The notes under the pieces: model-generated
The model's database searches: none
What the model was told of the DNA's origin: nothing
What the model saw: only the letters and a program-made list of their open reading frames with translations
In this document: piece by piece, positions 1 to 64,000 of the stretch
Numbering within the stretch: position 1 is the first letter of the stretch
Layout: every line of letters begins with the position of its first letter
Position numbers and translations under genes: made by a program
Assembly (NCBI RefSeq): GCF_900095865.1
Contig: NZ_FMIZ01000005.1
Span: 1-64,000, forward strand
Direction of reading: 5' to 3'
Source of the DNA: Massilioclostridium coli
GTDB taxonomy: Bacteria; Bacillota; Clostridia; Oscillospirales; Ruminococcaceae
Length of the DNA: 64,000 bases

Positions 1-19
1 AGAAAAAAGGAAAAAGTAG

Positions 20-249
20 TTGACAAAAGGGAGAAGGTGTGATATATTATTAAAGCTGCAACGGAAGAGCGGCCGGGAGGGCAAGAGGCGCCGTTGAGCA
101 AAAAGGAAGAAACGAAAAAAGATGAAAAAACATCTTGACAAAGAGGAAGCGATATGATATAATAAATAAGTCGCTTCTGAGGCAAGCGAAACGAAAGAAA
201 CAAAAAACTTTCAAAAAAGCTTGACAAAATCACAGAGATGTGATAAAAT
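20..249 (+). promoter_or_regulatory. Three tandem rRNA operon promoters
   Basis: Three sigma-A type promoters, each with exactly 17 bp between boxes. P1 has TTGACA at 20-25 and TATATT at 43-48. P2 has TTGACA at 135-140 and TATAAT at 158-163. P3 has TTGACA at 221-226 and TAAAAT at 244-249. All face the 16S gene, and the sequences just after P1 and P3 share a TAAAGCTGC block. Multiple strong tandem promoters are typical of Firmicute rRNA operons. The stretch 250-443 is transcribed leader. Confidence 0.85.
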
Positions 250-443
250 AGTAAAGCTGCTTGAGGGCAGCGGTCAAGAAACGACAAAAACAGGACCTTG
301 AAAATTAAACAATATAGTAAGTAACGAAAACGAACCAATCCTTGTTAATTCAAGAGTTTTAGTTATTTTAGAAAAAATGACGTTAGCGTATTCGAGTAAT
401 ACGAGCTAGATTAAATCATCCGAGAGGATGTTTTGATATGATT

Positions 444-1970
<1,527 letters not shown>

Positions 1971-2084
1971 TGGAGAACTGACAGGATGGTAAGTGTTAGG
2001 AGCTATATTGTTTAATTTTGAAGGCCCTGAGTCTTCAGAAAAATAATTGATGGGAAAAGCGGCAACCTAGAAACCCTGGAAAAT

Positions 2085-2160
2085 GGGGGTGTAGCTCAGC
2101 TGGGAGAGCACCTGCCTTGCACGCAGGGGGTCAGGAGTTCGATCCTCCTCATCTCCACCA
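2085..2160 (+). tRNA. tRNA-Ala(TGC) in the 16S-23S spacer
   Basis: 76 nt including encoded CCA. The acceptor stem GGGGGTG pairs with CATCTCC (two G-U pairs), and the anticodon loop CTTGCAC gives TGC. Its place between 16S and 23S is the usual one in Firmicutes. Confidence 0.96.
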
Positions 2161-2211
2161 CAACCGAAAGGTTGAACAGGGAAAAGAGAGACCGACAGCC
2201 GAATCTAACAT

Positions 2212-2288
<77 letters not shown>

Positions 2289-2430
2289 AGTTACTTGAAA
2301 AAGTAACAAAGAAGAAGTACCTTGAAAACTGAATAAGTAAAGCGATAAAAGTAGTTAAGACAAATATCTTTTTTAAAAAAGGGTAAAAATACTACTACAA
2401 TTTGAAAAAGTTGGAGAACATAATTCAAAT

Positions 2431-5266
<2,836 letters not shown>

Positions 5267-5331
5267 AATGATATGTTCTAAAATCGTGATACTTATTCAG
5301 TTTTGAGGGTACTGAACCTTCAAAAGAAATA

Positions 5332-5447
5332 GACGGTGTTAATGGCGATGAGGATCCACCTGTTCCCATACCGAACACAGTAGTTAAGCTCATCAACGTC
5401 GAAGATACTTGGCTGGAGACGGCCTGGGAAAATAGAAAAATGCCGTC
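5332..5447 (+). rRNA. rrf: 5S ribosomal RNA
   Basis: About 116 nt. The ends GACGGT and GCCGTC form the terminal stem, and the internal block CCATACCGAACACAG is characteristic of 5S rRNA. It is the last rRNA of the operon and is followed directly by a strong hairpin. Confidence 0.94.
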
Positions 5448-5452
5448 ACTTA

Positions 5453-5490
5453 AAAACAAGAGCGAGTAGGAGAATACTCGCTCATGTTTT
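5453..5490 (+). terminator. Terminator after 5S rRNA
   Basis: A perfect 9-bp stem (GAGCGAGTA 5460-5468 with TACTCGCTC 5475-5483) has a 6-nt loop. It is extended by an AAAACA/TGTTTT flank and followed by a T-rich run. Confidence 0.8.
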
Positions 5491-5516
5491 CATATTATAT
5501 GCGGTTGCATTTTTAT

Positions 5517-5592
5517 GCGCCCTTAGCTCAGTTGGTAGAGCAACTGACTCTTAATCAGTGGGCCTAGGGTTCGAGTCCCTAAGGGCGCACCA
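5517..5592 (+). tRNA. tRNA-Lys(CTT)
   Basis: 76 nt with CCA. Acceptor GCGCCCT pairs with AGGGCGC, and the anticodon loop CTCTTAA gives CTT. It is the first of five closely packed tRNA genes after the rRNA operon. Confidence 0.95.
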
Positions 5593-5596
5593 ATAT

Positions 5597-5671
5597 GGCC
5601 CGTTGGTCAAGCGGTTAAGACACTGGCCTCTCACGCCGGAAACACGAGTTCGATTCTCGTACGGGTCACCA
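5597..5671 (+). tRNA. tRNA-Glu(CTC)
   Basis: 75 nt with CCA. Acceptor GGCCCGT pairs with ACGGGTC, and the anticodon loop CTCTCAC gives CTC. A second Glu tRNA with TTC anticodon lies at 56335-56409. Confidence 0.94.
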
Positions 5672-5705
5672 AACCCGTTTCTCTTTTAATTGGGATTTTA
5701 TATGT

Positions 5706-5782
5706 GGGCCTTTAGCTCAGTTGGTTAGAGCAACCGGCTCATAACCGGTAGGTCCCGGGTTCGAGTCCCCGAAGGCCCACCA
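5706..5782 (+). tRNA. tRNA with CAT anticodon, probably tRNA-Ile2
   Basis: 77 nt with CCA. Acceptor GGGCCTT pairs with AAGGCCC, and the anticodon loop CTCATAA gives CAT. From memory the body resembles the Firmicute tRNA-Ile2 whose C34 is modified to lysidine. The CAT tRNA at 56414-56490 looks like elongator Met instead. Sequence alone does not prove the charging identity, so Met is the alternative. Confidence 0.9.
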
Positions 5783-5801
5783 TTTCAATTTTATACTTTA
5801 T

Positions 5802-5877
5802 AGGGGTGTAGCTCAGTTGGTAGAGCAGCGGTCTCCAAAACCGCGTGCCAAAGGTTCGAGTCCTTTTACCCCTGCCA
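5802..5877 (+). tRNA. tRNA-Trp(CCA)
   Basis: 76 nt with CCA end. Acceptor AGGGGTG pairs with TACCCCT, and the anticodon loop CTCCAAA gives CCA. Confidence 0.95.
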
Positions 5878-5879
5878 AT

Positions 5880-5955
5880 GCTGCTATGGCTCAGGAGGCA
5901 GAGCACGTCCTTGGTAAGGACGAGGTCACCAGTTCGAATCTGGTTAGCAGCTCCA
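5880..5955 (+). tRNA. tRNA-Thr(GGT)
   Basis: 76 nt with CCA. Acceptor GCTGCTA pairs with TAGCAGC, and the anticodon loop TTGGTAA gives GGT. It is the last gene of the tRNA cluster, starting two bases after tRNA-Trp ends. Confidence 0.95.
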
Positions 5956-5987
5956 AAAAGCACGGTATTTATCCCGTGCTTTTTTTG
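5955..5987 (+). terminator. Terminator of the tRNA cluster
   Basis: A GCACGG/CCGTGC stem with flanking A and T tracts ends in a run of T. It closes the rRNA-tRNA transcription unit. Confidence 0.85.
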
Positions 5988-6943
5988 TTGCCTATAAAAG
6001 TTTAACAAAATCCCTGGCAGAATCAGGAATAAATAAAAAATTCTTAAAAAAATAAGAAATTCTAACAGATGAAAAATACATTTTGTTTGAGAATGAAATG
6101 AAAGATTTCACAAAAGTAATTCAGGAATTTTTTTATACGATTTTCTTGCTACATAAGAGTAGGGAAAGAAAATCCGGACTGGTTTATCAGTAGTGGGGCA
6201 AGCGATGCAATAGTAGTCCTTCAATATTTTTTCCAAGAGTCGGTAAGTACTGACTCCTTTTGGATCTAAGGAAACCACTAATAAATTCATGGTTTTGATT
6301 GTATTGTTTATTGATAGAATAAAACTTAGGTGGAAAAAGTTGTCGTAATAGGGTTTTCTGTAGAACAGCATAAAGCGTTTTGAAGATGAAAGGCTAGATA
6401 TCTAACTCACTTTTTAGAGCAATTGGATAGCAGTTTATAGTGCACATATAACAAAGAGAATTGTTAATTTTGGTTTGAAAAAAGTTATGGAATGCTCCTT
6501 AGAATTTATGATAAATGATAATTTACATAGAAAATAACTATAGGTTCGTTACATATTTTATTAAAAATCGTTTTTAAAATTTAAAATATATGGTAATATA
6601 GTATATAGAAAATGGATTATTTCTCTGTAACTTATAAATATAGTGTAAAAAATTATATTTTACTGTTTGGCATCATTATTAAAATCATATCGTAGGTATC
6701 TAAATTGGTATTTGAGATTAAACTTACTGATTGTGATAAATTAAAAGAACAACAGAAGCAAAAATAAGAATGATTACAGATTTAAGATAAAATCAGTATA
6801 GATATTGGATAATGATAATTTCTATAAACCAATAAAATGATATAAGTGGATGGTGGGTTTTGATATCACAGCTCGAATGTATGTTTATATGAGATTTTAA
6901 AAACAATGATTTGTTTTTAATCTGGTAAAGGAGTGGAAGGCCT
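5988..6943. other. AT-rich stretch without a convincing gene
   Basis: About 950 bp of very AT-rich sequence between the tRNA cluster and the next gene. An 87-codon ORF on the minus strand (6108-6371) has no clear ribosome site and no family I recognise. I see no RNA family signature here. It may hold gene remnants. Confidence 0.5.
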
Positions 6944-7597
6944 ATGGAAAAGAGGTTTGCCGTTTTTATTAGTGTACTCCTATCCGCTATTATCATTATA
7001 ACAAGTGACATAATTGTTGATTACCGTTATAGGAATTCCTTTAATGAATGGATCCAATATCAAGTACCGCAAACTGCAAAAGCATATAAAAAGATACAAC
7101 AAGATTTTCACTATACAATGGATAACGATGCTATCATTCCAAAAAAGTTTGATTTTACTTATGAAAAGAATTCTATCTTTCATGAGGATGAGAATAAAGA
7201 TGCTTATTTTATGCTAAATAATTATCAAGAGAAACATGTGTCGGTTATATTTCAGTGTAATTATGCTATGGGGTCTCATATATCCCGTTCTTTTTATATT
7301 AACTTATTAGAAATAGAATCGGATCATGCTGCTTTAATTGACATCATCTCAGCCAGTTGTAATAAGGTAGTTGACTCATCTTTAACACTAGAAGAAGCAA
7401 ATGGATTGGCGGTACAAATTTTATTACAGCAATCTCTTCCTTATCATACACCGCTCCATTACTTTAAAAACTATTCTTTTTCCTTATTTGTGGATGAAGA
7501 AGCACCACTTTCATATGGAGAAAAAATATTGCAGTTGGCAGTAAGATATCCATATACGGCTTCCATATTGTATGATGAAATAGCAGACTATAAATAG
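6944..7597 (+). CDS. Membrane-anchored hypothetical protein
   Basis: 217 aa, family not recognised. One hydrophobic segment at residues 5-25 (AVFISVLLSAIIIITSDIIV) would act as a signal anchor. The rest is soluble and would face outward. No cysteine cluster, catalytic motif or repeat stands out. The start is supported by AAAGGAG at 6927-6933. It is a single-gene unit convergent with the rhamnosidase gene, and the two share a bidirectional terminator. Confidence 0.7.
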   Translation: MEKRFAVFISVLLSAIIIITSDIIVDYRYRNSFNEWIQYQVPQTAKAYKKIQQDFHYTMDNDAIIPKKFDFTYEKNSIFHEDENKDAYFMLNNYQEKHVSVIFQCNYAMGSHISRSFYINLLEIESDHAALIDIISASCNKVVDSSLTLEEANGLAVQILLQQSLPYHTPLHYFKNYSFSLFVDEEAPLSYGEKILQLAVRYPYTASILYDEIADYK

Positions 7598-7603
7598 GAA
7601 ATA

Positions 7604-7637
7604 AAAAAACTGAGGGTAACTAAACCCTCAGTTTTTT
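7604..7637. terminator. Bidirectional terminator between convergent genes
   Basis: The stem AAAAAACTGAGGGT pairs with ACCCTCAGTTTTTT around a 7-nt loop. A and T tracts on both sides let it serve the plus-strand gene ending at 7597 and the minus-strand gene ending at 7676. Confidence 0.85.
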
Positions 7638-7675
7638 GTTTTATTTTTAGAGAGAAGTGAAACAAGGAAAAACGA

Positions 7676-10600
7676 TTATTTCTTTTTACGGGAGATTGCC
7701 AATGCTGCACCTGCTGCTGCCAATACTGCGATTCCTGCGATTGGAGCAAAGTCCCCTGTTTTTGCTGCGGTTGCTTTTGTGGTTGTAGATTCTTGGCCTG
7801 TTTGTGTACCTTGTTCTACTGGATGATCTGGATCGGTGTTTGGTGCTGTAGATGGAGTTGTTTCGTCTACTGCTACTAAGCCATCTATTGCAGTTTGTAC
7901 GTTTGCTACTGCTGTGTCCACTTCGTCTTGGGTTGCGTTTTCGTCTGCCAATACTGCGTTTGCGTTATTTACAGCAGCTGTCAGTACCGCATAACTTTCG
8001 GCTGTGTATGCATTTGCATCTTTTCCAATTGCTTCCGTCACTACATCTTCCAAGATTGATTTATCTGCTTTAAATCTCAGATTCAGCATTGCGTTTAACA
8101 AGTTGTTTTCCGCTTCATCAATTTCTGCCTGCATTGCATCGCCATTATTGTAAACCGTTTTAGCTGCGTCCAATGCTGTGGTGAATTCTGCTTTTCCAGC
8201 TTCTACATAGCGGTCCAAATCTGCGTTGATTTCATCCGCTGCTTGAATCACCAGTGACAAACTATCTTTATCTCCGGCTACAAAACCTAATTTATGGATT
8301 TCGTTGAGCAATGTAGTCCATGCGCTGTAAATGTCTTCTTCGGTAGAAGCTGCATTTGCGACAACTTCTTTGGCGTTTTCCAATGCTGCTTTGAAGGATT
8401 CCTGTACGGATGGGATTACATTGTTGAATTCTGGGTCAGCCAATTCTTTTTCCGCATATGCGATAACTTTATTAATGATTCCTCTGTCAGCCATAGCAAC
8501 ATAACCATCTGCCATAGATACGGTCAGTTTACCATCAGTGATAGCGAAGTTATATCCACCAGCTTCCAAGTTAAATTTCGCTGTCATCAAACCGTTATGT
8601 TCTTCCATACCTTTGTAAGTAACGCCGTCAATATTTTCAAATTCTGCTACAGCGTCTTCGGATACTGGTAGATATAAGGTTGCGGTTGTATTGGCTGGAA
8701 CAACTGCTTCGTAAGTGGATAAATTGCCCTCGTCAGAAGTCCAGTTGGATTCGATTTCTCCATAAGCAGAATCGTAAGAACCATTTACATAATTGATACG
8801 TTCTTCGCTGTTATACTGTGTACCAGTATCCATTGTTGGTTGTAGAACAATTGATTTATAACCAGGATTGGATTCATCTGCGGAGATACCAGCCATGTAT
8901 TTGTACAGCCATTCACTTACAATACCATAAGAATAGTGGTTGAACGAGTTCATTCCAGAAGAGCCAAAGCTGTATTCAGCGGAATATCCATCCCATTGCT
9001 CCCACATAGAGGTGGAACCTAATTTAACCTGGTTCAGCCAAGATGGATATTGGTCTTGTAATAACAGGTCATAAGCGGATTCCGCACCGCCTACTTCCGT
9101 GATAGCGGACAATACTACGTTTAATCCAAGGAATCCAATAGAGATTGTATTTTCAGAAGAAGTTGGACGGAAAGATTGGTCTTCATTTGCGATATTTTCT
9201 TGTAATCTATCGTATAATTGTTGTTTTTGTTCTTCACTGTTGTAGATACCTGCTCTTAAAGCCCACATAATACCGGTTTGTGTATCCATGCCTTTATGGG
9301 TTCCAATGGTATCCAAGTATGTTTTGGCATATTCTCTTGCTTGCTCTTCCAAACCATTATATTTTTCTACCATTGCCTGGTTGCCTACTGCAGCAGCCAT
9401 TTTGCTCATTAATTGAGAGCAGTATACTTTATAAACTGCATTCATATAGGAATTATCCGTCTTTTCGAAGCCTACCCAGTCACCCAATGCACATTTATAG
9501 CCTTTTGCAAAATAGGCATCCATATAAGCGTCCATTTGGTCATAATATTTGGTAATGTAGCTGGTATCACCAGTAGTCTGGTAGAGATTCCATGGGATAA
9601 TAACCCCTGCATCGCTCCATCCAGTTTCAATTGTACCACCGAAAAAGCCTTTGCCAGGTGTTGTTGGTACAAAGGTACCATAAGCATTGTCGCTGCGTTT
9701 CGCAAAGTCATCCATCATATCATTGTAAATGGAGAGGAAAGCTGTTACATCATAGTGATACAAAGCAGCTGGCGCAAAAATTTGAGCGTCACCTGTCCAT
9801 CCAAGGCGTTCCGCACGGTTTGGGCAGTCGGTTGGCAATGTAATGTAGTTCGCTTTTTGGCTCCATTTTGTATTTTCAAACAGTTTGTTCACATCTGCAT
9901 TGGAGGTTTCGATAAATCCGCGTTCTTCTCCTACAGAGGTAATATCTTCCGCATACAAGTCATATAGAGTAATGTCTTCTGTTGCGGTGATTTCAACATA
10001 CTGGTAACCATGCCATGTGAAATTTGGCGTAAAGGTTTCCTGTCCTTCACCATCCAGATAGTAACGGTCGGCAAATGGTTTATCGTTTAAGGTTTCCCTA
10101 AATTGTCCGCCATCTGTCAAACCGGCCCAGTACAAAGTGCCTTTTGGACCGCAGCTTCCGCCTTGTTTATCAGTTGGGTTTAAGTTACCATCGTTTAACA
10201 TTTCAGCTTGACGTACGTCAACCTGGGTTCCAGCAGGACCAGAAACAGTGATAGTGTTATAACCGGCAATATTTTGTCCAATATTCAAAATCAAGGTTTC
10301 GCCCTTTTTAATTTCGATTGGCTGGTTTACATCTACTGCAATTGGAACGACTTCTCCAGTAGCATATTCAGATGTACCGCCATTTTCTTTGGATTCAATT
10401 ACTTCACTGTATTTAAAGGAGTCTTTTGCGATTGGATGAATTTTGTTGTCTTCTACATATGCAATTGCGCCGCTGTTTGCTTCCAGACGGCCAACTTTGC
10501 CTGTGAATTGTGTAACGCCATCCCAGGAAGAATCGTCAAATCCAACGGTGTTCCAGCCTTCCACAGAAGCTTCTTTTCTAGCATCATATTCAACGCCATT

Positions 10601-11542
10601 GAAGAAGTCGTTATCAATCAATGGGCCATTATCAAAGGATTTCCAATCTTGTGTGTTGGAATCAATAATTTGTTTGGTTCCATCTTCATATGTAATAATC
10701 ATTTTTGCCAGGAATGACAATTTATCGCCAATCTGTTTTTCAAATTCACACCAGCTTTGGATACCGCCAGCAAACCAGCCACGTCCCAACTGTACGCCAA
10801 ATGCAATATCTTTCTGGTCTTGTACATAGGAAGTAACATCGTAACCCTGATAATAAATATAGGAGTTGTAATCTGTCCAACCTGGAGCCAGAGTATCATC
10901 AATTGGATTTCCCTCTGCATCCTGCATCATTACCTGTTGCCCATTGATATAAGCATCATATACCCCTAAAGAGGTAATGTATAAACTAGCATTCGCTACT
11001 TTTTTGCTGGAATCCAATTTTTGTTCTGTGCGGAAATATGGGGAACGTTGATTTTGGTTTTCCGCATAAATCCATTGGGTATCACCCCAGTCGCAACCTG
11101 TCTGGAAATGAGCTGTAGCTGTTTCTTCTTGACCTAAGCTGTCTATGACAGTTACAGTCCAAAAATATTTGGTTTCCAAATCCAGCGGATCCCCTGCATA
11201 TGGAATGGCAGAAGATAAGGAACTGTTTATAACTCCACTATCCCAAACAACCTCACCATCTTCGGAGCCTTTATGTAATTGGATCTGATAGGATACCTGT
11301 TCTTGCCCAACTAAATTGGAATCCATTTTCCAACTAAAACGGATGTTGTCCTGCTCAATACCGATTGGATTGTCTTGGAAATTTGTTTGCAAATCATAAA
11401 TTTTTGTTTCCACTCCATTGACAATCGTCGTACCATTGATGATCTGGTCAACAGCGGATGACATTGGAGCTACCATCACAGAGATTGCTACACCAGCAGC
11501 CACCACTGAGGTGAAAATTTTTAACATTTTAGTATGTCGCAT
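7676..11542 (-). CDS. Secreted, surface-anchored alpha-L-rhamnosidase (GH78)
   Basis: 1288 aa. An N-terminal signal peptide (MLKIFTSVVAAGVAISVMVA) precedes GH78 beta-sandwich domains, an (alpha/alpha)6 catalytic barrel and a C-terminal beta domain up to about residue 1000. The family acidic cluster is visible in DCPNRAERLGWTGD (D572, E578, D585), with a second glutamate E848 in SMWEQWDGYS. These match the residues that hydrolyse terminal alpha-L-rhamnose. Residues about 1020-1240 form helical FIVAR-like repeats. The end KTGD, hydrophobic segment, RKKK resembles a cell-wall sorting signal with AAKTGD instead of LPxTG. It is divergent from an AraC regulator starting at 11756, its likely controller. 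The SD AAGGAG lies just before the ATG. Function is confident at family level; the natural glycan is unknown. Confidence 0.93.
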   Translation of the reverse strand: MRHTKMLKIFTSVVAAGVAISVMVAPMSSAVDQIINGTTIVNGVETKIYDLQTNFQDNPIGIEQDNIRFSWKMDSNLVGQEQVSYQIQLHKGSEDGEVVWDSGVINSSLSSAIPYAGDPLDLETKYFWTVTVIDSLGQEETATAHFQTGCDWGDTQWIYAENQNQRSPYFRTEQKLDSSKKVANASLYITSLGVYDAYINGQQVMMQDAEGNPIDDTLAPGWTDYNSYIYYQGYDVTSYVQDQKDIAFGVQLGRGWFAGGIQSWCEFEKQIGDKLSFLAKMIITYEDGTKQIIDSNTQDWKSFDNGPLIDNDFFNGVEYDARKEASVEGWNTVGFDDSSWDGVTQFTGKVGRLEANSGAIAYVEDNKIHPIAKDSFKYSEVIESKENGGTSEYATGEVVPIAVDVNQPIEIKKGETLILNIGQNIAGYNTITVSGPAGTQVDVRQAEMLNDGNLNPTDKQGGSCGPKGTLYWAGLTDGGQFRETLNDKPFADRYYLDGEGQETFTPNFTWHGYQYVEITATEDITLYDLYAEDITSVGEERGFIETSNADVNKLFENTKWSQKANYITLPTDCPNRAERLGWTGDAQIFAPAALYHYDVTAFLSIYNDMMDDFAKRSDNAYGTFVPTTPGKGFFGGTIETGWSDAGVIIPWNLYQTTGDTSYITKYYDQMDAYMDAYFAKGYKCALGDWVGFEKTDNSYMNAVYKVYCSQLMSKMAAAVGNQAMVEKYNGLEEQAREYAKTYLDTIGTHKGMDTQTGIMWALRAGIYNSEEQKQQLYDRLQENIANEDQSFRPTSSENTISIGFLGLNVVLSAITEVGGAESAYDLLLQDQYPSWLNQVKLGSTSMWEQWDGYSAEYSFGSSGMNSFNHYSYGIVSEWLYKYMAGISADESNPGYKSIVLQPTMDTGTQYNSEERINYVNGSYDSAYGEIESNWTSDEGNLSTYEAVVPANTTATLYLPVSEDAVAEFENIDGVTYKGMEEHNGLMTAKFNLEAGGYNFAITDGKLTVSMADGYVAMADRGIINKVIAYAEKELADPEFNNVIPSVQESFKAALENAKEVVANAASTEEDIYSAWTTLLNEIHKLGFVAGDKDSLSLVIQAADEINADLDRYVEAGKAEFTTALDAAKTVYNNGDAMQAEIDEAENNLLNAMLNLRFKADKSILEDVVTEAIGKDANAYTAESYAVLTAAVNNANAVLADENATQDEVDTAVANVQTAIDGLVAVDETTPSTAPNTDPDHPVEQGTQTGQESTTTKATAAKTGDFAPIAGIAVLAAAGAALAISRKKK

Positions 11543-11716
11543 ATTATTTTCTCCTTCCTAAATTCCAGTTTAAAACTGCTTTATTCACAAATATTGGCCA
11601 AACATTTATGATTTATCCCAATTATAGCATGATGAGAAAATATTTCCACTGTGATAATTTTCCTGGATTCTGCTTTTATTTGAATTTTACATAAAAACCT
11701 ATTATTTTTTTGAATG

Positions 11717-11739
11717 TTTGTGTTATAATAAAACACAAA
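11717..11739. promoter_or_regulatory. Inverted repeat around the -10 of the AraC gene
   Basis: TTTGTGTT (11717-11724) and AACACAAA (11732-11739) form a perfect 8-bp inverted repeat. It flanks and overlaps the likely -10 box TATAAT (11724-11729) of the gene starting at 11756. It could be an operator or a short hairpin. No clear -35 box was seen. Confidence 0.45.
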
Positions 11740-11755
11740 GGAGGGAAGAGAACCA

Positions 11756-12745
11756 ATGTCTAATCTGAAATTAGAGTTAGCAAAAAAAGTTAAATCATCT
11801 GGATGCCGTTTAAAAAGAGATTTAAATACCACACAGGGAATGGAAGCTTCCCAATATATTGATTATTATGAGCATTTTCATTTTGAAGGAATGGCAGATA
11901 ACATTATTCTATTTCCCCATTTTGGAAAAACAAGGGATCCTTATTTACATAACCATAACTTTTTTGAGCTGTTTTATGTTTATAAAGGCTCCTGTTTAAA
12001 TATTCTTCCAGAAAAAGAAATGGTATTATCAGAAGGGGATTTTATGTTGTTAAATCCTAACGCGTTACATTCCCCGTTTACTCCAAGTGATGAGAATACC
12101 ATTATCAATATTATCATCAAACCTTCTGTATTTGAGGATGTTATGTTGTCTTTAATTGCGGATAACAAGTTGTTTTCCAATTTTTTTGTAAACTACCTCT
12201 ATCACATCAATATGACTTCAAACTACCTCTATTTTCCGAAGGATGACGAATATCCTACAAAATTTATTGTGGATATGTTGATTAAGGAATATATTTCACA
12301 TGATATTTGCTGTACCAGCGTGATGCAGGCTATTTTGGTGAAGTTATTTGCAACGCTTTCCCGCAGTTACCGAAAATTAAACCAAGAGATTTTAGATGAT
12401 ACGCCAAAGAGCCAATTAGTAGTGGATATTATTGCTTATATTAACCAAAATATCTCCAATGTTTCACTAAAATCACTATCGGAACAATTTCAGTATTCTA
12501 CTAGCTATATTTCTAAGATTATAACCAATTATACCGGTAAGAATTTTTCTGACATTGTCCATTTTTTGCGGTTAAACCAATCCAAAAAATATTTGGAAAA
12601 TAAGAATTTAACGATTAATGAGATAACCCAAATGGTTGGGTTTAGTGATGCCAACTATTTTTATAAAGTGTTTAAAGCGAGGTTTCATATGTCTCCATCC
12701 GAATATCGAAAACAAATCTATGTAGATTTATCAGCAGCAAAATAA
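11756..12745 (+). CDS. AraC-family transcriptional regulator
   Basis: 329 aa. The N-terminal cupin-like sensor domain (HNHNFFELFYVYKGSC, roughly residues 60-150) would bind a sugar ligand. The C-terminal ~100 residues carry two helix-turn-helix motifs: SLKSLSEQFQYSTSYISKII, then INEITQMVGFSDANYFYKVF, ending in the typical F-x-x-x-P-S-E-Y-R-K-Q. The strong SD AAGGAGG precedes ATG 11756. It diverges from the GH78 gene and is about as long as the second AraC regulator at 14768-15781, with the same layout. It most likely activates the adjacent rhamnosidase when rhamnose or a rhamnoside is present; the ligand is inferred. Confidence 0.9.
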   Translation: MSNLKLELAKKVKSSGCRLKRDLNTTQGMEASQYIDYYEHFHFEGMADNIILFPHFGKTRDPYLHNHNFFELFYVYKGSCLNILPEKEMVLSEGDFMLLNPNALHSPFTPSDENTIINIIIKPSVFEDVMLSLIADNKLFSNFFVNYLYHINMTSNYLYFPKDDEYPTKFIVDMLIKEYISHDICCTSVMQAILVKLFATLSRSYRKLNQEILDDTPKSQLVVDIIAYINQNISNVSLKSLSEQFQYSTSYISKIITNYTGKNFSDIVHFLRLNQSKKYLENKNLTINEITQMVGFSDANYFYKVFKARFHMSPSEYRKQIYVDLSAAK

Positions 12746-12758
12746 AGGCGATATTAAA

Positions 12759-12792
12759 ACATGCACCTTCATTTTTTGAAGGTGCATGTTTT
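12759..12792 (+). terminator. Terminator after the AraC gene
   Basis: The stem ACATGCACCTTCA pairs with TGAAGGTGCATGT around a short T-rich loop and is followed by a T run. A further palindromic stretch (CTTCTCCATAAAAACATGGAGAAG, in part) lies at about 12862-12886. Confidence 0.8.
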
Positions 12793-13003
12793 TTGTCTCT
12801 TCTATGATAAAAAATATTATATTATCAATAAACACAATATGATTAAATATCATAAAAAGGACTTCTCCATAAAAACATGGAGAAGTCCAACATAATATAC
12901 TAACTACTAAACGAATTGATTGGTTTCAAAAAATCAATCATTTTTCAAGATAATATTAAAATACGGCAGTACCGAATACAATCCATAGTTGACTATTTTG
13001 ATG

Positions 13004-14377
13004 TTATGATAAATCTACTTTTGGAAGCCCTGCAAATCCTTTTTCCAGATCCGCATCAGTTGGAACATAATCACTCATTTCACCATTATTGAATTTTTCG
13101 TAAGCCACCATATCAAAGTAGCCTGTGCCTGTCAAACCGAATAGGATTGTCTTTTCTTCTCCAGTTTCTTTGCACTTTATTGCTTCGTCTATGGCAACCT
13201 TAATGGCATGGCTGCTTTCTGGTGCAGGAAGAATCCCTTCAATCCGTGCGAATTTTTCGGCTGCTTCAAATACAGAAGTCTGTTCTACCGCTACCGCATC
13301 CATTAAGTTGTCATGATAGAGCTGTGATAGGATGGAACTCATACCATGGTAACGTAAACCTCCAGCATGGTTTGCGGATGGAATAAATCCGCTGCCCAGA
13401 GTATACATTTTTGCCAGCGGGCAAACCATTCCGGTATCACAATAATCATAAGCGAATTTACCCCTTGTGAAGCTTGGACAGCTGGCTGGTTCTACCGCGA
13501 TAAATTGATAATCCTTTTCACCTCTGAGTTTTTCTCCCATAAATGGTGAAATCAATCCGCCAAGGTTGGAACCACCGCCAGCGCATCCAATGATAATATC
13601 CGGTTTTTCATCGTATTTTTCAAAAGCGGCTTTTGCCTCCAAACCAATAACAGTCTGATGTAGTAGAACCTGAGAGAGGACCGAACCCAATACATAACGG
13701 TAACCTTCCTGTGTAGTAGCAGCTTCCACCGCTTCAGAGATAGCGCAGCCCAAGCTTCCGGATGTACCCGGGAATTCTTTTAGAATTTTTCTTCCCACTT
13801 CAGTGGTGTCAGAAGGGGATGGGGTGACACTGGCACCATAAGTGCGCATTACTTCACGACGGAAGGGTTTTTGCTCGTAGGAGCATTTTACCATGTACAC
13901 CTGGCAATCAAGCCCGAAATAAGCACATGCCATAGAAAGGGCGGTACCCCATTGGCCCGCACCGGTTTCTGTGGTAACCCCTTTTAGCCCTTGCTGTTTT
14001 GCATAGTATGCCTGTGCAATGGCGGAATTTAATTTATGGCTGCCAGAAGTGTTGTTCCCCTCAAATTTGTAATAGATTTTAGCGGGGGTGTCCAACGCTT
14101 TTTCCAAACAGTAAGCGCGCACCAATGGGGATGGACGGTACATTTTATAAAAGTCAATAATTTCCTGGGGAATATCAAAATAAGGGGTAGTATCATCCAG
14201 TTCCTGTTTTACCAGTTCATCACAAAAAACAGGGCGCAACTCTTCAAATGTAATTGGTTTTAATGTTTGAGGGTTTAAGATTGGAGCGGGTTTGTTTTTC
14301 ATATCCGCACGTACGTTGTACCATTGTTTTGGAAGTTCGCTTTCTTCCAGATAAATCTTATAAGGTATTTTTTTCAT
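13004..14377 (-). CDS. trpB: TrpB2-type tryptophan synthase beta-like protein
   Basis: 457 aa, longer than classic TrpB1 (~400 aa) and typical of the TrpB2/COG1350 group. The PLP-binding lysine is K115 in GSHKLNSA, the phosphate loop is CAGGGSNLGG, and ETGAGQWG is the conserved substrate loop. The predicted reaction is indole plus serine to tryptophan. TrpB2 often stands alone without TrpA, as here, and may salvage indole. No other trp gene is nearby. Expression is controlled by an upstream T-box leader (14400-14671) with its own promoter. It sits between the two rhamnosidase/AraC pairs with no obvious functional link. Confidence 0.93.
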   Translation of the reverse strand: MKKIPYKIYLEESELPKQWYNVRADMKNKPAPILNPQTLKPITFEELRPVFCDELVKQELDDTTPYFDIPQEIIDFYKMYRPSPLVRAYCLEKALDTPAKIYYKFEGNNTSGSHKLNSAIAQAYYAKQQGLKGVTTETGAGQWGTALSMACAYFGLDCQVYMVKCSYEQKPFRREVMRTYGASVTPSPSDTTEVGRKILKEFPGTSGSLGCAISEAVEAATTQEGYRYVLGSVLSQVLLHQTVIGLEAKAAFEKYDEKPDIIIGCAGGGSNLGGLISPFMGEKLRGEKDYQFIAVEPASCPSFTRGKFAYDYCDTGMVCPLAKMYTLGSGFIPSANHAGGLRYHGMSSILSQLYHDNLMDAVAVEQTSVFEAAEKFARIEGILPAPESSHAIKVAIDEAIKCKETGEEKTILFGLTGTGYFDMVAYEKFNNGEMSDYVPTDADLEKGFAGLPKVDLS

Positions 14378-14399
14378 AACAACTCATCCTTTCTATAAA

Positions 14400-14671
14400 C
14401 AAAAAATCCCTTGCCCTAATCATAGGACAAGAGATCAAAACTCCTGCAGTGCCACCTAAATTCATTCATAATGAACGCACTTTTTCATGTACTACCATAC
14501 ATGCTCCACAATAACGGTTGGAATCCGTCGCCCCTATCTGCAAATACCATTGCTTTCAGTTTGCCCTCACAAGCCCATTCACCCAAATAATATTACTATG
14601 CTTCCAGCAACACATAGCTCTCTGAGAATATTGCTTTTAGGTTACTCTTCTTGTTCATTGGTTTTCGTTTT
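14400..14671 (-). promoter_or_regulatory. T-box riboswitch upstream of trpB2, probably Trp-responsive
   Basis: Read on the minus strand, the leader has the AGAGAG stem I element near 14620, a GCTGGAAGC segment, and the conserved T-box AGGTGGCACTGC (14446-14457). It ends in a terminator (TCTCTTGTCC paired with GGGCAAGGGA, then TTTTTT) at 14399-14433. T-boxes sense uncharged tRNA. A TGG triplet at 14577-14575 in the specifier region fits tryptophan, but I did not fold the RNA to prove it is the specifier codon. Confidence 0.9.
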
Positions 14672-14676
14672 TTTTG

Positions 14677-14705
14677 ATTATACTATTAAACAAAAACATT
14701 GTCAA
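14677..14705 (-). promoter_or_regulatory. Promoter of the T-box/trpB2 transcript
   Basis: On the minus strand TTGACA (14705-14700) and TATAAT (14682-14677) are separated by 17 bp, a consensus sigma-A promoter. Transcription would begin near 14670 at the start of the T-box leader. Confidence 0.85.
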
Positions 14706-14767
14706 TACAAATTTTTATAATTAAGCAGTTATTGATAATTTATAAAAGAAAATTTTGTACAAAATAG

Positions 14768-15781
14768 CTATCCTTCATCTATGGATTTTTGCATTTGTTT
14801 TCGATATTCCGAGGGGGATAGCCCATATTTTTTCTTGAAAATCCGATGAAGGTAGCTGGTATCGTTTACGCCAATATTGTCAGCAATATCCCCCATGGAA
14901 AGCGACGTTGTTTCCAGCAATTTTTTTGCGGTTTGTAATTTAATATTATAAACAACTTCGGAATAGCTTTTTCCTAAGCTTTTCCGGAACAGCCGAGATA
15001 TATGGGAAGTAGAATAATTAAATTCCTTTGCAACAGACTCTAATGATATGGTATCCAAGTGAGTCTGGATATACTGGATAATTCGGATGGCTACCTGATG
15101 ATTTTTCATATCAGTATCATTGGCGACATAGTAATCGTTGCATATCCGTGCCAAATGGGCAAACAGTTGCAGGCAAATCCCTTTTAAAGCGGAATCACAA
15201 CACAAATCATCATTTACATATTCTTCAATTAATTGCTTAATAAGGGACTCTACCGGATATTTTTCGATATAGGGGAATAAAATAAAATCCTCCACCTGGT
15301 TTAAATGGTAAAAGTAATCCAAAAAGAAATTAAACATTAAACGGTTGTCCGTCATCCAAGGGAAAACCGTCTGTTCCAGAAAATCTTTGGACAGCAAGAT
15401 GTTAAACACAATATCGGTGGGATGTTCGAGATAAAGCCAGTGTAGGATGTGGGGGTTCATCAGTAAAACATCCCCTTGGTGGAGATGGATCGTTTCATCG
15501 TGGGTGACATGTACACAACTCCCACGGTAAACATACACCATTTCAAAATAATTATGCACATGAAAAAGGGGTTTTTGCTTATAATCTGGGTCATAAAGGT
15601 GAGGTAAGGCTACTATTGTATTTTCTCCAAATGTTTCTATATTTAGCGTATAATACCCTTTTTCCCGTACGATATCCATCAGTTTTTTTCCAAGGTCATT
15701 CGGCTTTGAAGGTTGAGAAGAAGCACCATTCTTGGTACGTCCCTGCCATCTCCCTTTTATTTGGTCTAACCATTTATCCAT
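14768..15781 (-). CDS. AraC-family transcriptional regulator
   Basis: 337 aa. A cupin-type sensor domain (FHVHNYFEMVYVYRGSCVHV, about residues 70-150) precedes a two-HTH AraC DNA-binding domain near the C-terminus (SLESVAKEFNYSTSHISRLF, then MGDIADNIGVNDTSYLHRIF), ending in LSPSEYRKQ. It is the paralog of the regulator at 11756 and diverges from the second rhamnosidase gene, which it probably activates. Start ATG 15781 lacks a strong ribosome site, so the exact start is less certain. Confidence 0.9.
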   Translation of the reverse strand: MDKWLDQIKGRWQGRTKNGASSQPSKPNDLGKKLMDIVREKGYYTLNIETFGENTIVALPHLYDPDYKQKPLFHVHNYFEMVYVYRGSCVHVTHDETIHLHQGDVLLMNPHILHWLYLEHPTDIVFNILLSKDFLEQTVFPWMTDNRLMFNFFLDYFYHLNQVEDFILFPYIEKYPVESLIKQLIEEYVNDDLCCDSALKGICLQLFAHLARICNDYYVANDTDMKNHQVAIRIIQYIQTHLDTISLESVAKEFNYSTSHISRLFRKSLGKSYSEVVYNIKLQTAKKLLETTSLSMGDIADNIGVNDTSYLHRIFKKKYGLSPSEYRKQMQKSIDEG

Positions 15782-15990
15782 ATTGCTGCCATCCTAACTT
15801 TTAATATTATATGCAATTATAACATATTTTTTATGTATTGTATAGGATATTTGCTGAAAATGAATTGCAAATGATTTCAGAATACCTGAAATTAATCATC
15901 AAATTACATGAATTTTTTCAAAAACATTTTATAATGGGTTATACAGTAAGTTACATGAGAATTTTCAAAAATTTTGAGGAGGAGGAAACT

Positions 15991-18900
15991 ATGAAAAATC
16001 TCAAAACAAAAATATTGTCTGTATTGCTGTCCGTTGCTATGCTGGCAAGTATGACAGCTACTGTAATCCCTGCGTCAGCAGCAAATGGATACAGTACAAC
16101 AATTACTTCTATGGAAACCAATTCCCTGGAAGATGCAACAACAGTGGATGATACCACCCCAAGGTTTAGTTGGGCAATGGATTCCAATCTAATCGGGCAA
16201 AAACAAACCGCTTACCAAATCCGGGTCACCAATGTAGAAACAGGAGAAGAGGTTTGGAACAGCGGAAAAGTAGAAGATAGCAATTCCACTTGGGTTGAAT
16301 ATCCGGGCACAGCAACTCCATTGCAGCCAAAAACTGCATATGAATGGGTGGTAACTGTGTGGGATAAAAATGGAACTCCAGTGGTATCTGAACCAGAACA
16401 GTTCACTACAGGGCTAATGAGCGAGGATTTAAGCACATGGGAAGGTGCTGAATGGATTGGTGCGGATGAACTGTATTTGGATGCGGCTTCCATGCCAGTA
16501 TACCGGATGAACTACACCATGAGGATTAAACAAGGCGGAGAAAAATCCGGATTTGTATTTGGCGCGGATGATCCTAGGTTTAGCGCAACCATCTACAACA
16601 ACTATTTAATCCATGGGGAAAACTACATCGCATACCAACTGAATGTTAGCCAAATGCCGGCAACAGTGGAAGTGTACCGTGTAGGATATTGTTCAACAGA
16701 TACAGTGGAAACCCCAATCGCCACAATCGAAGTACCAGAAACAATCATCAATGACAAAAACAAAAATGGCTTCCATGATTATGAAATTGTGATTTCCGGA
16801 AACCAGATGGAAAGCATGAGCATTGATGGTCAAAAAATTTCTGATGCATTAACATTAAATCCAGGTGGTACGGAGTTATATCCACGTTTGAATAGCATTG
16901 GCTTTATCACCAGTGAAAATAATCAAAAAGCAACTGATTTCTCTAATATCTCGATTAAAAACTATCGTGAACCACAGGCGGAAGTGTTTGGAAAAGATAC
17001 AGGCGCCACCTATGATATCTTTGAAGGAATAAAAGGCGTAACCGTAAAAGAAGATGGATCTATTTTGGTGAACAAAGGGATGCTTGCTTATGCGGACCCA
17101 TCCTATGGTTCCATTCCAATGCTCAGAAAAGATTTTACAGCGGACAAAGAGATTGAGCGTGCAACTGTGTACGCCACTGCACGTGGTATTTATGAAATGA
17201 GCATCAACGGCCAGAGGGTAGGAGACGAATATTTTACTCCTGGTAACTCTGATTACCGCCAACAAATTCAGTACACATCCTATGATGTAACAAAGCTGTT
17301 GCAGAAAGGGGAAAACACCATCGGCGCAACATTGGCGTCTGGCTGGTATGGCGACGAGGCATCCTTTAATTTAACAGACTATAACTTCTATGGTGACCAT
17401 CAGTCCTTCCTAGCAATGATGGAAATCAAATACACGGACGGGACAAGCTCCATTGTGAAAACAGATGATACCTGGCAGTATTATGGGGAAGGACCAGTAA
17501 GATACGCAGGAAACTTTAATGGCGAAACCTATGACGCAAATCTGGAAGCAGCAGTAGCAGGCTGGGATACCCCAGACTATGACGCATCCGCATGGAGAGC
17601 GGCAACCGTAATGGATTCTAAAGTAAGTGGGTATGAGCCAAAAATCGTAGCAAAAACAGACGAAGGGGTAAAACAGGTAGAAACCCTGGATGCAACTTTT
17701 GTCAGCAAAGAAACCCGTGGGGATGATAACCACACCGTATATATCTATGATATGGGTACTAACATGGTAGGTGTCCCACAGATTACCTTGCCAGAAGGTG
17801 AAGCGGGACAAGAAATCACACTGAGATTTGGTGAAAGTATTTATCCAGATCTGCCAGAAAACAACGAATATAACTATGGCGATTTGGCAGGCTTAATCTT
17901 AACTGAAAACTATAGAACCGCATTGAGTACAGACCGCTATACGATGAAAGGTGCAGAAGGCGGAGAAACTTTTGTACCAGAATTCACATTCCATGGATAT
18001 CGGTATATTGAAATCTCCGGCGTAGACGAACAAATTCCAGAAGAAAACATCAAAGGGATTGTATTAAGCTCTATCACAGAACAGACAAGTAACTTTGATT
18101 CTTCCAACGAACTGGTAAACCAGTTGTTTGAAAATATCATGCGATCCACTTATGGGAACCATCTGTCCATCGCAACAGACTGCCCACAGCGTGACGAAAG
18201 GCTGGGATGGTCCGGAGATGCTCAGGTATTCTCCAGAACCGCAACCTATATGGCGGATATGAACTCTTTCTATGGTAACTTTCTATCCCTGATGAGAGAT
18301 GCTCAGGGTAAACAAGATGGTACTTACGACAAATACGCTCCTAGCTATAATGCTGTTGTAGGAAATGCCATGAATTTGGGATATTGCTGGCAGGCAGCAG
18401 GTGTTGTTGTACCATATGAAACCTATTTGCAGTATGGAGATACCTCCATCATCACAGAGCACTACGATTCTATGAAGCTGCATATGGATGGTATGATGAG
18501 TAAAAAAGCAGCAGGTAAGGAATATTTGACTTCTAACACCGGTTTCCTGGCAGACCATCTGTCCGTTGCCTCTACCGATACCCCAATGTTATCTAATGCA
18601 ACTTTCTACTATGTAACAAAAGCAATGGCGGATATGGCAGCGGCAATTGGCGAAACAGAAGACGCCCAATTGTATAGCGATTACGCGGCAGGCATTAAAG
18701 CAGAATGGAACGCCACCTATGTAGACCCAGAAACCCATAAAACTACTGCAAGTGGAAAAGTCCAGGATACCCAGGCATCCTATTCTTTGCCATTGGCATA
18801 TGATGTATTTGACGAAACGAACAAACCATACGCAGAAGATTACTTGGTAGAAGCATGCGCAAGAGAAAATTATACGATTACAACAGGATTTGTAGGGACT

Positions 18901-20310
18901 GCCCCATTGTTACCAGCTTTGACAGAAGGTGGTAACATTGAAGATGCTTACAAAATGTTGGAACAAACCGAATATGCATCCTGGCTGTATCCAGTAACCC
19001 AGGGCGCAACCTCTATTTGGGAACGTTGGAACTCCTACACCGTAGAAAATGGCTATGGTGGAAATAACGGAATGAACTCTTTCAATCATTATTCCTTAGG
19101 CGCGGTAGGCGCATGGATGATGGGTTACCAGGTTGGTATCCAAAGGGATGATACCGCAGGATTCCAGAGCTTTGAATTACAGCCAACACCAGGTGGAAGC
19201 TTTACCTATACCAATGGTAGCTATGAATCAGATTATGGAACTATCGTTTCCAATTGGACAGCGGATCAAGGTGAATTGACCTCTTATGAAGCGGTAGTAC
19301 CTGCAAATACAACCGCGACCCTATACTTGCCAGTAAGTGAAGAAGCAGTAGCAGACTTTACAGCAATAGATGGTATTACTTATGTAGGCATGGAAGAACA
19401 CAATGGCCAAATGACAGCAAAATTCAACTTGGAAGCAGGTGGCTACAACTTTTCACTGCAAGATGGTAAATTGGTAGCAAGCATTGCAGATGGCTATGTA
19501 GCAGATGAAACAGAAACAGCAGATAAAGGTATCTTAAATTCTGTTATCGAATACGCAGATGCAGCAAAAGCAAGCGGTGAATATGATAATGCCATCGAAA
19601 GTGTACAAAAATCCTTTGATGAAGCGTTGACAAATGCGAAAGCAGTTGCAGAAAATGATGCAGCAACTCAAGAAGAAGTGGATGCAGCATGGCAGACCTT
19701 ATTGAACGAAATCCATAAATTAGGATTTGTAGCAGGCGATAAAACAGAATTAGCAAGCTTAATTGCAGCAGCAGAAGAAATCGACCTGAGTAAGTATGTA
19801 GAAGCAGGTCAAGCGGAATTTACCACAGCATTGGAAGCAGCTCAGAGCGTATACAAAGACGGAGACGCAATGCAGACGGAAATCAATGAAGTAGCGGATA
19901 ATCTGTTAAACGCAATGTTGAACCTGAGATACAAAGCAGATAAATCTATCCTGGAAGAAGTAGTAGCAAAAGCAAATCAGATAGATGCGAACGCATACAC
20001 AGCAGAAAGCTACGCAGTACTGGAAGCGGCATTAAAAGATGCGAATGCAGTATTAGCAAATGAAAATGCAACTCAGGAAGAAGTAGACGCAGCAGTAACC
20101 AATGTACAGAGTGCAATGGATAGCTTAGTAGCAGTAGAAGGAACAGAAACTGAAACACCAACTACTGACAACAATGCTACCCAAACGGGACAGGAAAGCA
20201 CAACAACCAAAGCGAACGCAGCAAAAACAGGGGACATTGCCCCAATTGCAGGCATCGCAGTATTAGCAGTAGCAGGTGCAGCACTGTTCCTCTTCAGCAG
20301 GAAAAAGTAA
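15991..20310 (+). CDS. Secreted, surface-anchored alpha-L-rhamnosidase with LamG-like insert (GH78)
   Basis: 1439 aa from ATG 15991, chosen because GAGGAGGAGG lies just upstream and a signal peptide follows (ILSVLLSVAMLASMTATVIP). The same frame is open back to 15838 but has no ribosome site there. GH78 signatures: DCPQRDERLGWSGD (D730, E736, D743) and E1011 in SIWERWNSY. About 190 residues inserted near residues 150-340 look like a LamG/concanavalin-type fold and are absent from the first rhamnosidase. The C-terminal third has the same FIVAR-like helical module as the proteins at 7676 and 31133, then KTGD, a hydrophobic span and RKK. The gene is divergent from its AraC regulator and ends in a strong terminator. 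Confidence 0.92.
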   Translation: MKNLKTKILSVLLSVAMLASMTATVIPASAANGYSTTITSMETNSLEDATTVDDTTPRFSWAMDSNLIGQKQTAYQIRVTNVETGEEVWNSGKVEDSNSTWVEYPGTATPLQPKTAYEWVVTVWDKNGTPVVSEPEQFTTGLMSEDLSTWEGAEWIGADELYLDAASMPVYRMNYTMRIKQGGEKSGFVFGADDPRFSATIYNNYLIHGENYIAYQLNVSQMPATVEVYRVGYCSTDTVETPIATIEVPETIINDKNKNGFHDYEIVISGNQMESMSIDGQKISDALTLNPGGTELYPRLNSIGFITSENNQKATDFSNISIKNYREPQAEVFGKDTGATYDIFEGIKGVTVKEDGSILVNKGMLAYADPSYGSIPMLRKDFTADKEIERATVYATARGIYEMSINGQRVGDEYFTPGNSDYRQQIQYTSYDVTKLLQKGENTIGATLASGWYGDEASFNLTDYNFYGDHQSFLAMMEIKYTDGTSSIVKTDDTWQYYGEGPVRYAGNFNGETYDANLEAAVAGWDTPDYDASAWRAATVMDSKVSGYEPKIVAKTDEGVKQVETLDATFVSKETRGDDNHTVYIYDMGTNMVGVPQITLPEGEAGQEITLRFGESIYPDLPENNEYNYGDLAGLILTENYRTALSTDRYTMKGAEGGETFVPEFTFHGYRYIEISGVDEQIPEENIKGIVLSSITEQTSNFDSSNELVNQLFENIMRSTYGNHLSIATDCPQRDERLGWSGDAQVFSRTATYMADMNSFYGNFLSLMRDAQGKQDGTYDKYAPSYNAVVGNAMNLGYCWQAAGVVVPYETYLQYGDTSIITEHYDSMKLHMDGMMSKKAAGKEYLTSNTGFLADHLSVASTDTPMLSNATFYYVTKAMADMAAAIGETEDAQLYSDYAAGIKAEWNATYVDPETHKTTASGKVQDTQASYSLPLAYDVFDETNKPYAEDYLVEACARENYTITTGFVGTAPLLPALTEGGNIEDAYKMLEQTEYASWLYPVTQGATSIWERWNSYTVENGYGGNNGMNSFNHYSLGAVGAWMMGYQVGIQRDDTAGFQSFELQPTPGGSFTYTNGSYESDYGTIVSNWTADQGELTSYEAVVPANTTATLYLPVSEEAVADFTAIDGITYVGMEEHNGQMTAKFNLEAGGYNFSLQDGKLVASIADGYVADETETADKGILNSVIEYADAAKASGEYDNAIESVQKSFDEALTNAKAVAENDAATQEEVDAAWQTLLNEIHKLGFVAGDKTELASLIAAAEEIDLSKYVEAGQAEFTTALEAAQSVYKDGDAMQTEINEVADNLLNAMLNLRYKADKSILEEVVAKANQIDANAYTAESYAVLEAALKDANAVLANENATQEEVDAAVTNVQSAMDSLVAVEGTETETPTTDNNATQTGQESTTTKANAAKTGDIAPIAGIAVLAVAGAALFLFSRKK

Positions 20311-20325
20311 TTCATATCTTGTAAC

Positions 20326-20358
20326 CAAAAAGGAAGGTTCATAGTGAACCTTCCTTTT
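20326..20358 (+). terminator. Terminator after the second rhamnosidase
   Basis: AAAAAGGAAGGTTCA pairs with TGAACCTTCCTTTTTT around a 3-nt loop; a perfect stem followed by a T run. Confidence 0.88.
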
Positions 20359-20360
20359 TT

Positions 20361-20640
20361 GATTGATTAGGGATACCACCGGCTATGCCGGTGGAGGTGC
20401 CTCGTAAAAAAGCTTTCGCTTCAAGTATCGAGCGAAGCGAGCTACTAACAAGCAATCTAGCAAGTTCATCAAGCTCGGAAAGAAGCATAAGTGCCCGTTT
20501 ACGGGTGGCGGAGCAGTAGATGCAAGAGAAAGAATGTTCAGTGCGTCTTTAGATGCCCGCCAGTAAAATGCCCTTCTAGGGCTTAATCAAGCCTCCGGCT
20601 TTGCCAGAGGTCATGACTTTCGTTATTATAAAAAAGCGGT
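20361..20640. mobile_element. Hairpin-ended element, possibly an IS200/IS605-derived MITE
   Basis: A ~280 bp GC-richer block in AT-rich surroundings has no transposase ORF. Its left edge carries a perfect hairpin, CCACCGGC (20376-20383), loop TAT, GCCGGTGG (20387-20394). Its right edge carries CCTCCGGC (20592-20599), loop TTT, GCCAGAGG (20603-20610), with one mismatch. Paired subterminal hairpins with tiny loops are typical of IS200/IS605 ends and of non-autonomous derivatives. Both ends have a similar GG-hairpin-GAGGT layout. Element identity is inference from structure. Confidence 0.5.
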
Positions 20641-21089
20641 TAATTGAAGTATGGAATGATTTTATCTAGCAGTGAATGATGGCATCAAGGCAATACTCCG
20701 GTTTATACAATTTGTTTCAAATGCTAATTCTGTAGTTGATTATAAGGTTATTGTTTTTAATATGGTACCTTTAGATGTAAAAAATCCCCCAGTTTTACCG
20801 TGGAAAGAAAAAGAGTATAGCAACAATTGTAACAGCGAGTTTTATGCAAGCTGAAAAAGGAAAGACTGTACAAAAAATAGTAAATGAAAAGATTACCATT
20901 TTTGATCCGTTTACAGGTAAAATGCGTGTGATGCGATAATATCATTCATTACCCCTGATAGGGATTAAGCCGGTAATATCCCCTTTTAGAGACTGTGTAA
21001 GACAAACTTACGTTTAAAGCAATAATTATTATGTGGGAGTATAAAAGGTATTGTAAAAAACAAAATGTATTCTGTAAATAAAAAGTCTA
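20641..21089. other. Intergenic stretch with a possible gene remnant
   Basis: About 450 bp without a convincing gene. A 60-codon ORF (20672-20854) overlaps, in another frame, a lysine-rich open stretch ending at TAA 20937-20939 (contains SFMQAEKGKTVQKI) that lacks a usable start. They look like the broken tail of an old gene, perhaps disrupted by the adjacent hairpin element. Confidence 0.35.
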
Positions 21090-22250
21090 TTATTGAAAAG
21101 AGGCTCTATTTTTTATTTTTACAACGAAATATACTATAATAGCTAAAGGAACAGTAAGCAATAAAGCGGGATAAAATAAGGACAAATTTAAGTTTCCAAA
21201 CAAAAATCCCCCAATCGCAGGGCCCAAAGCCATCCCTAAATCCAACCCGATATAATAGGTGCTGTTTGCCAACCCACGTTTTTCTTTCCCTGCCAATAAA
21301 ATGGCGGTGGATTGACATATAGAGCACATCATGCCATATCCACCCGCCATAAATAAGGCAGCAAAAAACAATATAATATTATTTTTCAGAAACGTCAAAC
21401 ACAAAATCCCAGCAAAAGCGCTGATAGAACTGCCAAATAAAAAATATTGAAAAGGGAGTCGGTCAAACAAGCTTTTCAGGCAAAGGCGAAGAACCAATAG
21501 AACAACCGCGTAAAGAGGAAAAAACAGACTTACTGATACAGAAAGGTTTCGAGCTTGTACATAGTTGACAAGAAAGGATTGGGTAGCACAATAAGGAATG
21601 GAAAACAGCATGATAATAATGGCAACAGGGACAGCTTTCCATTCCGCAATCTGCAATTTGGTTTTTACTTTTTGAGTTTGGGGTTCTGGCTCGCCTTTAT
21701 TTCCAATAAATTGAATTATAATCATTGTCATCAAAGAGGTAAGTAGAGCAATCCCAAAAGAGAGCCGATAACCAAATACTTGATAAATACTAATACCGAT
21801 TGCAGGAGCAACCGCCATGCCAAGGGCGTTCATCATACCATAAATCCCCATGCCGGAACCAATTTTCTCGTTGGGCAACATGTTGGACATCCAGGTAGCC
21901 ATACAAACAGAGCAGCAGGCAAACCCCACGCCATTTATCATTCTGGCAACAAAAACAATCATTGGGTTTGTTGCAACCATATATCCCAAACAGGAAAGGC
22001 ACATCAATCCCGCGCCAAGAAAAGAAACTTTATATTTGCTGATTTTGTCCGCTAAATTCCCGACAAAAGGGCGGCAAACAAGGGAGCATAAATTCATGAA
22101 CCCGCCAATCATCCCCATCATGGTAGCGGAAGCCCCAATACTGCCCGAAAAACCAGTAATCAAGGGAGTTATCAGCATGGGGCTACAAAAATAGAAAAAG
22201 CTGGCTATCAATATTAAAATAATATCTTTTGAATAAGTTTTTTGTTTCAT
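21090..22250 (-). CDS. Major facilitator superfamily transporter
   Basis: 386 aa, almost entirely hydrophobic with about 12 predicted membrane spans. The MFS motif A-like loop between TM2 and TM3 is visible (RPFVGNLADKISKYK, near residue 60), and the second half repeats the layout. The length fits the 12-TM MFS family, which includes drug and metabolite exporters. The SD AGGAGG precedes the ATG. It appears monocistronic, and the substrate cannot be read from sequence. The region 22251-22480 upstream has no further gene. Confidence 0.88.
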   Translation of the reverse strand: MKQKTYSKDIILILIASFFYFCSPMLITPLITGFSGSIGASATMMGMIGGFMNLCSLVCRPFVGNLADKISKYKVSFLGAGLMCLSCLGYMVATNPMIVFVARMINGVGFACCSVCMATWMSNMLPNEKIGSGMGIYGMMNALGMAVAPAIGISIYQVFGYRLSFGIALLTSLMTMIIIQFIGNKGEPEPQTQKVKTKLQIAEWKAVPVAIIIMLFSIPYCATQSFLVNYVQARNLSVSVSLFFPLYAVVLLVLRLCLKSLFDRLPFQYFLFGSSISAFAGILCLTFLKNNIILFFAALFMAGGYGMMCSICQSTAILLAGKEKRGLANSTYYIGLDLGMALGPAIGGFLFGNLNLSLFYPALLLTVPLAIIVYFVVKIKNRASFQ

Positions 22251-22480
22251 GAATACCTCCTAGATAATATAGTAAGCTATGTATCTGAAAAAATGATATT
22301 GTTTCAGTAATATCTATCCAATCTATATCGTTATCATTCCCAAAATAGTGGACAAACACACTATAACATTATTTTGATAACCTTCGATTGGATTCGACCA
22401 TTTCATGTTCCGATATGTTTTTTGTAGCACCGTTTGATCCAGCAGAATATTTTGAAAATAGAGATACTAAAAGTGCACAG

Positions 22481-22514
22481 GAAAAAGAGCAAAGCCATTT
22501 TATGCTTTGCTCTT
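22481..22514 (-). terminator. Terminator of the aldolase gene
   Basis: AAGAGCAAAGC (22485-22495) pairs with GCTTTGCTCTT (22504-22514). On the minus strand it is followed by CTTTTTC, placing it 30-60 bp after the aldolase stop. Confidence 0.82.
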
Positions 22515-22541
22515 AATATAGATAATATAGAATTCTATTTT

Positions 22542-23405
22542 TTATGCCTTGCCAATCGAACCAAACAGTTCCATTTTTTCTTTTACAGTTTCTTTGATGG
22601 CTTCTGCACCTGGTTTTAACAGTTTTCTTGGGTCATAACCTTTCCCTTGTAAATCTTTCCCGTCCTCAATGTATTTTCTAGTAGCTTCTGCAAAAGAAAG
22701 CTGACATTCTGTATTTACATTGATTTTGGAAACGCCCAGGTCAATTGCTTTTTTAATCATATCGGCTGGAATCCCTGTACCACCATGTAATACCAAAGGG
22801 AGATCTCCTGTTAATTTTTGAATTGCGTCTAAAGTTTCAAAGGATAAACCTTTCCAGTTTGCGGGATATTTACCGTGAATGTTGCCGATGCCAGCAGCTA
22901 GCATGGTAACTCCAAGGTCCGCAATCATTTTACATTCTTGTGGGTCAGCACATTCACCAGCGCCGACAACGCCGTCTTCTTCCCCACCAATAGAACCAAC
23001 CTCAGCTTCGATGGAAATTCCTTTTTCTGTTGTGAGTTTTACTAGCTCTTTTGTTTTTTCAATATTTTCTTCGATTGGGCAATGGGAACCATCAAACATA
23101 ATGGATGAAAAACCTGCCTCAATACAAGCCAAGGCACCTTCATAGCTACCATGATCTAAGTGAAGGGCAACTGGTACGGTGATGCTCATATCTTTTAACA
23201 TGCCGTTTACCATGCCTACAACGGTATGGTAACCAACCATCCATTTCCCAGCGCCTTCCGAAACGCCTAAGATGACAGGTGATTTTAACTCTTCTGCTGT
23301 TTGCAGGATAGAACGTGTCCATTCCAAATTGTTGATATTAAACTGTCCAACTGCATAATGGCCTTTTTTTGCTTTTTCCAGCATCTCTTTCGCGGATACT
23401 AACAT
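22542..23405 (-). CDS. fba: Class II fructose-bisphosphate aldolase
   Basis: 287 aa, the usual length of the FbaA/GatY group. It cleaves fructose 1,6-bisphosphate to DHAP and glyceraldehyde 3-phosphate using Zn2+. Visible metal and substrate motifs are HLDHG (H82, D84, H85), EAEVGSIGGEEDG, GNIHGKYP and LVLHGGTGIP. Tagatose-bisphosphate aldolase is a close alternative within the family. The SD GGAGG precedes ATG 23405. A sigma-A promoter (23488-23516) and a Rex-type operator (23532-23549) lie upstream, suggesting redox control of glycolytic flux. Confidence 0.93.
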   Translation of the reverse strand: MLVSAKEMLEKAKKGHYAVGQFNINNLEWTRSILQTAEELKSPVILGVSEGAGKWMVGYHTVVGMVNGMLKDMSITVPVALHLDHGSYEGALACIEAGFSSIMFDGSHCPIEENIEKTKELVKLTTEKGISIEAEVGSIGGEEDGVVGAGECADPQECKMIADLGVTMLAAGIGNIHGKYPANWKGLSFETLDAIQKLTGDLPLVLHGGTGIPADMIKKAIDLGVSKINVNTECQLSFAEATRKYIEDGKDLQGKGYDPRKLLKPGAEAIKETVKEKMELFGSIGKA

Positions 23406-23487
23406 AGAAAATCCTCCTACTCGTCATTTTGACGTATAATTTGAATAGGAATTGCTTTTGAGCCTTCCTATCCTGCTTGATAATTTT

Positions 23488-23516
23488 ATTATATGCTCTA
23501 TGGCTGGAAATATCAA
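23488..23516 (-). promoter_or_regulatory. Promoter of fba
   Basis: On the minus strand TTGATA (23516-23511) and TATAAT (23493-23488) are separated by 17 bp. Predicted transcription starts about 75 nt before the aldolase ATG. Confidence 0.75.
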
Positions 23517-23531
23517 GGGGATTTTGCAGAA

Positions 23532-23549
23532 TTGTTAATTTATTAACAA
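23532..23549. promoter_or_regulatory. Rex-type operator upstream of fba
   Basis: TTGTTAA-TTTA-TTAACAA is a perfect palindrome and matches the clostridial Rex consensus TTGTTAAnnnnTTAACAA. Rex is a repressor that leaves DNA when NADH/NAD+ rises. The site is 15 bp upstream of the fba -35 box. The match is seen directly; binding is inferred. Confidence 0.7.
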
Positions 23550-23753
23550 TTTGGGCTGTAGAAATTTTTCCAAAATATTTGTTGATAAATACCAATTTTA
23601 CCAGTATAATAAAATTAATATTCTAGTAGTTCTAACATGGTTGAGGTTTGTAGCAACAGAATACATAAAAATGGCATGTTATCTATCGGAATAGGCCAGT
23701 AGGACATTGTGAAAATTGTACAAGGAATCGAGTGAAATCAGGGGTAAACTAGG

Positions 23754-23933
23754 ATGAATATTGTGGCGGGAGTAATCTTATTGATGGTATTATCTGTGGG
23801 AATCGCTGTTATCATTTATGCTGGTATCTACTATGTCCGTTTTTGTATCAGAGGATACTTTGTTTGTGTAAGCGTGGGAAAAGTTTCATCTACCATTATG
23901 GAAACTTGCCTTTTCCGTTCATGTGTGAAATGA
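23754..23933 (+). CDS. Possible small membrane protein
   Basis: 59 codons starting ATG 23754. Residues 3-27 form one hydrophobic segment (VAGVILLMVLSVGIAVIIYA), followed by a cysteine-containing tail. The ribosome site is weak (AGGGGT, ~8 nt upstream). A second open frame overlaps its end and reads a plausible membrane-protein tail (VLVVFLYYGAKEYMELKLK) into the next gene, so this may instead be a frameshifted remnant of one longer membrane protein. No family recognised. Confidence 0.35.
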   Translation: MNIVAGVILLMVLSVGIAVIIYAGIYYVRFCIRGYFVCVSVGKVSSTIMETCLFRSCVK

Positions 23934-24028
23934 AGTTTTGGTGGTTTTCCTTTATTATGGCGCAAAAGAGTATATGGAACTGAAGTTAAAACAAAAAATA
24001 AGCAACAGAAAAAGGTGGTTGATCAATA

Positions 24029-25018
24029 ATGAAAAAAATTAATTGGGGTATTTTAGCAGCAGGCAGGATTTCCTCCTGGTTTTGTACTGGGCTGCAAACA
24101 GTTAGCAATGCGAATATTTTAGCAATTGGTTCCCGTTCCCAGGAAAAAGCGGAGCAATTTGGGGACCGTTTTGGAATCGAGCGGCGTTATGGCAGTTACG
24201 AGGAGTTAGTGAACGACCCAGATATAGATGTTATTTATGTAGGCGTTCCAAGTAGGTGGCACCATGAATATACTATGTTGGCGCTGCGGGCTGGAAAAAA
24301 CGTGGTATGCGAAAAGCCGTTTTCCATGAATGCCAAGGACACCAAAGAACAAATTACCTATGCCAGGGAACACAATTTATTTTTGATGGAAGCCATGTGG
24401 ACCAAATGTACTCCGGTTTACCGTACTGTCATGGATTGGGTAGGCCAAGGAAGGATTGGGGAAGTTCGTTTCTTTAAAGCGGACTTTTTTACTCCGGGGA
24501 AAGCAAATCCACCTCACCGGTTGTATAACTATGAAATTGGCGGAGGTGCGTTGTTGGATTTAGGAGTATACCCCATTACATATGCTTGTTCCTTATTGGG
24601 ACATCATCCAACAGAGATTTTATCCACTGCGGATTTTGCCCATACTGGTGTGGATATTAATAATTCCATTATTTTAAAATATGAAAACGGAAGCTACGCG
24701 GCAATTTCCAGTGGATTTAATGTGCATCAGCAAAATCCTGCCGTTATTGTAGGCACAAAAGGGAAGATTACCATTGACCATAACTTCTTATGTGCGGAAT
24801 CTGCCCAATTGCGGGATTTAAACAATGAAATAATCCAACAGGTCCACTATCCATTTGAGAAAAACGGCTACGAATATGAAGGCATGGAGGCAACCCGATG
24901 CTTACAGGCGGGATTAAAGGAATCCCCTTGGATTCCATTGGAACATACCCAGGCTGTTATGGAAATTATGGATACCTGCCGTAAACAATGGGGGTTTGCA
25001 TATACTTTTGAAAAATAA
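24029..25018 (+). CDS. Gfo/Idh/MocA family NAD(P)-dependent oxidoreductase
   Basis: 329 aa. The N-terminal Rossmann fold has a nucleotide-binding loop at GILAAGRIS (residues 7-15), and the conserved CEKPFSMN (residues ~96-103) holds the E-K-P motif near the catalytic lysine. The C-terminal half (GGGALLDLGVYPI) is the family substrate and oligomer domain. Such enzymes oxidise or reduce sugars, inositols or trans-dihydrodiols; the exact substrate is unknown. The start is supported by AAAGG upstream. It stands alone, ending just before the promoter and hairpin ahead of the helicase. Confidence 0.9.
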   Translation: MKKINWGILAAGRISSWFCTGLQTVSNANILAIGSRSQEKAEQFGDRFGIERRYGSYEELVNDPDIDVIYVGVPSRWHHEYTMLALRAGKNVVCEKPFSMNAKDTKEQITYAREHNLFLMEAMWTKCTPVYRTVMDWVGQGRIGEVRFFKADFFTPGKANPPHRLYNYEIGGGALLDLGVYPITYACSLLGHHPTEILSTADFAHTGVDINNSIILKYENGSYAAISSGFNVHQQNPAVIVGTKGKITIDHNFLCAESAQLRDLNNEIIQQVHYPFEKNGYEYEGMEATRCLQAGLKESPWIPLEHTQAVMEIMDTCRKQWGFAYTFEK

Positions 25019-25026
25019 ATCCTTGT

Positions 25027-25105
25027 TTGACAATCTTCACAAAATATGCTATACTTATTTATATGATTTGCTGACAACGAGGAAGGCTCTTCCTCGTTGT
25101 TTTTC
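25027..25105 (+). promoter_or_regulatory. Promoter followed by a terminator hairpin, upstream of the helicase
   Basis: TTGACA (25027-25032) and TATACT (25050-25055) are 17 bp apart. The predicted start near 25062 is followed directly by a hairpin, ACAACGAGGAA (25074-25084) paired with TTCCTCGTTGT, and a T run to 25105. It may be a short attenuated leader for the helicase, or simply the terminator of the preceding oxidoreductase gene with a chance promoter. An 8-bp repeat ACAAAAGC...GCTTTTGT (25126-25161) suggests more leader structure. Confidence 0.55.
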
Positions 25106-25246
25106 TATGTACAACACGTAACATGACAAAAGCATTCTTGCACTTTTGCCGTAGCTTTTGTATTTAAAATAGGGTGTTTGATGTATTTTGATAAAGACGA
25201 TTACAATTATGTTCCAGCAATTACTGGAATTAGAAAGAGGACTAGA

Positions 25247-26974
25247 ATGAACCCAAAACTCTCATTTTCAGAATTAAACCTTTCGCCATCATTGGAACGA
25301 GCTGCTTACGCAATGGGGTTTTCTACGCCAACGGATATCCAGGCGCAGACGATTCCGCTTATTTTGCAGGGAAAAGATGTAATTGGACGTTCCCAGACTG
25401 GAACGGGAAAAACCGTTGCGTTTGGGATCCCAGCAGTGGAAATGATTGAAACAGATTTGGATTCTCAACGTGCGGGTAAAGTACAGGTGTTGGTGGTATG
25501 CCCTACCCGGGAATTGGCAATGCAGGCTGCGGATGAACTGCGAAAAGTTGCCCGTTATAAAGAAGGGGTAAAAATTGCGGAAGTATATGGCGGTTCCTCA
25601 ATGGAACGCCAAATTTTAAAATTAAAACGTGCTTCGATTGTAGTGGGGACACCGGGCAGAATTATGGACCATCTTCGCCGCCGCACTTTGAGGCTGGACC
25701 AGTTAAAAATGGTTGTTTTGGATGAAGCGGATGAGATGCTCAGCATGGGATTCCGTGATGACATCGAAACTATTCTAAAACAATCCCCAGAAAATCGCCA
25801 AACAGTGCTGTTTTCCGCAACTATGCCCCCAGCTATTTTGGCGTTGACCAAACAATATCAAAAAAATCCTAAAATGATCCAGATCAACAGCAAAAAAGTA
25901 ACGCTAGACGCCATTTCTCAACGTTATTATGAAGTACAACAGGACAAAAAATTGGAAGCACTGGAGATTTTGCTGGAAACTTATGACCCTTCTTTGGCGA
26001 TTATTTTCTGTAACACCAAAAAAATGGTGGAACAGCTGGCAGATGCTTTGGCAATGGCAGGTTTTTATGTGGATGGATTACATGGGGATATGGACCAATC
26101 CCAGCGGACCCGTGTTATGAATGGCTTTAAAACAGGGCGCTTAAACCTGTTGGTAGCAACTGATGTGGCAGCCCGTGGAATTGATGTAAATAATGTGGAC
26201 TATGTATTTAACTATGATATCCCACAAAATCCAGAATACTATGTCCATCGGATTGGCCGTACTGGCAGAGCTGGAAAAGAGGGGATTGCAGTTACTCTTT
26301 GTTGTGGCAAAAGCCAGGTGGATGATTTATACCAGATTGCCCGTATGACAAAATCGAAACTAAACCGGTGTAAACTTCCTGTCCGTGGATGGACATTGGA
26401 GCAGGCAGAAGAAAAGTATACCAAGGAAGTTTTGTCTGTTTTAAACGGGGATAAACCTGACTTAGCATGCCGTTCCACAGTAGAGCAGTTGGTGCGCCAG
26501 GGATATGACCCTATGCAGCTTGCAGCAGCTGCGCTGGAACTACATTTTGGCAAAACAGAATTGGTTCCAGCTAGCCAGATAAAAGAGATAAACCGTACTC
26601 CAAAAGTGAGGATTACCAAAGAGCCATATACCAAGATTGTGTTAAATGCAGGCAAGATTAATCATGTAGCAGCCAACCATATTCTAGGGGCATTGACAGA
26701 ACACACCGGCTTTCCAGGGAGTGAAATTGGAAAGATTGATGTACAAGACTATCAAACCATTGTATCTATTCCAGAGAGTATTTCAGAACAGGTGATCCAA
26801 TCCATGCAGCAATGCCGGATTTGTGGTAGAATGACTTCCGCTAAAAAATATACAGAGGAGTCTTCCAAACAGGGTAACTATTCCAAGAATAACCGCCAAA
26901 AACCGTTGTATCCTGTAAAACCGAACCAGCGGAACCGGAGAAATTTCCAAAATCGAAATAATCGGCATCTTTAA
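25247..26974 (+). CDS. DEAD-box RNA helicase, CsdA/DbpA-like
   Basis: 575 aa from ATG 25247. AAAGAGGA precedes this ATG, and homologous helicases begin right at the Q-motif region (LSFSELNLS). The frame is open back to a TTG/ATG at 25178-25181, so a 21-23 residue extension is possible. Helicase motifs run in order: Q (GFSTPTDIQAQ), I (SQTGTGKT), Ia (PTRELA), GG/TPGR, II (DEAD in VLDEADEML), III (SATM), IV-VI (ATDVAARGID, HRIGRTGRAG). The C-terminus has a DbpA-type RNA-binding domain (NHVAANHILGALTEHTGF) and a basic asparagine/arginine-rich tail. Expected role: RNA unwinding in ribosome assembly or cold adaptation. Confidence 0.94.
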   Translation: MNPKLSFSELNLSPSLERAAYAMGFSTPTDIQAQTIPLILQGKDVIGRSQTGTGKTVAFGIPAVEMIETDLDSQRAGKVQVLVVCPTRELAMQAADELRKVARYKEGVKIAEVYGGSSMERQILKLKRASIVVGTPGRIMDHLRRRTLRLDQLKMVVLDEADEMLSMGFRDDIETILKQSPENRQTVLFSATMPPAILALTKQYQKNPKMIQINSKKVTLDAISQRYYEVQQDKKLEALEILLETYDPSLAIIFCNTKKMVEQLADALAMAGFYVDGLHGDMDQSQRTRVMNGFKTGRLNLLVATDVAARGIDVNNVDYVFNYDIPQNPEYYVHRIGRTGRAGKEGIAVTLCCGKSQVDDLYQIARMTKSKLNRCKLPVRGWTLEQAEEKYTKEVLSVLNGDKPDLACRSTVEQLVRQGYDPMQLAAAALELHFGKTELVPASQIKEINRTPKVRITKEPYTKIVLNAGKINHVAANHILGALTEHTGFPGSEIGKIDVQDYQTIVSIPESISEQVIQSMQQCRICGRMTSAKKYTEESSKQGNYSKNNRQKPLYPVKPNQRNRRNFQNRNNRHL

Positions 26975-26978
26975 TTGA

Positions 26979-27016
26979 AAAACCCTTTTGCTTCATTATT
27001 AGCAAAAGGGTTTTTC
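26979..27016 (+). terminator. Terminator after the helicase gene
   Basis: AAAAACCCTTTTGCT pairs with AGCAAAAGGGTTTTT around a short loop and is followed by T residues. Confidence 0.85.
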
Positions 27017-27018
27017 TT

Positions 27019-27317
27019 ATTAGTAAACTTTTGGCTATAGATGAGTTCTAATAAGGTTGATCAAAGAAACGTGTAATGAGGATTCATATTATACAAAAAG
27101 AACAGAACATTAGTCGTTATTGGAAAAAAGAAACTGTATATCTCTTTTAATATAATCTAGTAGTATAGCTTATTATGAATATTATTTGCCTGTTTTAGAA
27201 TTTAATTGACAAATTTATAGGCTTGATGGTAATATATGATTTATTCAGGTAAATATATTAGTTTTTATCCAAATTTACCATATTAAACTGTATAATAAAA
27301 TAATAAGGGGAATTATA
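27019..27317. other. AT-rich intergenic region with promoter for the M24 gene
   Basis: About 300 bp with no gene seen. A likely promoter has TTGACA at 27206-27211 and TAATAT at 27230-27235 (18-bp spacing), about 85 bp before the M24 protein start. The SD AAGGGGA lies at 27304-27310. Confidence 0.5.
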
Positions 27318-28484
27318 ATGAATTTAATAAAAATTCCAAAAGAAGAATATCAAGACCGTTGGCAAAAAGTCCAAGAAATGATGAATGAAAATGAGTTAGA
27401 TGTTGTTTTGACTTATAGCGATGATAGAGCTACTTATGGAAATGCTTATGCAAGATATTATTCTAACCTACCAACACATTTTGAGCCAGTAATTCTTATG
27501 TTTGTTCGAGGAAAGGATCCAATTGTTTTAACAGGACCGGAAACAGATGGATACGCTCAACAGGTGGGAATCATTCAGGATGTAACCGTCCTTCAAGAAA
27601 TGTCAGCAGAAGATGAGGATTATCCATTTTCTGTAATTAAACCGTTTGTAGAAATGTTAAAGAATAGAGTGCAATATGATGTCAAAAAAATTGGTATTGC
27701 AGGAAAGATATACATGGGAGCCCAGTTATATGAATCGATTGTAAAAGCTTGCCCTGAAATTGAATTTGTTGATGTGGACCAACAGATCAATGTATTACGT
27801 GGTATTAAATCACAAGCAGAAATTGCGGTTATTCGTAGAGCTTACGAAATTGTAAACCTGGGTATGAAAACAGCAATTGATGCGATTAGGCCTGGAGTTA
27901 CAGAACGTGAGGTTGCAGCAGAAGCGGAATATATCATGCGTAAAAATGGCGCGGAAGGGTTTGGAATCGATACTATGGTTTCATCTGGACCAAACACCCG
28001 CCATATTATTTCCCGTACAACAGATAGAGTAATCCAGAAAAATGATGTAGTAGTAGTTACATTAGCACCAAGATATGAAGGATATCATGGAGCTTGTGGT
28101 AGGCCGGTATTTCTTGGTACTCCCAATGAACAAGAATGGAAAGCTGTATTAGCTATGGAAAAGGCGCAACAAGTTTGTTCTGAGAATTTAAAGATTGGAA
28201 ATATAGGCAGCGAAGTAGAGGCAATGGGGCGTTATGTGATGAAAGAGGCAGGATATGAAAAGAATTTTATGTATTCTGGCCTACATAGTGTAGGTGTTAT
28301 CGAATTTGAAGCTCCAATTCTAGGACCATCCAGTAAAACAGTTATTCAAAAAGATATGGTGATATCAGTTGATATTCCATTATATGAAGCGGAAATCAAT
28401 GGTATGAGAATGGAAGATGGATATTTAATTACGGAGAATGGAGCAGAAAGATTAACAGATGCACCAAGAATCGTGAGAAAATAA
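27318..28484 (+). CDS. M24-fold protein (creatinase/Xaa-Pro peptidase-like) lacking metal-ligand aspartates
   Basis: 388 aa with the two-domain layout of creatinase and prolidase: N-terminal domain to about residue 155, pita-bread domain after that. In metal-dependent M24 peptidases two aspartates bind metals in the D-L-G...Y-x-G-Y...D-x-T-R region. Here the first is T248 (VVVTLAPRYEGY) and the second falls at A259/C260 (GYHGACGRP). H229 (NTRH), H323 (GLHSVGV), E331 and E366 (RMEDGY) remain. Loss of metal ligands is known in creatinase and ectoine hydrolase relatives, so a C-N hydrolase with a small substrate is more likely than an aminopeptidase. The gene has its own promoter. Confidence 0.85.
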   Translation: MNLIKIPKEEYQDRWQKVQEMMNENELDVVLTYSDDRATYGNAYARYYSNLPTHFEPVILMFVRGKDPIVLTGPETDGYAQQVGIIQDVTVLQEMSAEDEDYPFSVIKPFVEMLKNRVQYDVKKIGIAGKIYMGAQLYESIVKACPEIEFVDVDQQINVLRGIKSQAEIAVIRRAYEIVNLGMKTAIDAIRPGVTEREVAAEAEYIMRKNGAEGFGIDTMVSSGPNTRHIISRTTDRVIQKNDVVVVTLAPRYEGYHGACGRPVFLGTPNEQEWKAVLAMEKAQQVCSENLKIGNIGSEVEAMGRYVMKEAGYEKNFMYSGLHSVGVIEFEAPILGPSSKTVIQKDMVISVDIPLYEAEINGMRMEDGYLITENGAERLTDAPRIVRK

Positions 28485-28493
28485 CTTTTGCAG

Positions 28494-28530
28494 TATTACG
28501 GTATATATTTTTTAAATATATACCGTAATA
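28494..28530. repeat. Perfect 17-bp inverted repeat after the M24 gene
   Basis: TATTACGGTATATATTT (28494-28510) and its exact complement (28514-28530) are separated by TTT. It may stop transcription of the M24 gene, though no T run follows. It is strongly AT-rich and symmetric. Confidence 0.7.
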
Positions 28531-28650
28531 AGTTACGAAAAGTTTTATTAGCTGTCTATCGGATAATAGAAAAATTTCATAAAAACATTGCTTATAAAAG
28601 AGGATAAACGTATTATGCGTTAATTTCCTCCGTTTCAAGTATTCTTTTTC

Positions 28651-28679
28651 TTGACATAATATAGGTATCGTTTTATAAT
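28651..28679 (+). promoter_or_regulatory. Promoter of the M-box/corA transcript
   Basis: TTGACA (28651-28656) and TATAAT (28674-28679) are separated by 17 bp, a full consensus promoter. Transcription would start at about 28686, at the first bases of the M-box. Confidence 0.88.
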
Positions 28680-28687
28680 AAAATTAT

Positions 28688-28882
28688 ACACCGTTAGGTG
28701 AGGTTACTCCACGGATATGGCTGTTGCCCGGAAATGTCGAGAGACGCCAACGGGTCAGCTGGCACTACCGAGTTAAGGTTTTGTCTAACACAGCTGATAG
28801 TGTTTTCTATCTATGCCCTGGAGAGCCAAAACTCGGCGAACAGTGGGTGTAGCTGTTTTGTCGTGTGCAAAACGGCTTTTTT
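28688..28882 (+). promoter_or_regulatory. Mg2+-sensing M-box (ykoK) riboswitch with terminator
   Basis: Conserved M-box blocks are visible: CCGTTAGGTGAGG at 28691, CTGTTGCCCGGAAATGTCGA near 28721, GAGACGCCAACGGGTCAGC at 28741. It ends with a terminator, AGCTGTTTTG (28851-28860) paired with CAAAACGGCT (28868-28877), then T6. High Mg2+ should fold the aptamer and end transcription before the CorA gene. Confidence 0.93.
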
Positions 28883-28929
28883 ATTGCCCAAAAATAAGTT
28901 TGCGTAAAATAAAAGAAAGGAGTACATAT

Positions 28930-28998
28930 ATGGCTGACGATGTCGGACGAAAGCGAATTGTAAATACGATAATAGCCATATGTGAACCATGTGGCTAA
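28930..28998 (+). CDS. 22-codon ORF between M-box and corA
   Basis: ATG 28930 to TAA 28998, with a strong SD (AAAGGAG) 7 nt upstream. The 22-residue product starts MADDVGRKRIV and ends CEPCG, with an Arg/Lys patch, a short hydrophobic core (IVNTIIAI) and a C-x-x-C pair. The stop lies 22 nt before the CorA start, which has its own SD. It could be a leader peptide tuning CorA translation or a small regulatory protein. I recognise no family. Confidence 0.5.
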   Translation: MADDVGRKRIVNTIIAICEPCG

Positions 28999-29020
28999 AT
29001 AAGAAAGGAGGAGTTCTACG

Positions 29021-29947
29021 ATGATGGAATTCTATAAAACACTGGATGGCCACATTACTCCCATTAGCCAGCTAGAAGACTATACTTGGATTAATATGGT
29101 TGCTCCTACTACAGAGGAACGCAACTTTATTATTAAAGAATTAGGGGTAGAACCTACTTTTTTTAGTTCTGCGTTGGACGAGGAAGAAACCCCTCATATT
29201 GATACAGAGGATGACCAGACCGCCATTATCATCGACATTCCCGATAGAACCAGTGATGAAAAGGGAAATATTGAATTTTGCACCTTGCCTTTGGCGATTA
29301 TTATGAAAGGAAAAACCTTGATTACGGTTTGTATTAAGGATTCTCCTATTATTCGAGATTTTACCAATGGATTAATTCGCAATACCTATACTCAGTATCG
29401 GACTCGATTAATTTTTCAAATTTTTTACCGGATTTCTCAAACTTATCTGGCTTACCTAAAACAGATTGACAAAATTACCGATTTCGCGGAGCAGCAATTG
29501 CATAAATCCATGAAGAATAAAGAATTGTTCCGCATGATGACCATTGAAAAGAGCTTAGTTTATTTTTCCACTTCTTTAAAGGCGAATGAGGTGACGCTCC
29601 AAAAGATTTTCCGTGGTCGTTTGTTGAAATTATATGACGATGATAAAGATCTGTTGGAAGATGTATTGCTGGAAGTAAAGCAGGCAATTGAAATGTGTAC
29701 CATCTACCGGGACATTATGGGTGGAACCATGGATGCCTATGCGTCCATCATTTCCAACAACCTGAATATTGTGATGAAGGTACTTACTTCTATTACCATT
29801 TTAATGGCGATACCAACACTGGTTAGTAGTTTTTATGGAATGAATGTATCGTTCCTTCCGCTGCCGGTATTCTGGTTCCCCATTTGTATCTCTATTTTAC
29901 TTGTCATTATTGTGGCGGTTATCCTGCATAAAAAAAATATGTTATAG
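29021..29947 (+). CDS. corA: CorA-family divalent cation transporter
   Basis: 308 aa. A large N-terminal cytoplasmic alpha/beta domain and long helices lead to two C-terminal membrane spans. The signature GMN motif is in FYGMNV (about residue 276) at the end of TM1. CorA pentamers import Mg2+ (or Co2+/Ni2+). The location directly downstream of an M-box riboswitch supports Mg2+ uptake. AAGGAGG precedes tandem ATGs at 29021, and either could initiate. The transcript ends at a strong terminator. Confidence 0.94.
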   Translation: MMEFYKTLDGHITPISQLEDYTWINMVAPTTEERNFIIKELGVEPTFFSSALDEEETPHIDTEDDQTAIIIDIPDRTSDEKGNIEFCTLPLAIIMKGKTLITVCIKDSPIIRDFTNGLIRNTYTQYRTRLIFQIFYRISQTYLAYLKQIDKITDFAEQQLHKSMKNKELFRMMTIEKSLVYFSTSLKANEVTLQKIFRGRLLKLYDDDKDLLEDVLLEVKQAIEMCTIYRDIMGGTMDAYASIISNNLNIVMKVLTSITILMAIPTLVSSFYGMNVSFLPLPVFWFPICISILLVIIVAVILHKKNML

Positions 29948-29992
29948 AAAATAAAATCCTGATAGAACAAAAATCTATCAGGATTTTATTTT
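29948..29992. terminator. Bidirectional terminator between corA and the XRE gene
   Basis: AAAATAAAATCCTGATAG pairs with CTATCAGGATTTTATTTT around a ~9-nt loop. A/T flanks allow use in both directions; it overlaps the 3' end of the minus-strand regulator gene. Confidence 0.82.
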
Positions 29993-30324
29993 ATACTCTT
30001 TAATTTTAACGCATGTTGAATAATGTGAAGTATCTCAATTTTTTCCAATTCTGTGGTGTTTTTTAGTTCATACAAAATTTGTCCAGTTACAACGTCGGTT
30101 TCGTTTTGTTTCAATGGCTGATTGCTAAAAAAATCGGAAAGAGAAATTTCTAAAGCATTGCATAACTTCTCCATGATAACAACAGTAGGGTTTTTTTCAT
30201 TTCGTTCCACTTGGCCCAAATAAGCAGTTGTAATATCAGCCCTCAAGGCCAACTGTTCTTGGGAAAGTCCTTTGGAGCGCCTTAATTCACGAAGGCGTAT
30301 TCCTATACTATAATTATTATTCAT
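29986..30324 (-). CDS. XRE-family helix-turn-helix regulator
   Basis: 112 aa from ATG 30324; a TTG four codons earlier extends the frame but looks less likely. The N-terminal HTH_3 domain covers about residues 8-62: LRELRRSKGLSQEQLALRAD, then TAYLGQVERNEKNPT as recognition helix region. The C-terminal 45 residues are helical with no known effector domain. It is divergent from a small membrane protein gene (30455), its possible target. Confidence 0.87.
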   Translation of the reverse strand: MNNNYSIGIRLRELRRSKGLSQEQLALRADITTAYLGQVERNEKNPTVVIMEKLCNALEISLSDFFSNQPLKQNETDVVTGQILYELKNTTELEKIEILHIIQHALKLKSIK

Positions 30325-30454
30325 ACATATCACCAAAGTTTATTATGAAAGATTGATTTTCTTTCATCAACGTGATATAATTATTTTAAATTATATAAAC
30401 TATAGTATATGCTATTATTGTGATAATATTGGACAGATACAAAAGGTGAGGAAA

Positions 30455-30832
30455 ATGAAGGTACTAAAAGGAATTACTCGAATAATGGTTGGAGTATTGT
30501 TGAGCATTATTGGCTTTTTGATAGCAACAACTTCCCTAATGGAAAGCCAATCTGGTCTGATAAAAATGATCCTATTTATTATTTTGTTCGGAATTAGTTA
30601 TGGAATGGCGAGTTTTTTGTGCTTTGGAAAACAGTTGAATGATATTTTTTTGTATTTTCCTGTTGCGTGTATTCTTGGAATGATAGTTTGGATCTGGGTA
30701 ATTATTTTTTCATTATTTATAGTATTTCCGTTTAATTTAGTAGATCGTTGGATTTTGACATTGGGCTTTTTATGGTGCGCAGTTACAATAATATGTAAAA
30801 ACCATTATTCGTGGATGCAACAATCAAATTAA
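30455..30832 (+). CDS. Small multi-span membrane protein
   Basis: 125 aa from ATG 30455, chosen because GGTGAGG precedes it; the frame opens earlier at 30353 without a ribosome site. About four hydrophobic segments: ITRIMVGVLLSIIGFLIATT near the N-terminus, LIKMILFIILFGISYGMASF, then two more. Family not recognised. Divergent from the XRE regulator and followed after 23 bp by a 30-codon hydrophobic ORF, so the three may form one regulatory group. Confidence 0.65.
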   Translation: MKVLKGITRIMVGVLLSIIGFLIATTSLMESQSGLIKMILFIILFGISYGMASFLCFGKQLNDIFLYFPVACILGMIVWIWVIIFSLFIVFPFNLVDRWILTLGFLWCAVTIICKNHYSWMQQSN

Positions 30833-30855
30833 TCTGTTTTATAAGGAAATGAATC

Positions 30856-30948
30856 ATGTTTATGCTCTGGTTTTGCTTTTTTGGAATAGCCTTTATAAAT
30901 CTGATACAACTTTTAGTAGGATGTTTTTATTTGTTAAATATTTTATAA
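30856..30948 (+). CDS. Possible 30-residue membrane peptide
   Basis: ATG 30856 to TAA 30948, with AAGGA 9 nt upstream. Nearly the whole product is hydrophobic (FCFFGIAFINLIQLLVGCFY), long enough for one membrane span. It lies 23 bp after the preceding membrane protein gene in the same direction. Size and composition fit a small membrane peptide, but chance ORFs of this length are common. Confidence 0.35.
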   Translation: MFMLWFCFFGIAFINLIQLLVGCFYLLNIL

Positions 30949-31006
30949 AAATTATCCTTTTTTAATAATATATTTTAATTAAATTGAGGAAATTGAATTA
31001 GATGGG

Positions 31007-31035
31007 TTGATTTAAAAAAATGCTGGGTATATAAT
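31007..31035 (+). promoter_or_regulatory. Promoter of the tandem nitrilase gene
   Basis: TTGATT (31007-31012) and TATAAT (31030-31035) are separated by 17 bp. The predicted start at ~31042 lies only ~15 nt before a terminator hairpin. Confidence 0.7.
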
Positions 31036-31056
31036 AAAGCCAACGAAACAATTGAG

Positions 31057-31099
31057 AAAAGGCAAAGGCGCCATTACAGATGGTGTCTTTGCCTTTTTT
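31057..31099 (+). terminator. Terminator/attenuator in the nitrilase gene leader
   Basis: AAAAGGCAAAGGCGCCA (31057-31073) pairs with TGGTGTCTTTGCCTTTT (31081-31097) around a 7-nt loop and ends in a T run. Only ~33 bp separate it from the ATG, too little for another promoter plus ribosome site, so transcripts of the gene must read through it. Confidence 0.75.
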
Positions 31100-31132
31100 G
31101 TTTTGTTTAAAAAATGAAAGAGGAGTGTAGTT

Positions 31133-34045
31133 ATGAAATCAAAATTAAGCTCTCGTATTCTGGCAATCACCGTGGCTGTTACCCTTGCGGTTAGCTCATT
31201 TGTTACTACAACAGCTGCTACTAGCGGGCAAAGCGCTACAAAAACAATCCAGCCCGGGGAACTGGCGGTTGTCAATTTTTCTCCTGTGTGGGGAGACAAG
31301 GAGGCAAATAAGGAAAGCATACTTTCTTATATGAAACAGGCGGACGAGCAAGGAGTGCAAATGATTTTGTTCCCTGAGATGTGCTTGACTGGTTATGCTT
31401 CCTCTAGCGATCCAAATTCGGAAATTTATCAGATGGCAGTAAACGAGGCAGAAACAACAACCAGTCCGATTACCCAGGAAATTGCCTCCTATGCAGACCA
31501 ATATGATATGTGGGTATTTTTCGGCACATCTGAGCAAATATCGGGGGATAAGGAACACGCTTATAACTCTGAGTTTGCCTGTTCTCCGGATGGTACAGTA
31601 ACTGCCTACCAGAAAATAACCCCAGTAGAAGGAAGCTGGTGTACACCGGGCGATACTCCTGTTATGGTGAACACACAGTGGGGGAAAGTAGGCATTAGTA
31701 TCTGCTATGATACCTATGCTACACCGGAGTTGGAACGGTATTACGCTGCGCAAGGATGTAGTATTGTGTTAAACCCGACTGCTACCTCCCGTTCCTATAC
31801 CGATGTAGATGGTGATAATATTCGGGATGACCAGGGCTGGGAATGGTATTATAAAAACCGCCTGGAAAGCATAACATCTAGGGAAGGCATTCTGGTTGCC
31901 AGCGCAAACCTGGTAGGTGGGGATGGTCCAATCAAACAGGATGGGTCTTCTACGTACAATTTCCCAGGGGGCAGTGTTATTTTAGCAAGCCGGTTTAGCG
32001 GACCTGTATATTATGCGGGGACAACTGGGGATGATGATATCATTACTGCAACCGAAGGGATGCTCTCCAACTCCCAGGCGATTGATTTAAGTGGTATGCC
32101 AAGCTCTACCTGTAAAGTCAGCTCGGATTTCCATCCCGATTATTATGCAAAATGGTATAAAGAGCTTGCTGACAAACAGGCTTCCGGGGAGACATTACGG
32201 TATTCTTCTGATGTAACTGACGGTCCTATAGCTGCTGTGGCCAATGTGTCCGCAACATGGGGGGACAAGGATGCGAATATTCAGATGATGGTCGGCTATA
32301 TTGAACAAGCGGCACAAAATGATGTTGACATCCTCGTATTCCCTGAAACCGTGCTTACCGGCTATAGCTGTGAAGATCCGGAAACGGATGGCATTGAAGG
32401 CGACCAATATATGCAGGTCGCACTGGCGGAAACAATACCGGGCCCTTCTACCAACATCATTGCGGAATATGCCAAAAAGTATAATATGTATATCGTTTTT
32501 GGTATGCCGCAAAAGATGGATACCCCAATGTACGAAGCGTTAAAAGGTGAAATGGTGGAAAAAGTTTATAACTCAGCTGCGATTTGTAAACCGGATGGCA
32601 CAGTGGATTCCTATCAGAAAATGCATCGCGCAGGGGTAGAGTCTTATTGGTCTGTTTGTGGGGATACCCCTTATATGTTGGATACACAATGGGGTAAAAT
32701 TGGTGTTGATATCTGCCGGGATGGACATTTCTACCCAGAATTAGGCCGCTATTATGCTGCTATGGGATGCACAATGTTAATCCATCCAACCGCAACTACA
32801 GGAAACCCATGGTATCGTGAAACTAGGATTGGATCTTATACCGACCGTGATGGTATGGCGGCGATCACTTGTAACCTGTTAGGTCCAGATGGCATCTACA
32901 ATGAAGAAACCGGAAGCTATTCCGGTGGGGAATTTGCAAGCACCAGTATGATTGTTACCAAATACCATAACGAAAATGGACGCACTGGATTTGACCCGGA
33001 AACAGGTTCCGCTATCGATTTAAACGGGACTGGTTCCGAATCCGAAGGGTTTGATGAACGTGGCACCAGCCCAGAGGGGCTTGAAATTGCCAAGATGGAT
33101 CTTAGTGGATGTGGGTTTCAAATTACGAACTTCAATCCATTGTTGTTCGCCAAAATGTATGACCAATTGGCAGTAGAAAATATTCCTGGATACCAGTCGA
33201 TTTTTAGCACCAATACAACAGTACTAGATCAAGTGATCACTTATGCGGAAGCGCAACAAACATCTTCTTCTTTTGATGATGTCATTCCAATGGTGCAGCA
33301 GTCCTTCCATCAGGCTCTGGAAGCCGCTAAAACTGTCCAGACCGACCAGTTTGCAAGCCAGGAAGAAATTGACCAAGCATGGGTTACTTTGTTGGAAGAA
33401 ATCCATAAACTGGGATTTGTAAAAGGGGATAAAACGCTGTTAAAAACATTTTATACCTATGCGAACGGGTTGGATTTAGATCTTTATGCGGATGGGGATG
33501 CAAAACAGGCATTTTTAACCGCATTGGAAAACACGGCAGATGTTATTGCGGATGAAAATGCAATGGCGGATACGGTTGAACCCGCTTACGACGCCTTGAT
33601 TCAATCCACTATGGATTTACGGTATAAAGCGGATAAATCCATTCTTGAATCCCTAGTTCAGCAGGGGGATAGCATAGACGCAAATCTGTATACAGCTGAA
33701 AGCGTGGCAGTGCTAAATGCCAGCCTAGCAGAGGCCAAAGCTGTTTTAGAGGATACTACACTTTCGATTGATGACCAGTCCGCTGTAGACCAACAGGCAG
33801 TAGCGCTCCAAACCGTTCTTGATAGCCTGGTCTTAATCGGTCAGGACACTACCTCAACAATTTCTACCGATGGATCTACCGAAGAACAGTCTGGAGGGCA
33901 GAATTTATCCGAATCTTCCTCCGAAGCAGTTACACAAACTGGATACACTACTCCGCGTACAGGGGATAACACTGTGGCTGCGGTAGGTGCGGTACTGGCA
34001 GTGGCAGTAGCAACCGCTGTTTTGGCAGGGAAACGAAAAAAATAG
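31133..34045 (+). CDS. Exported tandem-nitrilase surface protein with FIVAR-like stalk
   Basis: 970 aa. The signal peptide (ILAITVAVTLAVSSFVTTTA) is followed by two complete carbon-nitrogen hydrolase (nitrilase superfamily) domains, roughly residues 40-335 and 360-690. Both keep the Glu-Lys-Cys triad: E82 (FPEMCLTGY), K161 (YQKITPVEG), C191 (SICYDTY) and E405 (FPETVLTGY), K496 (YQKMHRAG), C528 (DICRDGH). Residues ~700-910 are the helical module shared with the two rhamnosidases (LLEEIHKLGFVKGDK). The end TPRTGD, hydrophobic span, KRKK resembles a sorting signal. The superfamily hydrolyses nitriles, amides or carbamoyl groups; most members are cytosolic and single-domain. The substrate is unknown. 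Confidence 0.9.
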   Translation: MKSKLSSRILAITVAVTLAVSSFVTTTAATSGQSATKTIQPGELAVVNFSPVWGDKEANKESILSYMKQADEQGVQMILFPEMCLTGYASSSDPNSEIYQMAVNEAETTTSPITQEIASYADQYDMWVFFGTSEQISGDKEHAYNSEFACSPDGTVTAYQKITPVEGSWCTPGDTPVMVNTQWGKVGISICYDTYATPELERYYAAQGCSIVLNPTATSRSYTDVDGDNIRDDQGWEWYYKNRLESITSREGILVASANLVGGDGPIKQDGSSTYNFPGGSVILASRFSGPVYYAGTTGDDDIITATEGMLSNSQAIDLSGMPSSTCKVSSDFHPDYYAKWYKELADKQASGETLRYSSDVTDGPIAAVANVSATWGDKDANIQMMVGYIEQAAQNDVDILVFPETVLTGYSCEDPETDGIEGDQYMQVALAETIPGPSTNIIAEYAKKYNMYIVFGMPQKMDTPMYEALKGEMVEKVYNSAAICKPDGTVDSYQKMHRAGVESYWSVCGDTPYMLDTQWGKIGVDICRDGHFYPELGRYYAAMGCTMLIHPTATTGNPWYRETRIGSYTDRDGMAAITCNLLGPDGIYNEETGSYSGGEFASTSMIVTKYHNENGRTGFDPETGSAIDLNGTGSESEGFDERGTSPEGLEIAKMDLSGCGFQITNFNPLLFAKMYDQLAVENIPGYQSIFSTNTTVLDQVITYAEAQQTSSSFDDVIPMVQQSFHQALEAAKTVQTDQFASQEEIDQAWVTLLEEIHKLGFVKGDKTLLKTFYTYANGLDLDLYADGDAKQAFLTALENTADVIADENAMADTVEPAYDALIQSTMDLRYKADKSILESLVQQGDSIDANLYTAESVAVLNASLAEAKAVLEDTTLSIDDQSAVDQQAVALQTVLDSLVLIGQDTTSTISTDGSTEEQSGGQNLSESSSEAVTQTGYTTPRTGDNTVAAVGAVLAVAVATAVLAGKRKK

Positions 34046-34081
34046 CAATTATCTTTCCTTTATCTTGACCATATCATAGAA

Positions 34082-34116
34082 TAATGCCCATCCTATCTCA
34101 AATAGGATGGGCATTA
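34082..34116. terminator. Terminator between convergent genes
   Basis: AATGCCCATCCTAT pairs with ATAGGATGGGCATT around a 5-nt loop. It sits 37 bp after the nitrilase stop and 27 bp beyond the end of the minus-strand ABM gene. Confidence 0.8.
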
Positions 34117-34142
34117 TTCCAACTGCAAAGGGGGAAAAGTGG

Positions 34143-34430
34143 TTACAGAATCACTTCCATAGTGGTAATCTCCATTTCACTTTCTAACAATGGTGAAATC
34201 CGCTGGATCAACACATTAAAATGTTCACTGTTTAAATGCAGGGCAACCGCCTGCTGGTCCTTCCATTTTTCCACAAAAGCAAAATAGTTATCCGGCTCTG
34301 GGGCTTGGCACAGCTCGTAGGAAACATTGCCCGGTTCCAGACGGCTGGCGTCAACTAAGGTATTTGCTAGTGTGAGGAAAGCCTGTATATTTTGTGGCTT
34401 TACCAAACATTTCGCATAAGTACAAAGCAT
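34143..34430 (-). CDS. Antibiotic biosynthesis monooxygenase (ABM/YgiN-like) domain protein
   Basis: 95 aa, a single ABM domain of the usual size. These form small dimeric ferredoxin-like barrels, some acting as quinol monooxygenases or metabolite-modifying enzymes. Matching features are the beta-strand CLVKPQNIQAFL, EPGNVSYEL with DNYFAFVEKWKD, and the helix HLNSEHFNVLI. The SD AAGGA lies upstream. Monocistronic; no specific substrate can be named. Confidence 0.85.
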   Translation of the reverse strand: MLCTYAKCLVKPQNIQAFLTLANTLVDASRLEPGNVSYELCQAPEPDNYFAFVEKWKDQQAVALHLNSEHFNVLIQRISPLLESEMEITTMEVIL

Positions 34431-34662
34431 GGCTTACACATCCTTCCTTTTTCTTAATCATACTGCAAAATAAAAAACCTGTCAACGCAATGAGAAATAC
34501 AACTATTCCTTATAAAAAGTTTATAAACTACCATCGCTTTTCAACAATAAGATAAGAATATTTTGAAAATAATGAAATTTTCTTGTGGACTATTGCATAA
34601 AAATATTGTATGATAAGAATATCAGATTATTTTGCTTGAAAAAAGCAAATGGAGGTTTTATC

Positions 34663-35334
34663 ATGATTTGTCCTAATTGTAATTTTGTAACTGAAAATGA
34701 TGTTGCATACTGTCCACAATGTGGTGCCCCGATGGCTGCGGCATCCAACGACCCAACAAATCAGCCACAAGTACAACCACAGGATACTGCTCAAATGCCA
34801 CAACAACAATACAGCCCAAACGCAGGCTATGGTACATATACAGCGCAAGTTACTTATAACCAACAAATGCCACAACAGCAGGCTTATCAAGGTCCACTTT
34901 ATTGTAAAAACTGTGGTAGACCACTTAATCCTGGCGCAGCGGTTTGTGTAAACTGTGGTGTAGCTGTTGGGGTAGGGAACCAGTTCTGTGCCAACTGTGG
35001 TAATCAGGTTGATCCAATGGCTGCCATCTGTACCCACTGTGGAGCTGCCCAACAAGGTGGAAACTATGGTGGTGTAAGCCAAGCAAAATCCAAATTAACA
35101 GCAGGTTTGCTGGGGATTTTTCTGGGATTGTTCGGAGTCCATAATTTTTATTTAGGCTTTATTGGAAAAGCAGTAATTCAGTTAGTAGTAAGCATTTTGG
35201 GAATATTCCTGGCATGTGTAATGATTGGCGGCTTGATGATTTTTGGTATGTGGATTTGGGGTCTGGTAGAAGGAATTATGATTCTGACAGGGTCCATTCC
35301 AGCGGATGCCAAAGGTATTCCACTACGGGATTAA
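34663..35334 (+). CDS. Zinc-ribbon and TM2 domain membrane protein
   Basis: 223 aa from ATG 34663 (GGAGG at 34651); an upstream in-frame start at 34585 has no SD. It carries several C-x-x-C zinc-ribbon units: CPNCNF...CPQCGAP at the N-terminus, then CKNCGRP/CVNCGV and CANCGN/CTHCGA near residues 85-135. A Q/P/Y-rich linker lies between. The C-terminal ~75 residues form a TM2 domain (two spans; GVHNFYLGF is its typical core). Such proteins are common in gut Firmicutes with no defined role. Confidence 0.88.
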   Translation: MICPNCNFVTENDVAYCPQCGAPMAAASNDPTNQPQVQPQDTAQMPQQQYSPNAGYGTYTAQVTYNQQMPQQQAYQGPLYCKNCGRPLNPGAAVCVNCGVAVGVGNQFCANCGNQVDPMAAICTHCGAAQQGGNYGGVSQAKSKLTAGLLGIFLGLFGVHNFYLGFIGKAVIQLVVSILGIFLACVMIGGLMIFGMWIWGLVEGIMILTGSIPADAKGIPLRD

Positions 35335-35351
35335 CAGATTAATATGGTAAG

Positions 35352-35383
35352 AAAAACCGGTGTATTGGAATACACCGGTTTTA
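35352..35383 (+). terminator. Terminator after the TM2 gene
   Basis: AAAACCGGTGTATT pairs with AATACACCGGTTTT around GG; a strong, nearly loop-free hairpin with T residues. It also lies just beyond the end of the convergent MarR gene. Confidence 0.82.
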
Positions 35384-35392
35384 TGTTATGTG

Positions 35393-35830
35393 TTATGGAA
35401 ATCGTTTTGCGTTTTCTAAAGCTAAAATATTAGATGCAGACTTTTTTAAGAGAAATAAGAATTGCTGTTTTTCCTGTTCTGTAAACCCATAAGTAAGGGA
35501 TTCACAGCTTTGTTGGATTGCTTCTAGAATAGCTGAATACGCCTTTTTTGCCTGTTCTGTAGGAAACAAGTGGAATGTCCGTTTGTCTTGCTCGTTTGGG
35601 AAACGCAATAAAAACCCGGTTTTTTCTAGTTGGTTCAGGGCACGGGTAATATTGCTTGGATTAACATGGATAAAAGATTGTAGTTTATCTTGGGTAATCC
35701 CTGGGTTTTCACATATTTTAAGAATGTAGAAATACTGGCTGTTATTAATGTTTAAATTGGCTAGATTTTTGTCTAAGCTTAGCCTTGTAAATCGGTCGGC
35801 AATGGAGAGCCATTTAATGAGTTCCCGCAT
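35393..35830 (-). CDS. MarR-family transcriptional regulator
   Basis: 145 aa, the usual MarR length. The winged HTH spans about residues 30-100: NSQYFYILKICENPGITQDK, then VNPSNITRALNQLEKTGFL, with the wing R-x-x-D-K-R-T (PNEQDKRTFHL). Dimerisation helices lie at both ends. It is divergent from the acylphosphatase gene. Targets are probably itself or a nearby gene; the ligand is unknown. Confidence 0.9.
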   Translation of the reverse strand: MRELIKWLSIADRFTRLSLDKNLANLNINNSQYFYILKICENPGITQDKLQSFIHVNPSNITRALNQLEKTGFLLRFPNEQDKRTFHLFPTEQAKKAYSAILEAIQQSCESLTYGFTEQEKQQFLFLLKKSASNILALENAKRFP

Positions 35831-35924
35831 GGGTTACCTCGCTTTCTATGAAAAAGTTAGTAGTTTGCGGTCGCAATCATTATAATGCGGATCTACAGGC
35901 TTGTCAAGAAAAAGGAGTGAAAAA

Positions 35925-36191
35925 ATGTTACGGTATCAAATACGCCTTACAGGCTGGGTTCAAGGAGTTGGGTTGAGATGGTTCATCAATACTAGAGCAG
36001 CAGTGAATCAATGTACTGGCTGGGTGCAAAATCAATGGGATGGAAGCGTATTGTGTGAACTGCAAGGGGAAGAATCCAATGTAGACGCTGTATTAAAGGA
36101 AATCCGCCGAGGAAACCAATTTATTGTGGTGGAGCAGATGGAAATTCATGAAATATCCACGCAAACAGAGAGTGGGTTTCATATACGATAA
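35925..36191 (+). CDS. acyP: Acylphosphatase
   Basis: 88 aa from ATG 35925 (AAGGAG precedes it). It has the acylphosphatase signature GWVQGVGLRWF with the catalytic arginine (R21), and GWVQNQWDGSV with the catalytic asparagine. The enzyme hydrolyses carboxyl-phosphate mixed anhydrides such as acetyl phosphate. Length fits the family. Monocistronic, divergent from the MarR gene. Confidence 0.92.
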   Translation: MLRYQIRLTGWVQGVGLRWFINTRAAVNQCTGWVQNQWDGSVLCELQGEESNVDAVLKEIRRGNQFIVVEQMEIHEISTQTESGFHIR

Positions 36192-36527
36192 TAAATCTTC
36201 CTTATAAAATTTATGTTTATAGGTTTTGATCAAATTTAGTTGGACGTTTACAACCCAATATTTAAGATGAATTTGGCGTGATGGCAACAGTAAGAATGCT
36301 TTCTCATTTTGTAGGAAGAAATTTTTGTCATATAGGAAATTTAATGGAACATATTTATGGTTGCAGCATGATTTAGAATAGCCTATATTGTTTTATTTTT
36401 AATAAATTTCTTTCTGCTGTTTTATGAAGGGAGGACAGTTTACCACGGTCACTTCAATCCGCTGTTTTTTTGCTGAATATCGTTGTACCATCTATTTATT
36501 ATACCGGAATAGAAACATCATCTTTCA
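36192..36527. other. Intergenic region without a recognised feature
   Basis: AT-rich sequence between the acylphosphatase stop and the promoter at 36528. I see no convincing ORF, RNA signature or terminator. Confidence 0.5.
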
Positions 36528-36556
36528 TTGACTTTTATGTGTAAAAAAGTTATAAT
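36528..36556 (+). promoter_or_regulatory. Promoter of the glycyl radical enzyme operon
   Basis: TTGACT (36528-36533) and TATAAT (36551-36556) have a 17-bp spacer. The predicted start near 36563 leaves a leader of about 290 nt before the coding region. Confidence 0.8.
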
Positions 36557-36562
36557 AAATAC

Positions 36563-36840
36563 TGTATCAGTATATTCTTAGCGCACTGGAATTCCAGTGT
36601 CGCAAAAGATCGTTATAATCTGGTGAAAATCTGCTGTATAGCGGAGAAAACAGCTTGTTCATGCGCTTTTGGAGGCGCAACCAAAAGCGTATAAGGGCTG
36701 TAACCAAGAATTATTTTCGTTTTATCATATTGATGTTGTTTGATTTTTTGTAAGAGAAAAAAGAAAATTTTCTCAATTTGTTTTTGCTGGTAAAAAGTTT
36801 AATCCAGCGTTCATTCTAAAAGAATCGTGTCACCGACAAG
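36563..36840 (+). ncRNA. Long hairpin-rich 5' leader, possible riboswitch, family not recognised
   Basis: Stems visible by eye: GCG-CACTGG paired with CCAGTG-T-CGC (36591-36603); GCTGT/ACAGC (36633-36654) around a 12-nt loop; CGCTTTTGG paired with CCAAAAGCG (9 bp, about 36664-36689); GCTGG/CCAGC (36786-36808); ATTCT/AGAAT just before the ribosome site. No known riboswitch class was recognised. The leader length and compact stems in AT-rich DNA suggest a structured regulatory RNA controlling the downstream operon. Confidence 0.5.
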
Positions 36841-36851
36841 GAGAATGACAA

Positions 36852-39380
36852 ATGAAAGAATATTACACCCGTTCCATTCCAGTTAGCCCTAGAATTGGAA
36901 AATTAAAAGAGGATCTGTTTGCTAAGATGCCTCAAATGGAAGCGGACCGTGCGGAGCTGCTCACCGAGTCTTACCAACAGACAGAAGGCTTACCAATTAT
37001 TACACGCCGCGCAAAAGCGTTCGCCCATATTTTAAAGCATATTCCAATTGTGATCCGTGATCATGAACTGATTGTTGGAAGCAATACGGTTGCACCACGT
37101 AGTAGCCAGGCTTTTCCGGAGTTCTCTTTCCAGTGGGTAGCGGATGAATTTGATACCATGGAAACCCGTGAAGCGGATCCATTTTATATTTCCGAAGATA
37201 CCAAACAACGTTTGGCAAAAGCGTTCCAGTATTGGGAAGGCAAAACAACCAGCGATTTGGCTACTTCTTATATGACTCCAGAAACATTGACAGCAATCGA
37301 GCATAATATTTTTACTCCAGGAAACTATTTCTACAATGGGGTAGGGCATGTTACCGTATGTTATGGTAAAATCCTGCAAGTTGGGTTTGAAGGGATTATA
37401 GAAGAAGCAAAAGCTGCTTTGGCAAAATGTAATCCAGGGGATGCGGATTTTGCAAGACGCAGCCACTTTTTAGAAGCAGTCATTGAAAGCTGTGAAGCAG
37501 TCATTGGTTATGCACACCGTTATTCTGAACTGGCGGCAGCACAGGCAGAAGAATGTACGGACCCAACCCGTAAAACAGAGCTGTTTAAAATTTCCCGCAA
37601 CTGTGCCCAGGTTCCAGGTAAACCTGCCCGCAATTTCTATGAAGCTTGCCAGTCCTTCTGGTTTGTACAGCAGTTGCTACAGTTGGAATCCAGCGGCCAC
37701 TCAATTTCCCCAGGCCGTTTTGACCAATATATGTACCCTTATTTTGAAAAGGATTTAAAAGAAGGTAAAATCACCCACGAATCCGCTCAGGAACTGTTGG
37801 ATTGTATCTGGATTAAATTAAATGACCTGAACAAAGCGAGAGATGCTGCCTCTGCAGAAGGGTTTGCTGGATATAGTTTGTTCCAGAACCTTTGTGTTGG
37901 CGGTCAGGATGAAAACGGTATGGACGTTACTAACGACCTGTCCTTTATGTGTGTGGAAGCTTCTATGCACGTATTTCTGCCACAGCCATCCTTGTCCTGC
38001 CGTGTTTGGAATGGTACCCCAAACGAATTGCTGATTAAATGTGCAGAACTGACCAGAACAGGGATTGGCTTACCAGCTTATTATAACGACGAAGTGATTA
38101 TTCCATCTCTGGAAAGCCGTGGTTTGACATTACAGGATGCCCGTGATTACAATATCATCGGTTGTGTAGAACCACAAAAATCTGGAAAAACTGAGGGATG
38201 GCATGATGCTGCGTTCTATAACATGCTCCGCCCTTTGGAACTGGTATTCTCCCGTGGTATGGATAACGGCGTAATGGTTGGGATTGATACTGGCGATGTT
38301 ACACAGATGAAAACATTTGACGAGTTCTACAATGCGTATAAAAAACAAACAGAATATTTAATCAGTTTGTTAGTAAACGCAGATAATGCAATTGATGTTG
38401 CCCATGCAGAACGCTGTCCATTACCATTCCTTTCCTCTATGATTGAGGATTGTATTGGACGAGGTAAGAGTGTGCAGGAAGGTGGAGCAATCTACAACTT
38501 TACCGGCCCGCAGGGCTTTGGGATTGCCAACATGACAGACGCACTTTGGGCAATCAAAACTTTGGTATTTGAACAGCATAAATTGACCATGGCAGAATAC
38601 AAACAAGCTTTGGATGACAACTTTGGACATGGTATGTCGGATGAAAAAGCAACCCAGATTACCGCTGAAATTGTAAAACAGTTAGCTGCTGTTGGAAAAA
38701 ATGTTAGCAATGAACAGATTGCTGCTGTTTATAACCAGGTAAAATCCCAAGCTTGTTCCCCAGAAAAACAAGCAAAATACAACCAGTTATTAAACTGGAT
38801 TGATGAATTACCGAAGTTCGGTAACGATATTGAAGAAGTAGACCGGTTTGCGCGTGATGTTGCTTACACTTATACAAAACCATTAGAGCAGTACCATAAC
38901 CCACGCGGCGGTATTTTCCAAGCTGGTTTGTATCCAGTATCTGCTAACGTTCCTTTAGGTGCGCAAACAGGTGCTACACCGGATGGCCGTTTAGCTGGAA
39001 CTCCAGTTGCAGACGGTGTATCCCCAGTATCCGGAAAAGATGTACATGGACCAACGGCTGCTTGTAACTCGGTATCCCGTTTGGATCACTTTATTGCATC
39101 CAACGGAACACTGTTTAACCAGAAGTTCCATCCATCTGCATTGTCTGGTACACAGGGATTGGCGAACTTTGCGTCTTTAATCCGTGCTTACTTTGACCAA
39201 AAAGGTATGCACGTACAGTTTAATGTTGTCAGCAGGGAAACTTTGATAGACGCCCAGAAACATCCAGAGAATTATAAAGGTCTGGTCGTACGTGTAGCAG
39301 GATACAGTGCGTTGTTTACCACATTATCCAAGTCCTTGCAGGATGATATTATTAAACGTACAGAACACGTTTTCCAATAA
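36852..39380 (+). CDS. Glycyl radical enzyme, glycerol/propanediol dehydratase-like
   Basis: 842 aa. The active-site cysteine is C438 in GCVEP, with E440 and D452 in KTEGWHD. GHS (residues ~286-288) and GVGHV near residue 165 match residues used by B12-independent glycerol and 1,2-propanediol dehydratases. The glycyl radical site is G817 in VRVAGYSA. Expected reaction: dehydration of a vicinal diol to an aldehyde; trans-4-hydroxyproline dehydratase and choline lyase are family alternatives. AAGGAG precedes ATG 36852. Its activase follows 66 bp downstream. No microcompartment shell gene or aldehyde dehydrogenase is adjacent. Confidence 0.9.
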   Translation: MKEYYTRSIPVSPRIGKLKEDLFAKMPQMEADRAELLTESYQQTEGLPIITRRAKAFAHILKHIPIVIRDHELIVGSNTVAPRSSQAFPEFSFQWVADEFDTMETREADPFYISEDTKQRLAKAFQYWEGKTTSDLATSYMTPETLTAIEHNIFTPGNYFYNGVGHVTVCYGKILQVGFEGIIEEAKAALAKCNPGDADFARRSHFLEAVIESCEAVIGYAHRYSELAAAQAEECTDPTRKTELFKISRNCAQVPGKPARNFYEACQSFWFVQQLLQLESSGHSISPGRFDQYMYPYFEKDLKEGKITHESAQELLDCIWIKLNDLNKARDAASAEGFAGYSLFQNLCVGGQDENGMDVTNDLSFMCVEASMHVFLPQPSLSCRVWNGTPNELLIKCAELTRTGIGLPAYYNDEVIIPSLESRGLTLQDARDYNIIGCVEPQKSGKTEGWHDAAFYNMLRPLELVFSRGMDNGVMVGIDTGDVTQMKTFDEFYNAYKKQTEYLISLLVNADNAIDVAHAERCPLPFLSSMIEDCIGRGKSVQEGGAIYNFTGPQGFGIANMTDALWAIKTLVFEQHKLTMAEYKQALDDNFGHGMSDEKATQITAEIVKQLAAVGKNVSNEQIAAVYNQVKSQACSPEKQAKYNQLLNWIDELPKFGNDIEEVDRFARDVAYTYTKPLEQYHNPRGGIFQAGLYPVSANVPLGAQTGATPDGRLAGTPVADGVSPVSGKDVHGPTAACNSVSRLDHFIASNGTLFNQKFHPSALSGTQGLANFASLIRAYFDQKGMHVQFNVVSRETLIDAQKHPENYKGLVVRVAGYSALFTTLSKSLQDDIIKRTEHVFQ

Positions 39381-39446
39381 AATAGAAAACAAAAGGTAGG
39401 CCCGTATTTGATCAGACAACCGGGCAGTTTGCCTGTTGGAGGAAAT

Positions 39447-40241
39447 ATGGATCACAGTTATTTAGAAGAAACAGGGCGTATTTTTGACGTACAGCGGTTC
39501 TCTGTACATGATGGCCCGGGTATCCGTACCATTATCTTTTTAAAGGGTTGCCCATTGCGCTGCAAATGGTGTTGCAATCCAGAATCTCAGCAATATGAGA
39601 TTCAAAAGATGGTGGTAAATGGTGTACCAAAGACAATGGGGCGGGACGTTACCGTTCAAGAAGTATTAAATGAAGTTCGTAAAGACTTAACTTATTATTG
39701 GCGTTCCGGCGGAGGGGTAACCCTTTCTGGTGGAGAATGCCTGTTCCAATCAGATTTTGCTGCGGCAATCCTGCGTGCTTGCAAAGAACAATGTATTAAC
39801 ACTGCAATTGAAACAACGGGTTTTGCGCCATTTAGTAATATCCAAAAGCTGCTGCCCTGGCTGGATGTGGTTTTAATGGACATCAAACATGTGGATGATG
39901 AAAAACACAAGGCATTTACTGGACAATCCAATCGGCTGATTTTGGAAAACGCAAAAAAAATTGCGGAATCAGGTGCTAATTTGGTGATTCGTGTTCCAGT
40001 TGTTCCGGAGTTCAACCACACCCCTCGTGAGATTTATCAAATTGCAAAATTTGCGGAGCAGCTGCCTGGAGTAAAACGAATCCACCTACTTCCTTACCAT
40101 CGCTTAGGGGAAGATAAATATGCAGGACTTGGACGTAAGTATGAGTTAAGCAATATTGATCCTCAGAACAATGAGGCGTTAGAAGAACTTTTAAATACTG
40201 TAAGAAATAATACTGCTTTAGAGTGCCAGATTGGCGGCTAA
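39447..40241 (+). CDS. Glycyl radical enzyme activase (radical SAM)
   Basis: 264 aa from ATG 39447, chosen for GGAGG just upstream; a TTG at 39408 is the alternative. The radical SAM C-x3-C-x2-C motif is CPLRCKWC, following VHDGPGIRTIIFLKGC, the typical N-terminus of these activases. It generates the glycyl radical on the partner enzyme using SAM and a 4Fe-4S cluster. The ferredoxin-like insert with two extra clusters, common in diol-dehydratase activases, is absent: after the SAM motif the protein passes directly to GGGVTLSGGE. It is cotranscribed with the enzyme gene and followed by a terminator. Confidence 0.92.
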   Translation: MDHSYLEETGRIFDVQRFSVHDGPGIRTIIFLKGCPLRCKWCCNPESQQYEIQKMVVNGVPKTMGRDVTVQEVLNEVRKDLTYYWRSGGGVTLSGGECLFQSDFAAAILRACKEQCINTAIETTGFAPFSNIQKLLPWLDVVLMDIKHVDDEKHKAFTGQSNRLILENAKKIAESGANLVIRVPVVPEFNHTPREIYQIAKFAEQLPGVKRIHLLPYHRLGEDKYAGLGRKYELSNIDPQNNEALEELLNTVRNNTALECQIGG

Positions 40242-40262
40242 TTTTCTATTATTTTAAATAGG

Positions 40263-40296
40263 CAAAATCCCACTGTATTCGCAGTGGGATTTTGTG
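40263..40296 (+). terminator. Terminator of the glycyl radical operon
   Basis: CAAAATCCCACTG pairs with CAGTGGGATTTTG around a 6-nt loop and is followed by T-rich sequence. The stretch 40300-40593 beyond it shows no gene. Confidence 0.85.
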
Positions 40297-40593
40297 ATTT
40301 TTATAGGGTTTCGTTATATTATTTATAAAATATAACCCCTTTTTCTTTCCTAGCAAATGTGGTATAATAATTTTATTAAGATAAAATGATTTATTTTGCT
40401 TTTCTTTATGAATTGTGTTTGATTCAGAACGAATTAGTTGTAATGATAAGGCTTTATCTTAACCAATGATAAGATACTGTCCTTTTTAGGGTTAAGATAG
40501 TTGAAGCAACATCATAAGTATTAGGAAATGTCTATTTTATTTTTTGTTTTTGGCAAATAGGGAGTCCACTTATTTTGTGGTTTCTATGTTTCC

Positions 40594-41148
40594 TTAAAGA
40601 AAGGAAACAATTAGTTCATAGCAACCAATCCCTATTAAAACTAGGGCGGACAAAATAGAAGAATATTTACCAAGTAACTTTTGGGCAATGTGTTTTCCTA
40701 GGAAATTTCCCAGAATAAAGCATAGAATTGTGATAATAAAGGTTACCGTGGTAGCTATAACGATGGATAATCCGGCAACCCCTGCTGCAAATCCAATGCC
40801 AGCATTATTTATAGTTAACGCAATTGCTAAAAAAATAGAGGATTGAAATGATATCTCTGTTGTTTGTTGGGGTTGGTTGGTATGCAAAATCGAGTCCATC
40901 AGCATCCATATCCCAATCAGTACCAGTAATGCTGCGCCAATTTTATCCGGAAGCCATGTGGAGAGCAAGCCGGAAAATAAGCTTCCCACTATAAGAGATG
41001 CCCATGTTCCAAAAGTAGAAATTACTGCAATACATAGAATATGCTGTATGGTAAATTTTTTGTTTGCCGCGGCAGTGGTGGCAGATAAAATAAGTGTATC
41101 AATATTTGCGGAAAAACAAAGAACGATAATAGAAAAGAATTGTTCCAT
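40594..41148 (-). CDS. MntP/YtaF-family membrane protein
   Basis: 184 aa with six hydrophobic segments in two repeats of three. Conserved family features appear in each half: SANIDTLILSA near the N-terminus (Asp in TM1) and TINNAGIGFAAGVA in the second half. The family includes the manganese exporter MntP and the sporulation protein YtaF. The Asn-Ala-Gly in the second repeat replaces the Asp seen in MntP, so a YtaF-like member is likelier. No Mn riboswitch was seen upstream. Confidence 0.8.
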   Translation of the reverse strand: MEQFFSIIVLCFSANIDTLILSATTAAANKKFTIQHILCIAVISTFGTWASLIVGSLFSGLLSTWLPDKIGAALLVLIGIWMLMDSILHTNQPQQTTEISFQSSIFLAIALTINNAGIGFAAGVAGLSIVIATTVTFIITILCFILGNFLGKHIAQKLLGKYSSILSALVLIGIGCYELIVSFL

Positions 41149-41246
41149 GCCATTCCTCCTTTTTCTTCCATCCCATTATCCTATGAAATGGGGACGAAAA
41201 GGTTGCAAGGAATGGACAAAAGAATAACAGGAAAGGTGGAAGATGG

Positions 41247-42617
41247 TTGGAAAGAGAAAAATTTTCATCCAGGCTGGGATTTTTGTTAATTTCAGCCGGC
41301 TGCGCAATTGGTTTGGGTAATGTATGGAGGTTCCCATATATTACGGGGCAATATGGCGGTGCAGCGTTTGTGCTGCTTTATATTGTGTTTTTAATTATAT
41401 TGGGATTACCTATTGTAGTAATGGAATTTTCGGTTGGCCGTGCCAGCCAAAAGAGTCCTATTCGGTCTTTTGAGGTGTTGGAGAGAAAAGGACAAAAATG
41501 GCATTTATTTGGATATGTCGCCTTGGCAGGTAACTATATTTTAATGATGTTTTATACTACAATTGCAGGCCTAATGCTGTTGTATTTTGCCAAAACAGCA
41601 AAAGGAGATTTTGTAGGGATGACGACCTCACAAATAGAAGGGGTTTATGGAGAAGTGACAGCACAGCCATGGCTAATGCTGATATGTATGGTATTGGTAG
41701 TGTTCATTGGCTTTGGGATTTGTTCTTTAGGGCTAAAAAATGGGGTAGAAAAAATCACAAAAGTCATGATGCTTTGCCTGCTATTTCTTATTATTGTTTT
41801 GGTAATCCGTTCTTTAACTTTGCCAAATGCATCAGAGGGATTAAAATTTTATTTGTTGCCTGACTTTGGAAGGATGATGGAAGCAGGGTTAGCGGATACC
41901 ATTTTTGCGGCGATGAGCCAAGCATTCTTCACATTAAGTATTGGAATTGGATCGCTAGCGATTTTTGGAAGTTATATTGGAAAAGAACGCCGCTTGACTG
42001 GGGATGCTATTAGCATTACAGTATTGGATACCTTTGTAGCGGTAATGTCCGGTTTGATCATTTTTCCTGCTTGTTTCTCCTTTGGTGTGGAACCAGGAAG
42101 TGGACCTGGACTGATCTTCCAGACCCTGCCAAATATTTTTAATGAAATGCAAGGAGGCCGCATTTGGGGGAGTTTATTCTTTATCTTTATGGCATTTGCG
42201 GCGTTGTCTACCGTAATTGCAGTATTTGAGAATATCATTTCCTCCTGCATGGATAAATGGGGATGGTCCCGTAAAAAAGCGGTTTTAATCAATATTGTGT
42301 TGGTGATTATCCTTTCTTTACCTTGCGTTTTAGGATTTAGTGTGCTAAGTGGGATACAACCGTTTGGTGCTGGCAGTACGATTATGGATTTGGAAGATTT
42401 TATTGTCAGCAGCAACCTGTTGCCATTGGGTTCCTTGGTATACCTTTTGTTTTGTGTTACCCGCTATGGTTGGGGATGGGACAATTTTATCGAAGAAGCC
42501 AATACTGGCAAAGGAATCAAATTCCCAAAATGGACAAGAAAATATATTACATTTGTCCTCCCGTTGATTGTACTGGTTATTTTTGTACAAGGATATATCA
42601 GTAAATTTTTCTTATAA
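41247..42617 (+). CDS. Sodium-dependent transporter, NSS (LeuT) family
   Basis: 456 aa, about 11 membrane spans, the usual size for bacterial NSS proteins. The start is a TTG at 41247, supported by AAAGGTGG 6 nt upstream and by the family N-terminus (SSRLGFLLISAGCAIGLGNV). The unwound TM1 motif GLGNVWRFPY binds Na+ and substrate. Substrate is probably an amino acid or related amine; it cannot be fixed from sequence. Monocistronic with a strong terminator. Confidence 0.92.
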   Translation: MEREKFSSRLGFLLISAGCAIGLGNVWRFPYITGQYGGAAFVLLYIVFLIILGLPIVVMEFSVGRASQKSPIRSFEVLERKGQKWHLFGYVALAGNYILMMFYTTIAGLMLLYFAKTAKGDFVGMTTSQIEGVYGEVTAQPWLMLICMVLVVFIGFGICSLGLKNGVEKITKVMMLCLLFLIIVLVIRSLTLPNASEGLKFYLLPDFGRMMEAGLADTIFAAMSQAFFTLSIGIGSLAIFGSYIGKERRLTGDAISITVLDTFVAVMSGLIIFPACFSFGVEPGSGPGLIFQTLPNIFNEMQGGRIWGSLFFIFMAFAALSTVIAVFENIISSCMDKWGWSRKKAVLINIVLVIILSLPCVLGFSVLSGIQPFGAGSTIMDLEDFIVSSNLLPLGSLVYLLFCVTRYGWGWDNFIEEANTGKGIKFPKWTRKYITFVLPLIVLVIFVQGYISKFFL

Positions 42618-42619
42618 CA

Positions 42620-42657
42620 GAAAAAACTCCAGTTGTTTTCCAACTGGAGTTTTTTGC
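42620..42657 (+). terminator. Terminator after the NSS transporter
   Basis: AAAAAACTCCAGTTG pairs with CAACTGGAGTTTTTT around a short loop. Confidence 0.88.
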
Positions 42658-42898
42658 TTTTTTGGAGGTTTTACTGAAAAATTAAATCATCGAAAATAGG
42701 AAAATATCATATAAATGTATTTTTCATCATTATTTTTCTCATCTCATAGAAACAAGAAAGCATTGTTTCTAGAATAATATTTTCCGGTATAGAAGTATGA
42801 TAGAATATCTGGGTAATCTGATAGAATCTTCTTTTGATAGGAACCTGTTTTTTCCTCATTACGTAATATAGAGTAATGAAATAAATGGGGGAAATGAT

Positions 42899-43966
42899 AT
42901 GGTCAAGATCAGTTTATGTATGATTGTAAAGGATGAACAGGATGTTTTAGCTAGGTGTTTGGACCACATAAAAGATATTGTAGATGAGATTGTTATTGTG
43001 GACACTGGATCTACGGACAATACAAAGCAAATTGCGATGCGGTATACCGACCAAGTATATGATTATATATGGCAGGATGATTTTGCGGCAGCCAGGAATT
43101 TTGCCTTTTCCAAAGGGACAAAAGACTATTTATTCTGGTTGGATGCGGATGACGTTGTATTAGAACAGGATGCAGAAAAACTGCTCCAGTTAAAACAAAC
43201 CCTTTCCCCGGAAGTTGATATGGTTATGATGCAATACCATGTAGCCTTTGATAAGGAAGGGAATCCCAGTTTCTCATACGAGAGAGAACGACTTGTAAAA
43301 CGGGAAAAGGGTTACCAATGGAAGGGTGCCGTCCATGAAGCAATCACACCATCAGGGAATATCCTCCATACTGATATTGCAATCACTCATCAAAAACTTC
43401 ATCCCAGTGACCCTGACCGCAATCTACGCATTTTAGAAAAAATAAAGAAAAATACTGAATTGGACCCAAGACAGCAATTTTACTATGCCAGAGAACTGAT
43501 GAACCATCATCGTGACAAGGAGGCTATATTGGTATTCCGCAACTTTTTAGATTCTGGAAAGGGCTGGGTAGAAAACAATATCAATGCTTGTTTGGATTTA
43601 TCCCAATGTTATCAACGATTGGGACAGAAACAAAAAGCATTGGAATCCTTATTTTACAGTTTTATTTTTGATCGGCCAAGGGCTGAAATTTGTTGTGAAA
43701 TTGGAGCCTGTTTTTTGCGAGAAGAGCGGTATCAACAGGCAATTTATTGGTATCAAGCGGCATTGCAGTGCGATAAAGGGGACTCGAAAGGTGGTTTTAT
43801 CCTACCGGATTGTTATGACTTTATCCCCAATATCCAGTTATGTGTTTGCTATGATAGGATAGGGGAACATCAGACCGCCTACCAGTATCATCAAGTAACA
43901 GAACGCTTGAAATCCCACCATCCCATGGTAGTACACAACAAAAATTATTTTCAGTCTATTTTGTAA
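42899..43966 (+). CDS. Family 2 glycosyltransferase with TPR-like C-terminus
   Basis: 355 aa. The N-terminal GT-A domain (residues 1-~220) opens with ISLCMIVKDEQDVLARCL. The sugar-nucleotide and metal site is WLDADD (near residue 80), and VDTGSTDNT is the typical second strand. The C-terminal part has TPR-like helical repeats (LSQCYQRLGQKQKALESLFY, then EERYQQAIYWYQAALQ). This layout is common in SunS-like and flagellin- or peptide-modifying GT2 proteins, but no acceptor can be assigned. GGGGGA precedes the ATG. Confidence 0.88.
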   Translation: MVKISLCMIVKDEQDVLARCLDHIKDIVDEIVIVDTGSTDNTKQIAMRYTDQVYDYIWQDDFAAARNFAFSKGTKDYLFWLDADDVVLEQDAEKLLQLKQTLSPEVDMVMMQYHVAFDKEGNPSFSYERERLVKREKGYQWKGAVHEAITPSGNILHTDIAITHQKLHPSDPDRNLRILEKIKKNTELDPRQQFYYARELMNHHRDKEAILVFRNFLDSGKGWVENNINACLDLSQCYQRLGQKQKALESLFYSFIFDRPRAEICCEIGACFLREERYQQAIYWYQAALQCDKGDSKGGFILPDCYDFIPNIQLCVCYDRIGEHQTAYQYHQVTERLKSHHPMVVHNKNYFQSIL

Positions 43967-43972
43967 AATGAA

Positions 43973-44872
43973 TCAAATTAAAAGGCTAATAAACATCATT
44001 TCACGTAGTTTGTGATAGATTCCAGGTAGGTCTGAAATAGGAAGAGGGTTTTCTCCTTTTCCAATTTCAATGGTAAACCCATTCCTATGGGTGTGGTTGA
44101 TAAACCAATCCTTTAACCCTCCGTGAGAGGCAAGGCCAGTTGGATTCATTACTTGGTATCCAGAACTGGCTTTCAAGGCATCTGCAATCATTTTTGCGTT
44201 TTTAGGGGTGTTCGGGCCATAACTATAGTAGATTTCTTCTCCTTGGGAATGGAATGCCAATAGTTTTTTTATATTTAGCCCTAGACATAGGTGGACTAAT
44301 GCCCTTGTTTCTGGTTCCGACTGTGGAGTATATCCCCCAAATTGACGTTCACAGGGGCGTGTGATTCCAGCAGCGCGCTCCATAGCTTTTAATTCCTGGA
44401 AACCAGCATTAAAATTATGATTTAGGTCGATTCCTCGGGCATTAGCCTGCCAGGAACGTGTACTGGCTGTTAACATCCGGTCTACCTGACGGCGAAGATG
44501 TTTGGCGGAAGCTGCACCATTCAATGCAATCTCTACTCCATCTGGATTTGCCATTGGTACTACAATTAGCCCTCTCTCGGCAAACATATCCGTTAAATTG
44601 GTATCGAATAAGGGTTTTTGATTTTGTTCATGGTAACACAAATCTTCCAGGAAGTGTGTTACTAACATACAGGTTAGCCATTCCTGTGCGTGGATGGCGG
44701 CAACAAATAAAGTGGCGTTTTTTAAATTACCAATCCCTAAAGCAAAAATTTTTCTACCAAGGACGGATTTTCCAATTGAGAAATTTCGCATGTGGGGATA
44801 GGTATTTTTCATCTGTTGTACTTTGTCGCAAAGCAGCTCATAAGTAGGCGGATTTTGATAAAACTGGTCCAT
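43973..44872 (-). CDS. M14-family zinc carboxypeptidase
   Basis: 299 aa. The zinc site is H-x-x-E in AAIHAQEW (residues ~60-63) plus the later histidine in AFHSQGEE. The catalytic glutamate is in FTIEIGKGENP near the C-terminus, and the substrate arginine region is GIDLNHNF. There is no signal peptide. Relatives such as gamma-D-glutamyl-diaminoacid peptidase act on cell-wall peptides, a likely role here. It is convergent with the glycosyltransferase gene, 6 bp away. Confidence 0.88.
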   Translation of the reverse strand: MDQFYQNPPTYELLCDKVQQMKNTYPHMRNFSIGKSVLGRKIFALGIGNLKNATLFVAAIHAQEWLTCMLVTHFLEDLCYHEQNQKPLFDTNLTDMFAERGLIVVPMANPDGVEIALNGAASAKHLRRQVDRMLTASTRSWQANARGIDLNHNFNAGFQELKAMERAAGITRPCERQFGGYTPQSEPETRALVHLCLGLNIKKLLAFHSQGEEIYYSYGPNTPKNAKMIADALKASSGYQVMNPTGLASHGGLKDWFINHTHRNGFTIEIGKGENPLPISDLPGIYHKLREMMFISLLI

Positions 44873-45014
44873 ATCATTACTCCTTCGTGTTTAGGTTATT
44901 CCATATATATTGAAAAATTTTTCTGTTTATGTGATAATAAAAGAAACAGCTTTTTCTTAGATTAGATAAAATAGAAATTACTGGTATTATGAAGCCAGAA
45001 AGGAGAATCCCAAA

Positions 45015-45566
45015 ATGAAATTGACCGAAAAACGTTTGGATGGAACAACGATTTACGAAGGAAGAATCATTACCGTAATTAACGATAAAGTAGAATTGGA
45101 GAATGGAACAGTAAGTGCCCGTGAGGTAGTGCGGCATCCCGGTGGAGTATGTGTAGCTGCCTTGAGCGATGACCGTTGTATTTACCTGGTGCGTCAGTTT
45201 CGTTATCCTTACCAGGAAGTTGTTGTAGAGTTACCTGCGGGGAAATTGGACAAAGGCAATGAAAATTCTTTGGAAGCTGGAAAGCGGGAATTACTGGAAG
45301 AAACAGGAATTGTAGCGGACCATTATTATGATTTAGGAAAACTCTATCCTTCTCCTGGCTATTGCGATGAAATTATCTCGATGTATGTGGCGACAGGGCT
45401 GCATTTCCGTCAGCAGCAGCTGGATGAAGGGGAATTTTTAGAGGTAGAAAAAATGCCTTTAGCCCAAGCGGTAGACCTGGTGTTGAAGGGTGAAATTAAG
45501 GATTCCAAAAGCCAGGCAGCGATTTTAAAACTTTCTATTTTATTAGAACGGGGTATCATTGAGTAG
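45015..45566 (+). CDS. NUDIX hydrolase, ADP-ribose pyrophosphatase-like
   Basis: 183 aa, the usual length for bacterial ADP-ribose pyrophosphatases. The Nudix helix is GKLDKGNENSLEAGKRELLE followed by ETG. Compared with the consensus it has one extra residue between the first glycine and the first glutamate (G-x6-E), with the REL-x-EE metal-binding core intact. AAGGAG precedes ATG 45015. The stop overlaps the start of the next gene by 8 bp, so the two are translationally coupled. Confidence 0.92.
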   Translation: MKLTEKRLDGTTIYEGRIITVINDKVELENGTVSAREVVRHPGGVCVAALSDDRCIYLVRQFRYPYQEVVVELPAGKLDKGNENSLEAGKRELLEETGIVADHYYDLGKLYPSPGYCDEIISMYVATGLHFRQQQLDEGEFLEVEKMPLAQAVDLVLKGEIKDSKSQAAILKLSILLERGIIE

Positions 45567-46380
45567 GATGCAACGGAAAGAATTAGCGGAACGGCTAAAC
45601 CAGGCGGGAATTTCCCTTTTTGGAGTTGCTCCCATGCCAGCGGAAGAATTTTTGTTGCAATGCAGGGCGAAATCTAAAATTCCGGAAGGGGCAAAATCAG
45701 TAATTGTCTGTTTATTTCCTTATTATTCTCCTGAATTAGAACAGGGGAATATTTCTCAGTATGCCATGGTGGAGGATTATCATAAAGTGGTTGGTAGTTA
45801 CCTGAGTCGGGCCTGTGAGCTGCTCTCTCAAGTGGGAGGGAAGTTTGTTCCTTTTGTGGACAATTCTCCGATACCAGAAGTATCCATTGCATTACAGGCC
45901 GGACTTGGAAAACAAGGCAAGAATGGTTTGTTGATTACCAAACAATATGGAACTTACCAGTTTATTGGGGAAATAGTAACCGACCAGCTGCTAGAATACG
46001 ATGTTTCATCAAAAGCTTTCTGTTGCGGTTGTGGCAGATGCGAAACTGCCTGTCCAGGGAAAGCAATCCAACACGGGAAAATCAGGTTGGAACAATGTGC
46101 TTCCCATATTAACCAACTTAAACGGGACTTAACAGAACAGGAGCAGCAGTTGGTAAAGGATTGTGGGCTGGTTTGGGGATGCGATATTTGTCAAAAAGTT
46201 TGCCCTCATAACCAGAATATCCAAACCACTACAATACCAGAATTTTTACGTCCTCCAGTTTGTTCTGTATCATGGGAGACAATTCCTAAACTGGTTCAAA
46301 CAAGGGCGTTCGGATTCCGAGGACCAAAGCCGTTGTTACGGAATTACCAGCTGTTATATCCGGAAAGCTGTATAAAATAA
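45559..46380 (+). CDS. QueG-like iron-sulfur protein (short epoxyqueuosine reductase relative)
   Basis: 273 aa, shorter than classical QueG (~350-380 aa). An N-terminal DUF1730-type region (GVAPMPAEEF, DNSPIPEVSIALQAGLG) is followed by two 4Fe-4S motifs, CGCGRCETACPGKAI and GCDICQKVCPHN. The family domain order is kept but the C-terminal HEAT-like repeats of QueG are missing. The proposed start is TTG 45559, with weak SD support; ATG 45568 is the alternative. It overlaps the NUDIX gene. Reduction of epoxyqueuosine is possible but unproven. Confidence 0.82.
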   Translation: MSRMQRKELAERLNQAGISLFGVAPMPAEEFLLQCRAKSKIPEGAKSVIVCLFPYYSPELEQGNISQYAMVEDYHKVVGSYLSRACELLSQVGGKFVPFVDNSPIPEVSIALQAGLGKQGKNGLLITKQYGTYQFIGEIVTDQLLEYDVSSKAFCCGCGRCETACPGKAIQHGKIRLEQCASHINQLKRDLTEQEQQLVKDCGLVWGCDICQKVCPHNQNIQTTTIPEFLRPPVCSVSWETIPKLVQTRAFGFRGPKPLLRNYQLLYPESCIK

Positions 46381-46428
46381 AGAAATCATTCCCATACTAC
46401 CAACATCATAATTGGGGAGGTAGTAAAG

Positions 46429-46839
46429 ATGTTAATTAAGGATGTTATGAGCCGGCATATTGCTACAGTGGGGGAAGAAACCACCATTGCAGATACAGCA
46501 GTTTTAATGGAAGAGTACGATATTGGAGTTGTGCCTGTAGTGGAACAAAAACAGCTACTAGGTGTGGTTACTGACCGGGATATTGTTCTCCGTTGTGTGG
46601 CAAAAGGAAAGGATATTACTCAAACAAAAGTGAAAGAGGTTATGAGTAAAAATATGGTTTCTGTATCCCCAGACCAGCCTTTGGATATGGCGTTACAAGC
46701 GATGGCAGGGCGACAAGTAAAGCGTTTGGCAGTAACAGACCAGGGAAAATTGGCTGGAGTAATCAGCTTATCGGACATTGCAAGGATACGGAGTTCAGCA
46801 GAAACTTCATGGGCATTAACCGAAATTTCCATGCCTTAA
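46429..46839 (+). CDS. Tandem CBS-domain protein
   Basis: 136 aa containing a CBS pair and nothing else: first repeat MLIKDVMSRHIATVGEETTI to VVTDRDIVLR, second repeat VKEVMSKNMVSVSPDQPLD to VISLSDIARI. Such stand-alone CBS pairs bind adenosine nucleotides and act as energy sensors. GGGAGG precedes ATG 46429. It lies 48 bp after the QueG-like gene and may be cotranscribed. Confidence 0.9.
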   Translation: MLIKDVMSRHIATVGEETTIADTAVLMEEYDIGVVPVVEQKQLLGVVTDRDIVLRCVAKGKDITQTKVKEVMSKNMVSVSPDQPLDMALQAMAGRQVKRLAVTDQGKLAGVISLSDIARIRSSAETSWALTEISMP

Positions 46840-47086
46840 ATTCGGCGTATTCCGCCGATACATATATTTTGTTAATTTTGTTAATTAAGTTCATAATTTA
46901 GAGTACAAAAAGTCAATAATCCCTTTTTATTTTTTTATCATTTATTCACCTTTGTAATTGTGAATATGTTATACTTATATTATAAATTCATAATTGTAGG
47001 CGTTTCATCTGCCATTCTCCTACAAAAACCCCAACAAATTTTCTTTTCCTGTGAGAAAATACAGGATAAAAAGGAGGACATTATAA

Positions 47087-47779
47087 ATGGCTGCGGAAAA
47101 AATATTAGTTGTAGATGATGATAAAAACATATGCGAGTTACTTCGCCTTTATTTAGAAAAAGAGGGTTACAGTGTTATTCTCTCCCATGATGGGGAAGAA
47201 GCACTGGTAAAATTTAATGCGTTAAAACCAGACTTTGTCCTGTTGGATATTATGCTCCCAGGTTTGGATGGCTGGCAGGTATGTCGGGAAATCCGTAAAA
47301 AATCCAATGTTCCAGTGATTATGTTAACAGCGAAAGGCGAAACTTTTGATAAAGTGTTGGGATTGGAACTGGGCGCAGATGACTATGTGGTAAAACCGTT
47401 TGACGCAAAAGAAATTATCGCCCGTATTAAGGCAATTCATCGTAGATTGGGACAAAACACTCAACAGGCAGAAGTAAAAGAAGTAGTATATGATAAACTG
47501 GTTGTCAACATGACCCGTTATGAGTTGAAGGTAGACGGCAAAGTGGTAGATACTCCTCCAAAAGAGTTGGAACTGTTGTTCCACCTTGCTTCCTCCCCAA
47601 ACCGTGTATTTACCCGTGACCAGTTGCTGGACGAAGTATGGGGATTTGAGTATTATGGCGATTCCAGAACAATCGATGTCCATGTAAAACGTTTGCGTGA
47701 AAAACTGGAAGGCGTATCTGATAAATGGGCGTTAAAAACTGTCTGGGGCGTTGGCTACAAGTTTGAAGTAAATGAATAA
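47087..47779 (+). CDS. OmpR/PhoB-type response regulator
   Basis: 230 aa. The receiver domain (residues 1-~120) has acidic residues DDD near residue 10, the phospho-acceptor aspartate in FVLLDIMLPG, and the conserved lysine in VVKPFD. The C-terminal winged-helix domain (RVFTRDQLLDEVWGFEYYG, then SRTIDVHVKRLREKL) binds DNA. AAGGAGG precedes the ATG. It pairs with the histidine kinase 146 bp downstream and, through it, with an HtrA protease, a layout seen in envelope-stress or WalRK-type systems. Confidence 0.94.
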   Translation: MAAEKILVVDDDKNICELLRLYLEKEGYSVILSHDGEEALVKFNALKPDFVLLDIMLPGLDGWQVCREIRKKSNVPVIMLTAKGETFDKVLGLELGADDYVVKPFDAKEIIARIKAIHRRLGQNTQQAEVKEVVYDKLVVNMTRYELKVDGKVVDTPPKELELLFHLASSPNRVFTRDQLLDEVWGFEYYGDSRTIDVHVKRLREKLEGVSDKWALKTVWGVGYKFEVNE

Positions 47780-47925
47780 GGAAAGCCATCTGATTGGATG
47801 ACTTTCCCATACCAATCAATCAGAACAGGATAGCTGCATAACTGGCGGAAGAAGAGTATTCCGGAGGATGGTTTACAGCGATCCTGTTTTTCCTGTTTTG
47901 TTTAAGGGGTTAAAGGAGGAATACA

Positions 47926-49413
47926 ATGAAAAAAAGCCTCTTTGCCAAATATTTTACGGTATGTATTTCGATTATTATTGTCAGCATTATCTTTTTAGGA
48001 GGGATGATGCTGATTTACGCCTCCCAGTACTTTCAGGAGGAGCAGTACAATACCTTAAAAGTAAACCTACAAAGAGCTACCATGGCAGTAGAACAAAATT
48101 ACATAAGCGCGGTGGAAGATGACAACGACCAAACCCACTACACGATTGATGTTGCTTCTTCTTTAAGCATTTACAACATGCTGGCAGGTATTATTGACGC
48201 TGACTTTTTTATGACGGATACTTCCGGTAAAACGATTATGTGTACCGAGGATACCCTCTGTCAGCATACTTCCCCTTATACAGTACCGTCCGAAATTCGG
48301 GGTATGATTGACCAAAAGGGGATTTATAAGGAAACAGGGACGTTTCAAGGACTGTATAGCAGTAATCACTATACAGTGGGGATTCCAGTACAAAATGATG
48401 ATGTTACCATTGGCTATTTGTTTGCGTCTTCTTCTTCCTCCAATTTGCAGGTTTTTTTGAAAGAAATCTTTAACATGTTTATCCTTTCTTCTGGCGTGGT
48501 TTTATTTTTGGCGTTTGTCATTATCTTTTTAGTTACTTCCCAACTGGTAAAACCATTAAAGGATATGTCCTATGCGGCCCAGCAATACGGAAAAGGAGAC
48601 TTTTCTCCAAGAATATCCATCGAACGGGATGATGAGATTGGCCAGTTGGCCCAAACCCTTAATACGATGGCATACGACCTCTCCTTGATTGAAAACTCCA
48701 GGAGAAGCTTTACCGCGAATGTTTCCCATGAGTTAAAGACTCCAATGACTTCGATTGGCGGCTTTATTGATGGAATTTTGGATGGGACAATCCCAGAAAG
48801 TCAGCATAAAAAATATTTGCGTATAGTTTCGGATGAGGTAGCGCGTTTATCCAGGCTGGTTCGTTCTATGTTGAACCTATCTAAAATTGAAGCAGGGGAA
48901 ATGAAGCTGGAGTGCAAACCGTTTAACGCATTAAATGTAATTGCACAAACGTTATTCAATTTCGAGAATGCTATTAACGAAAAGAATCTGGAAATTCGTG
49001 GACTAGATGTGGATGATATTTGGGTAGAAGCGGATGAGGATTTGATCCATCAGGTAATTTATAACTTGATGGATAATGCGATTAAGTTTGTCAACCAAAA
49101 TGGATATATTGAGTTTGGATTCCGCAATATTGCTTCCCGTACTGAAATTACCATCCGGAACAGTGGGGAAGGCTTAGCGCCAGATGAGATGAATAAGGTG
49201 TTTGACCGCTTTTATAAAACGGATAAATCCCGCGGTTTAGATAAAAATGGGGTAGGTCTTGGTCTCAACATTGTAAAGACCATTATCAACCTACATGATG
49301 GCGATATTGTGGTTCGTAGCAAAAAAGGGGAGTATACCGAGTTTAGTATTACATTAAAAACAGGGAAACCCCCGGTAAAGCCAAGAAGAAGCCCTGATAA
49401 GGAACAACAATAA
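47926..49413 (+). CDS. Membrane sensor histidine kinase
   Basis: 495 aa. TM1 (~residues 11-31) and TM2 (~180-205) frame an extracellular sensor domain. A HAMP domain follows (VKPLKDMSYAAQQYGKGDF), then HisKA with the phospho-histidine in NVSHELKTP, and HATPase_c with N, G1 and G2 boxes (NLMDNAIKF, GVGLGLNIVK). It would phosphorylate the preceding response regulator. The ATG is preceded by AAAGGAGG. The sensed signal is unknown. Confidence 0.94.
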   Translation: MKKSLFAKYFTVCISIIIVSIIFLGGMMLIYASQYFQEEQYNTLKVNLQRATMAVEQNYISAVEDDNDQTHYTIDVASSLSIYNMLAGIIDADFFMTDTSGKTIMCTEDTLCQHTSPYTVPSEIRGMIDQKGIYKETGTFQGLYSSNHYTVGIPVQNDDVTIGYLFASSSSSNLQVFLKEIFNMFILSSGVVLFLAFVIIFLVTSQLVKPLKDMSYAAQQYGKGDFSPRISIERDDEIGQLAQTLNTMAYDLSLIENSRRSFTANVSHELKTPMTSIGGFIDGILDGTIPESQHKKYLRIVSDEVARLSRLVRSMLNLSKIEAGEMKLECKPFNALNVIAQTLFNFENAINEKNLEIRGLDVDDIWVEADEDLIHQVIYNLMDNAIKFVNQNGYIEFGFRNIASRTEITIRNSGEGLAPDEMNKVFDRFYKTDKSRGLDKNGVGLGLNIVKTIINLHDGDIVVRSKKGEYTEFSITLKTGKPPVKPRRSPDKEQQ

Positions 49414-49583
49414 TTTTTGGATGAAAAAAATGGGGGCATCATAACAAGTAGGATGAATTTTAACACCCTGTTGATAATCATGATTTGTTTTTTTGATATA
49501 ATACTTATAATATACGTAGTGTAGCTTCTAATAGTATTTTGGTTTTCTAGTTAGATTGATAAATTTTATATTAAAATATACAA

Positions 49584-51032
49584 TTGGTAATAGGAGGTGG
49601 TAAGATGGAACGGCATAATCCAGAACAGCCAGAAAAAACAACAGAAGTTTTACAGGATGCTGTAGAAGATGGCATTGTAAACGAGCAGTTGACTTTAATT
49701 GACCAGATTGAATCGAACCAGGACGATGTTTACGAATGGAATTTTTCTGATTATGAAAAAATAGCGGCTGAAAGGGCTGTACCTACTAAAAAAAGTAGAG
49801 GTCTTGTGCTACTAGCTTTTATACTTGGTTTTGCTCTGGTTGCGGTTATCATGATGTTTACAATCTATGTTGTATATGAACAAAAACAACCTTCCTCCAT
49901 GGGTGTTACTCAATCAAAGCAGCAATTTCCCAGTTTGATTTTAAATGATTCTCCAGCGGAAACTTCAGATACGGGGGATGATGGACAGACGACAGCGGAA
50001 ATTGCAACAAAGGTTACTCCTTCTGTGGTAGGGATTGTTACCTATAATAAGGATTTAAGCTATGAAGCTGCTGGCGAAGGGTCAGGAGTGATTATGAGTT
50101 CAGATGGCTATATTGTCACTAATGCCCATGTATTGTTGGATAGTGAAGGATATCTTACACCTACTATTAAAGTGGTATTGAACAACAGCAGCGAATATGA
50201 AGCTGAAGTAATTGGCAGTGATATTAAGACGGATTTAGCGGTGATTAAAATTGACGCGGAAAATTTGACCTATGCAGAATTTGGAAATTCTGATCAGGTA
50301 CAAGTGGGGGACCGTGTCATTGCGATTGGCAATCCAGGCGGGGTTACCTTTATGGGCTCTGTTACACAGGGAATTGTCAGCGGGTTAAATCGCACAGTAA
50401 AAACCAGTAATGGCACAGATATGACATTGATTCAAACGGATGCTGCCATCAATCCAGGGAATTCTGGAGGGGCTTTGGTGAACCGTTATGGTCAAGTTGT
50501 TGGAATTAACTCCGCTAAAATCAAAAAATCCAATTATGAAGGGATTGGTTTTTCCCTGCCGACAAATAGTGTAAAACCGATTGTAGATGAATTGATTAAA
50601 TATGGTTATGTAAAAGACAGGGTAAAAATTGGATTTACTTACCGTGAAATAGATTCTGTTTTATCCAATGCCAATGGAATACCAGAGGGCTTGTATGTCG
50701 TTTCGGTTGATGACACCTTGGATGCTGCAACACAAGGACTAAGCGCGGGTGATATTGTCACCAAAATCAATGGGAAATCCATTGGCGATACCAGTGATTT
50801 GGCAGATGCCTTGGATGGAAAAAAACCAAATGATAGTATAAAATTAACAGTTTATCGGGAGTCTGGAAATTCCAAAGGGACTACTTTTGAGATTAAAGTA
50901 AAATTATATGAGGATCAAAGTACGATCCAAACTGCTCCTTCCGGTTCAGATTATTCCGATGATCGTTATTATAACGCAGATGTCGATGACGACGAGGGTG
51001 TTTTTTCGATAAAAAATACCCTTTCCGCTTAA
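49584..51032 (+). CDS. HtrA/DegP-like membrane-anchored serine protease with PDZ domain
   Basis: 482 aa. A cytoplasmic N-terminus of ~70 residues leads to one membrane span (VLLAFILGFALVAVIMMFTI). An S1C trypsin-like domain follows with His in VTNAHVL, Asp in KTDLAVIKI and Ser in NPGNSGGALVN, then a PDZ domain (about residues 350-445). It degrades or refolds misfolded exported proteins. AGGAGG precedes ATG 49584. Following the two-component pair, it is a plausible target or partner of that system. Confidence 0.93.
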   Translation: MVIGGGKMERHNPEQPEKTTEVLQDAVEDGIVNEQLTLIDQIESNQDDVYEWNFSDYEKIAAERAVPTKKSRGLVLLAFILGFALVAVIMMFTIYVVYEQKQPSSMGVTQSKQQFPSLILNDSPAETSDTGDDGQTTAEIATKVTPSVVGIVTYNKDLSYEAAGEGSGVIMSSDGYIVTNAHVLLDSEGYLTPTIKVVLNNSSEYEAEVIGSDIKTDLAVIKIDAENLTYAEFGNSDQVQVGDRVIAIGNPGGVTFMGSVTQGIVSGLNRTVKTSNGTDMTLIQTDAAINPGNSGGALVNRYGQVVGINSAKIKKSNYEGIGFSLPTNSVKPIVDELIKYGYVKDRVKIGFTYREIDSVLSNANGIPEGLYVVSVDDTLDAATQGLSAGDIVTKINGKSIGDTSDLADALDGKKPNDSIKLTVYRESGNSKGTTFEIKVKLYEDQSTIQTAPSGSDYSDDRYYNADVDDDEGVFSIKNTLSA

Positions 51033-51050
51033 ATTTTACCATAGGAGTGG

Positions 51051-51899
51051 TTGGTAATCGCAAAAACAATTATGATACAGGGAACGGCTTCCGGTGTAGG
51101 GAAGTCTACGATTGTAGCTGGCTTATGCCGGCTGTTGGTACAAAAGGGATGTCGAGTCGCTCCATTTAAAGCGCTTAATACTTCGGATAATTCCTATGTG
51201 TTTCCCAACGGTCAGCAAATCGCCTGTTCTCAGGCGATCCAGGCACAGGCGTGTAAAATACAACCGTCTACAGACATGAATCCCATCATGATAAAACCTG
51301 TCCTAAATAAATATCCTGTGTTAATTGTGAATGGGGAACCGGCAGCATTTCAGGTGGATGTGAAAAAACAGAACCAAATGTTAAAACAAGTGGTATTGCA
51401 AGCGTTTCAACGATTGGAAAAGCAGTATGATTATATTTTGGTGGAAGGTGCTGGAAGCCCAGTTGAACTAAACCTGAAACAGAATGAATTTGTCAATATG
51501 GGTCTGGCAACCCAACTTCAAGCTCCAGTACTTTTGGTTTCCGATATTGACAGAGGTGGGGTTTTTGCCTCTTTATATGGTACAGTTGCTTTGTTAAATT
51601 CAGAGGAACGTAACCTGATAAAAGGGATTATTATCAATAAATTTCATGGGGATCCACAGTCTTTTTTCGATGGCACTCAAATCCTACAGAACCTTACCAA
51701 AATACCTGTTTTAGGGATTCTTCCTTCATTCGATCTCAAAATCGAGGATGAGGATATTGTGTTTGGCAACGAAGATATCAAAACAAAAGAGAGTTTCGCC
51801 TGTTATGGTGCCTCATATGTTTCGTTACTCGACCAGGAACTAGATCGTTTAGCGCAATTATTTGAAAAGCATTTGCAGATTAGCCAGTTTTTATTTTAA
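51051..51899 (+). CDS. Shortened cobyric acid synthase (CobQ) lacking its amidotransferase domain
   Basis: 282 aa against ~500 for CobQ. The N-terminal dethiobiotin-synthetase-like domain is well preserved: P-loop GTASGVGKST, CRVAPFKALN, MNPIMIKPV, LVEGAGSPVE and DIDRGGVFASLYGT. It then runs to EDEDIVF, where the linker and glutamine amidotransferase domain should follow. Instead it ends with a segment (LDQELDRLAQLFEKHLQISQ) resembling the extreme C-terminal tail of CobQ, suggesting an internal in-frame deletion. TTG 51051 start with AGGAG. No other cobalamin gene is in the window, so activity is doubtful. Confidence 0.8.
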   Translation: MVIAKTIMIQGTASGVGKSTIVAGLCRLLVQKGCRVAPFKALNTSDNSYVFPNGQQIACSQAIQAQACKIQPSTDMNPIMIKPVLNKYPVLIVNGEPAAFQVDVKKQNQMLKQVVLQAFQRLEKQYDYILVEGAGSPVELNLKQNEFVNMGLATQLQAPVLLVSDIDRGGVFASLYGTVALLNSEERNLIKGIIINKFHGDPQSFFDGTQILQNLTKIPVLGILPSFDLKIEDEDIVFGNEDIKTKESFACYGASYVSLLDQELDRLAQLFEKHLQISQFLF

Positions 51900-51902
51900 A
51901 AG

Positions 51903-51935
51903 AAAAGGTTGGAACAATTTGTTCCAACCTTTTTG
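51903..51935. terminator. Bidirectional terminator after cobQ-like gene and ABC operon
   Basis: AAAAGGTTGGAACAA pairs with TTGTTCCAACCTTTT around a minimal loop. It lies between the plus-strand CobQ stop and the minus-strand permease stop. Confidence 0.85.
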
Positions 51936-51943
51936 TGCTATAT

Positions 51944-52552
51944 TTATAGTTCTTTTTTGCGATAGATTGTAATAGAAACAAAGAGAGAAACTACATAAAT
52001 AAAAATTGCGATGATAGGTGCAACCTTTAACAGAAGGGAAATCAAATGAAAATCAATTTGGAAACCAGGCTGTATTAGTAATGCGACAATAATAACGGGG
52101 ATACCAATGACACCAATTAAAATAAATCTACCCTTTTCGGTGCCAAACTGAAACATCAATGGCAGTAAAATTGCCTGTATTATCGTTCCAATGCTAAAGA
52201 AGATGCAAAAGAACTGGAAGGTATCCGAAAAAGAGAATTTTTCTATAATATATGCAATTATAGTGGATAGGATGCAGGAACCTGCCATAAACAGAATCCC
52301 CAATAAATATTTACTGCCAACAATCTGCGTCCGTGTAACTGGCATGGTAACCGCAAATTGGTCCCATTTTGCCCGTTCATCATAGGCCAAAGCGGTTACC
52401 GGCATCATAACAGCCAACATCATTGCAATTCCAGCAAAAAACCCACTGTTTTTCATGGAAATTGCCAAAACTAAAAATAAAATTAAAAATAAGCCCAACA
52501 TTTTTAACTGGGATTTTAAATTGTAGTAATCCTTTAACAATAAACCAGCCAT
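51944..52552 (-). CDS. ABC-2 type transporter permease
   Basis: 202 aa with about six hydrophobic segments and a YDERAKWDQFAVTMPVTRTQ loop typical of small ABC-2 permeases of the YtrC/ABC2_membrane_2 type. It is the last gene of a three-gene operon (GntR, ATPase, permease) and overlaps the ATPase gene by one base. The exported substrate is unknown; related operons respond to cell-wall antibiotics. Confidence 0.88.
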   Translation of the reverse strand: MAGLLLKDYYNLKSQLKMLGLFLILFLVLAISMKNSGFFAGIAMMLAVMMPVTALAYDERAKWDQFAVTMPVTRTQIVGSKYLLGILFMAGSCILSTIIAYIIEKFSFSDTFQFFCIFFSIGTIIQAILLPLMFQFGTEKGRFILIGVIGIPVIIVALLIQPGFQIDFHLISLLLKVAPIIAIFIYVVSLFVSITIYRKKEL

Positions 52553-53397
52553 TATTGTTCCCCCCTTATGGTAAATAGCATAATATCTTCAATGTTTGCA
52601 GGATCAGCCAAAAATCCACGTGGTATTTTGTTTGCCTTTACCAAGGCTTCTACCCCAAATTGGTTTTCTCTTTTTCCGCAAATGGCATTGGCATCAATCT
52701 GTTTTAATTCAGCTACCGAACATTTTACAATTCGGTATTGTTCTAATAAATCATCCTTTGATTCGCTGAATATCATCTTTCCATGATGGATAAAAGTGAT
52801 ATAATCGCATACTTTTTCCAAGTCCCCAATGATGTGGGAAGACATTAAAATGGAGTGGCTGTCATCCTGGATAAATTCCAGGAAAAGGTCAAGTAGTTCA
52901 TCCCGAACCACAGGGTCAATCCCACTGGTAGCTTCATCCAAAATAAGGAGTTTGGTGTTGTGGGATAACGCCACGGCAATGGAAAGTTTCATCTTCATCC
53001 CTTTGGAATAGTCTTTTACTTGTTTTTTGAATGGAATCTGAAATTTTTGAACCATAGTAAGGAACTTTTTTTCTTCCCAGGTATGGTATACTTTTTTTAA
53101 CACTTTGTTGATTTGGTTTGCGGAAAGTGTTTCAGGAAAAGAACTTTGATCCAACACAACGCCAATTTGTTCCTTTAAATGAGGGGGCACATTGGTAGAA
53201 TCTTGCCCAAACAAACGGATTTTTCCGCTATCCTTTTTAATCAAATCCAAGATAAGCTTAATTGTAGTGCTTTTTCCAGCACCGTTTTCACCAATCAACC
53301 CCATAATACAACCAGTGGGAAGGGAAAAATCAATGTGGTTTAAGGAAAAATCTCCATAATGTTTACAAAGGCCCTTTAGTTCTAATGCGTATCCCAT
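52552..53397 (-). CDS. ABC transporter ATP-binding protein
   Basis: 281 aa. Walker A is GENGAGKST (residues ~37-45), the signature is YSKGMKMKLSIAVALS (a degenerate LSGGQ), Walker B is LLILDEATSGIDP, and the switch histidine is in ILMSSHIIGDL. The C-terminal ~70 residues are a small extension typical of ABC-2 partner ATPases. It overlaps the permease by one base and lies 2 bp after the GntR gene. Confidence 0.93.
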   Translation of the reverse strand: MGYALELKGLCKHYGDFSLNHIDFSLPTGCIMGLIGENGAGKSTTIKLILDLIKKDSGKIRLFGQDSTNVPPHLKEQIGVVLDQSSFPETLSANQINKVLKKVYHTWEEKKFLTMVQKFQIPFKKQVKDYSKGMKMKLSIAVALSHNTKLLILDEATSGIDPVVRDELLDLFLEFIQDDSHSILMSSHIIGDLEKVCDYITFIHHGKMIFSESKDDLLEQYRIVKCSVAELKQIDANAICGKRENQFGVEALVKANKIPRGFLADPANIEDIMLFTIRGEQ

Positions 53398-53399
53398 GT

Positions 53400-53774
53400 T
53401 TATTCTCCTTTATAAATCAGCGATAACATCTCCACAAGCTCGGATAAACTGATGTTACAACTTGCTGCAGCAGAAACAATTGCCTGCATGTGCTCTTCAA
53501 TAGAACGAAGCTGCTGTTCCCGTAAAAATTCTTGGTTGATACCAGCAACAAAGCTTCCTTTTCCTGTCATAGAAACCAGAAAGCCTTCCCGTTCCAGCTC
53601 TTCGTAAGCCCGTTTTGTTGTTATTACGCTGATGCGTAATTCTTTTGCCAACAGCCGCATAGAAGGAAGGGCGTCCCCTTCTTTCAATTCCCCGGCAATA
53701 ATCAAAGCCTTTATTTGGGAAACAATCTGTTCATAGATCGGCTGGCCGCTGGAGTTACTAATGATTAGTTTCAT
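53400..53774 (-). CDS. GntR-family regulator, YtrA-type
   Basis: 124 aa. The winged HTH at the N-terminus (QPIYEQIVSQIKALIIAGEL, then LRISVITTKRAYEELEREGF) is followed by only a short C-terminal helix pair, the YtrA subfamily layout that usually represses an adjacent ABC transporter. It is the first gene of the operon with the ATPase and permease. Upstream the sequence is AT-rich with TATATTG-rich symmetry (53790-53820) that may hold promoter and operator. Confidence 0.9.
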   Translation of the reverse strand: MKLIISNSSGQPIYEQIVSQIKALIIAGELKEGDALPSMRLLAKELRISVITTKRAYEELEREGFLVSMTGKGSFVAGINQEFLREQQLRSIEEHMQAIVSAAASCNISLSELVEMLSLIYKGE

Positions 53775-53994
53775 AGTTCACCATCCAATATATTGTATAT
53801 ATTTATTATATACAATATACCTGATATGTCAAGAAAAAAATAAATTTTTTATTCTATTATTTTTTGTATATAAGAAAAAATAGAATAACCCTCATTTTAT
53901 ATTATAAATGAAATATTGTTGATCTGTTTTATGACCACTATCTAGATAAAAAATAATCCCAAATAAAAAGGAATATAAATAATAATCCAATGTA

Positions 53995-54027
53995 AAAAGC
54001 CACAATCTTAACTGAGATTGTGGCTTT
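53995..54027 (-). terminator. Terminator of the epimerase gene
   Basis: AAAGCCACAATCTTA pairs with GAGATTGTGGCTTT; on the minus strand it ends in CTTTTTAC just after the epimerase stop. Confidence 0.78.
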
Positions 54028-54031
54028 CAAA

Positions 54032-55054
54032 TTAAGCGGTTACATGTTTTTTCTTTTTTAATTGGCCGTTTTGTTTCATCCAGGAAATTGTATCTGAGAT
54101 TGTTTGAAATAAATCTCGAGGGCGATATCCCAGTTCACTAGTGGCTTTGTCATGGGAAAATTTATCGTTGCTTTTTAAAGTATACAAAGAATATTTTGTA
54201 TAAAGCGGACGGCGTTTTTTCTGTTTTGCAAGCCACTCTATCAAAGGAACGAATAGCTTTGCCATCCATACTGGTAGAATAGGAAGATGTTTACCGCCAT
54301 ATATTTTCTGCACTATCTTGAGTACATCTTTAATTTCGTAGTGACGATTGGAAAGGATATAGCATTCACCAATTGTACCTTTTTGTTCTGCTAGGAGGCA
54401 ACCTTGTGCAACATCCCTTACATCTACAAAATCGTATCCTCCATTTACACAGGCTGGTAGTTTTCCAAGAATATAGTCGTGTACTAACTGGACTAAATGG
54501 TTCCCAGAACTATCATAAGGTCCTAGGATGCCAGAAGGATGTACAATGACAGCAGGGAGACCTTCGGAAACAAAATCTAGAACAGCTTGGGTAGCCTCCG
54601 CTTTTGTTTTTGCATACCCACCAATCACATTATCCTTAGAGAAATGGGAAATTTCTTTTAATACTTGTAAGGTGCTATTTTCTGGGATTGCATGGACGGA
54701 GCTGACATAAACCATCTTTTTTAATTTGTATTGCAATGCCAATTCAGCAATATTTTTTGTTCCGTTTACATTCACATTATATAAAGTGGAGGAAACTTTT
54801 TCTGAAATATCAATGATACCTGCTGTATGAATCAGGATGGTTTGCTCTGGATTGATATCTTGAAATAGAGGAAGTAACGTTTCTTTTTTACAAACATCCC
54901 CATAAAAATAAGTGGTGTTGTGAAATTGGCTGGCTGGTGTCTCATTGGGCAAAATAAGTCCTCGGATCTGGCAGTTTTCCTTTTGTAATAAGCGGATAAT
55001 GGTATTTCCTAAATGGCCATTCGCTCCTGTAATTAAATATAATTTTTGACCCAT
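54032..55054 (-). CDS. NAD(P)-dependent epimerase/dihydroflavonol-reductase-like SDR
   Basis: 340 aa from ATG 55054, chosen because AAGGTG lies 9 nt upstream; an ATG six codons earlier overlaps that site. The N-terminal nucleotide loop is GANGHLGNTI (about residues 9-18), with VYVSSVHAIP and the Tyr-Lys pair in GGYAKTKAEA (extended SDR catalytic Y-x-x-x-K). The C-terminus is basic. Substrate unknown. It is divergent from a TetR regulator, which probably controls it. Confidence 0.9.
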   Translation of the reverse strand: MGQKLYLITGANGHLGNTIIRLLQKENCQIRGLILPNETPASQFHNTTYFYGDVCKKETLLPLFQDINPEQTILIHTAGIIDISEKVSSTLYNVNVNGTKNIAELALQYKLKKMVYVSSVHAIPENSTLQVLKEISHFSKDNVIGGYAKTKAEATQAVLDFVSEGLPAVIVHPSGILGPYDSSGNHLVQLVHDYILGKLPACVNGGYDFVDVRDVAQGCLLAEQKGTIGECYILSNRHYEIKDVLKIVQKIYGGKHLPILPVWMAKLFVPLIEWLAKQKKRRPLYTKYSLYTLKSNDKFSHDKATSELGYRPRDLFQTISDTISWMKQNGQLKKKKHVTA

Positions 55055-55208
55055 AATAATACACCTTTTCATTTAATTAACATGTGTTGATTTTCTTTCC
55101 TAATTGTATTATAATTTAAGTTAAGATGGAATTCAATCATCAGTTTTCCCAGATTTTGAAATAAAATTCAACATATTAACCATGGATTGTTGAGAGGTGA
55201 GGGTTGTT

Positions 55209-55796
55209 TTGAAAAAAGTAACAAATGATCACCGGATTAGGGTGACAAAATTATTAATAAGAAAAGCGTTTACTAATTTATTGAACCAAAAACCGATCCA
55301 AAGTATCTCTGTAAAAGAACTTTGTGAACTGGCAGGAATCAATCGTGGAACATTTTATAGCCATTATACCGATATTTATGATTTATGTGATCAGATTGAA
55401 GCGGATATGCTGCAAGATTTAAAAAATTCGATGGAACCAATGCTCCATAAAGATGCCATGGTAACTCCTGTACAGATTACTACCGAAATTTTCCGCTGTT
55501 TAAAGGAAAATTCAGATCTTTGTACGGTTACATTAGGGAAATACGGTGATAAAGAATTTATGATGAAATTGATGAATTTGGGCAGGGAACAGTGTTTGGA
55601 ATCTTACTCCCACTATTTTAAAAATACATCCCCTAGAAAAATGGAATACTTTTATGCATTTGTTAGTTCCGGCTGTATTGGACTATTGCGGAAATGGCTG
55701 GCGGATGGGATGGTAAGCCCAATAGAAGAGATTGCAAAAATAGCAGAAAAGATTATGTTATCGGGAATTGGATTTTTACAGGAAACAGAAGATTGA
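55209..55796 (+). CDS. TetR-family transcriptional regulator
   Basis: 195 aa from TTG 55209, which has GAGGTGAGG 6 nt upstream; GTG 55197 in the same frame is possible but lies inside the ribosome site. The N-terminal HTH (SISVKELCELAGINRGTFYS, HYTDIYDLCDQIE) is typical TetR. The C-terminal part resembles the DhaS-type TetR_C_8 domain. Divergent from the SDR gene at 54032, a likely target. Confidence 0.88.
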   Translation: MKKVTNDHRIRVTKLLIRKAFTNLLNQKPIQSISVKELCELAGINRGTFYSHYTDIYDLCDQIEADMLQDLKNSMEPMLHKDAMVTPVQITTEIFRCLKENSDLCTVTLGKYGDKEFMMKLMNLGREQCLESYSHYFKNTSPRKMEYFYAFVSSGCIGLLRKWLADGMVSPIEEIAKIAEKIMLSGIGFLQETED

Positions 55797-55819
55797 TAAT
55801 ATCAATAGAATAAAAATGA

Positions 55820-55852
55820 GAAAATGGCAGTATTCTGAATACTGCCATTTTC
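55820..55852 (+). terminator. Terminator after the TetR gene
   Basis: AAAATGGCAGTATTC pairs with GAATACTGCCATTTT around a very small loop. Confidence 0.82.
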
Positions 55853-56301
55853 CTAAAAGGTAGATCAAATATAACAAAGATTCGAATTTATCAAAAATAG
55901 TTAATTAGGTTAACGCATAGGTATATATCGCCTTTGAAAAGTATCCTATCGTCCAATTATGAGAATTTTATTGGAAAAGTTTCCTGATACATCACATGGA
56001 TTGCCACAGTTTCCTTCATTTTGTCTATTTTGATCTAATTTTTCAACTGCTATTTTGTTTTTGTTTATGCTAACGAGGAAAGCCTTTATCGAATGAACAA
56101 ATGGGTTTGTGTCTAATACATCTGCATTAAAATAGGGCTAGCGATAATTCTTTTATCACTAACCCTATTATTCATTTCATTAGCTTTAAACTTCAGCATA
56201 TTGTCACCATAACACTTGGATGGACAACTGTCAATCTGTTTTCATAAATTTATGCCTTTGTTCAATCAATATTGTAAACAACAATATATCCATATTCATA
56301 A
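55853..56301. other. Intergenic region; one hairpin, no gene seen
   Basis: About 450 bp with no convincing ORF. An imperfect hairpin lies at about 56131-56169 (AATAGGGCTAGCGATA with TATCACTAACCCTATT, mismatched in the centre). Its function is unclear. Confidence 0.45.
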
Positions 56302-56334
56302 GAAAAAAAGCTTGTTCCTATGAACAAGCTTTTT
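56302..56334 (-). terminator. Terminator of the minus-strand tRNA pair
   Basis: AAAAAAGCTTGTTC pairs with GAACAAGCTTTTTT; read on the minus strand it follows tRNA-Glu directly and ends in a T run. Confidence 0.85.
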
Positions 56335-56409
56335 TGGTGACCCGTGCGAGAATCGAACTCGCGATACCGCCGTGAAAGGGCGGTGTCTTAACCTCTTGAC
56401 CAACGGGCC
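56335..56409 (-). tRNA. tRNA-Glu(TTC)
   Basis: 75 nt on the minus strand with CCA. Acceptor GGCCCGT pairs with ACGGGTC, and the anticodon loop CTTTCAC gives TTC. Confidence 0.95.
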
Positions 56410-56413
56410 ATAA

Positions 56414-56490
56414 TGGTAGCGATAAGTGGATTCGAACCACTGACACTGCGGGTATGAACCGCATGCTCTAGCCAACTGAGCTATATCGCC
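56414..56490 (-). tRNA. tRNA-Met(CAT), elongator type
   Basis: 77 nt on the minus strand with CCA. Acceptor GGCGATA pairs with TATCGCT, and the anticodon loop TTCATAC gives CAT. The loop matches Firmicute elongator tRNA-Met, and it lacks the three G-C pairs of initiator tRNA. It is cotranscribed with tRNA-Glu. Confidence 0.92.
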
Positions 56491-56977
56491 ATATTGCTTT
56501 CGTGGTGCTGAGCACTTAATTATTATACACTAGTCATTTCAATTTGTCAAGCATTTTTTTAAAAAAATTGAAAAACTTTGTTTTCTAGTTTCACACCCGA
56601 ACTTGCGGTAAACATATTATACTACAGCATAATTTGTTTGTCAACAATTTTTTTGATTTTATTGACGAATTTTTTTTATTGTGATAACATGGGTAAGGAA
56701 TCTGTCATAATAGGTTGTTTCGATAGATGTTTTTTCTTGTTTTTATGATATCCAAAAAAACAGGAAAAATAGGTTTTCGTATAAAAATATAATGGCTTAC
56801 CAATAAGTTCTATTTTATTAGGGCTGCTATAATACCTTGTTATGATAAGACTTAAACAGAATTGAAAGATAAGCCATCAGTAAAATAACGGGAACAATTT
56901 TATTCCACTGCACTGCGAAATGGTGCCTTGCGATAAAAATAGATAATGAATTCAAATAATAAAAAAGGGGTATTGTT
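56491..56977. other. AT-rich region upstream of the mobile element
   Basis: About 490 bp without a gene. It would hold the promoter of the tRNA pair (minus strand) and of the short ORF at 56978. No RNA family was recognised. Confidence 0.45.
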
Positions 56978-57004
56978 ATGAAACTTGGTATCGTAATAAA
57001 TTAG
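56978..57004 (+). pseudogene. Truncated gene start (8 codons) at the mobile-element junction
   Basis: ATG 56978, preceded by AAAAGGGG, reads MKLGIVIN and then meets TAG at 57002. The ribosome site and start look genuine, but the frame is lost at once, where the sequence changes character toward the conjugative element. It is probably the 5' stub of a host gene cut by the insertion. MKLGIVI-type starts occur in DsrE-family proteins, but eight residues cannot prove this. Confidence 0.4.
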
Positions 57005-57264
57005 CCTTTTTTCATAAATCCATGTACCTCCATAAAAGTCCGTAAAACCGCATGGTTGCAAGGTTTCTTAAAAAAGCAAAAGCATAAAGCTCCATGTAAA
57101 ATCACATAATTTAATGCCATTTGGGCGTAGAAATGGGCGTAGATTGATAGTTCAAAATCGGAGTCCAATGCAATTTTTACTGATAAATAGTACGCTTATA
57201 AGTTTCTACGGATAAGACCATACGGCATAACAGAACAAACCGAAAATTTTATATTGCACCGCAC

Positions 57265-57314
57265 AAGCGGCGTTTCCCACTTCCACACGGAAGAACAGGA
57301 ACGCCGCTTTTTTC
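57265..57314 (+). terminator. GC-rich hairpin with T tract at the left of the element
   Basis: AAGCGGCGTTTCC (57265-57277) pairs with GGAACGCCGCTT (57298-57309), followed by TTTT. It insulates or attenuates transcription entering the transfer genes. Confidence 0.65.
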
Positions 57315-57320
57315 ATGCCC

Positions 57321-57438
57321 TTTGTTACGCAGTAGGGGCAGAAAAAGCCTTGCTACAAGCGGCTTTGCGGAAGCAATTTTGACAGGGCAAGGGGTTTATA
57401 CCTTTTCCCTCAAAATCGCCGTTCTACTGCGTAACAAA
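57321..57438. repeat. 15-bp perfect inverted repeat enclosing nested hairpins
   Basis: TTTGTTACGCAGTAG (57321-57335) and its exact complement (57424-57438) enclose an 88-bp segment with further short stems (AAGCC/GGCTT near 57345-57370; TTTTGA/TCAAAA near 57376-57416). It lies directly before the DUF6017 gene. It may be a transfer origin or a long leader structure. Confidence 0.6.
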
Positions 57439-57463
57439 TCCAAAGCAAAGGAGTGATGAAGCT

Positions 57464-58447
57464 ATGGCAGTATTCCGCGTGGAGCGCAACACAGGCTACA
57501 CCGTAATGAGCAACCACCACTTACGCAATAAGGAGCTTTCCTTAAAGGCAAAGGGGCTGTTATCTCAAATGTTGTCTTTGCCGGAGGATTGGGACTACAC
57601 CCTTGCGGGGCTGTCCTATATCAACCGGGAAAGTATCGACGCTATCCGTACCGCCGTTTGGGAGCTTGAAAAAGCCGGATATATCACAAGGCGGCAGGGA
57701 CGCGACGAGAAAGGCAAAATGACCGCTATCGAGTACACCATTTACGAACAGCCGCAGCCGCCGGAATTGGATTGCCCGGTATTGGAAAAACCAACAGCGG
57801 ATAACCCGATATTGGAAAATCCGACAACGGATAATCCGACGTCGGAAAATCCAACGCAATTAAATAAAGATATATCAAGAACTAACTTACCAAAAAAAGA
57901 AAAATCAAATACGGATTTATCAATTACCCATTCCATTCCTATCCATTCCCTAAATCCCTTGCCTTATGACGGGGACGAAGCGGCAGAGCCGCCGGAACGG
58001 AAAAGAACGGAAAGGAACGACGCTTACCGAGTGTATGAGGAAATTATCAAAGACAATATCGCCTATGACATTCTCTTGCAGGACAGAAGCCTTGACCGCG
58101 ACCGTCTGAATGAGATTGTTGACCTTATGCTTGAAACCGTCTGTACGGCACGAAAGAAAATCCGTATTGCCGGGGACGATTACCCCGCCGAGCTTGTGAA
58201 GTCAAAGTTTATGAAGCTGAACAGCGAACATATCCGCTTTGTGCTTGACTGTATGCAGGAGAATACAACAAAGATCCGCAACATCAAGCAGTACCTAAAG
58301 GCGGTGCTTTTCAATGCCCCGTCTACCATTGACAGCTACTATACTTCCCTTGTCGCTCACGATATGGCAAGCGGCGCACTTGCACCGAGGAAGCCGAAGT
58401 ACGGCGACCCGGACTACTACACCTACAACGAGGGCGAAAGCCTGTAA
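57464..58447 (+). CDS. DUF6017/helix-turn-helix replication-initiator-like ICE protein
   Basis: 327 aa. The N-terminal winged-helix domain (residues ~5-95: MAVFRVERNTGYTVMSNHHL, then LSLKAKGLLSQMLSLP) resembles replication initiator and DnaD-like proteins of Tn1549-type elements. A low-complexity linker of imperfect E-x-P-T-x-D-N-P units lies near residues 105-135. The C-terminal ~150 residues are the DUF6017 region. AAAGGAG precedes the ATG. It heads the transfer gene block. Confidence 0.85.
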   Translation: MAVFRVERNTGYTVMSNHHLRNKELSLKAKGLLSQMLSLPEDWDYTLAGLSYINRESIDAIRTAVWELEKAGYITRRQGRDEKGKMTAIEYTIYEQPQPPELDCPVLEKPTADNPILENPTTDNPTSENPTQLNKDISRTNLPKKEKSNTDLSITHSIPIHSLNPLPYDGDEAAEPPERKRTERNDAYRVYEEIIKDNIAYDILLQDRSLDRDRLNEIVDLMLETVCTARKKIRIAGDDYPAELVKSKFMKLNSEHIRFVLDCMQENTTKIRNIKQYLKAVLFNAPSTIDSYYTSLVAHDMASGALAPRKPKYGDPDYYTYNEGESL

Positions 58448-58470
58448 ACGAAAAAAGGAGGATTTACCAC

Positions 58471-58689
58471 ATGGCACAGAAAACAGGAGCTTTGATTTTT
58501 GACGAAACCGCTGACCGCTACGATATTCGCTTTGATATTGCCGACTATTACGGCGGCTTGCATTGCGGCGAGTGCATGGACGTATTCACAGGCGGCAAAT
58601 GGAAGCCGACCCGGATTGAGTACGGGGACAACTGGTATCTTGTAGGTATCCGCGCCGAGGACTTGAACGGGCTGCGGGTACGGATTTAA
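58471..58689 (+). CDS. DUF5348 family protein
   Basis: 72 aa small acidic protein (DETADRYDIRFDIADYYGGL, GGKWKPTRIEYGDNWYLVG) matching the DUF5348 family carried by Tn1549-like elements. AAAGGAGG precedes ATG 58471, 23 bp after the DUF6017 stop, so the two are probably cotranscribed. The role is unknown. Confidence 0.83.
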   Translation: MAQKTGALIFDETADRYDIRFDIADYYGGLHCGECMDVFTGGKWKPTRIEYGDNWYLVGIRAEDLNGLRVRI

Positions 58690-58783
58690 CGGGGCGGCGT
58701 GAAGAACGGACGCCCCTTTTTCACGCCCAAAAGCGGCGTGCCACCCTAACACTATCACTACCGGGAAAGGAGGACGGTAAACA

Positions 58784-59260
58784 TTGCAGGACGAAATCAA
58801 CGAAAAAGTGGTTGCGCTCTCTGTCAAGGGAGCAAAGCTGACCGCTGAAATGCTGCAAAAGGCAATCAAAGCCATGCTTGCACAGGCAAAAAAGCAGCAG
58901 GAAAAACAGCCCCACGGGAAGCAGACCCTAAAGCAGCTTGCGAAACAGAACGCGGGGCTATCCAACATTGAGATAACCGAGGGCAATATCAAAGCTTTTG
59001 AGCAGACGGCAAAAAAATACGGTATCGACTTTGCCCTAAAGAAAGACAGCACCGAAACGCCGCCCCGTTATCTCGTCTTTTTCAAGGGGCGGGACGCGGA
59101 CGCTCTGACCGCAGCCTTTAAGGAGTTTTCCGCAAAGAAGCTGAACAAGGAGCAAAAGCCCTCTATCCGAAAGGCACTTGCCACATTCCGGGAAGCAGCA
59201 AAGCAGCTTAACGCGAACCGTCAAAAGACAAAACACAAGGACAGGGAGGTATCGCTATGA
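58784..59260 (+). CDS. PcfB family conjugation protein (DUF3801)
   Basis: 158 aa from TTG 58784 with AAAGGAGG upstream. The N-terminal helix VKGAKLTAEMLQKAIKAMLA and central IDFALKKD...RYLVFFKGRDADALTAAF match the PcfB/DUF3801 family, an accessory protein acting with the relaxase and coupling protein at the relaxosome. The C-terminus is lysine-rich. It overlaps the VirD4 gene by 4 bp (ATGA), showing translational coupling. Confidence 0.87.
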   Translation: MQDEINEKVVALSVKGAKLTAEMLQKAIKAMLAQAKKQQEKQPHGKQTLKQLAKQNAGLSNIEITEGNIKAFEQTAKKYGIDFALKKDSTETPPRYLVFFKGRDADALTAAFKEFSAKKLNKEQKPSIRKALATFREAAKQLNANRQKTKHKDREVSL

Positions 59261-61038
59261 AGCCGAATATCAAGAAGCTGCTTATCCTAAACGCCCCCTA
59301 TCTGCTCTTTGTGTATCTCTTTGATAAAGTCGGACAGGCGGTGCGGCTCTCGCCGGGGGCTGACCTCTCCGGCAAGCTGCTTTCCATTGGCAGTGGCTTT
59401 TCTGCCGCCTTTTCAAATGCCCTGCCGAGTTTTGCCCCTATGGATTTGCTTATCGGCATTGTCGGGGCTGTCGTTATCCGGCTTGCGGTCTATGTGAAAG
59501 GCAAGAACGCAAAGAAATACCGTAAGGGCATGGAGTACGGCTCTGCACGTTGGGGCAATGCCGAGGATATAAAGCCATATATCGACCCCATGTTTGAAAA
59601 TAACGTGCTGCTGACGCAGACCGAAAGGCTGATGATGAGTAGCCGCCCGAAGCACCCGAAATATGCACGAAACAAAAACGTACTTGTAATCGGCGGCTCC
59701 GGCAGCGGCAAGACGAGGTTTTTTGTAAAGCCCAACTTAATGCAAATGCACAGCAGCTATGTTGTAACCGACCCAAAAGGAACGGTTTTAATCGAGTGCG
59801 GGAAGCTCTTGCAGCGGGGCGGGTACAAAATCAAGGTGCTAAACACCATCAATTTCAAGAAATCCATGCGGTACAATCCCTTTGCCTATCTGCGCAGCGA
59901 AAAGGATATTTTGAAACTGGTAAATACCATTATCGCCAACACCAAAGGCGACGGGGAAAAATCCGGCGAGGATTTTTGGGTGAAATCGGAACGGCTTTTT
60001 TACTGCGCCCTTATCGGCTACATCTGGTACGAAGCCCCGGAGAACGAGAAAAACTTTACGACGCTGCTTGAAATGATAAATGCGTCGGAAGCCCGCGAGG
60101 ACGACCCGGAATTTCAATCCCCCGTTGACCTCATGTTTGAACGCTTGGAGGAAAAAGACCCGGAACATTTTGCGGTGCGCCAGTACAAGAAGTTTTTGCT
60201 GTCTGCCGGAAAAACAAGAAGCTCTATCCTCATTTCCTGCGGTGCGCGTCTTGCCCCCTTTGACATTCGGGAACTGCGCGAGCTGATGGAAACCGACGAA
60301 ATGGAGCTTGACACCTTAGGCGACCGAAAGACCGCGCTTTTTGTTATTATCTCCGACACCGACGACACCTTTAACTTTGTTGTATCAATCCTTTACACAC
60401 AGCTTTTCAATCTGCTTTGTGACAAGGCAGATGATGTGTACGGCGGGCGGCTACCTGTTCATGTGCGCTGTCTGCTTGACGAGTTTGCAAATATCGGGCA
60501 GATACCGAAGTTTGAAAAACTCATTGCCACGATAAGGAGCCGCGAAATCTCCGCGTCCATCATCTTGCAGAGCCAGTCGCAGCTAAAGGCTATCTACAAG
60601 GACAACGCCGATACCATTGTCGGCAACTGCGATACGACCCTGTTCTTGGGCGGCAAGGAGAAAACGACCCTTAAAGAAATGTCGGAAATCTTGGGGAAAG
60701 AAACGATTGACAGTTTTAACACTTCCGAAACGCGAGGACGGGAACTTTCCCACGGGCTGAACTATCAGAAGTTAGGCAAGCAGCTTATGAGCGAAGATGA
60801 AATTGCGGTCATGGACGGCGGGAAATGTATCTTGCAGCTACGCGGGGTGCGTCCGTTCTTCTCCGAAAAATACGATATTACCAAACACCCGAAGTACAAG
60901 TACCTTTCCGACTTTGACAAGAAAAATGCCTTTGACATGGAAAAGCACTTGCGCCGCCGTCCTGCAATCGTAAAGCCGGACGAGGTATTTGACTATTACG
61001 AAGTTGACGAAGCAGATTTGCAGGAGGATACAGAATGA
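59257..61038 (+). CDS. VirD4/TraG-type conjugative coupling ATPase
   Basis: 593 aa. Two N-terminal membrane spans (within residues ~5-85) precede a cytoplasmic motor domain with Walker A GGSGSGKTRFF (about residues 146-156) and Walker B LLDEFANIGQ (near 410). TraG/VirD4 signatures FVTDPKG-like (YVVTDPKGTV) and ILQSQSQL are present. It pumps the relaxase-DNA complex into the type IV secretion channel. Overlaps flank it on both sides (PcfB, then the 70-codon ORF). Confidence 0.95.
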   Translation: MKPNIKKLLILNAPYLLFVYLFDKVGQAVRLSPGADLSGKLLSIGSGFSAAFSNALPSFAPMDLLIGIVGAVVIRLAVYVKGKNAKKYRKGMEYGSARWGNAEDIKPYIDPMFENNVLLTQTERLMMSSRPKHPKYARNKNVLVIGGSGSGKTRFFVKPNLMQMHSSYVVTDPKGTVLIECGKLLQRGGYKIKVLNTINFKKSMRYNPFAYLRSEKDILKLVNTIIANTKGDGEKSGEDFWVKSERLFYCALIGYIWYEAPENEKNFTTLLEMINASEAREDDPEFQSPVDLMFERLEEKDPEHFAVRQYKKFLLSAGKTRSSILISCGARLAPFDIRELRELMETDEMELDTLGDRKTALFVIISDTDDTFNFVVSILYTQLFNLLCDKADDVYGGRLPVHVRCLLDEFANIGQIPKFEKLIATIRSREISASIILQSQSQLKAIYKDNADTIVGNCDTTLFLGGKEKTTLKEMSEILGKETIDSFNTSETRGRELSHGLNYQKLGKQLMSEDEIAVMDGGKCILQLRGVRPFFSEKYDITKHPKYKYLSDFDKKNAFDMEKHLRRRPAIVKPDEVFDYYEVDEADLQEDTE

Positions 61039-61247
61039 ATAAGCGTATCAGAAAGAAAAAGGCAAAACAGCAGCTAATCCGGGCTATCAGCGGGCTTGTG
61101 GAAGCAGCCGAGGAAATGCAGCGGGAACAGGAACGCAGGACAATACAGGCAGGTATTTCCTATATCAAGTATATCGAAGCTGTCCGGGAACGGCAGTACG
61201 GCATTATGCCTGTCTACACACCACTTTTTGAAAAGGAGGGAGCTTAA
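61035..61247 (+). CDS. Small ICE-associated hypothetical protein
   Basis: 70 aa starting within the VirD4 stop (ATGA overlap at 61035). A basic N-terminus (MNKRIRKKKAKQQ) is followed by a helical segment rich in E/Q. It is found in this position in Tn1549-like elements as far as I recall; function unknown. The following 61248-61456 holds only a GC-rich palindromic leader for the next small gene. Confidence 0.7.
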   Translation: MNKRIRKKKAKQQLIRAISGLVEAAEEMQREQERRTIQAGISYIKYIEAVRERQYGIMPVYTPLFEKEGA

Positions 61248-61456
61248 AGTAAAAACAATAAACACGGGCTACATGGTACGCGCCCCTACTCCTTGCGCGT
61301 ATCGCGGCAGGAAGCCGCACCCTTACAACTGAATACCGCCGCGCCGCAGAAATTACGCAGCGCGGGGACTTATGACCGCGGCAGTTATCGAAAACTGACC
61401 GCCGTTTTTTATGCCCTTTTTCGGGCAGCCGCAAAGCGGCAGAAAGGAGTTTTATT

Positions 61457-61597
61457 ATGGCATTTTTCAACAGCGCAGTAGGCGTTTTGCAGACACTTGT
61501 TATCGCTCTCGGAGCAGGTCTTGGCATTTGGGGCGTTATCAACCTCTTGGAGGGCTACGGAAACGACAATCCGGGCGCGAATGCTCATGTACGGTAG
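61457..61597 (+). CDS. Maff2-family small membrane protein, C-terminally cut
   Basis: 46 aa. The strong SD AAAGGAG precedes ATG 61457. The product starts MAFFNSAVGVLQTLVIALG, with a membrane span through GIWGVINLLEGYG, the hallmark of the Maff2 family that follows VirD4 in Tn1549-type elements. The family sequence normally continues past NDNPGA with a second span. Here it changes to NAHVR and stops, and no further transfer gene follows, so a deletion junction lies at about 61580. Confidence 0.75.
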   Translation: MAFFNSAVGVLQTLVIALGAGLGIWGVINLLEGYGNDNPGANAHVR

Positions 61598-61869
61598 AGA
61601 AGCACAAAGCAAAACAAGGATAGCCAGCCCTGCCACTATTCCGAAGTCAGGGGAACGCAATAGAAAAATTCATAGCTGTATGCTATACTTAATTAGCATT
61701 TGAACATATCAAGCTGACACAGCAATCTCTTTACTTGCCGTTAATGCGCGTCTACCAATAGTCCGCACAAAGCAAGAGTAGCGTAAAGGTATAAAAATTT
61801 CAAACTTCTTTGTAACGAAATTCCGATTTCTCCGTCTAACCTATGAAGCTGAAGGAGGTGATGACAAGT
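61598..61869. other. Junction region between transfer genes and ECF sigma cargo
   Basis: About 270 bp where base composition falls from GC-rich to AT-richer. A short open frame (YGREAQSKTRIASPATIPKS, within 61577-61700) looks like a remnant and no start or family is convincing. The end of the stretch holds the leader and SD AAGGAGGTG of the sigma gene. Confidence 0.45.
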
Positions 61870-62355
61870 ATGGACTATGAAAAGCTCTATAAAGCCTACT
61901 ATTTACAGGTATACTCGTATACTATTTCTCTTGCCAAAAATCGTGAGATAGCAGAGGAAATCACGCAGAACACATTCTATAAGGCTGTTTCTACAACATC
62001 ACAATTCAAAGGTAAGTCAGATGAATTGACATGGCTCTGCTCCATAGCAAAAAACCTTTACCATGATGAAATGCGAAGCCGTCAGCGAGTAGCTGATGTG
62101 AGTGAAATCAATGACTTGCCATCAAATGAAAATGTTGAGAACTCAGTTGCAGATTCTGACATGGCGTTCCGCATACACCTCGTTCTTCACCGTTTGGAAG
62201 AACCATACAAAGAAGTCTTTCAGCTTCGCGTATTCGGGGAACTATCTTTTTCACAAATCGCTGCAATTTTTGGAAAAACAGAATCATGGGCGAGAGTTAC
62301 TTATCATCGTGCAAAGCTAAAAATTCAAGAAAGGATGGATGAAAAGCATGAGTAA
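61870..62355 (+). CDS. ECF-type RNA polymerase sigma factor
   Basis: 161 aa from ATG 61870, 9 nt after AAGGAGGTG; earlier in-frame ATGs lie on or before that site. Region 2 is LYKAYYLQVYSYTISLAKNR with EITQNTFYKA and FKGKSDELTWLCSIAKNL. Region 4 is LEEPYKEVFQLRVFGELSFS with the recognition helix FGKTESWARVTYHRAKLKI. It would direct RNA polymerase to a small regulon under the control of the overlapping anti-sigma gene. Composition is less GC-rich than the transfer genes, pointing to separate acquisition. Confidence 0.92.
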   Translation: MDYEKLYKAYYLQVYSYTISLAKNREIAEEITQNTFYKAVSTTSQFKGKSDELTWLCSIAKNLYHDEMRSRQRVADVSEINDLPSNENVENSVADSDMAFRIHLVLHRLEEPYKEVFQLRVFGELSFSQIAAIFGKTESWARVTYHRAKLKIQERMDEKHE

Positions 62356-63052
62356 ACAATGCGATATTGTTCGAGATATTCTTCCGCTGTATGTTGACGG
62401 TGCTTGCAGCGAAGCAAGCGCAGAGATGGTAAAAGAGCATTTGAACGCCTGTGCTGACTGTAACGCAATTTATCAAAAATTGCTTTCTCACACGAGCGAA
62501 GATGTTCTTCACGAAGAAAGCGAAAGCGTTATTATGCGCCATGAGGCAAAAGAAAAGCAGAGAGGCAGAAAAAAGATAACGATTGCTGTTCTCGTTTCCA
62601 TCGCTCTTTGTATCATTGCAATTTTTACAGCTCTCTTTCTGTTACCTATAAACATTGCTTATGAGCCTGTCAAAATCGACTTCCCATTTGAGGTTGAAGA
62701 TGTCGAAAACGTTGAAATGTACCACTATGACGGAGTGCCTGCATCAGCAGAAAAGAAAGTAGTTGTTGCTGAAAATGATATAAAGACCCTGTATGATAAG
62801 TTCAAGGGCTTATCCCTAAAAGACAAAACGACTGAGGAAACTGCCGGAGCAGATGTGACCAGCTTTAGATTTAACCTCTCAGATGGAACAAGCTACGATT
62901 TGATTTACGCCTGCTATGGGGTTAAAAACGGCGAATTGAAGTCAGCAGCAGGCGGTTTTAAGTATTTCACAAGTGCGGATATCGGCTCTTATTGGAACAA
63001 TTTGAATACGGAACTTGAGGCAATTCCTATCAATGAGAGTGAATTGCCGTGA
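62348..63052 (+). CDS. Membrane anti-sigma factor with zinc-finger domain
   Basis: 234 aa from ATG 62348, overlapping the sigma stop by 8 bp; ATG 62339 is an alternative start. The N-terminal anti-sigma zinc finger (zf-HC2) includes H-x3-C-x2-C in EHLNACADC. A membrane span (ITIAVLVSIALCIIAIFTAL, ~residues 78-98) leads to an outer domain of ~135 residues of unknown fold, the likely signal sensor. It would hold the cognate sigma inactive until a signal arrives. Confidence 0.88.
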   Translation: MSKQCDIVRDILPLYVDGACSEASAEMVKEHLNACADCNAIYQKLLSHTSEDVLHEESESVIMRHEAKEKQRGRKKITIAVLVSIALCIIAIFTALFLLPINIAYEPVKIDFPFEVEDVENVEMYHYDGVPASAEKKVVVAENDIKTLYDKFKGLSLKDKTTEETAGADVTSFRFNLSDGTSYDLIYACYGVKNGELKSAAGGFKYFTSADIGSYWNNLNTELEAIPINESELP

Positions 63053-63075
63053 GCAGATAGCAAACCCAGCCGAGC

Positions 63076-63183
63076 CTGTCAACGGTCAAGATGAACGGCG
63101 CAAATGCGCCGCCGTTGACAGCCCCGCCCGTCTTTGCTGTTCGGTAATCAAGAGGGCGACAGCACAAGATGCTGCCGCCCTCT
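63076..63183 (+). repeat. Two GC-rich hairpins upstream of the sigma-like ORF
   Basis: First hairpin: CTGTCAACGG (63076-63085) with CCGTTGACAG (63112-63121), with an inner stem GGCGC/GCGCC around AAAT. Second: AGAGGGCG (63151-63158) with CGCCCTCT (63176-63183). They precede the ORF at 63211 and probably act as terminators or leader structures of this ICE module. Confidence 0.65.
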
Positions 63184-63210
63184 GCCATTATTCAGAAAGG
63201 GGGATTTTCC

Positions 63211-63669
63211 ATGACCGAACACGAAAAGTATCAAGAACATATCCGGCATACACACGATGCCTTTTGCAAGACTGTTATTCGCCACGCTGCCATAGACGCA
63301 GCCCGGAGCATACGGAGCCGCCGCAAGCGGGAAATCTCGCTTGAATATCTGATAGAAGAAAAACACTATCCATTCAGTACCACAGATAAATACTTTGCGG
63401 AGCAATCCGGCATGACCAGCTATCCGCTTTTCGTCTGTGGTCAGATGGTGCTTTTGGAAAGTCCAGAGCTTGCCGCAGCCCTGTCCGCACTATCACAGAT
63501 GGAACAGGAAATCATTTTCTTGTACTACTTCCAACGATTGACGCATAGGGAGATTGGACGGAGATATGGACGGGCTGGCAACACAACCGGGCGGCGTATT
63601 CAGATGATTTTACGGCGGCTACGGGCAGAGTTGGAGGGTTTGTCCTATGAGCCAGCTACTTCCCTATGA
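63211..63669 (+). CDS. Sigma-70-like small ICE regulator (Tn916 orf7-type)
   Basis: 152 aa from ATG 63211 (AAAGGGGG upstream). The C-terminal half has a sigma region 4 fold (LSQMEQEIIFLYYFQRLTHR, then EIGRRYGRAGNTTGRRIQMI). The N-terminal half is helical and arginine-rich. Genes of this type in Tn916/Tn1549-like elements regulate conjugation. The end overlaps the next ORF by 23 bp, as in those elements. Confidence 0.85.
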   Translation: MTEHEKYQEHIRHTHDAFCKTVIRHAAIDAARSIRSRRKREISLEYLIEEKHYPFSTTDKYFAEQSGMTSYPLFVCGQMVLLESPELAAALSALSQMEQEIIFLYYFQRLTHREIGRRYGRAGNTTGRRIQMILRRLRAELEGLSYEPATSL

Positions 63670-63844
63670 GACAATCGTTAAGGCAAGCGAGGGCGACCCG
63701 GAAGCTGTTGCCGCCGTCCTATCCCATTATGCGGGATATGTCCGCTCTTGTGCGAAAATGGACGGACAGATTAACACGGATATGCAGGAGCATATCGTCA
63801 GGCAACTGATAGAAAGCCTGTTGAAGTTCCGCTTTGACCGCTAA
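63647..63844 (+). CDS. Helix-turn-helix ICE protein (Tn916 orf8-type)
   Basis: 65 aa (MSQLLPYETIVKASEGDPEA opens the HTH_16 domain; ends LIESLLKFRFDR). It overlaps the preceding sigma-like ORF and forms the conserved regulatory pair of Tn916-family elements that lies near the excision genes. The ribosome site is inside the previous gene (GGAGGG). Confidence 0.87.
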   Translation: MSQLLPYETIVKASEGDPEAVAAVLSHYAGYVRSCAKMDGQINTDMQEHIVRQLIESLLKFRFDR

Positions 63845-63901
63845 ACAGAAAAGTTGTATAATTAGAGCCTGACAAATTAAACTTCAATGAGGGTAGAGCA
63901 A

Positions 63902-64000
63902 ATGGAACAGATTATCAATTATAGAGACATACCCACAGATAAAAGGATTGACATATTAAATGCTCTTGAGCGAATAGGTTTTTTTCCGGCATACGGCGGC
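63902..64000 (+). CDS. Partial ORF running off the window
   Basis: ATG 63902 opens 33 codons to the window edge, beginning MEQIINYRDIPTDKRIDIL. A GAGGG lies ~16 nt upstream, so translation support is weak. The AT-richer composition differs from the preceding ICE genes, so it may be further cargo. Family not recognisable from this fragment. Confidence 0.5.
   Translation, partial: MEQIINYRDIPTDKRIDILNALERIGFFPAYGG

Follow-up and report, generated by a model that had tools for sequence, protein, structure and literature searches.

Our analysis of a 64,000-nucleotide stretch of Massilioclostridium coli DNA (the window) suggests that one of its genes encodes a wall-anchored, ammonia-releasing amidase whose expression nitrogen limitation would turn on by way of ANTAR-type antitermination, a reading that we consider moderately probable as a whole. 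Its parts differ in strength. The sequence supports a pair of intact nitrilase-fold domains in a protein with the look of export and wall anchoring, and that this protein works as an extracellular amidase is likely. Because its leader resembles that of ammonia-assimilation genes, the enzyme would probably take nitrogen from extracellular amides under nitrogen scarcity, which makes nitrogen scavenging the probable role. If this is correct, some gut bacteria digest amides at the cell surface for nitrogen, by means of an enzyme family that is regarded as mostly intracellular, and a surface amidase becomes linked, in testable form, to the control of glutamine synthetase. The features of the gene and its surroundings are collected in Table 1.

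Table 1. Features of the tandem nitrilase gene and its flanks (positions in the window)
Feature	Position	Strand	Basis
Promoter-like TTGATT-17-TATAAT	31007..31035	+	sequence; same order of promoter and hairpin in relatives
Terminator-like hairpin of 20 pairs followed by a T run, placed between promoter and ATG	31055..31099	+	fold
Mini-hairpin GGC-AAAGGC-GCC, ANTAR P2-like, loop A1, A2, G4	31061..31072	+	sequence/fold
Ribosome-binding site GAGGAG	31120..31125	+	by eye
Tandem nitrilase-fold protein, 970 aa, probably exported	31133..34045	+	ORF with ATG start
Signal-peptide-like N-terminus	31133..31219	+	by eye
Domain 1, triad E82/K161/C191, extra E166	31256..32182	+	Pfam and alignment
Domain 2, triad E405/K496/C528, extra E503	32219..33202	+	Pfam, alignment, AlphaFold2 fold
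Helical FIVAR stalk, 2 stretches	33224..33832	+	Pfam
Sorting-signal-like tail: TPRTGD, hydrophobic stretch, GKRKK	33950..34042	+	sequence; scores below anchor-model cut-offs
18-bp perfect inverted repeat downstream of gene	34079..34119		sequence

The 970-aa product matches the carbon-nitrogen hydrolase family PF00795 (CN_hydrolase) in two stretches, with a whole-protein E of 4.1e-52 and 177.5 bits and with 88.6 and 87.9 bits for the two places taken singly, against a Pfam cut-off of 23.2. Each domain combines a PF00795 score above the cut-off with the Glu-Lys-Cys triad, as is required of a member of the nitrilase superfamily. The preliminary description had claimed two intact nitrilase domains with complete triads, and this stands: all six residues that it named are present, and the Pfam domain search that it proposed returned CN_hydrolase twice, not once. 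Across eight aligned tandem proteins E82, K161, E405, K496 and C528 are invariant, and both domains of the window protein have an additional glutamate between Lys and Cys. C191 is gone in three of the eight (L015-L017), whose domain 1 should therefore be dead. None of the NCBIfam models matched (nitrilase, AguB, AmiE, AmiF and others) gave the protein a score above its cut-off, the best being 109.7 against 500 and 107.5 against 410.25.

Loss of an active site is also found outside the exported forms. The proteobacterial tandem proteins L050 (583 aa) and L052 (577 aa), cytosolic ‘nitrilase-related carbon-nitrogen hydrolases’, share with the window protein the presence of two PF00795 stretches, but differ from it in having no signal peptide by eye, a domain 2 without its Cys and domains that fall on separate branches of the tree; plasmid-borne proteins of this type lie in urea or amide loci of their own, adjoining urtE, or an AmiR-type ANTAR gene with acetamidase/formamidase genes. 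Because of the Cys lost from domain 1 of L015-L017 and from domain 2 of L050 and L052, some tandem forms appear to retain a single active site, whereas the window protein appears to retain both. These same losses lend some credit to the possible, though doubtful, alternative that catalysis on the physiological substrate falls to one domain alone, with the other acting in substrate binding or as a dimer partner; against it, both triads are complete not only in the window protein but also in L019, L020, L021 and L008 according to the alignment and, as judged by eye, in L026 and L059.

A tree of 41 domain rows suggests one old duplication behind the tandem form, as domain-1 copies cluster together (80/87) and so do domain-2 copies (92/92), neither branch being at the program’s starred level. 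A third group next to these two (93/98) consists of leaderless single-domain relatives. The two domains of L026 pair together (98/96), beside domain 1 of the window protein (99/97), as if they had been renewed separately.

For structure prediction domain 2 was chosen, and an alternative tandem alignment for a second fold was dropped because most of the alignment of the single domains in it was to domain 1. The AlphaFold2 model of domain 2, from 17 rows, reached a pLDDT of 77.8 and a pTM of 0.81; a 4-row model of the whole protein was of poor quality (pLDDT 54.8) and was kept out of the fold search. The best PDB matches returned by Foldseek for domain 2 were a P. horikoshii amidase, nitrilases, the B. 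cereus formamidase and plant N-carbamoylputrescine amidase, with query-normalised TM values of 0.56-0.66 among the matches listed. The fold and the E-K-C triad are thus shared with the amidases of the nitrilase superfamily (AmiE/AmiF, P. horikoshii amidase, N-carbamoylputrescine amidase), from which the window protein differs in being tandem, stalked, and probably exported and anchored. Its substrates would be small primary amides or related compounds.

Export and sorting-based anchoring are predicted from both ends of the protein. By eye, the N-terminus starts with basic residues and continues into a hydrophobic, Ala-rich part, and the TPRTGD tail scores 10.9 against a cut-off of 20 with the Pfam LPXTG anchor model and 14 against 23.5 with the NCBIfam NPXTG model; the genome has three sortase matches above the cut-off. 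Between the catalytic domains and the tail, FIVAR was matched in two stretches (31.5 against 29.2, Pfam). The stalk had been described as rhamnosidase-type, and the two adjacent GH78 rhamnosidases, with tails of AAKTGD type, do have FIVAR repeats too, but the stalk is not special to them, with at least 150 FIVAR stretches scored among at least 277 candidates in the genome. Most of these stretches lie inside open frames longer than 1000 aa (the longest of 2270), and the stalked proteins of this genome form a very large set.

The leader of the gene is the second part of our argument. The 3' strand of its mini-hairpin belongs to the 5' arm of the terminator, so that the two structures overlap. 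A leader terminator was found at most 150 nt before the start in 7 of 10 tandem loci, compared with 11 of 164 background ORFs, called mechanically and scored by the same script; the three tandem loci with none within 150 nt are L032, L026 and L059, and L026 has a similar hairpin, seen by eye, about 170 nt upstream. The sequences of the terminator stems vary between species, and a hairpin with an A1/G4 hexaloop stands at the base of the terminator in all seven tandem leaders, against 9 of 83 control terminators, while every other combination of first and fourth loop letters occurs in at most two of the seven. Several of the nine control terminators follow promoter-like sites of nitrogen genes (AsnA, class-II GATase, UrtA-like). 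A search of the leader with Rfam gave nothing above the gathering score. A reading of the hairpin as part of a leader peptide was dropped, as no consistent start codon could be seen by eye.

According to one study (PMC3369931), an ANTAR target consists of a pair of mini-hairpins whose hexaloops carry A1 and G4 and whose closing pairs are essential, and its second hairpin sits at the terminator’s 5' base; the study reports that single-hairpin RNA was bound more weakly than two-hairpin targets. Another (PMC8164766) likewise speaks of dual stem-loops. The window leader has what is asked of the second hairpin, P2, namely an A1/G4 hexaloop mini-hairpin whose 3' strand overlaps an intrinsic terminator, and its genome also encodes the ANTAR protein that such a target calls for. 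However, an upstream P1 hairpin was found at none of 26 sites, the window’s included (the longer leader of L020 lies outside the 26), and only some 2-20 nt of RNA would precede the P2-like hairpin at these sites, given a transcription start 7 nt past the -10 box. On its sequence the element is ANTAR-like in P2 and fails the two-hairpin test, and because of this failure we do not class it among the standard ANTAR targets. With the AmiR, NasR and EutV leaders, as described in PMC3369931, it shares the A1/G4 hexaloop mini-hairpin overlapping a terminator and the association with nitrogen genes; it differs from them in having one hairpin, near the predicted 5' end of the transcript. This single-hairpin leader may perhaps be more novel than the protein that follows it. 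If our reading holds, ANTAR antitermination can work with one hairpin, and search models built on two would miss such sites.

A candidate reader is encoded in the same genome, where the one ANTAR match above the Pfam cut-off is a protein encoded directly after glnA, of the kind named NitR in clostridia. The same arrangement is found in the five other leader-bearing family genomes whose ANTAR loci were read (G013, G232, G076, G115 and G165); in G288 and G389 no glnA was seen next to the ANTAR gene. ANTAR genes are common in this set, being present in 14 of the 17 genomes searched, and the sole tandem-bearing genome searched that lacks one, G053, has its tandem gene without a leader. The receiver-like half of the glnA-linked protein has VNTPL at the place where one would expect a phosphorylated Asp, and because of this replacement its signal may come from a partner protein, as in the case of AmiR. 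The binding of this protein to the leader hairpin is putative, and so is the nitrogen signal. The same leader within a nitrogen regulon could instead be read by another RNA-binding factor or act through an intrinsic timing mechanism, for which the absence of P1 from 26 of 26 sites and the short RNA ahead of the hairpin would speak; we regard this as unlikely, because the A1/G4 loop, the RC..GY closing pairs and the terminator overlap all fit P2 of ANTAR targets, because the ANTAR gene directly follows glnA, and because G053 lacks gene and leader together.

A strict pattern (TTGACA, TATAMT, then RCAANGRNGY) was run over 15 genomes picked for holding relatives of the protein. It gave 36 matches in 14 of the 15 genomes and none for the reversed pattern, about 10 of the 36 having been known before the pattern was made; the nitrilase promoter itself, with TTGATT, falls outside it. 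Among 28 distinct flanked sites, 23 have a stem of at least three pairs, and 21 of these 23 have a T run 18-90 nt further on, while a T run was found at 544 of 3000 random positions. The remaining five (L128, L141, L143, L149 and L153) have neither stem nor T run and precede other genes. Pairs that the pattern does not impose were more frequent than in shuffles (pair 3 in 24 of 28 sites against 17.7, pair 4 in 21 against 10.8, pair 5 in 17 against 10.9), and the observed counts were reached by 2, 0 and 9 of 2000 shuffles, respectively. The genes behind strict-pattern sites, identified by Pfam from one or two examples each, include GSIII, GSI, class-II GATase, AsnA, a PF01425 amidase, a circularly permuted ATP-grasp protein, class-I GATase, lactate/malate dehydrogenase and tandem nitrilases, and further GSIII and GATase genes were named by eye. 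The 300 nt before glnA in L104-L108 contain no such leader; in L107 it precedes a GATase gene upstream of glnA. One of the genes with this leader (L145, in G232) encodes a PF01425 amidase-signature protein with a signal-peptide-like N-terminus, a second candidate surface amidase.

In the window’s own genome a relaxed pattern gave 16 matches against 14 for the reversed control, which is not above control, and the three sites retained there therefore rest on hairpin and terminator. Only the nitrilase gene, glnA (GSI) and GSIII have a hairpin of at least three pairs with a terminator; for glnA and GSIII the terminators were seen in RNA folds, both having been missed by the site-scanning script. 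The script did report a weak hairpin (-9.6) at L127, where the mini-hairpin has two pairs only. GSIII and glnA are divergent (G000 C3, about 83471-85902; L103 and L136); both are preceded by an attenuator-like leader with one hairpin, and the ANTAR gene follows glnA. The GSIII/glnA/ANTAR locus is a possible nitrogen regulon.

The ANTAR-based reading can be put together as follows. When nitrogen is plentiful, the terminator would halt RNA polymerase right after the start of transcription. Under nitrogen limitation, the ANTAR protein encoded after glnA would hold the hairpin with the AANGRN loop, and since the terminator needs the 3' strand of that hairpin, a held hairpin would lead to read-through. 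The tandem enzyme would then be exported by the Sec pathway and anchored at the cell surface by sortase, where both nitrilase-fold domains, through their Cys nucleophile, Lys and Glu, would hydrolyse amides and release ammonia, and the two glutamine synthetases, co-induced, would capture it. The wider proposition, that gut clostridia control a nitrogen regulon by means of a glnA-linked ANTAR protein and a minimal ANTAR-type attenuator of one hairpin, placed at the transcript start, and have enlisted wall-anchored tandem nitrilases to harvest ammonia, seems to us evenly balanced.

Gene neighbourhoods bear on the role in part. Two single-domain relatives, L038 and L042, have ABC transporter genes nearby, together with genes for UrtA-like binding proteins (359-379 bits, against a UrtA cut-off of 492.75), and the L038 locus also holds an aliphatic amidase (628.6 against an NCBIfam cut-off of 427). 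The tandem genes appear to stand alone, and their neighbours (CorA and, by eye, FeoB, acetate kinase, EF-Ts and others) are functionally uninformative. A leaderless relative, L039, adjoins a gene for a SIS-domain protein. The nitrilase superfamily also includes Lnt and glutaminase-type members, and the likely surface location, together with an Lnt score, albeit one below the cut-off, would accommodate an enzyme that remodels the cell’s own surface (amidated peptidoglycan or lipids, for instance) in place of feeding on nitrogen; we find this improbable, given that no cell-wall gene was recognised among the neighbours examined, that the leader is common to nitrogen genes and that the protein is present only sporadically.

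Exported nitrilase-fold enzymes of animals are of the vanin/biotinidase kind, which is marked by a C-terminal domain of its own. Vanin-like cleavage of pantetheine had been put forward in the preliminary description, and an ectoenzyme acting on pantetheine or another host secondary amide would suit the surface location and the general likeness to these extracellular enzymes, but we give it the least credence of all: the vanin/biotinidase C-terminal family is absent from the Pfam matches at E up to 1, no vanin or biotinidase is named among 27 PDB sequence matches or the 50 Foldseek matches listed for domain 2 (the nearest being amidases, nitrilases, formamidases and carbamoylputrescine amidases), and the leader is of the nitrogen type.

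Genome counts of relatives rest on a protein query with the tandem region; an alignment query scored no more than two candidates in the genomes listed. In the family, 13 of 297 genomes match it at E<=1e-30; seven of the 13, M. coli included, have tandem forms with signal-like N-termini and the other six have single-domain forms, so that the exported tandem form is rare (7/297). At the level of the order 5 of 394 genomes match, namely M. coli itself, G389 (tandem) and three with single-domain relatives, and in a sample of the phylum the only match in 398 genomes is M. coli. That such a protein was not previously obvious in this lineage, as had been remarked, is a fair statement for a form found sporadically in a handful of genomes. 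The copy in C. methylpentosum DSM 5476, of the same genus as the window’s organism, is 87% identical, and directly after its nitrilase gene lies a CRISPR-like array (L031, 12231-12939; 11 copies, 66-68 nt spacing). In L026, from G389 of another family, the C-terminus at the contig edge resembles by eye the start of an S-layer-homology domain (with no Pfam match), which suggests a different surface anchor.

The same tandem protein is also carried by two IMG/VR contigs, L059 and L060, one copy being intact and the other frameshifted. These are related high-GC contigs (62-64%) in which two different prophage lysis ends adjoin the tandem nitrilase. Because no phage record matched the flank of L059, we only infer a host for the two contigs, a Bifidobacterium-like one. 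A phage collection contained no relative, and closer scans of the viral_contigs set with the window protein found none.

Elsewhere in the window, an M-box riboswitch precedes a CorA gene (28683-28851) and a T-box leader precedes a gene for a PLP-dependent enzyme (14420-14667). Downstream of the nitrilase gene lie genes for a glycyl-radical enzyme and its radical-SAM activase (36852-40241), the former possibly a propanediol dehydratase of rhamnose use.
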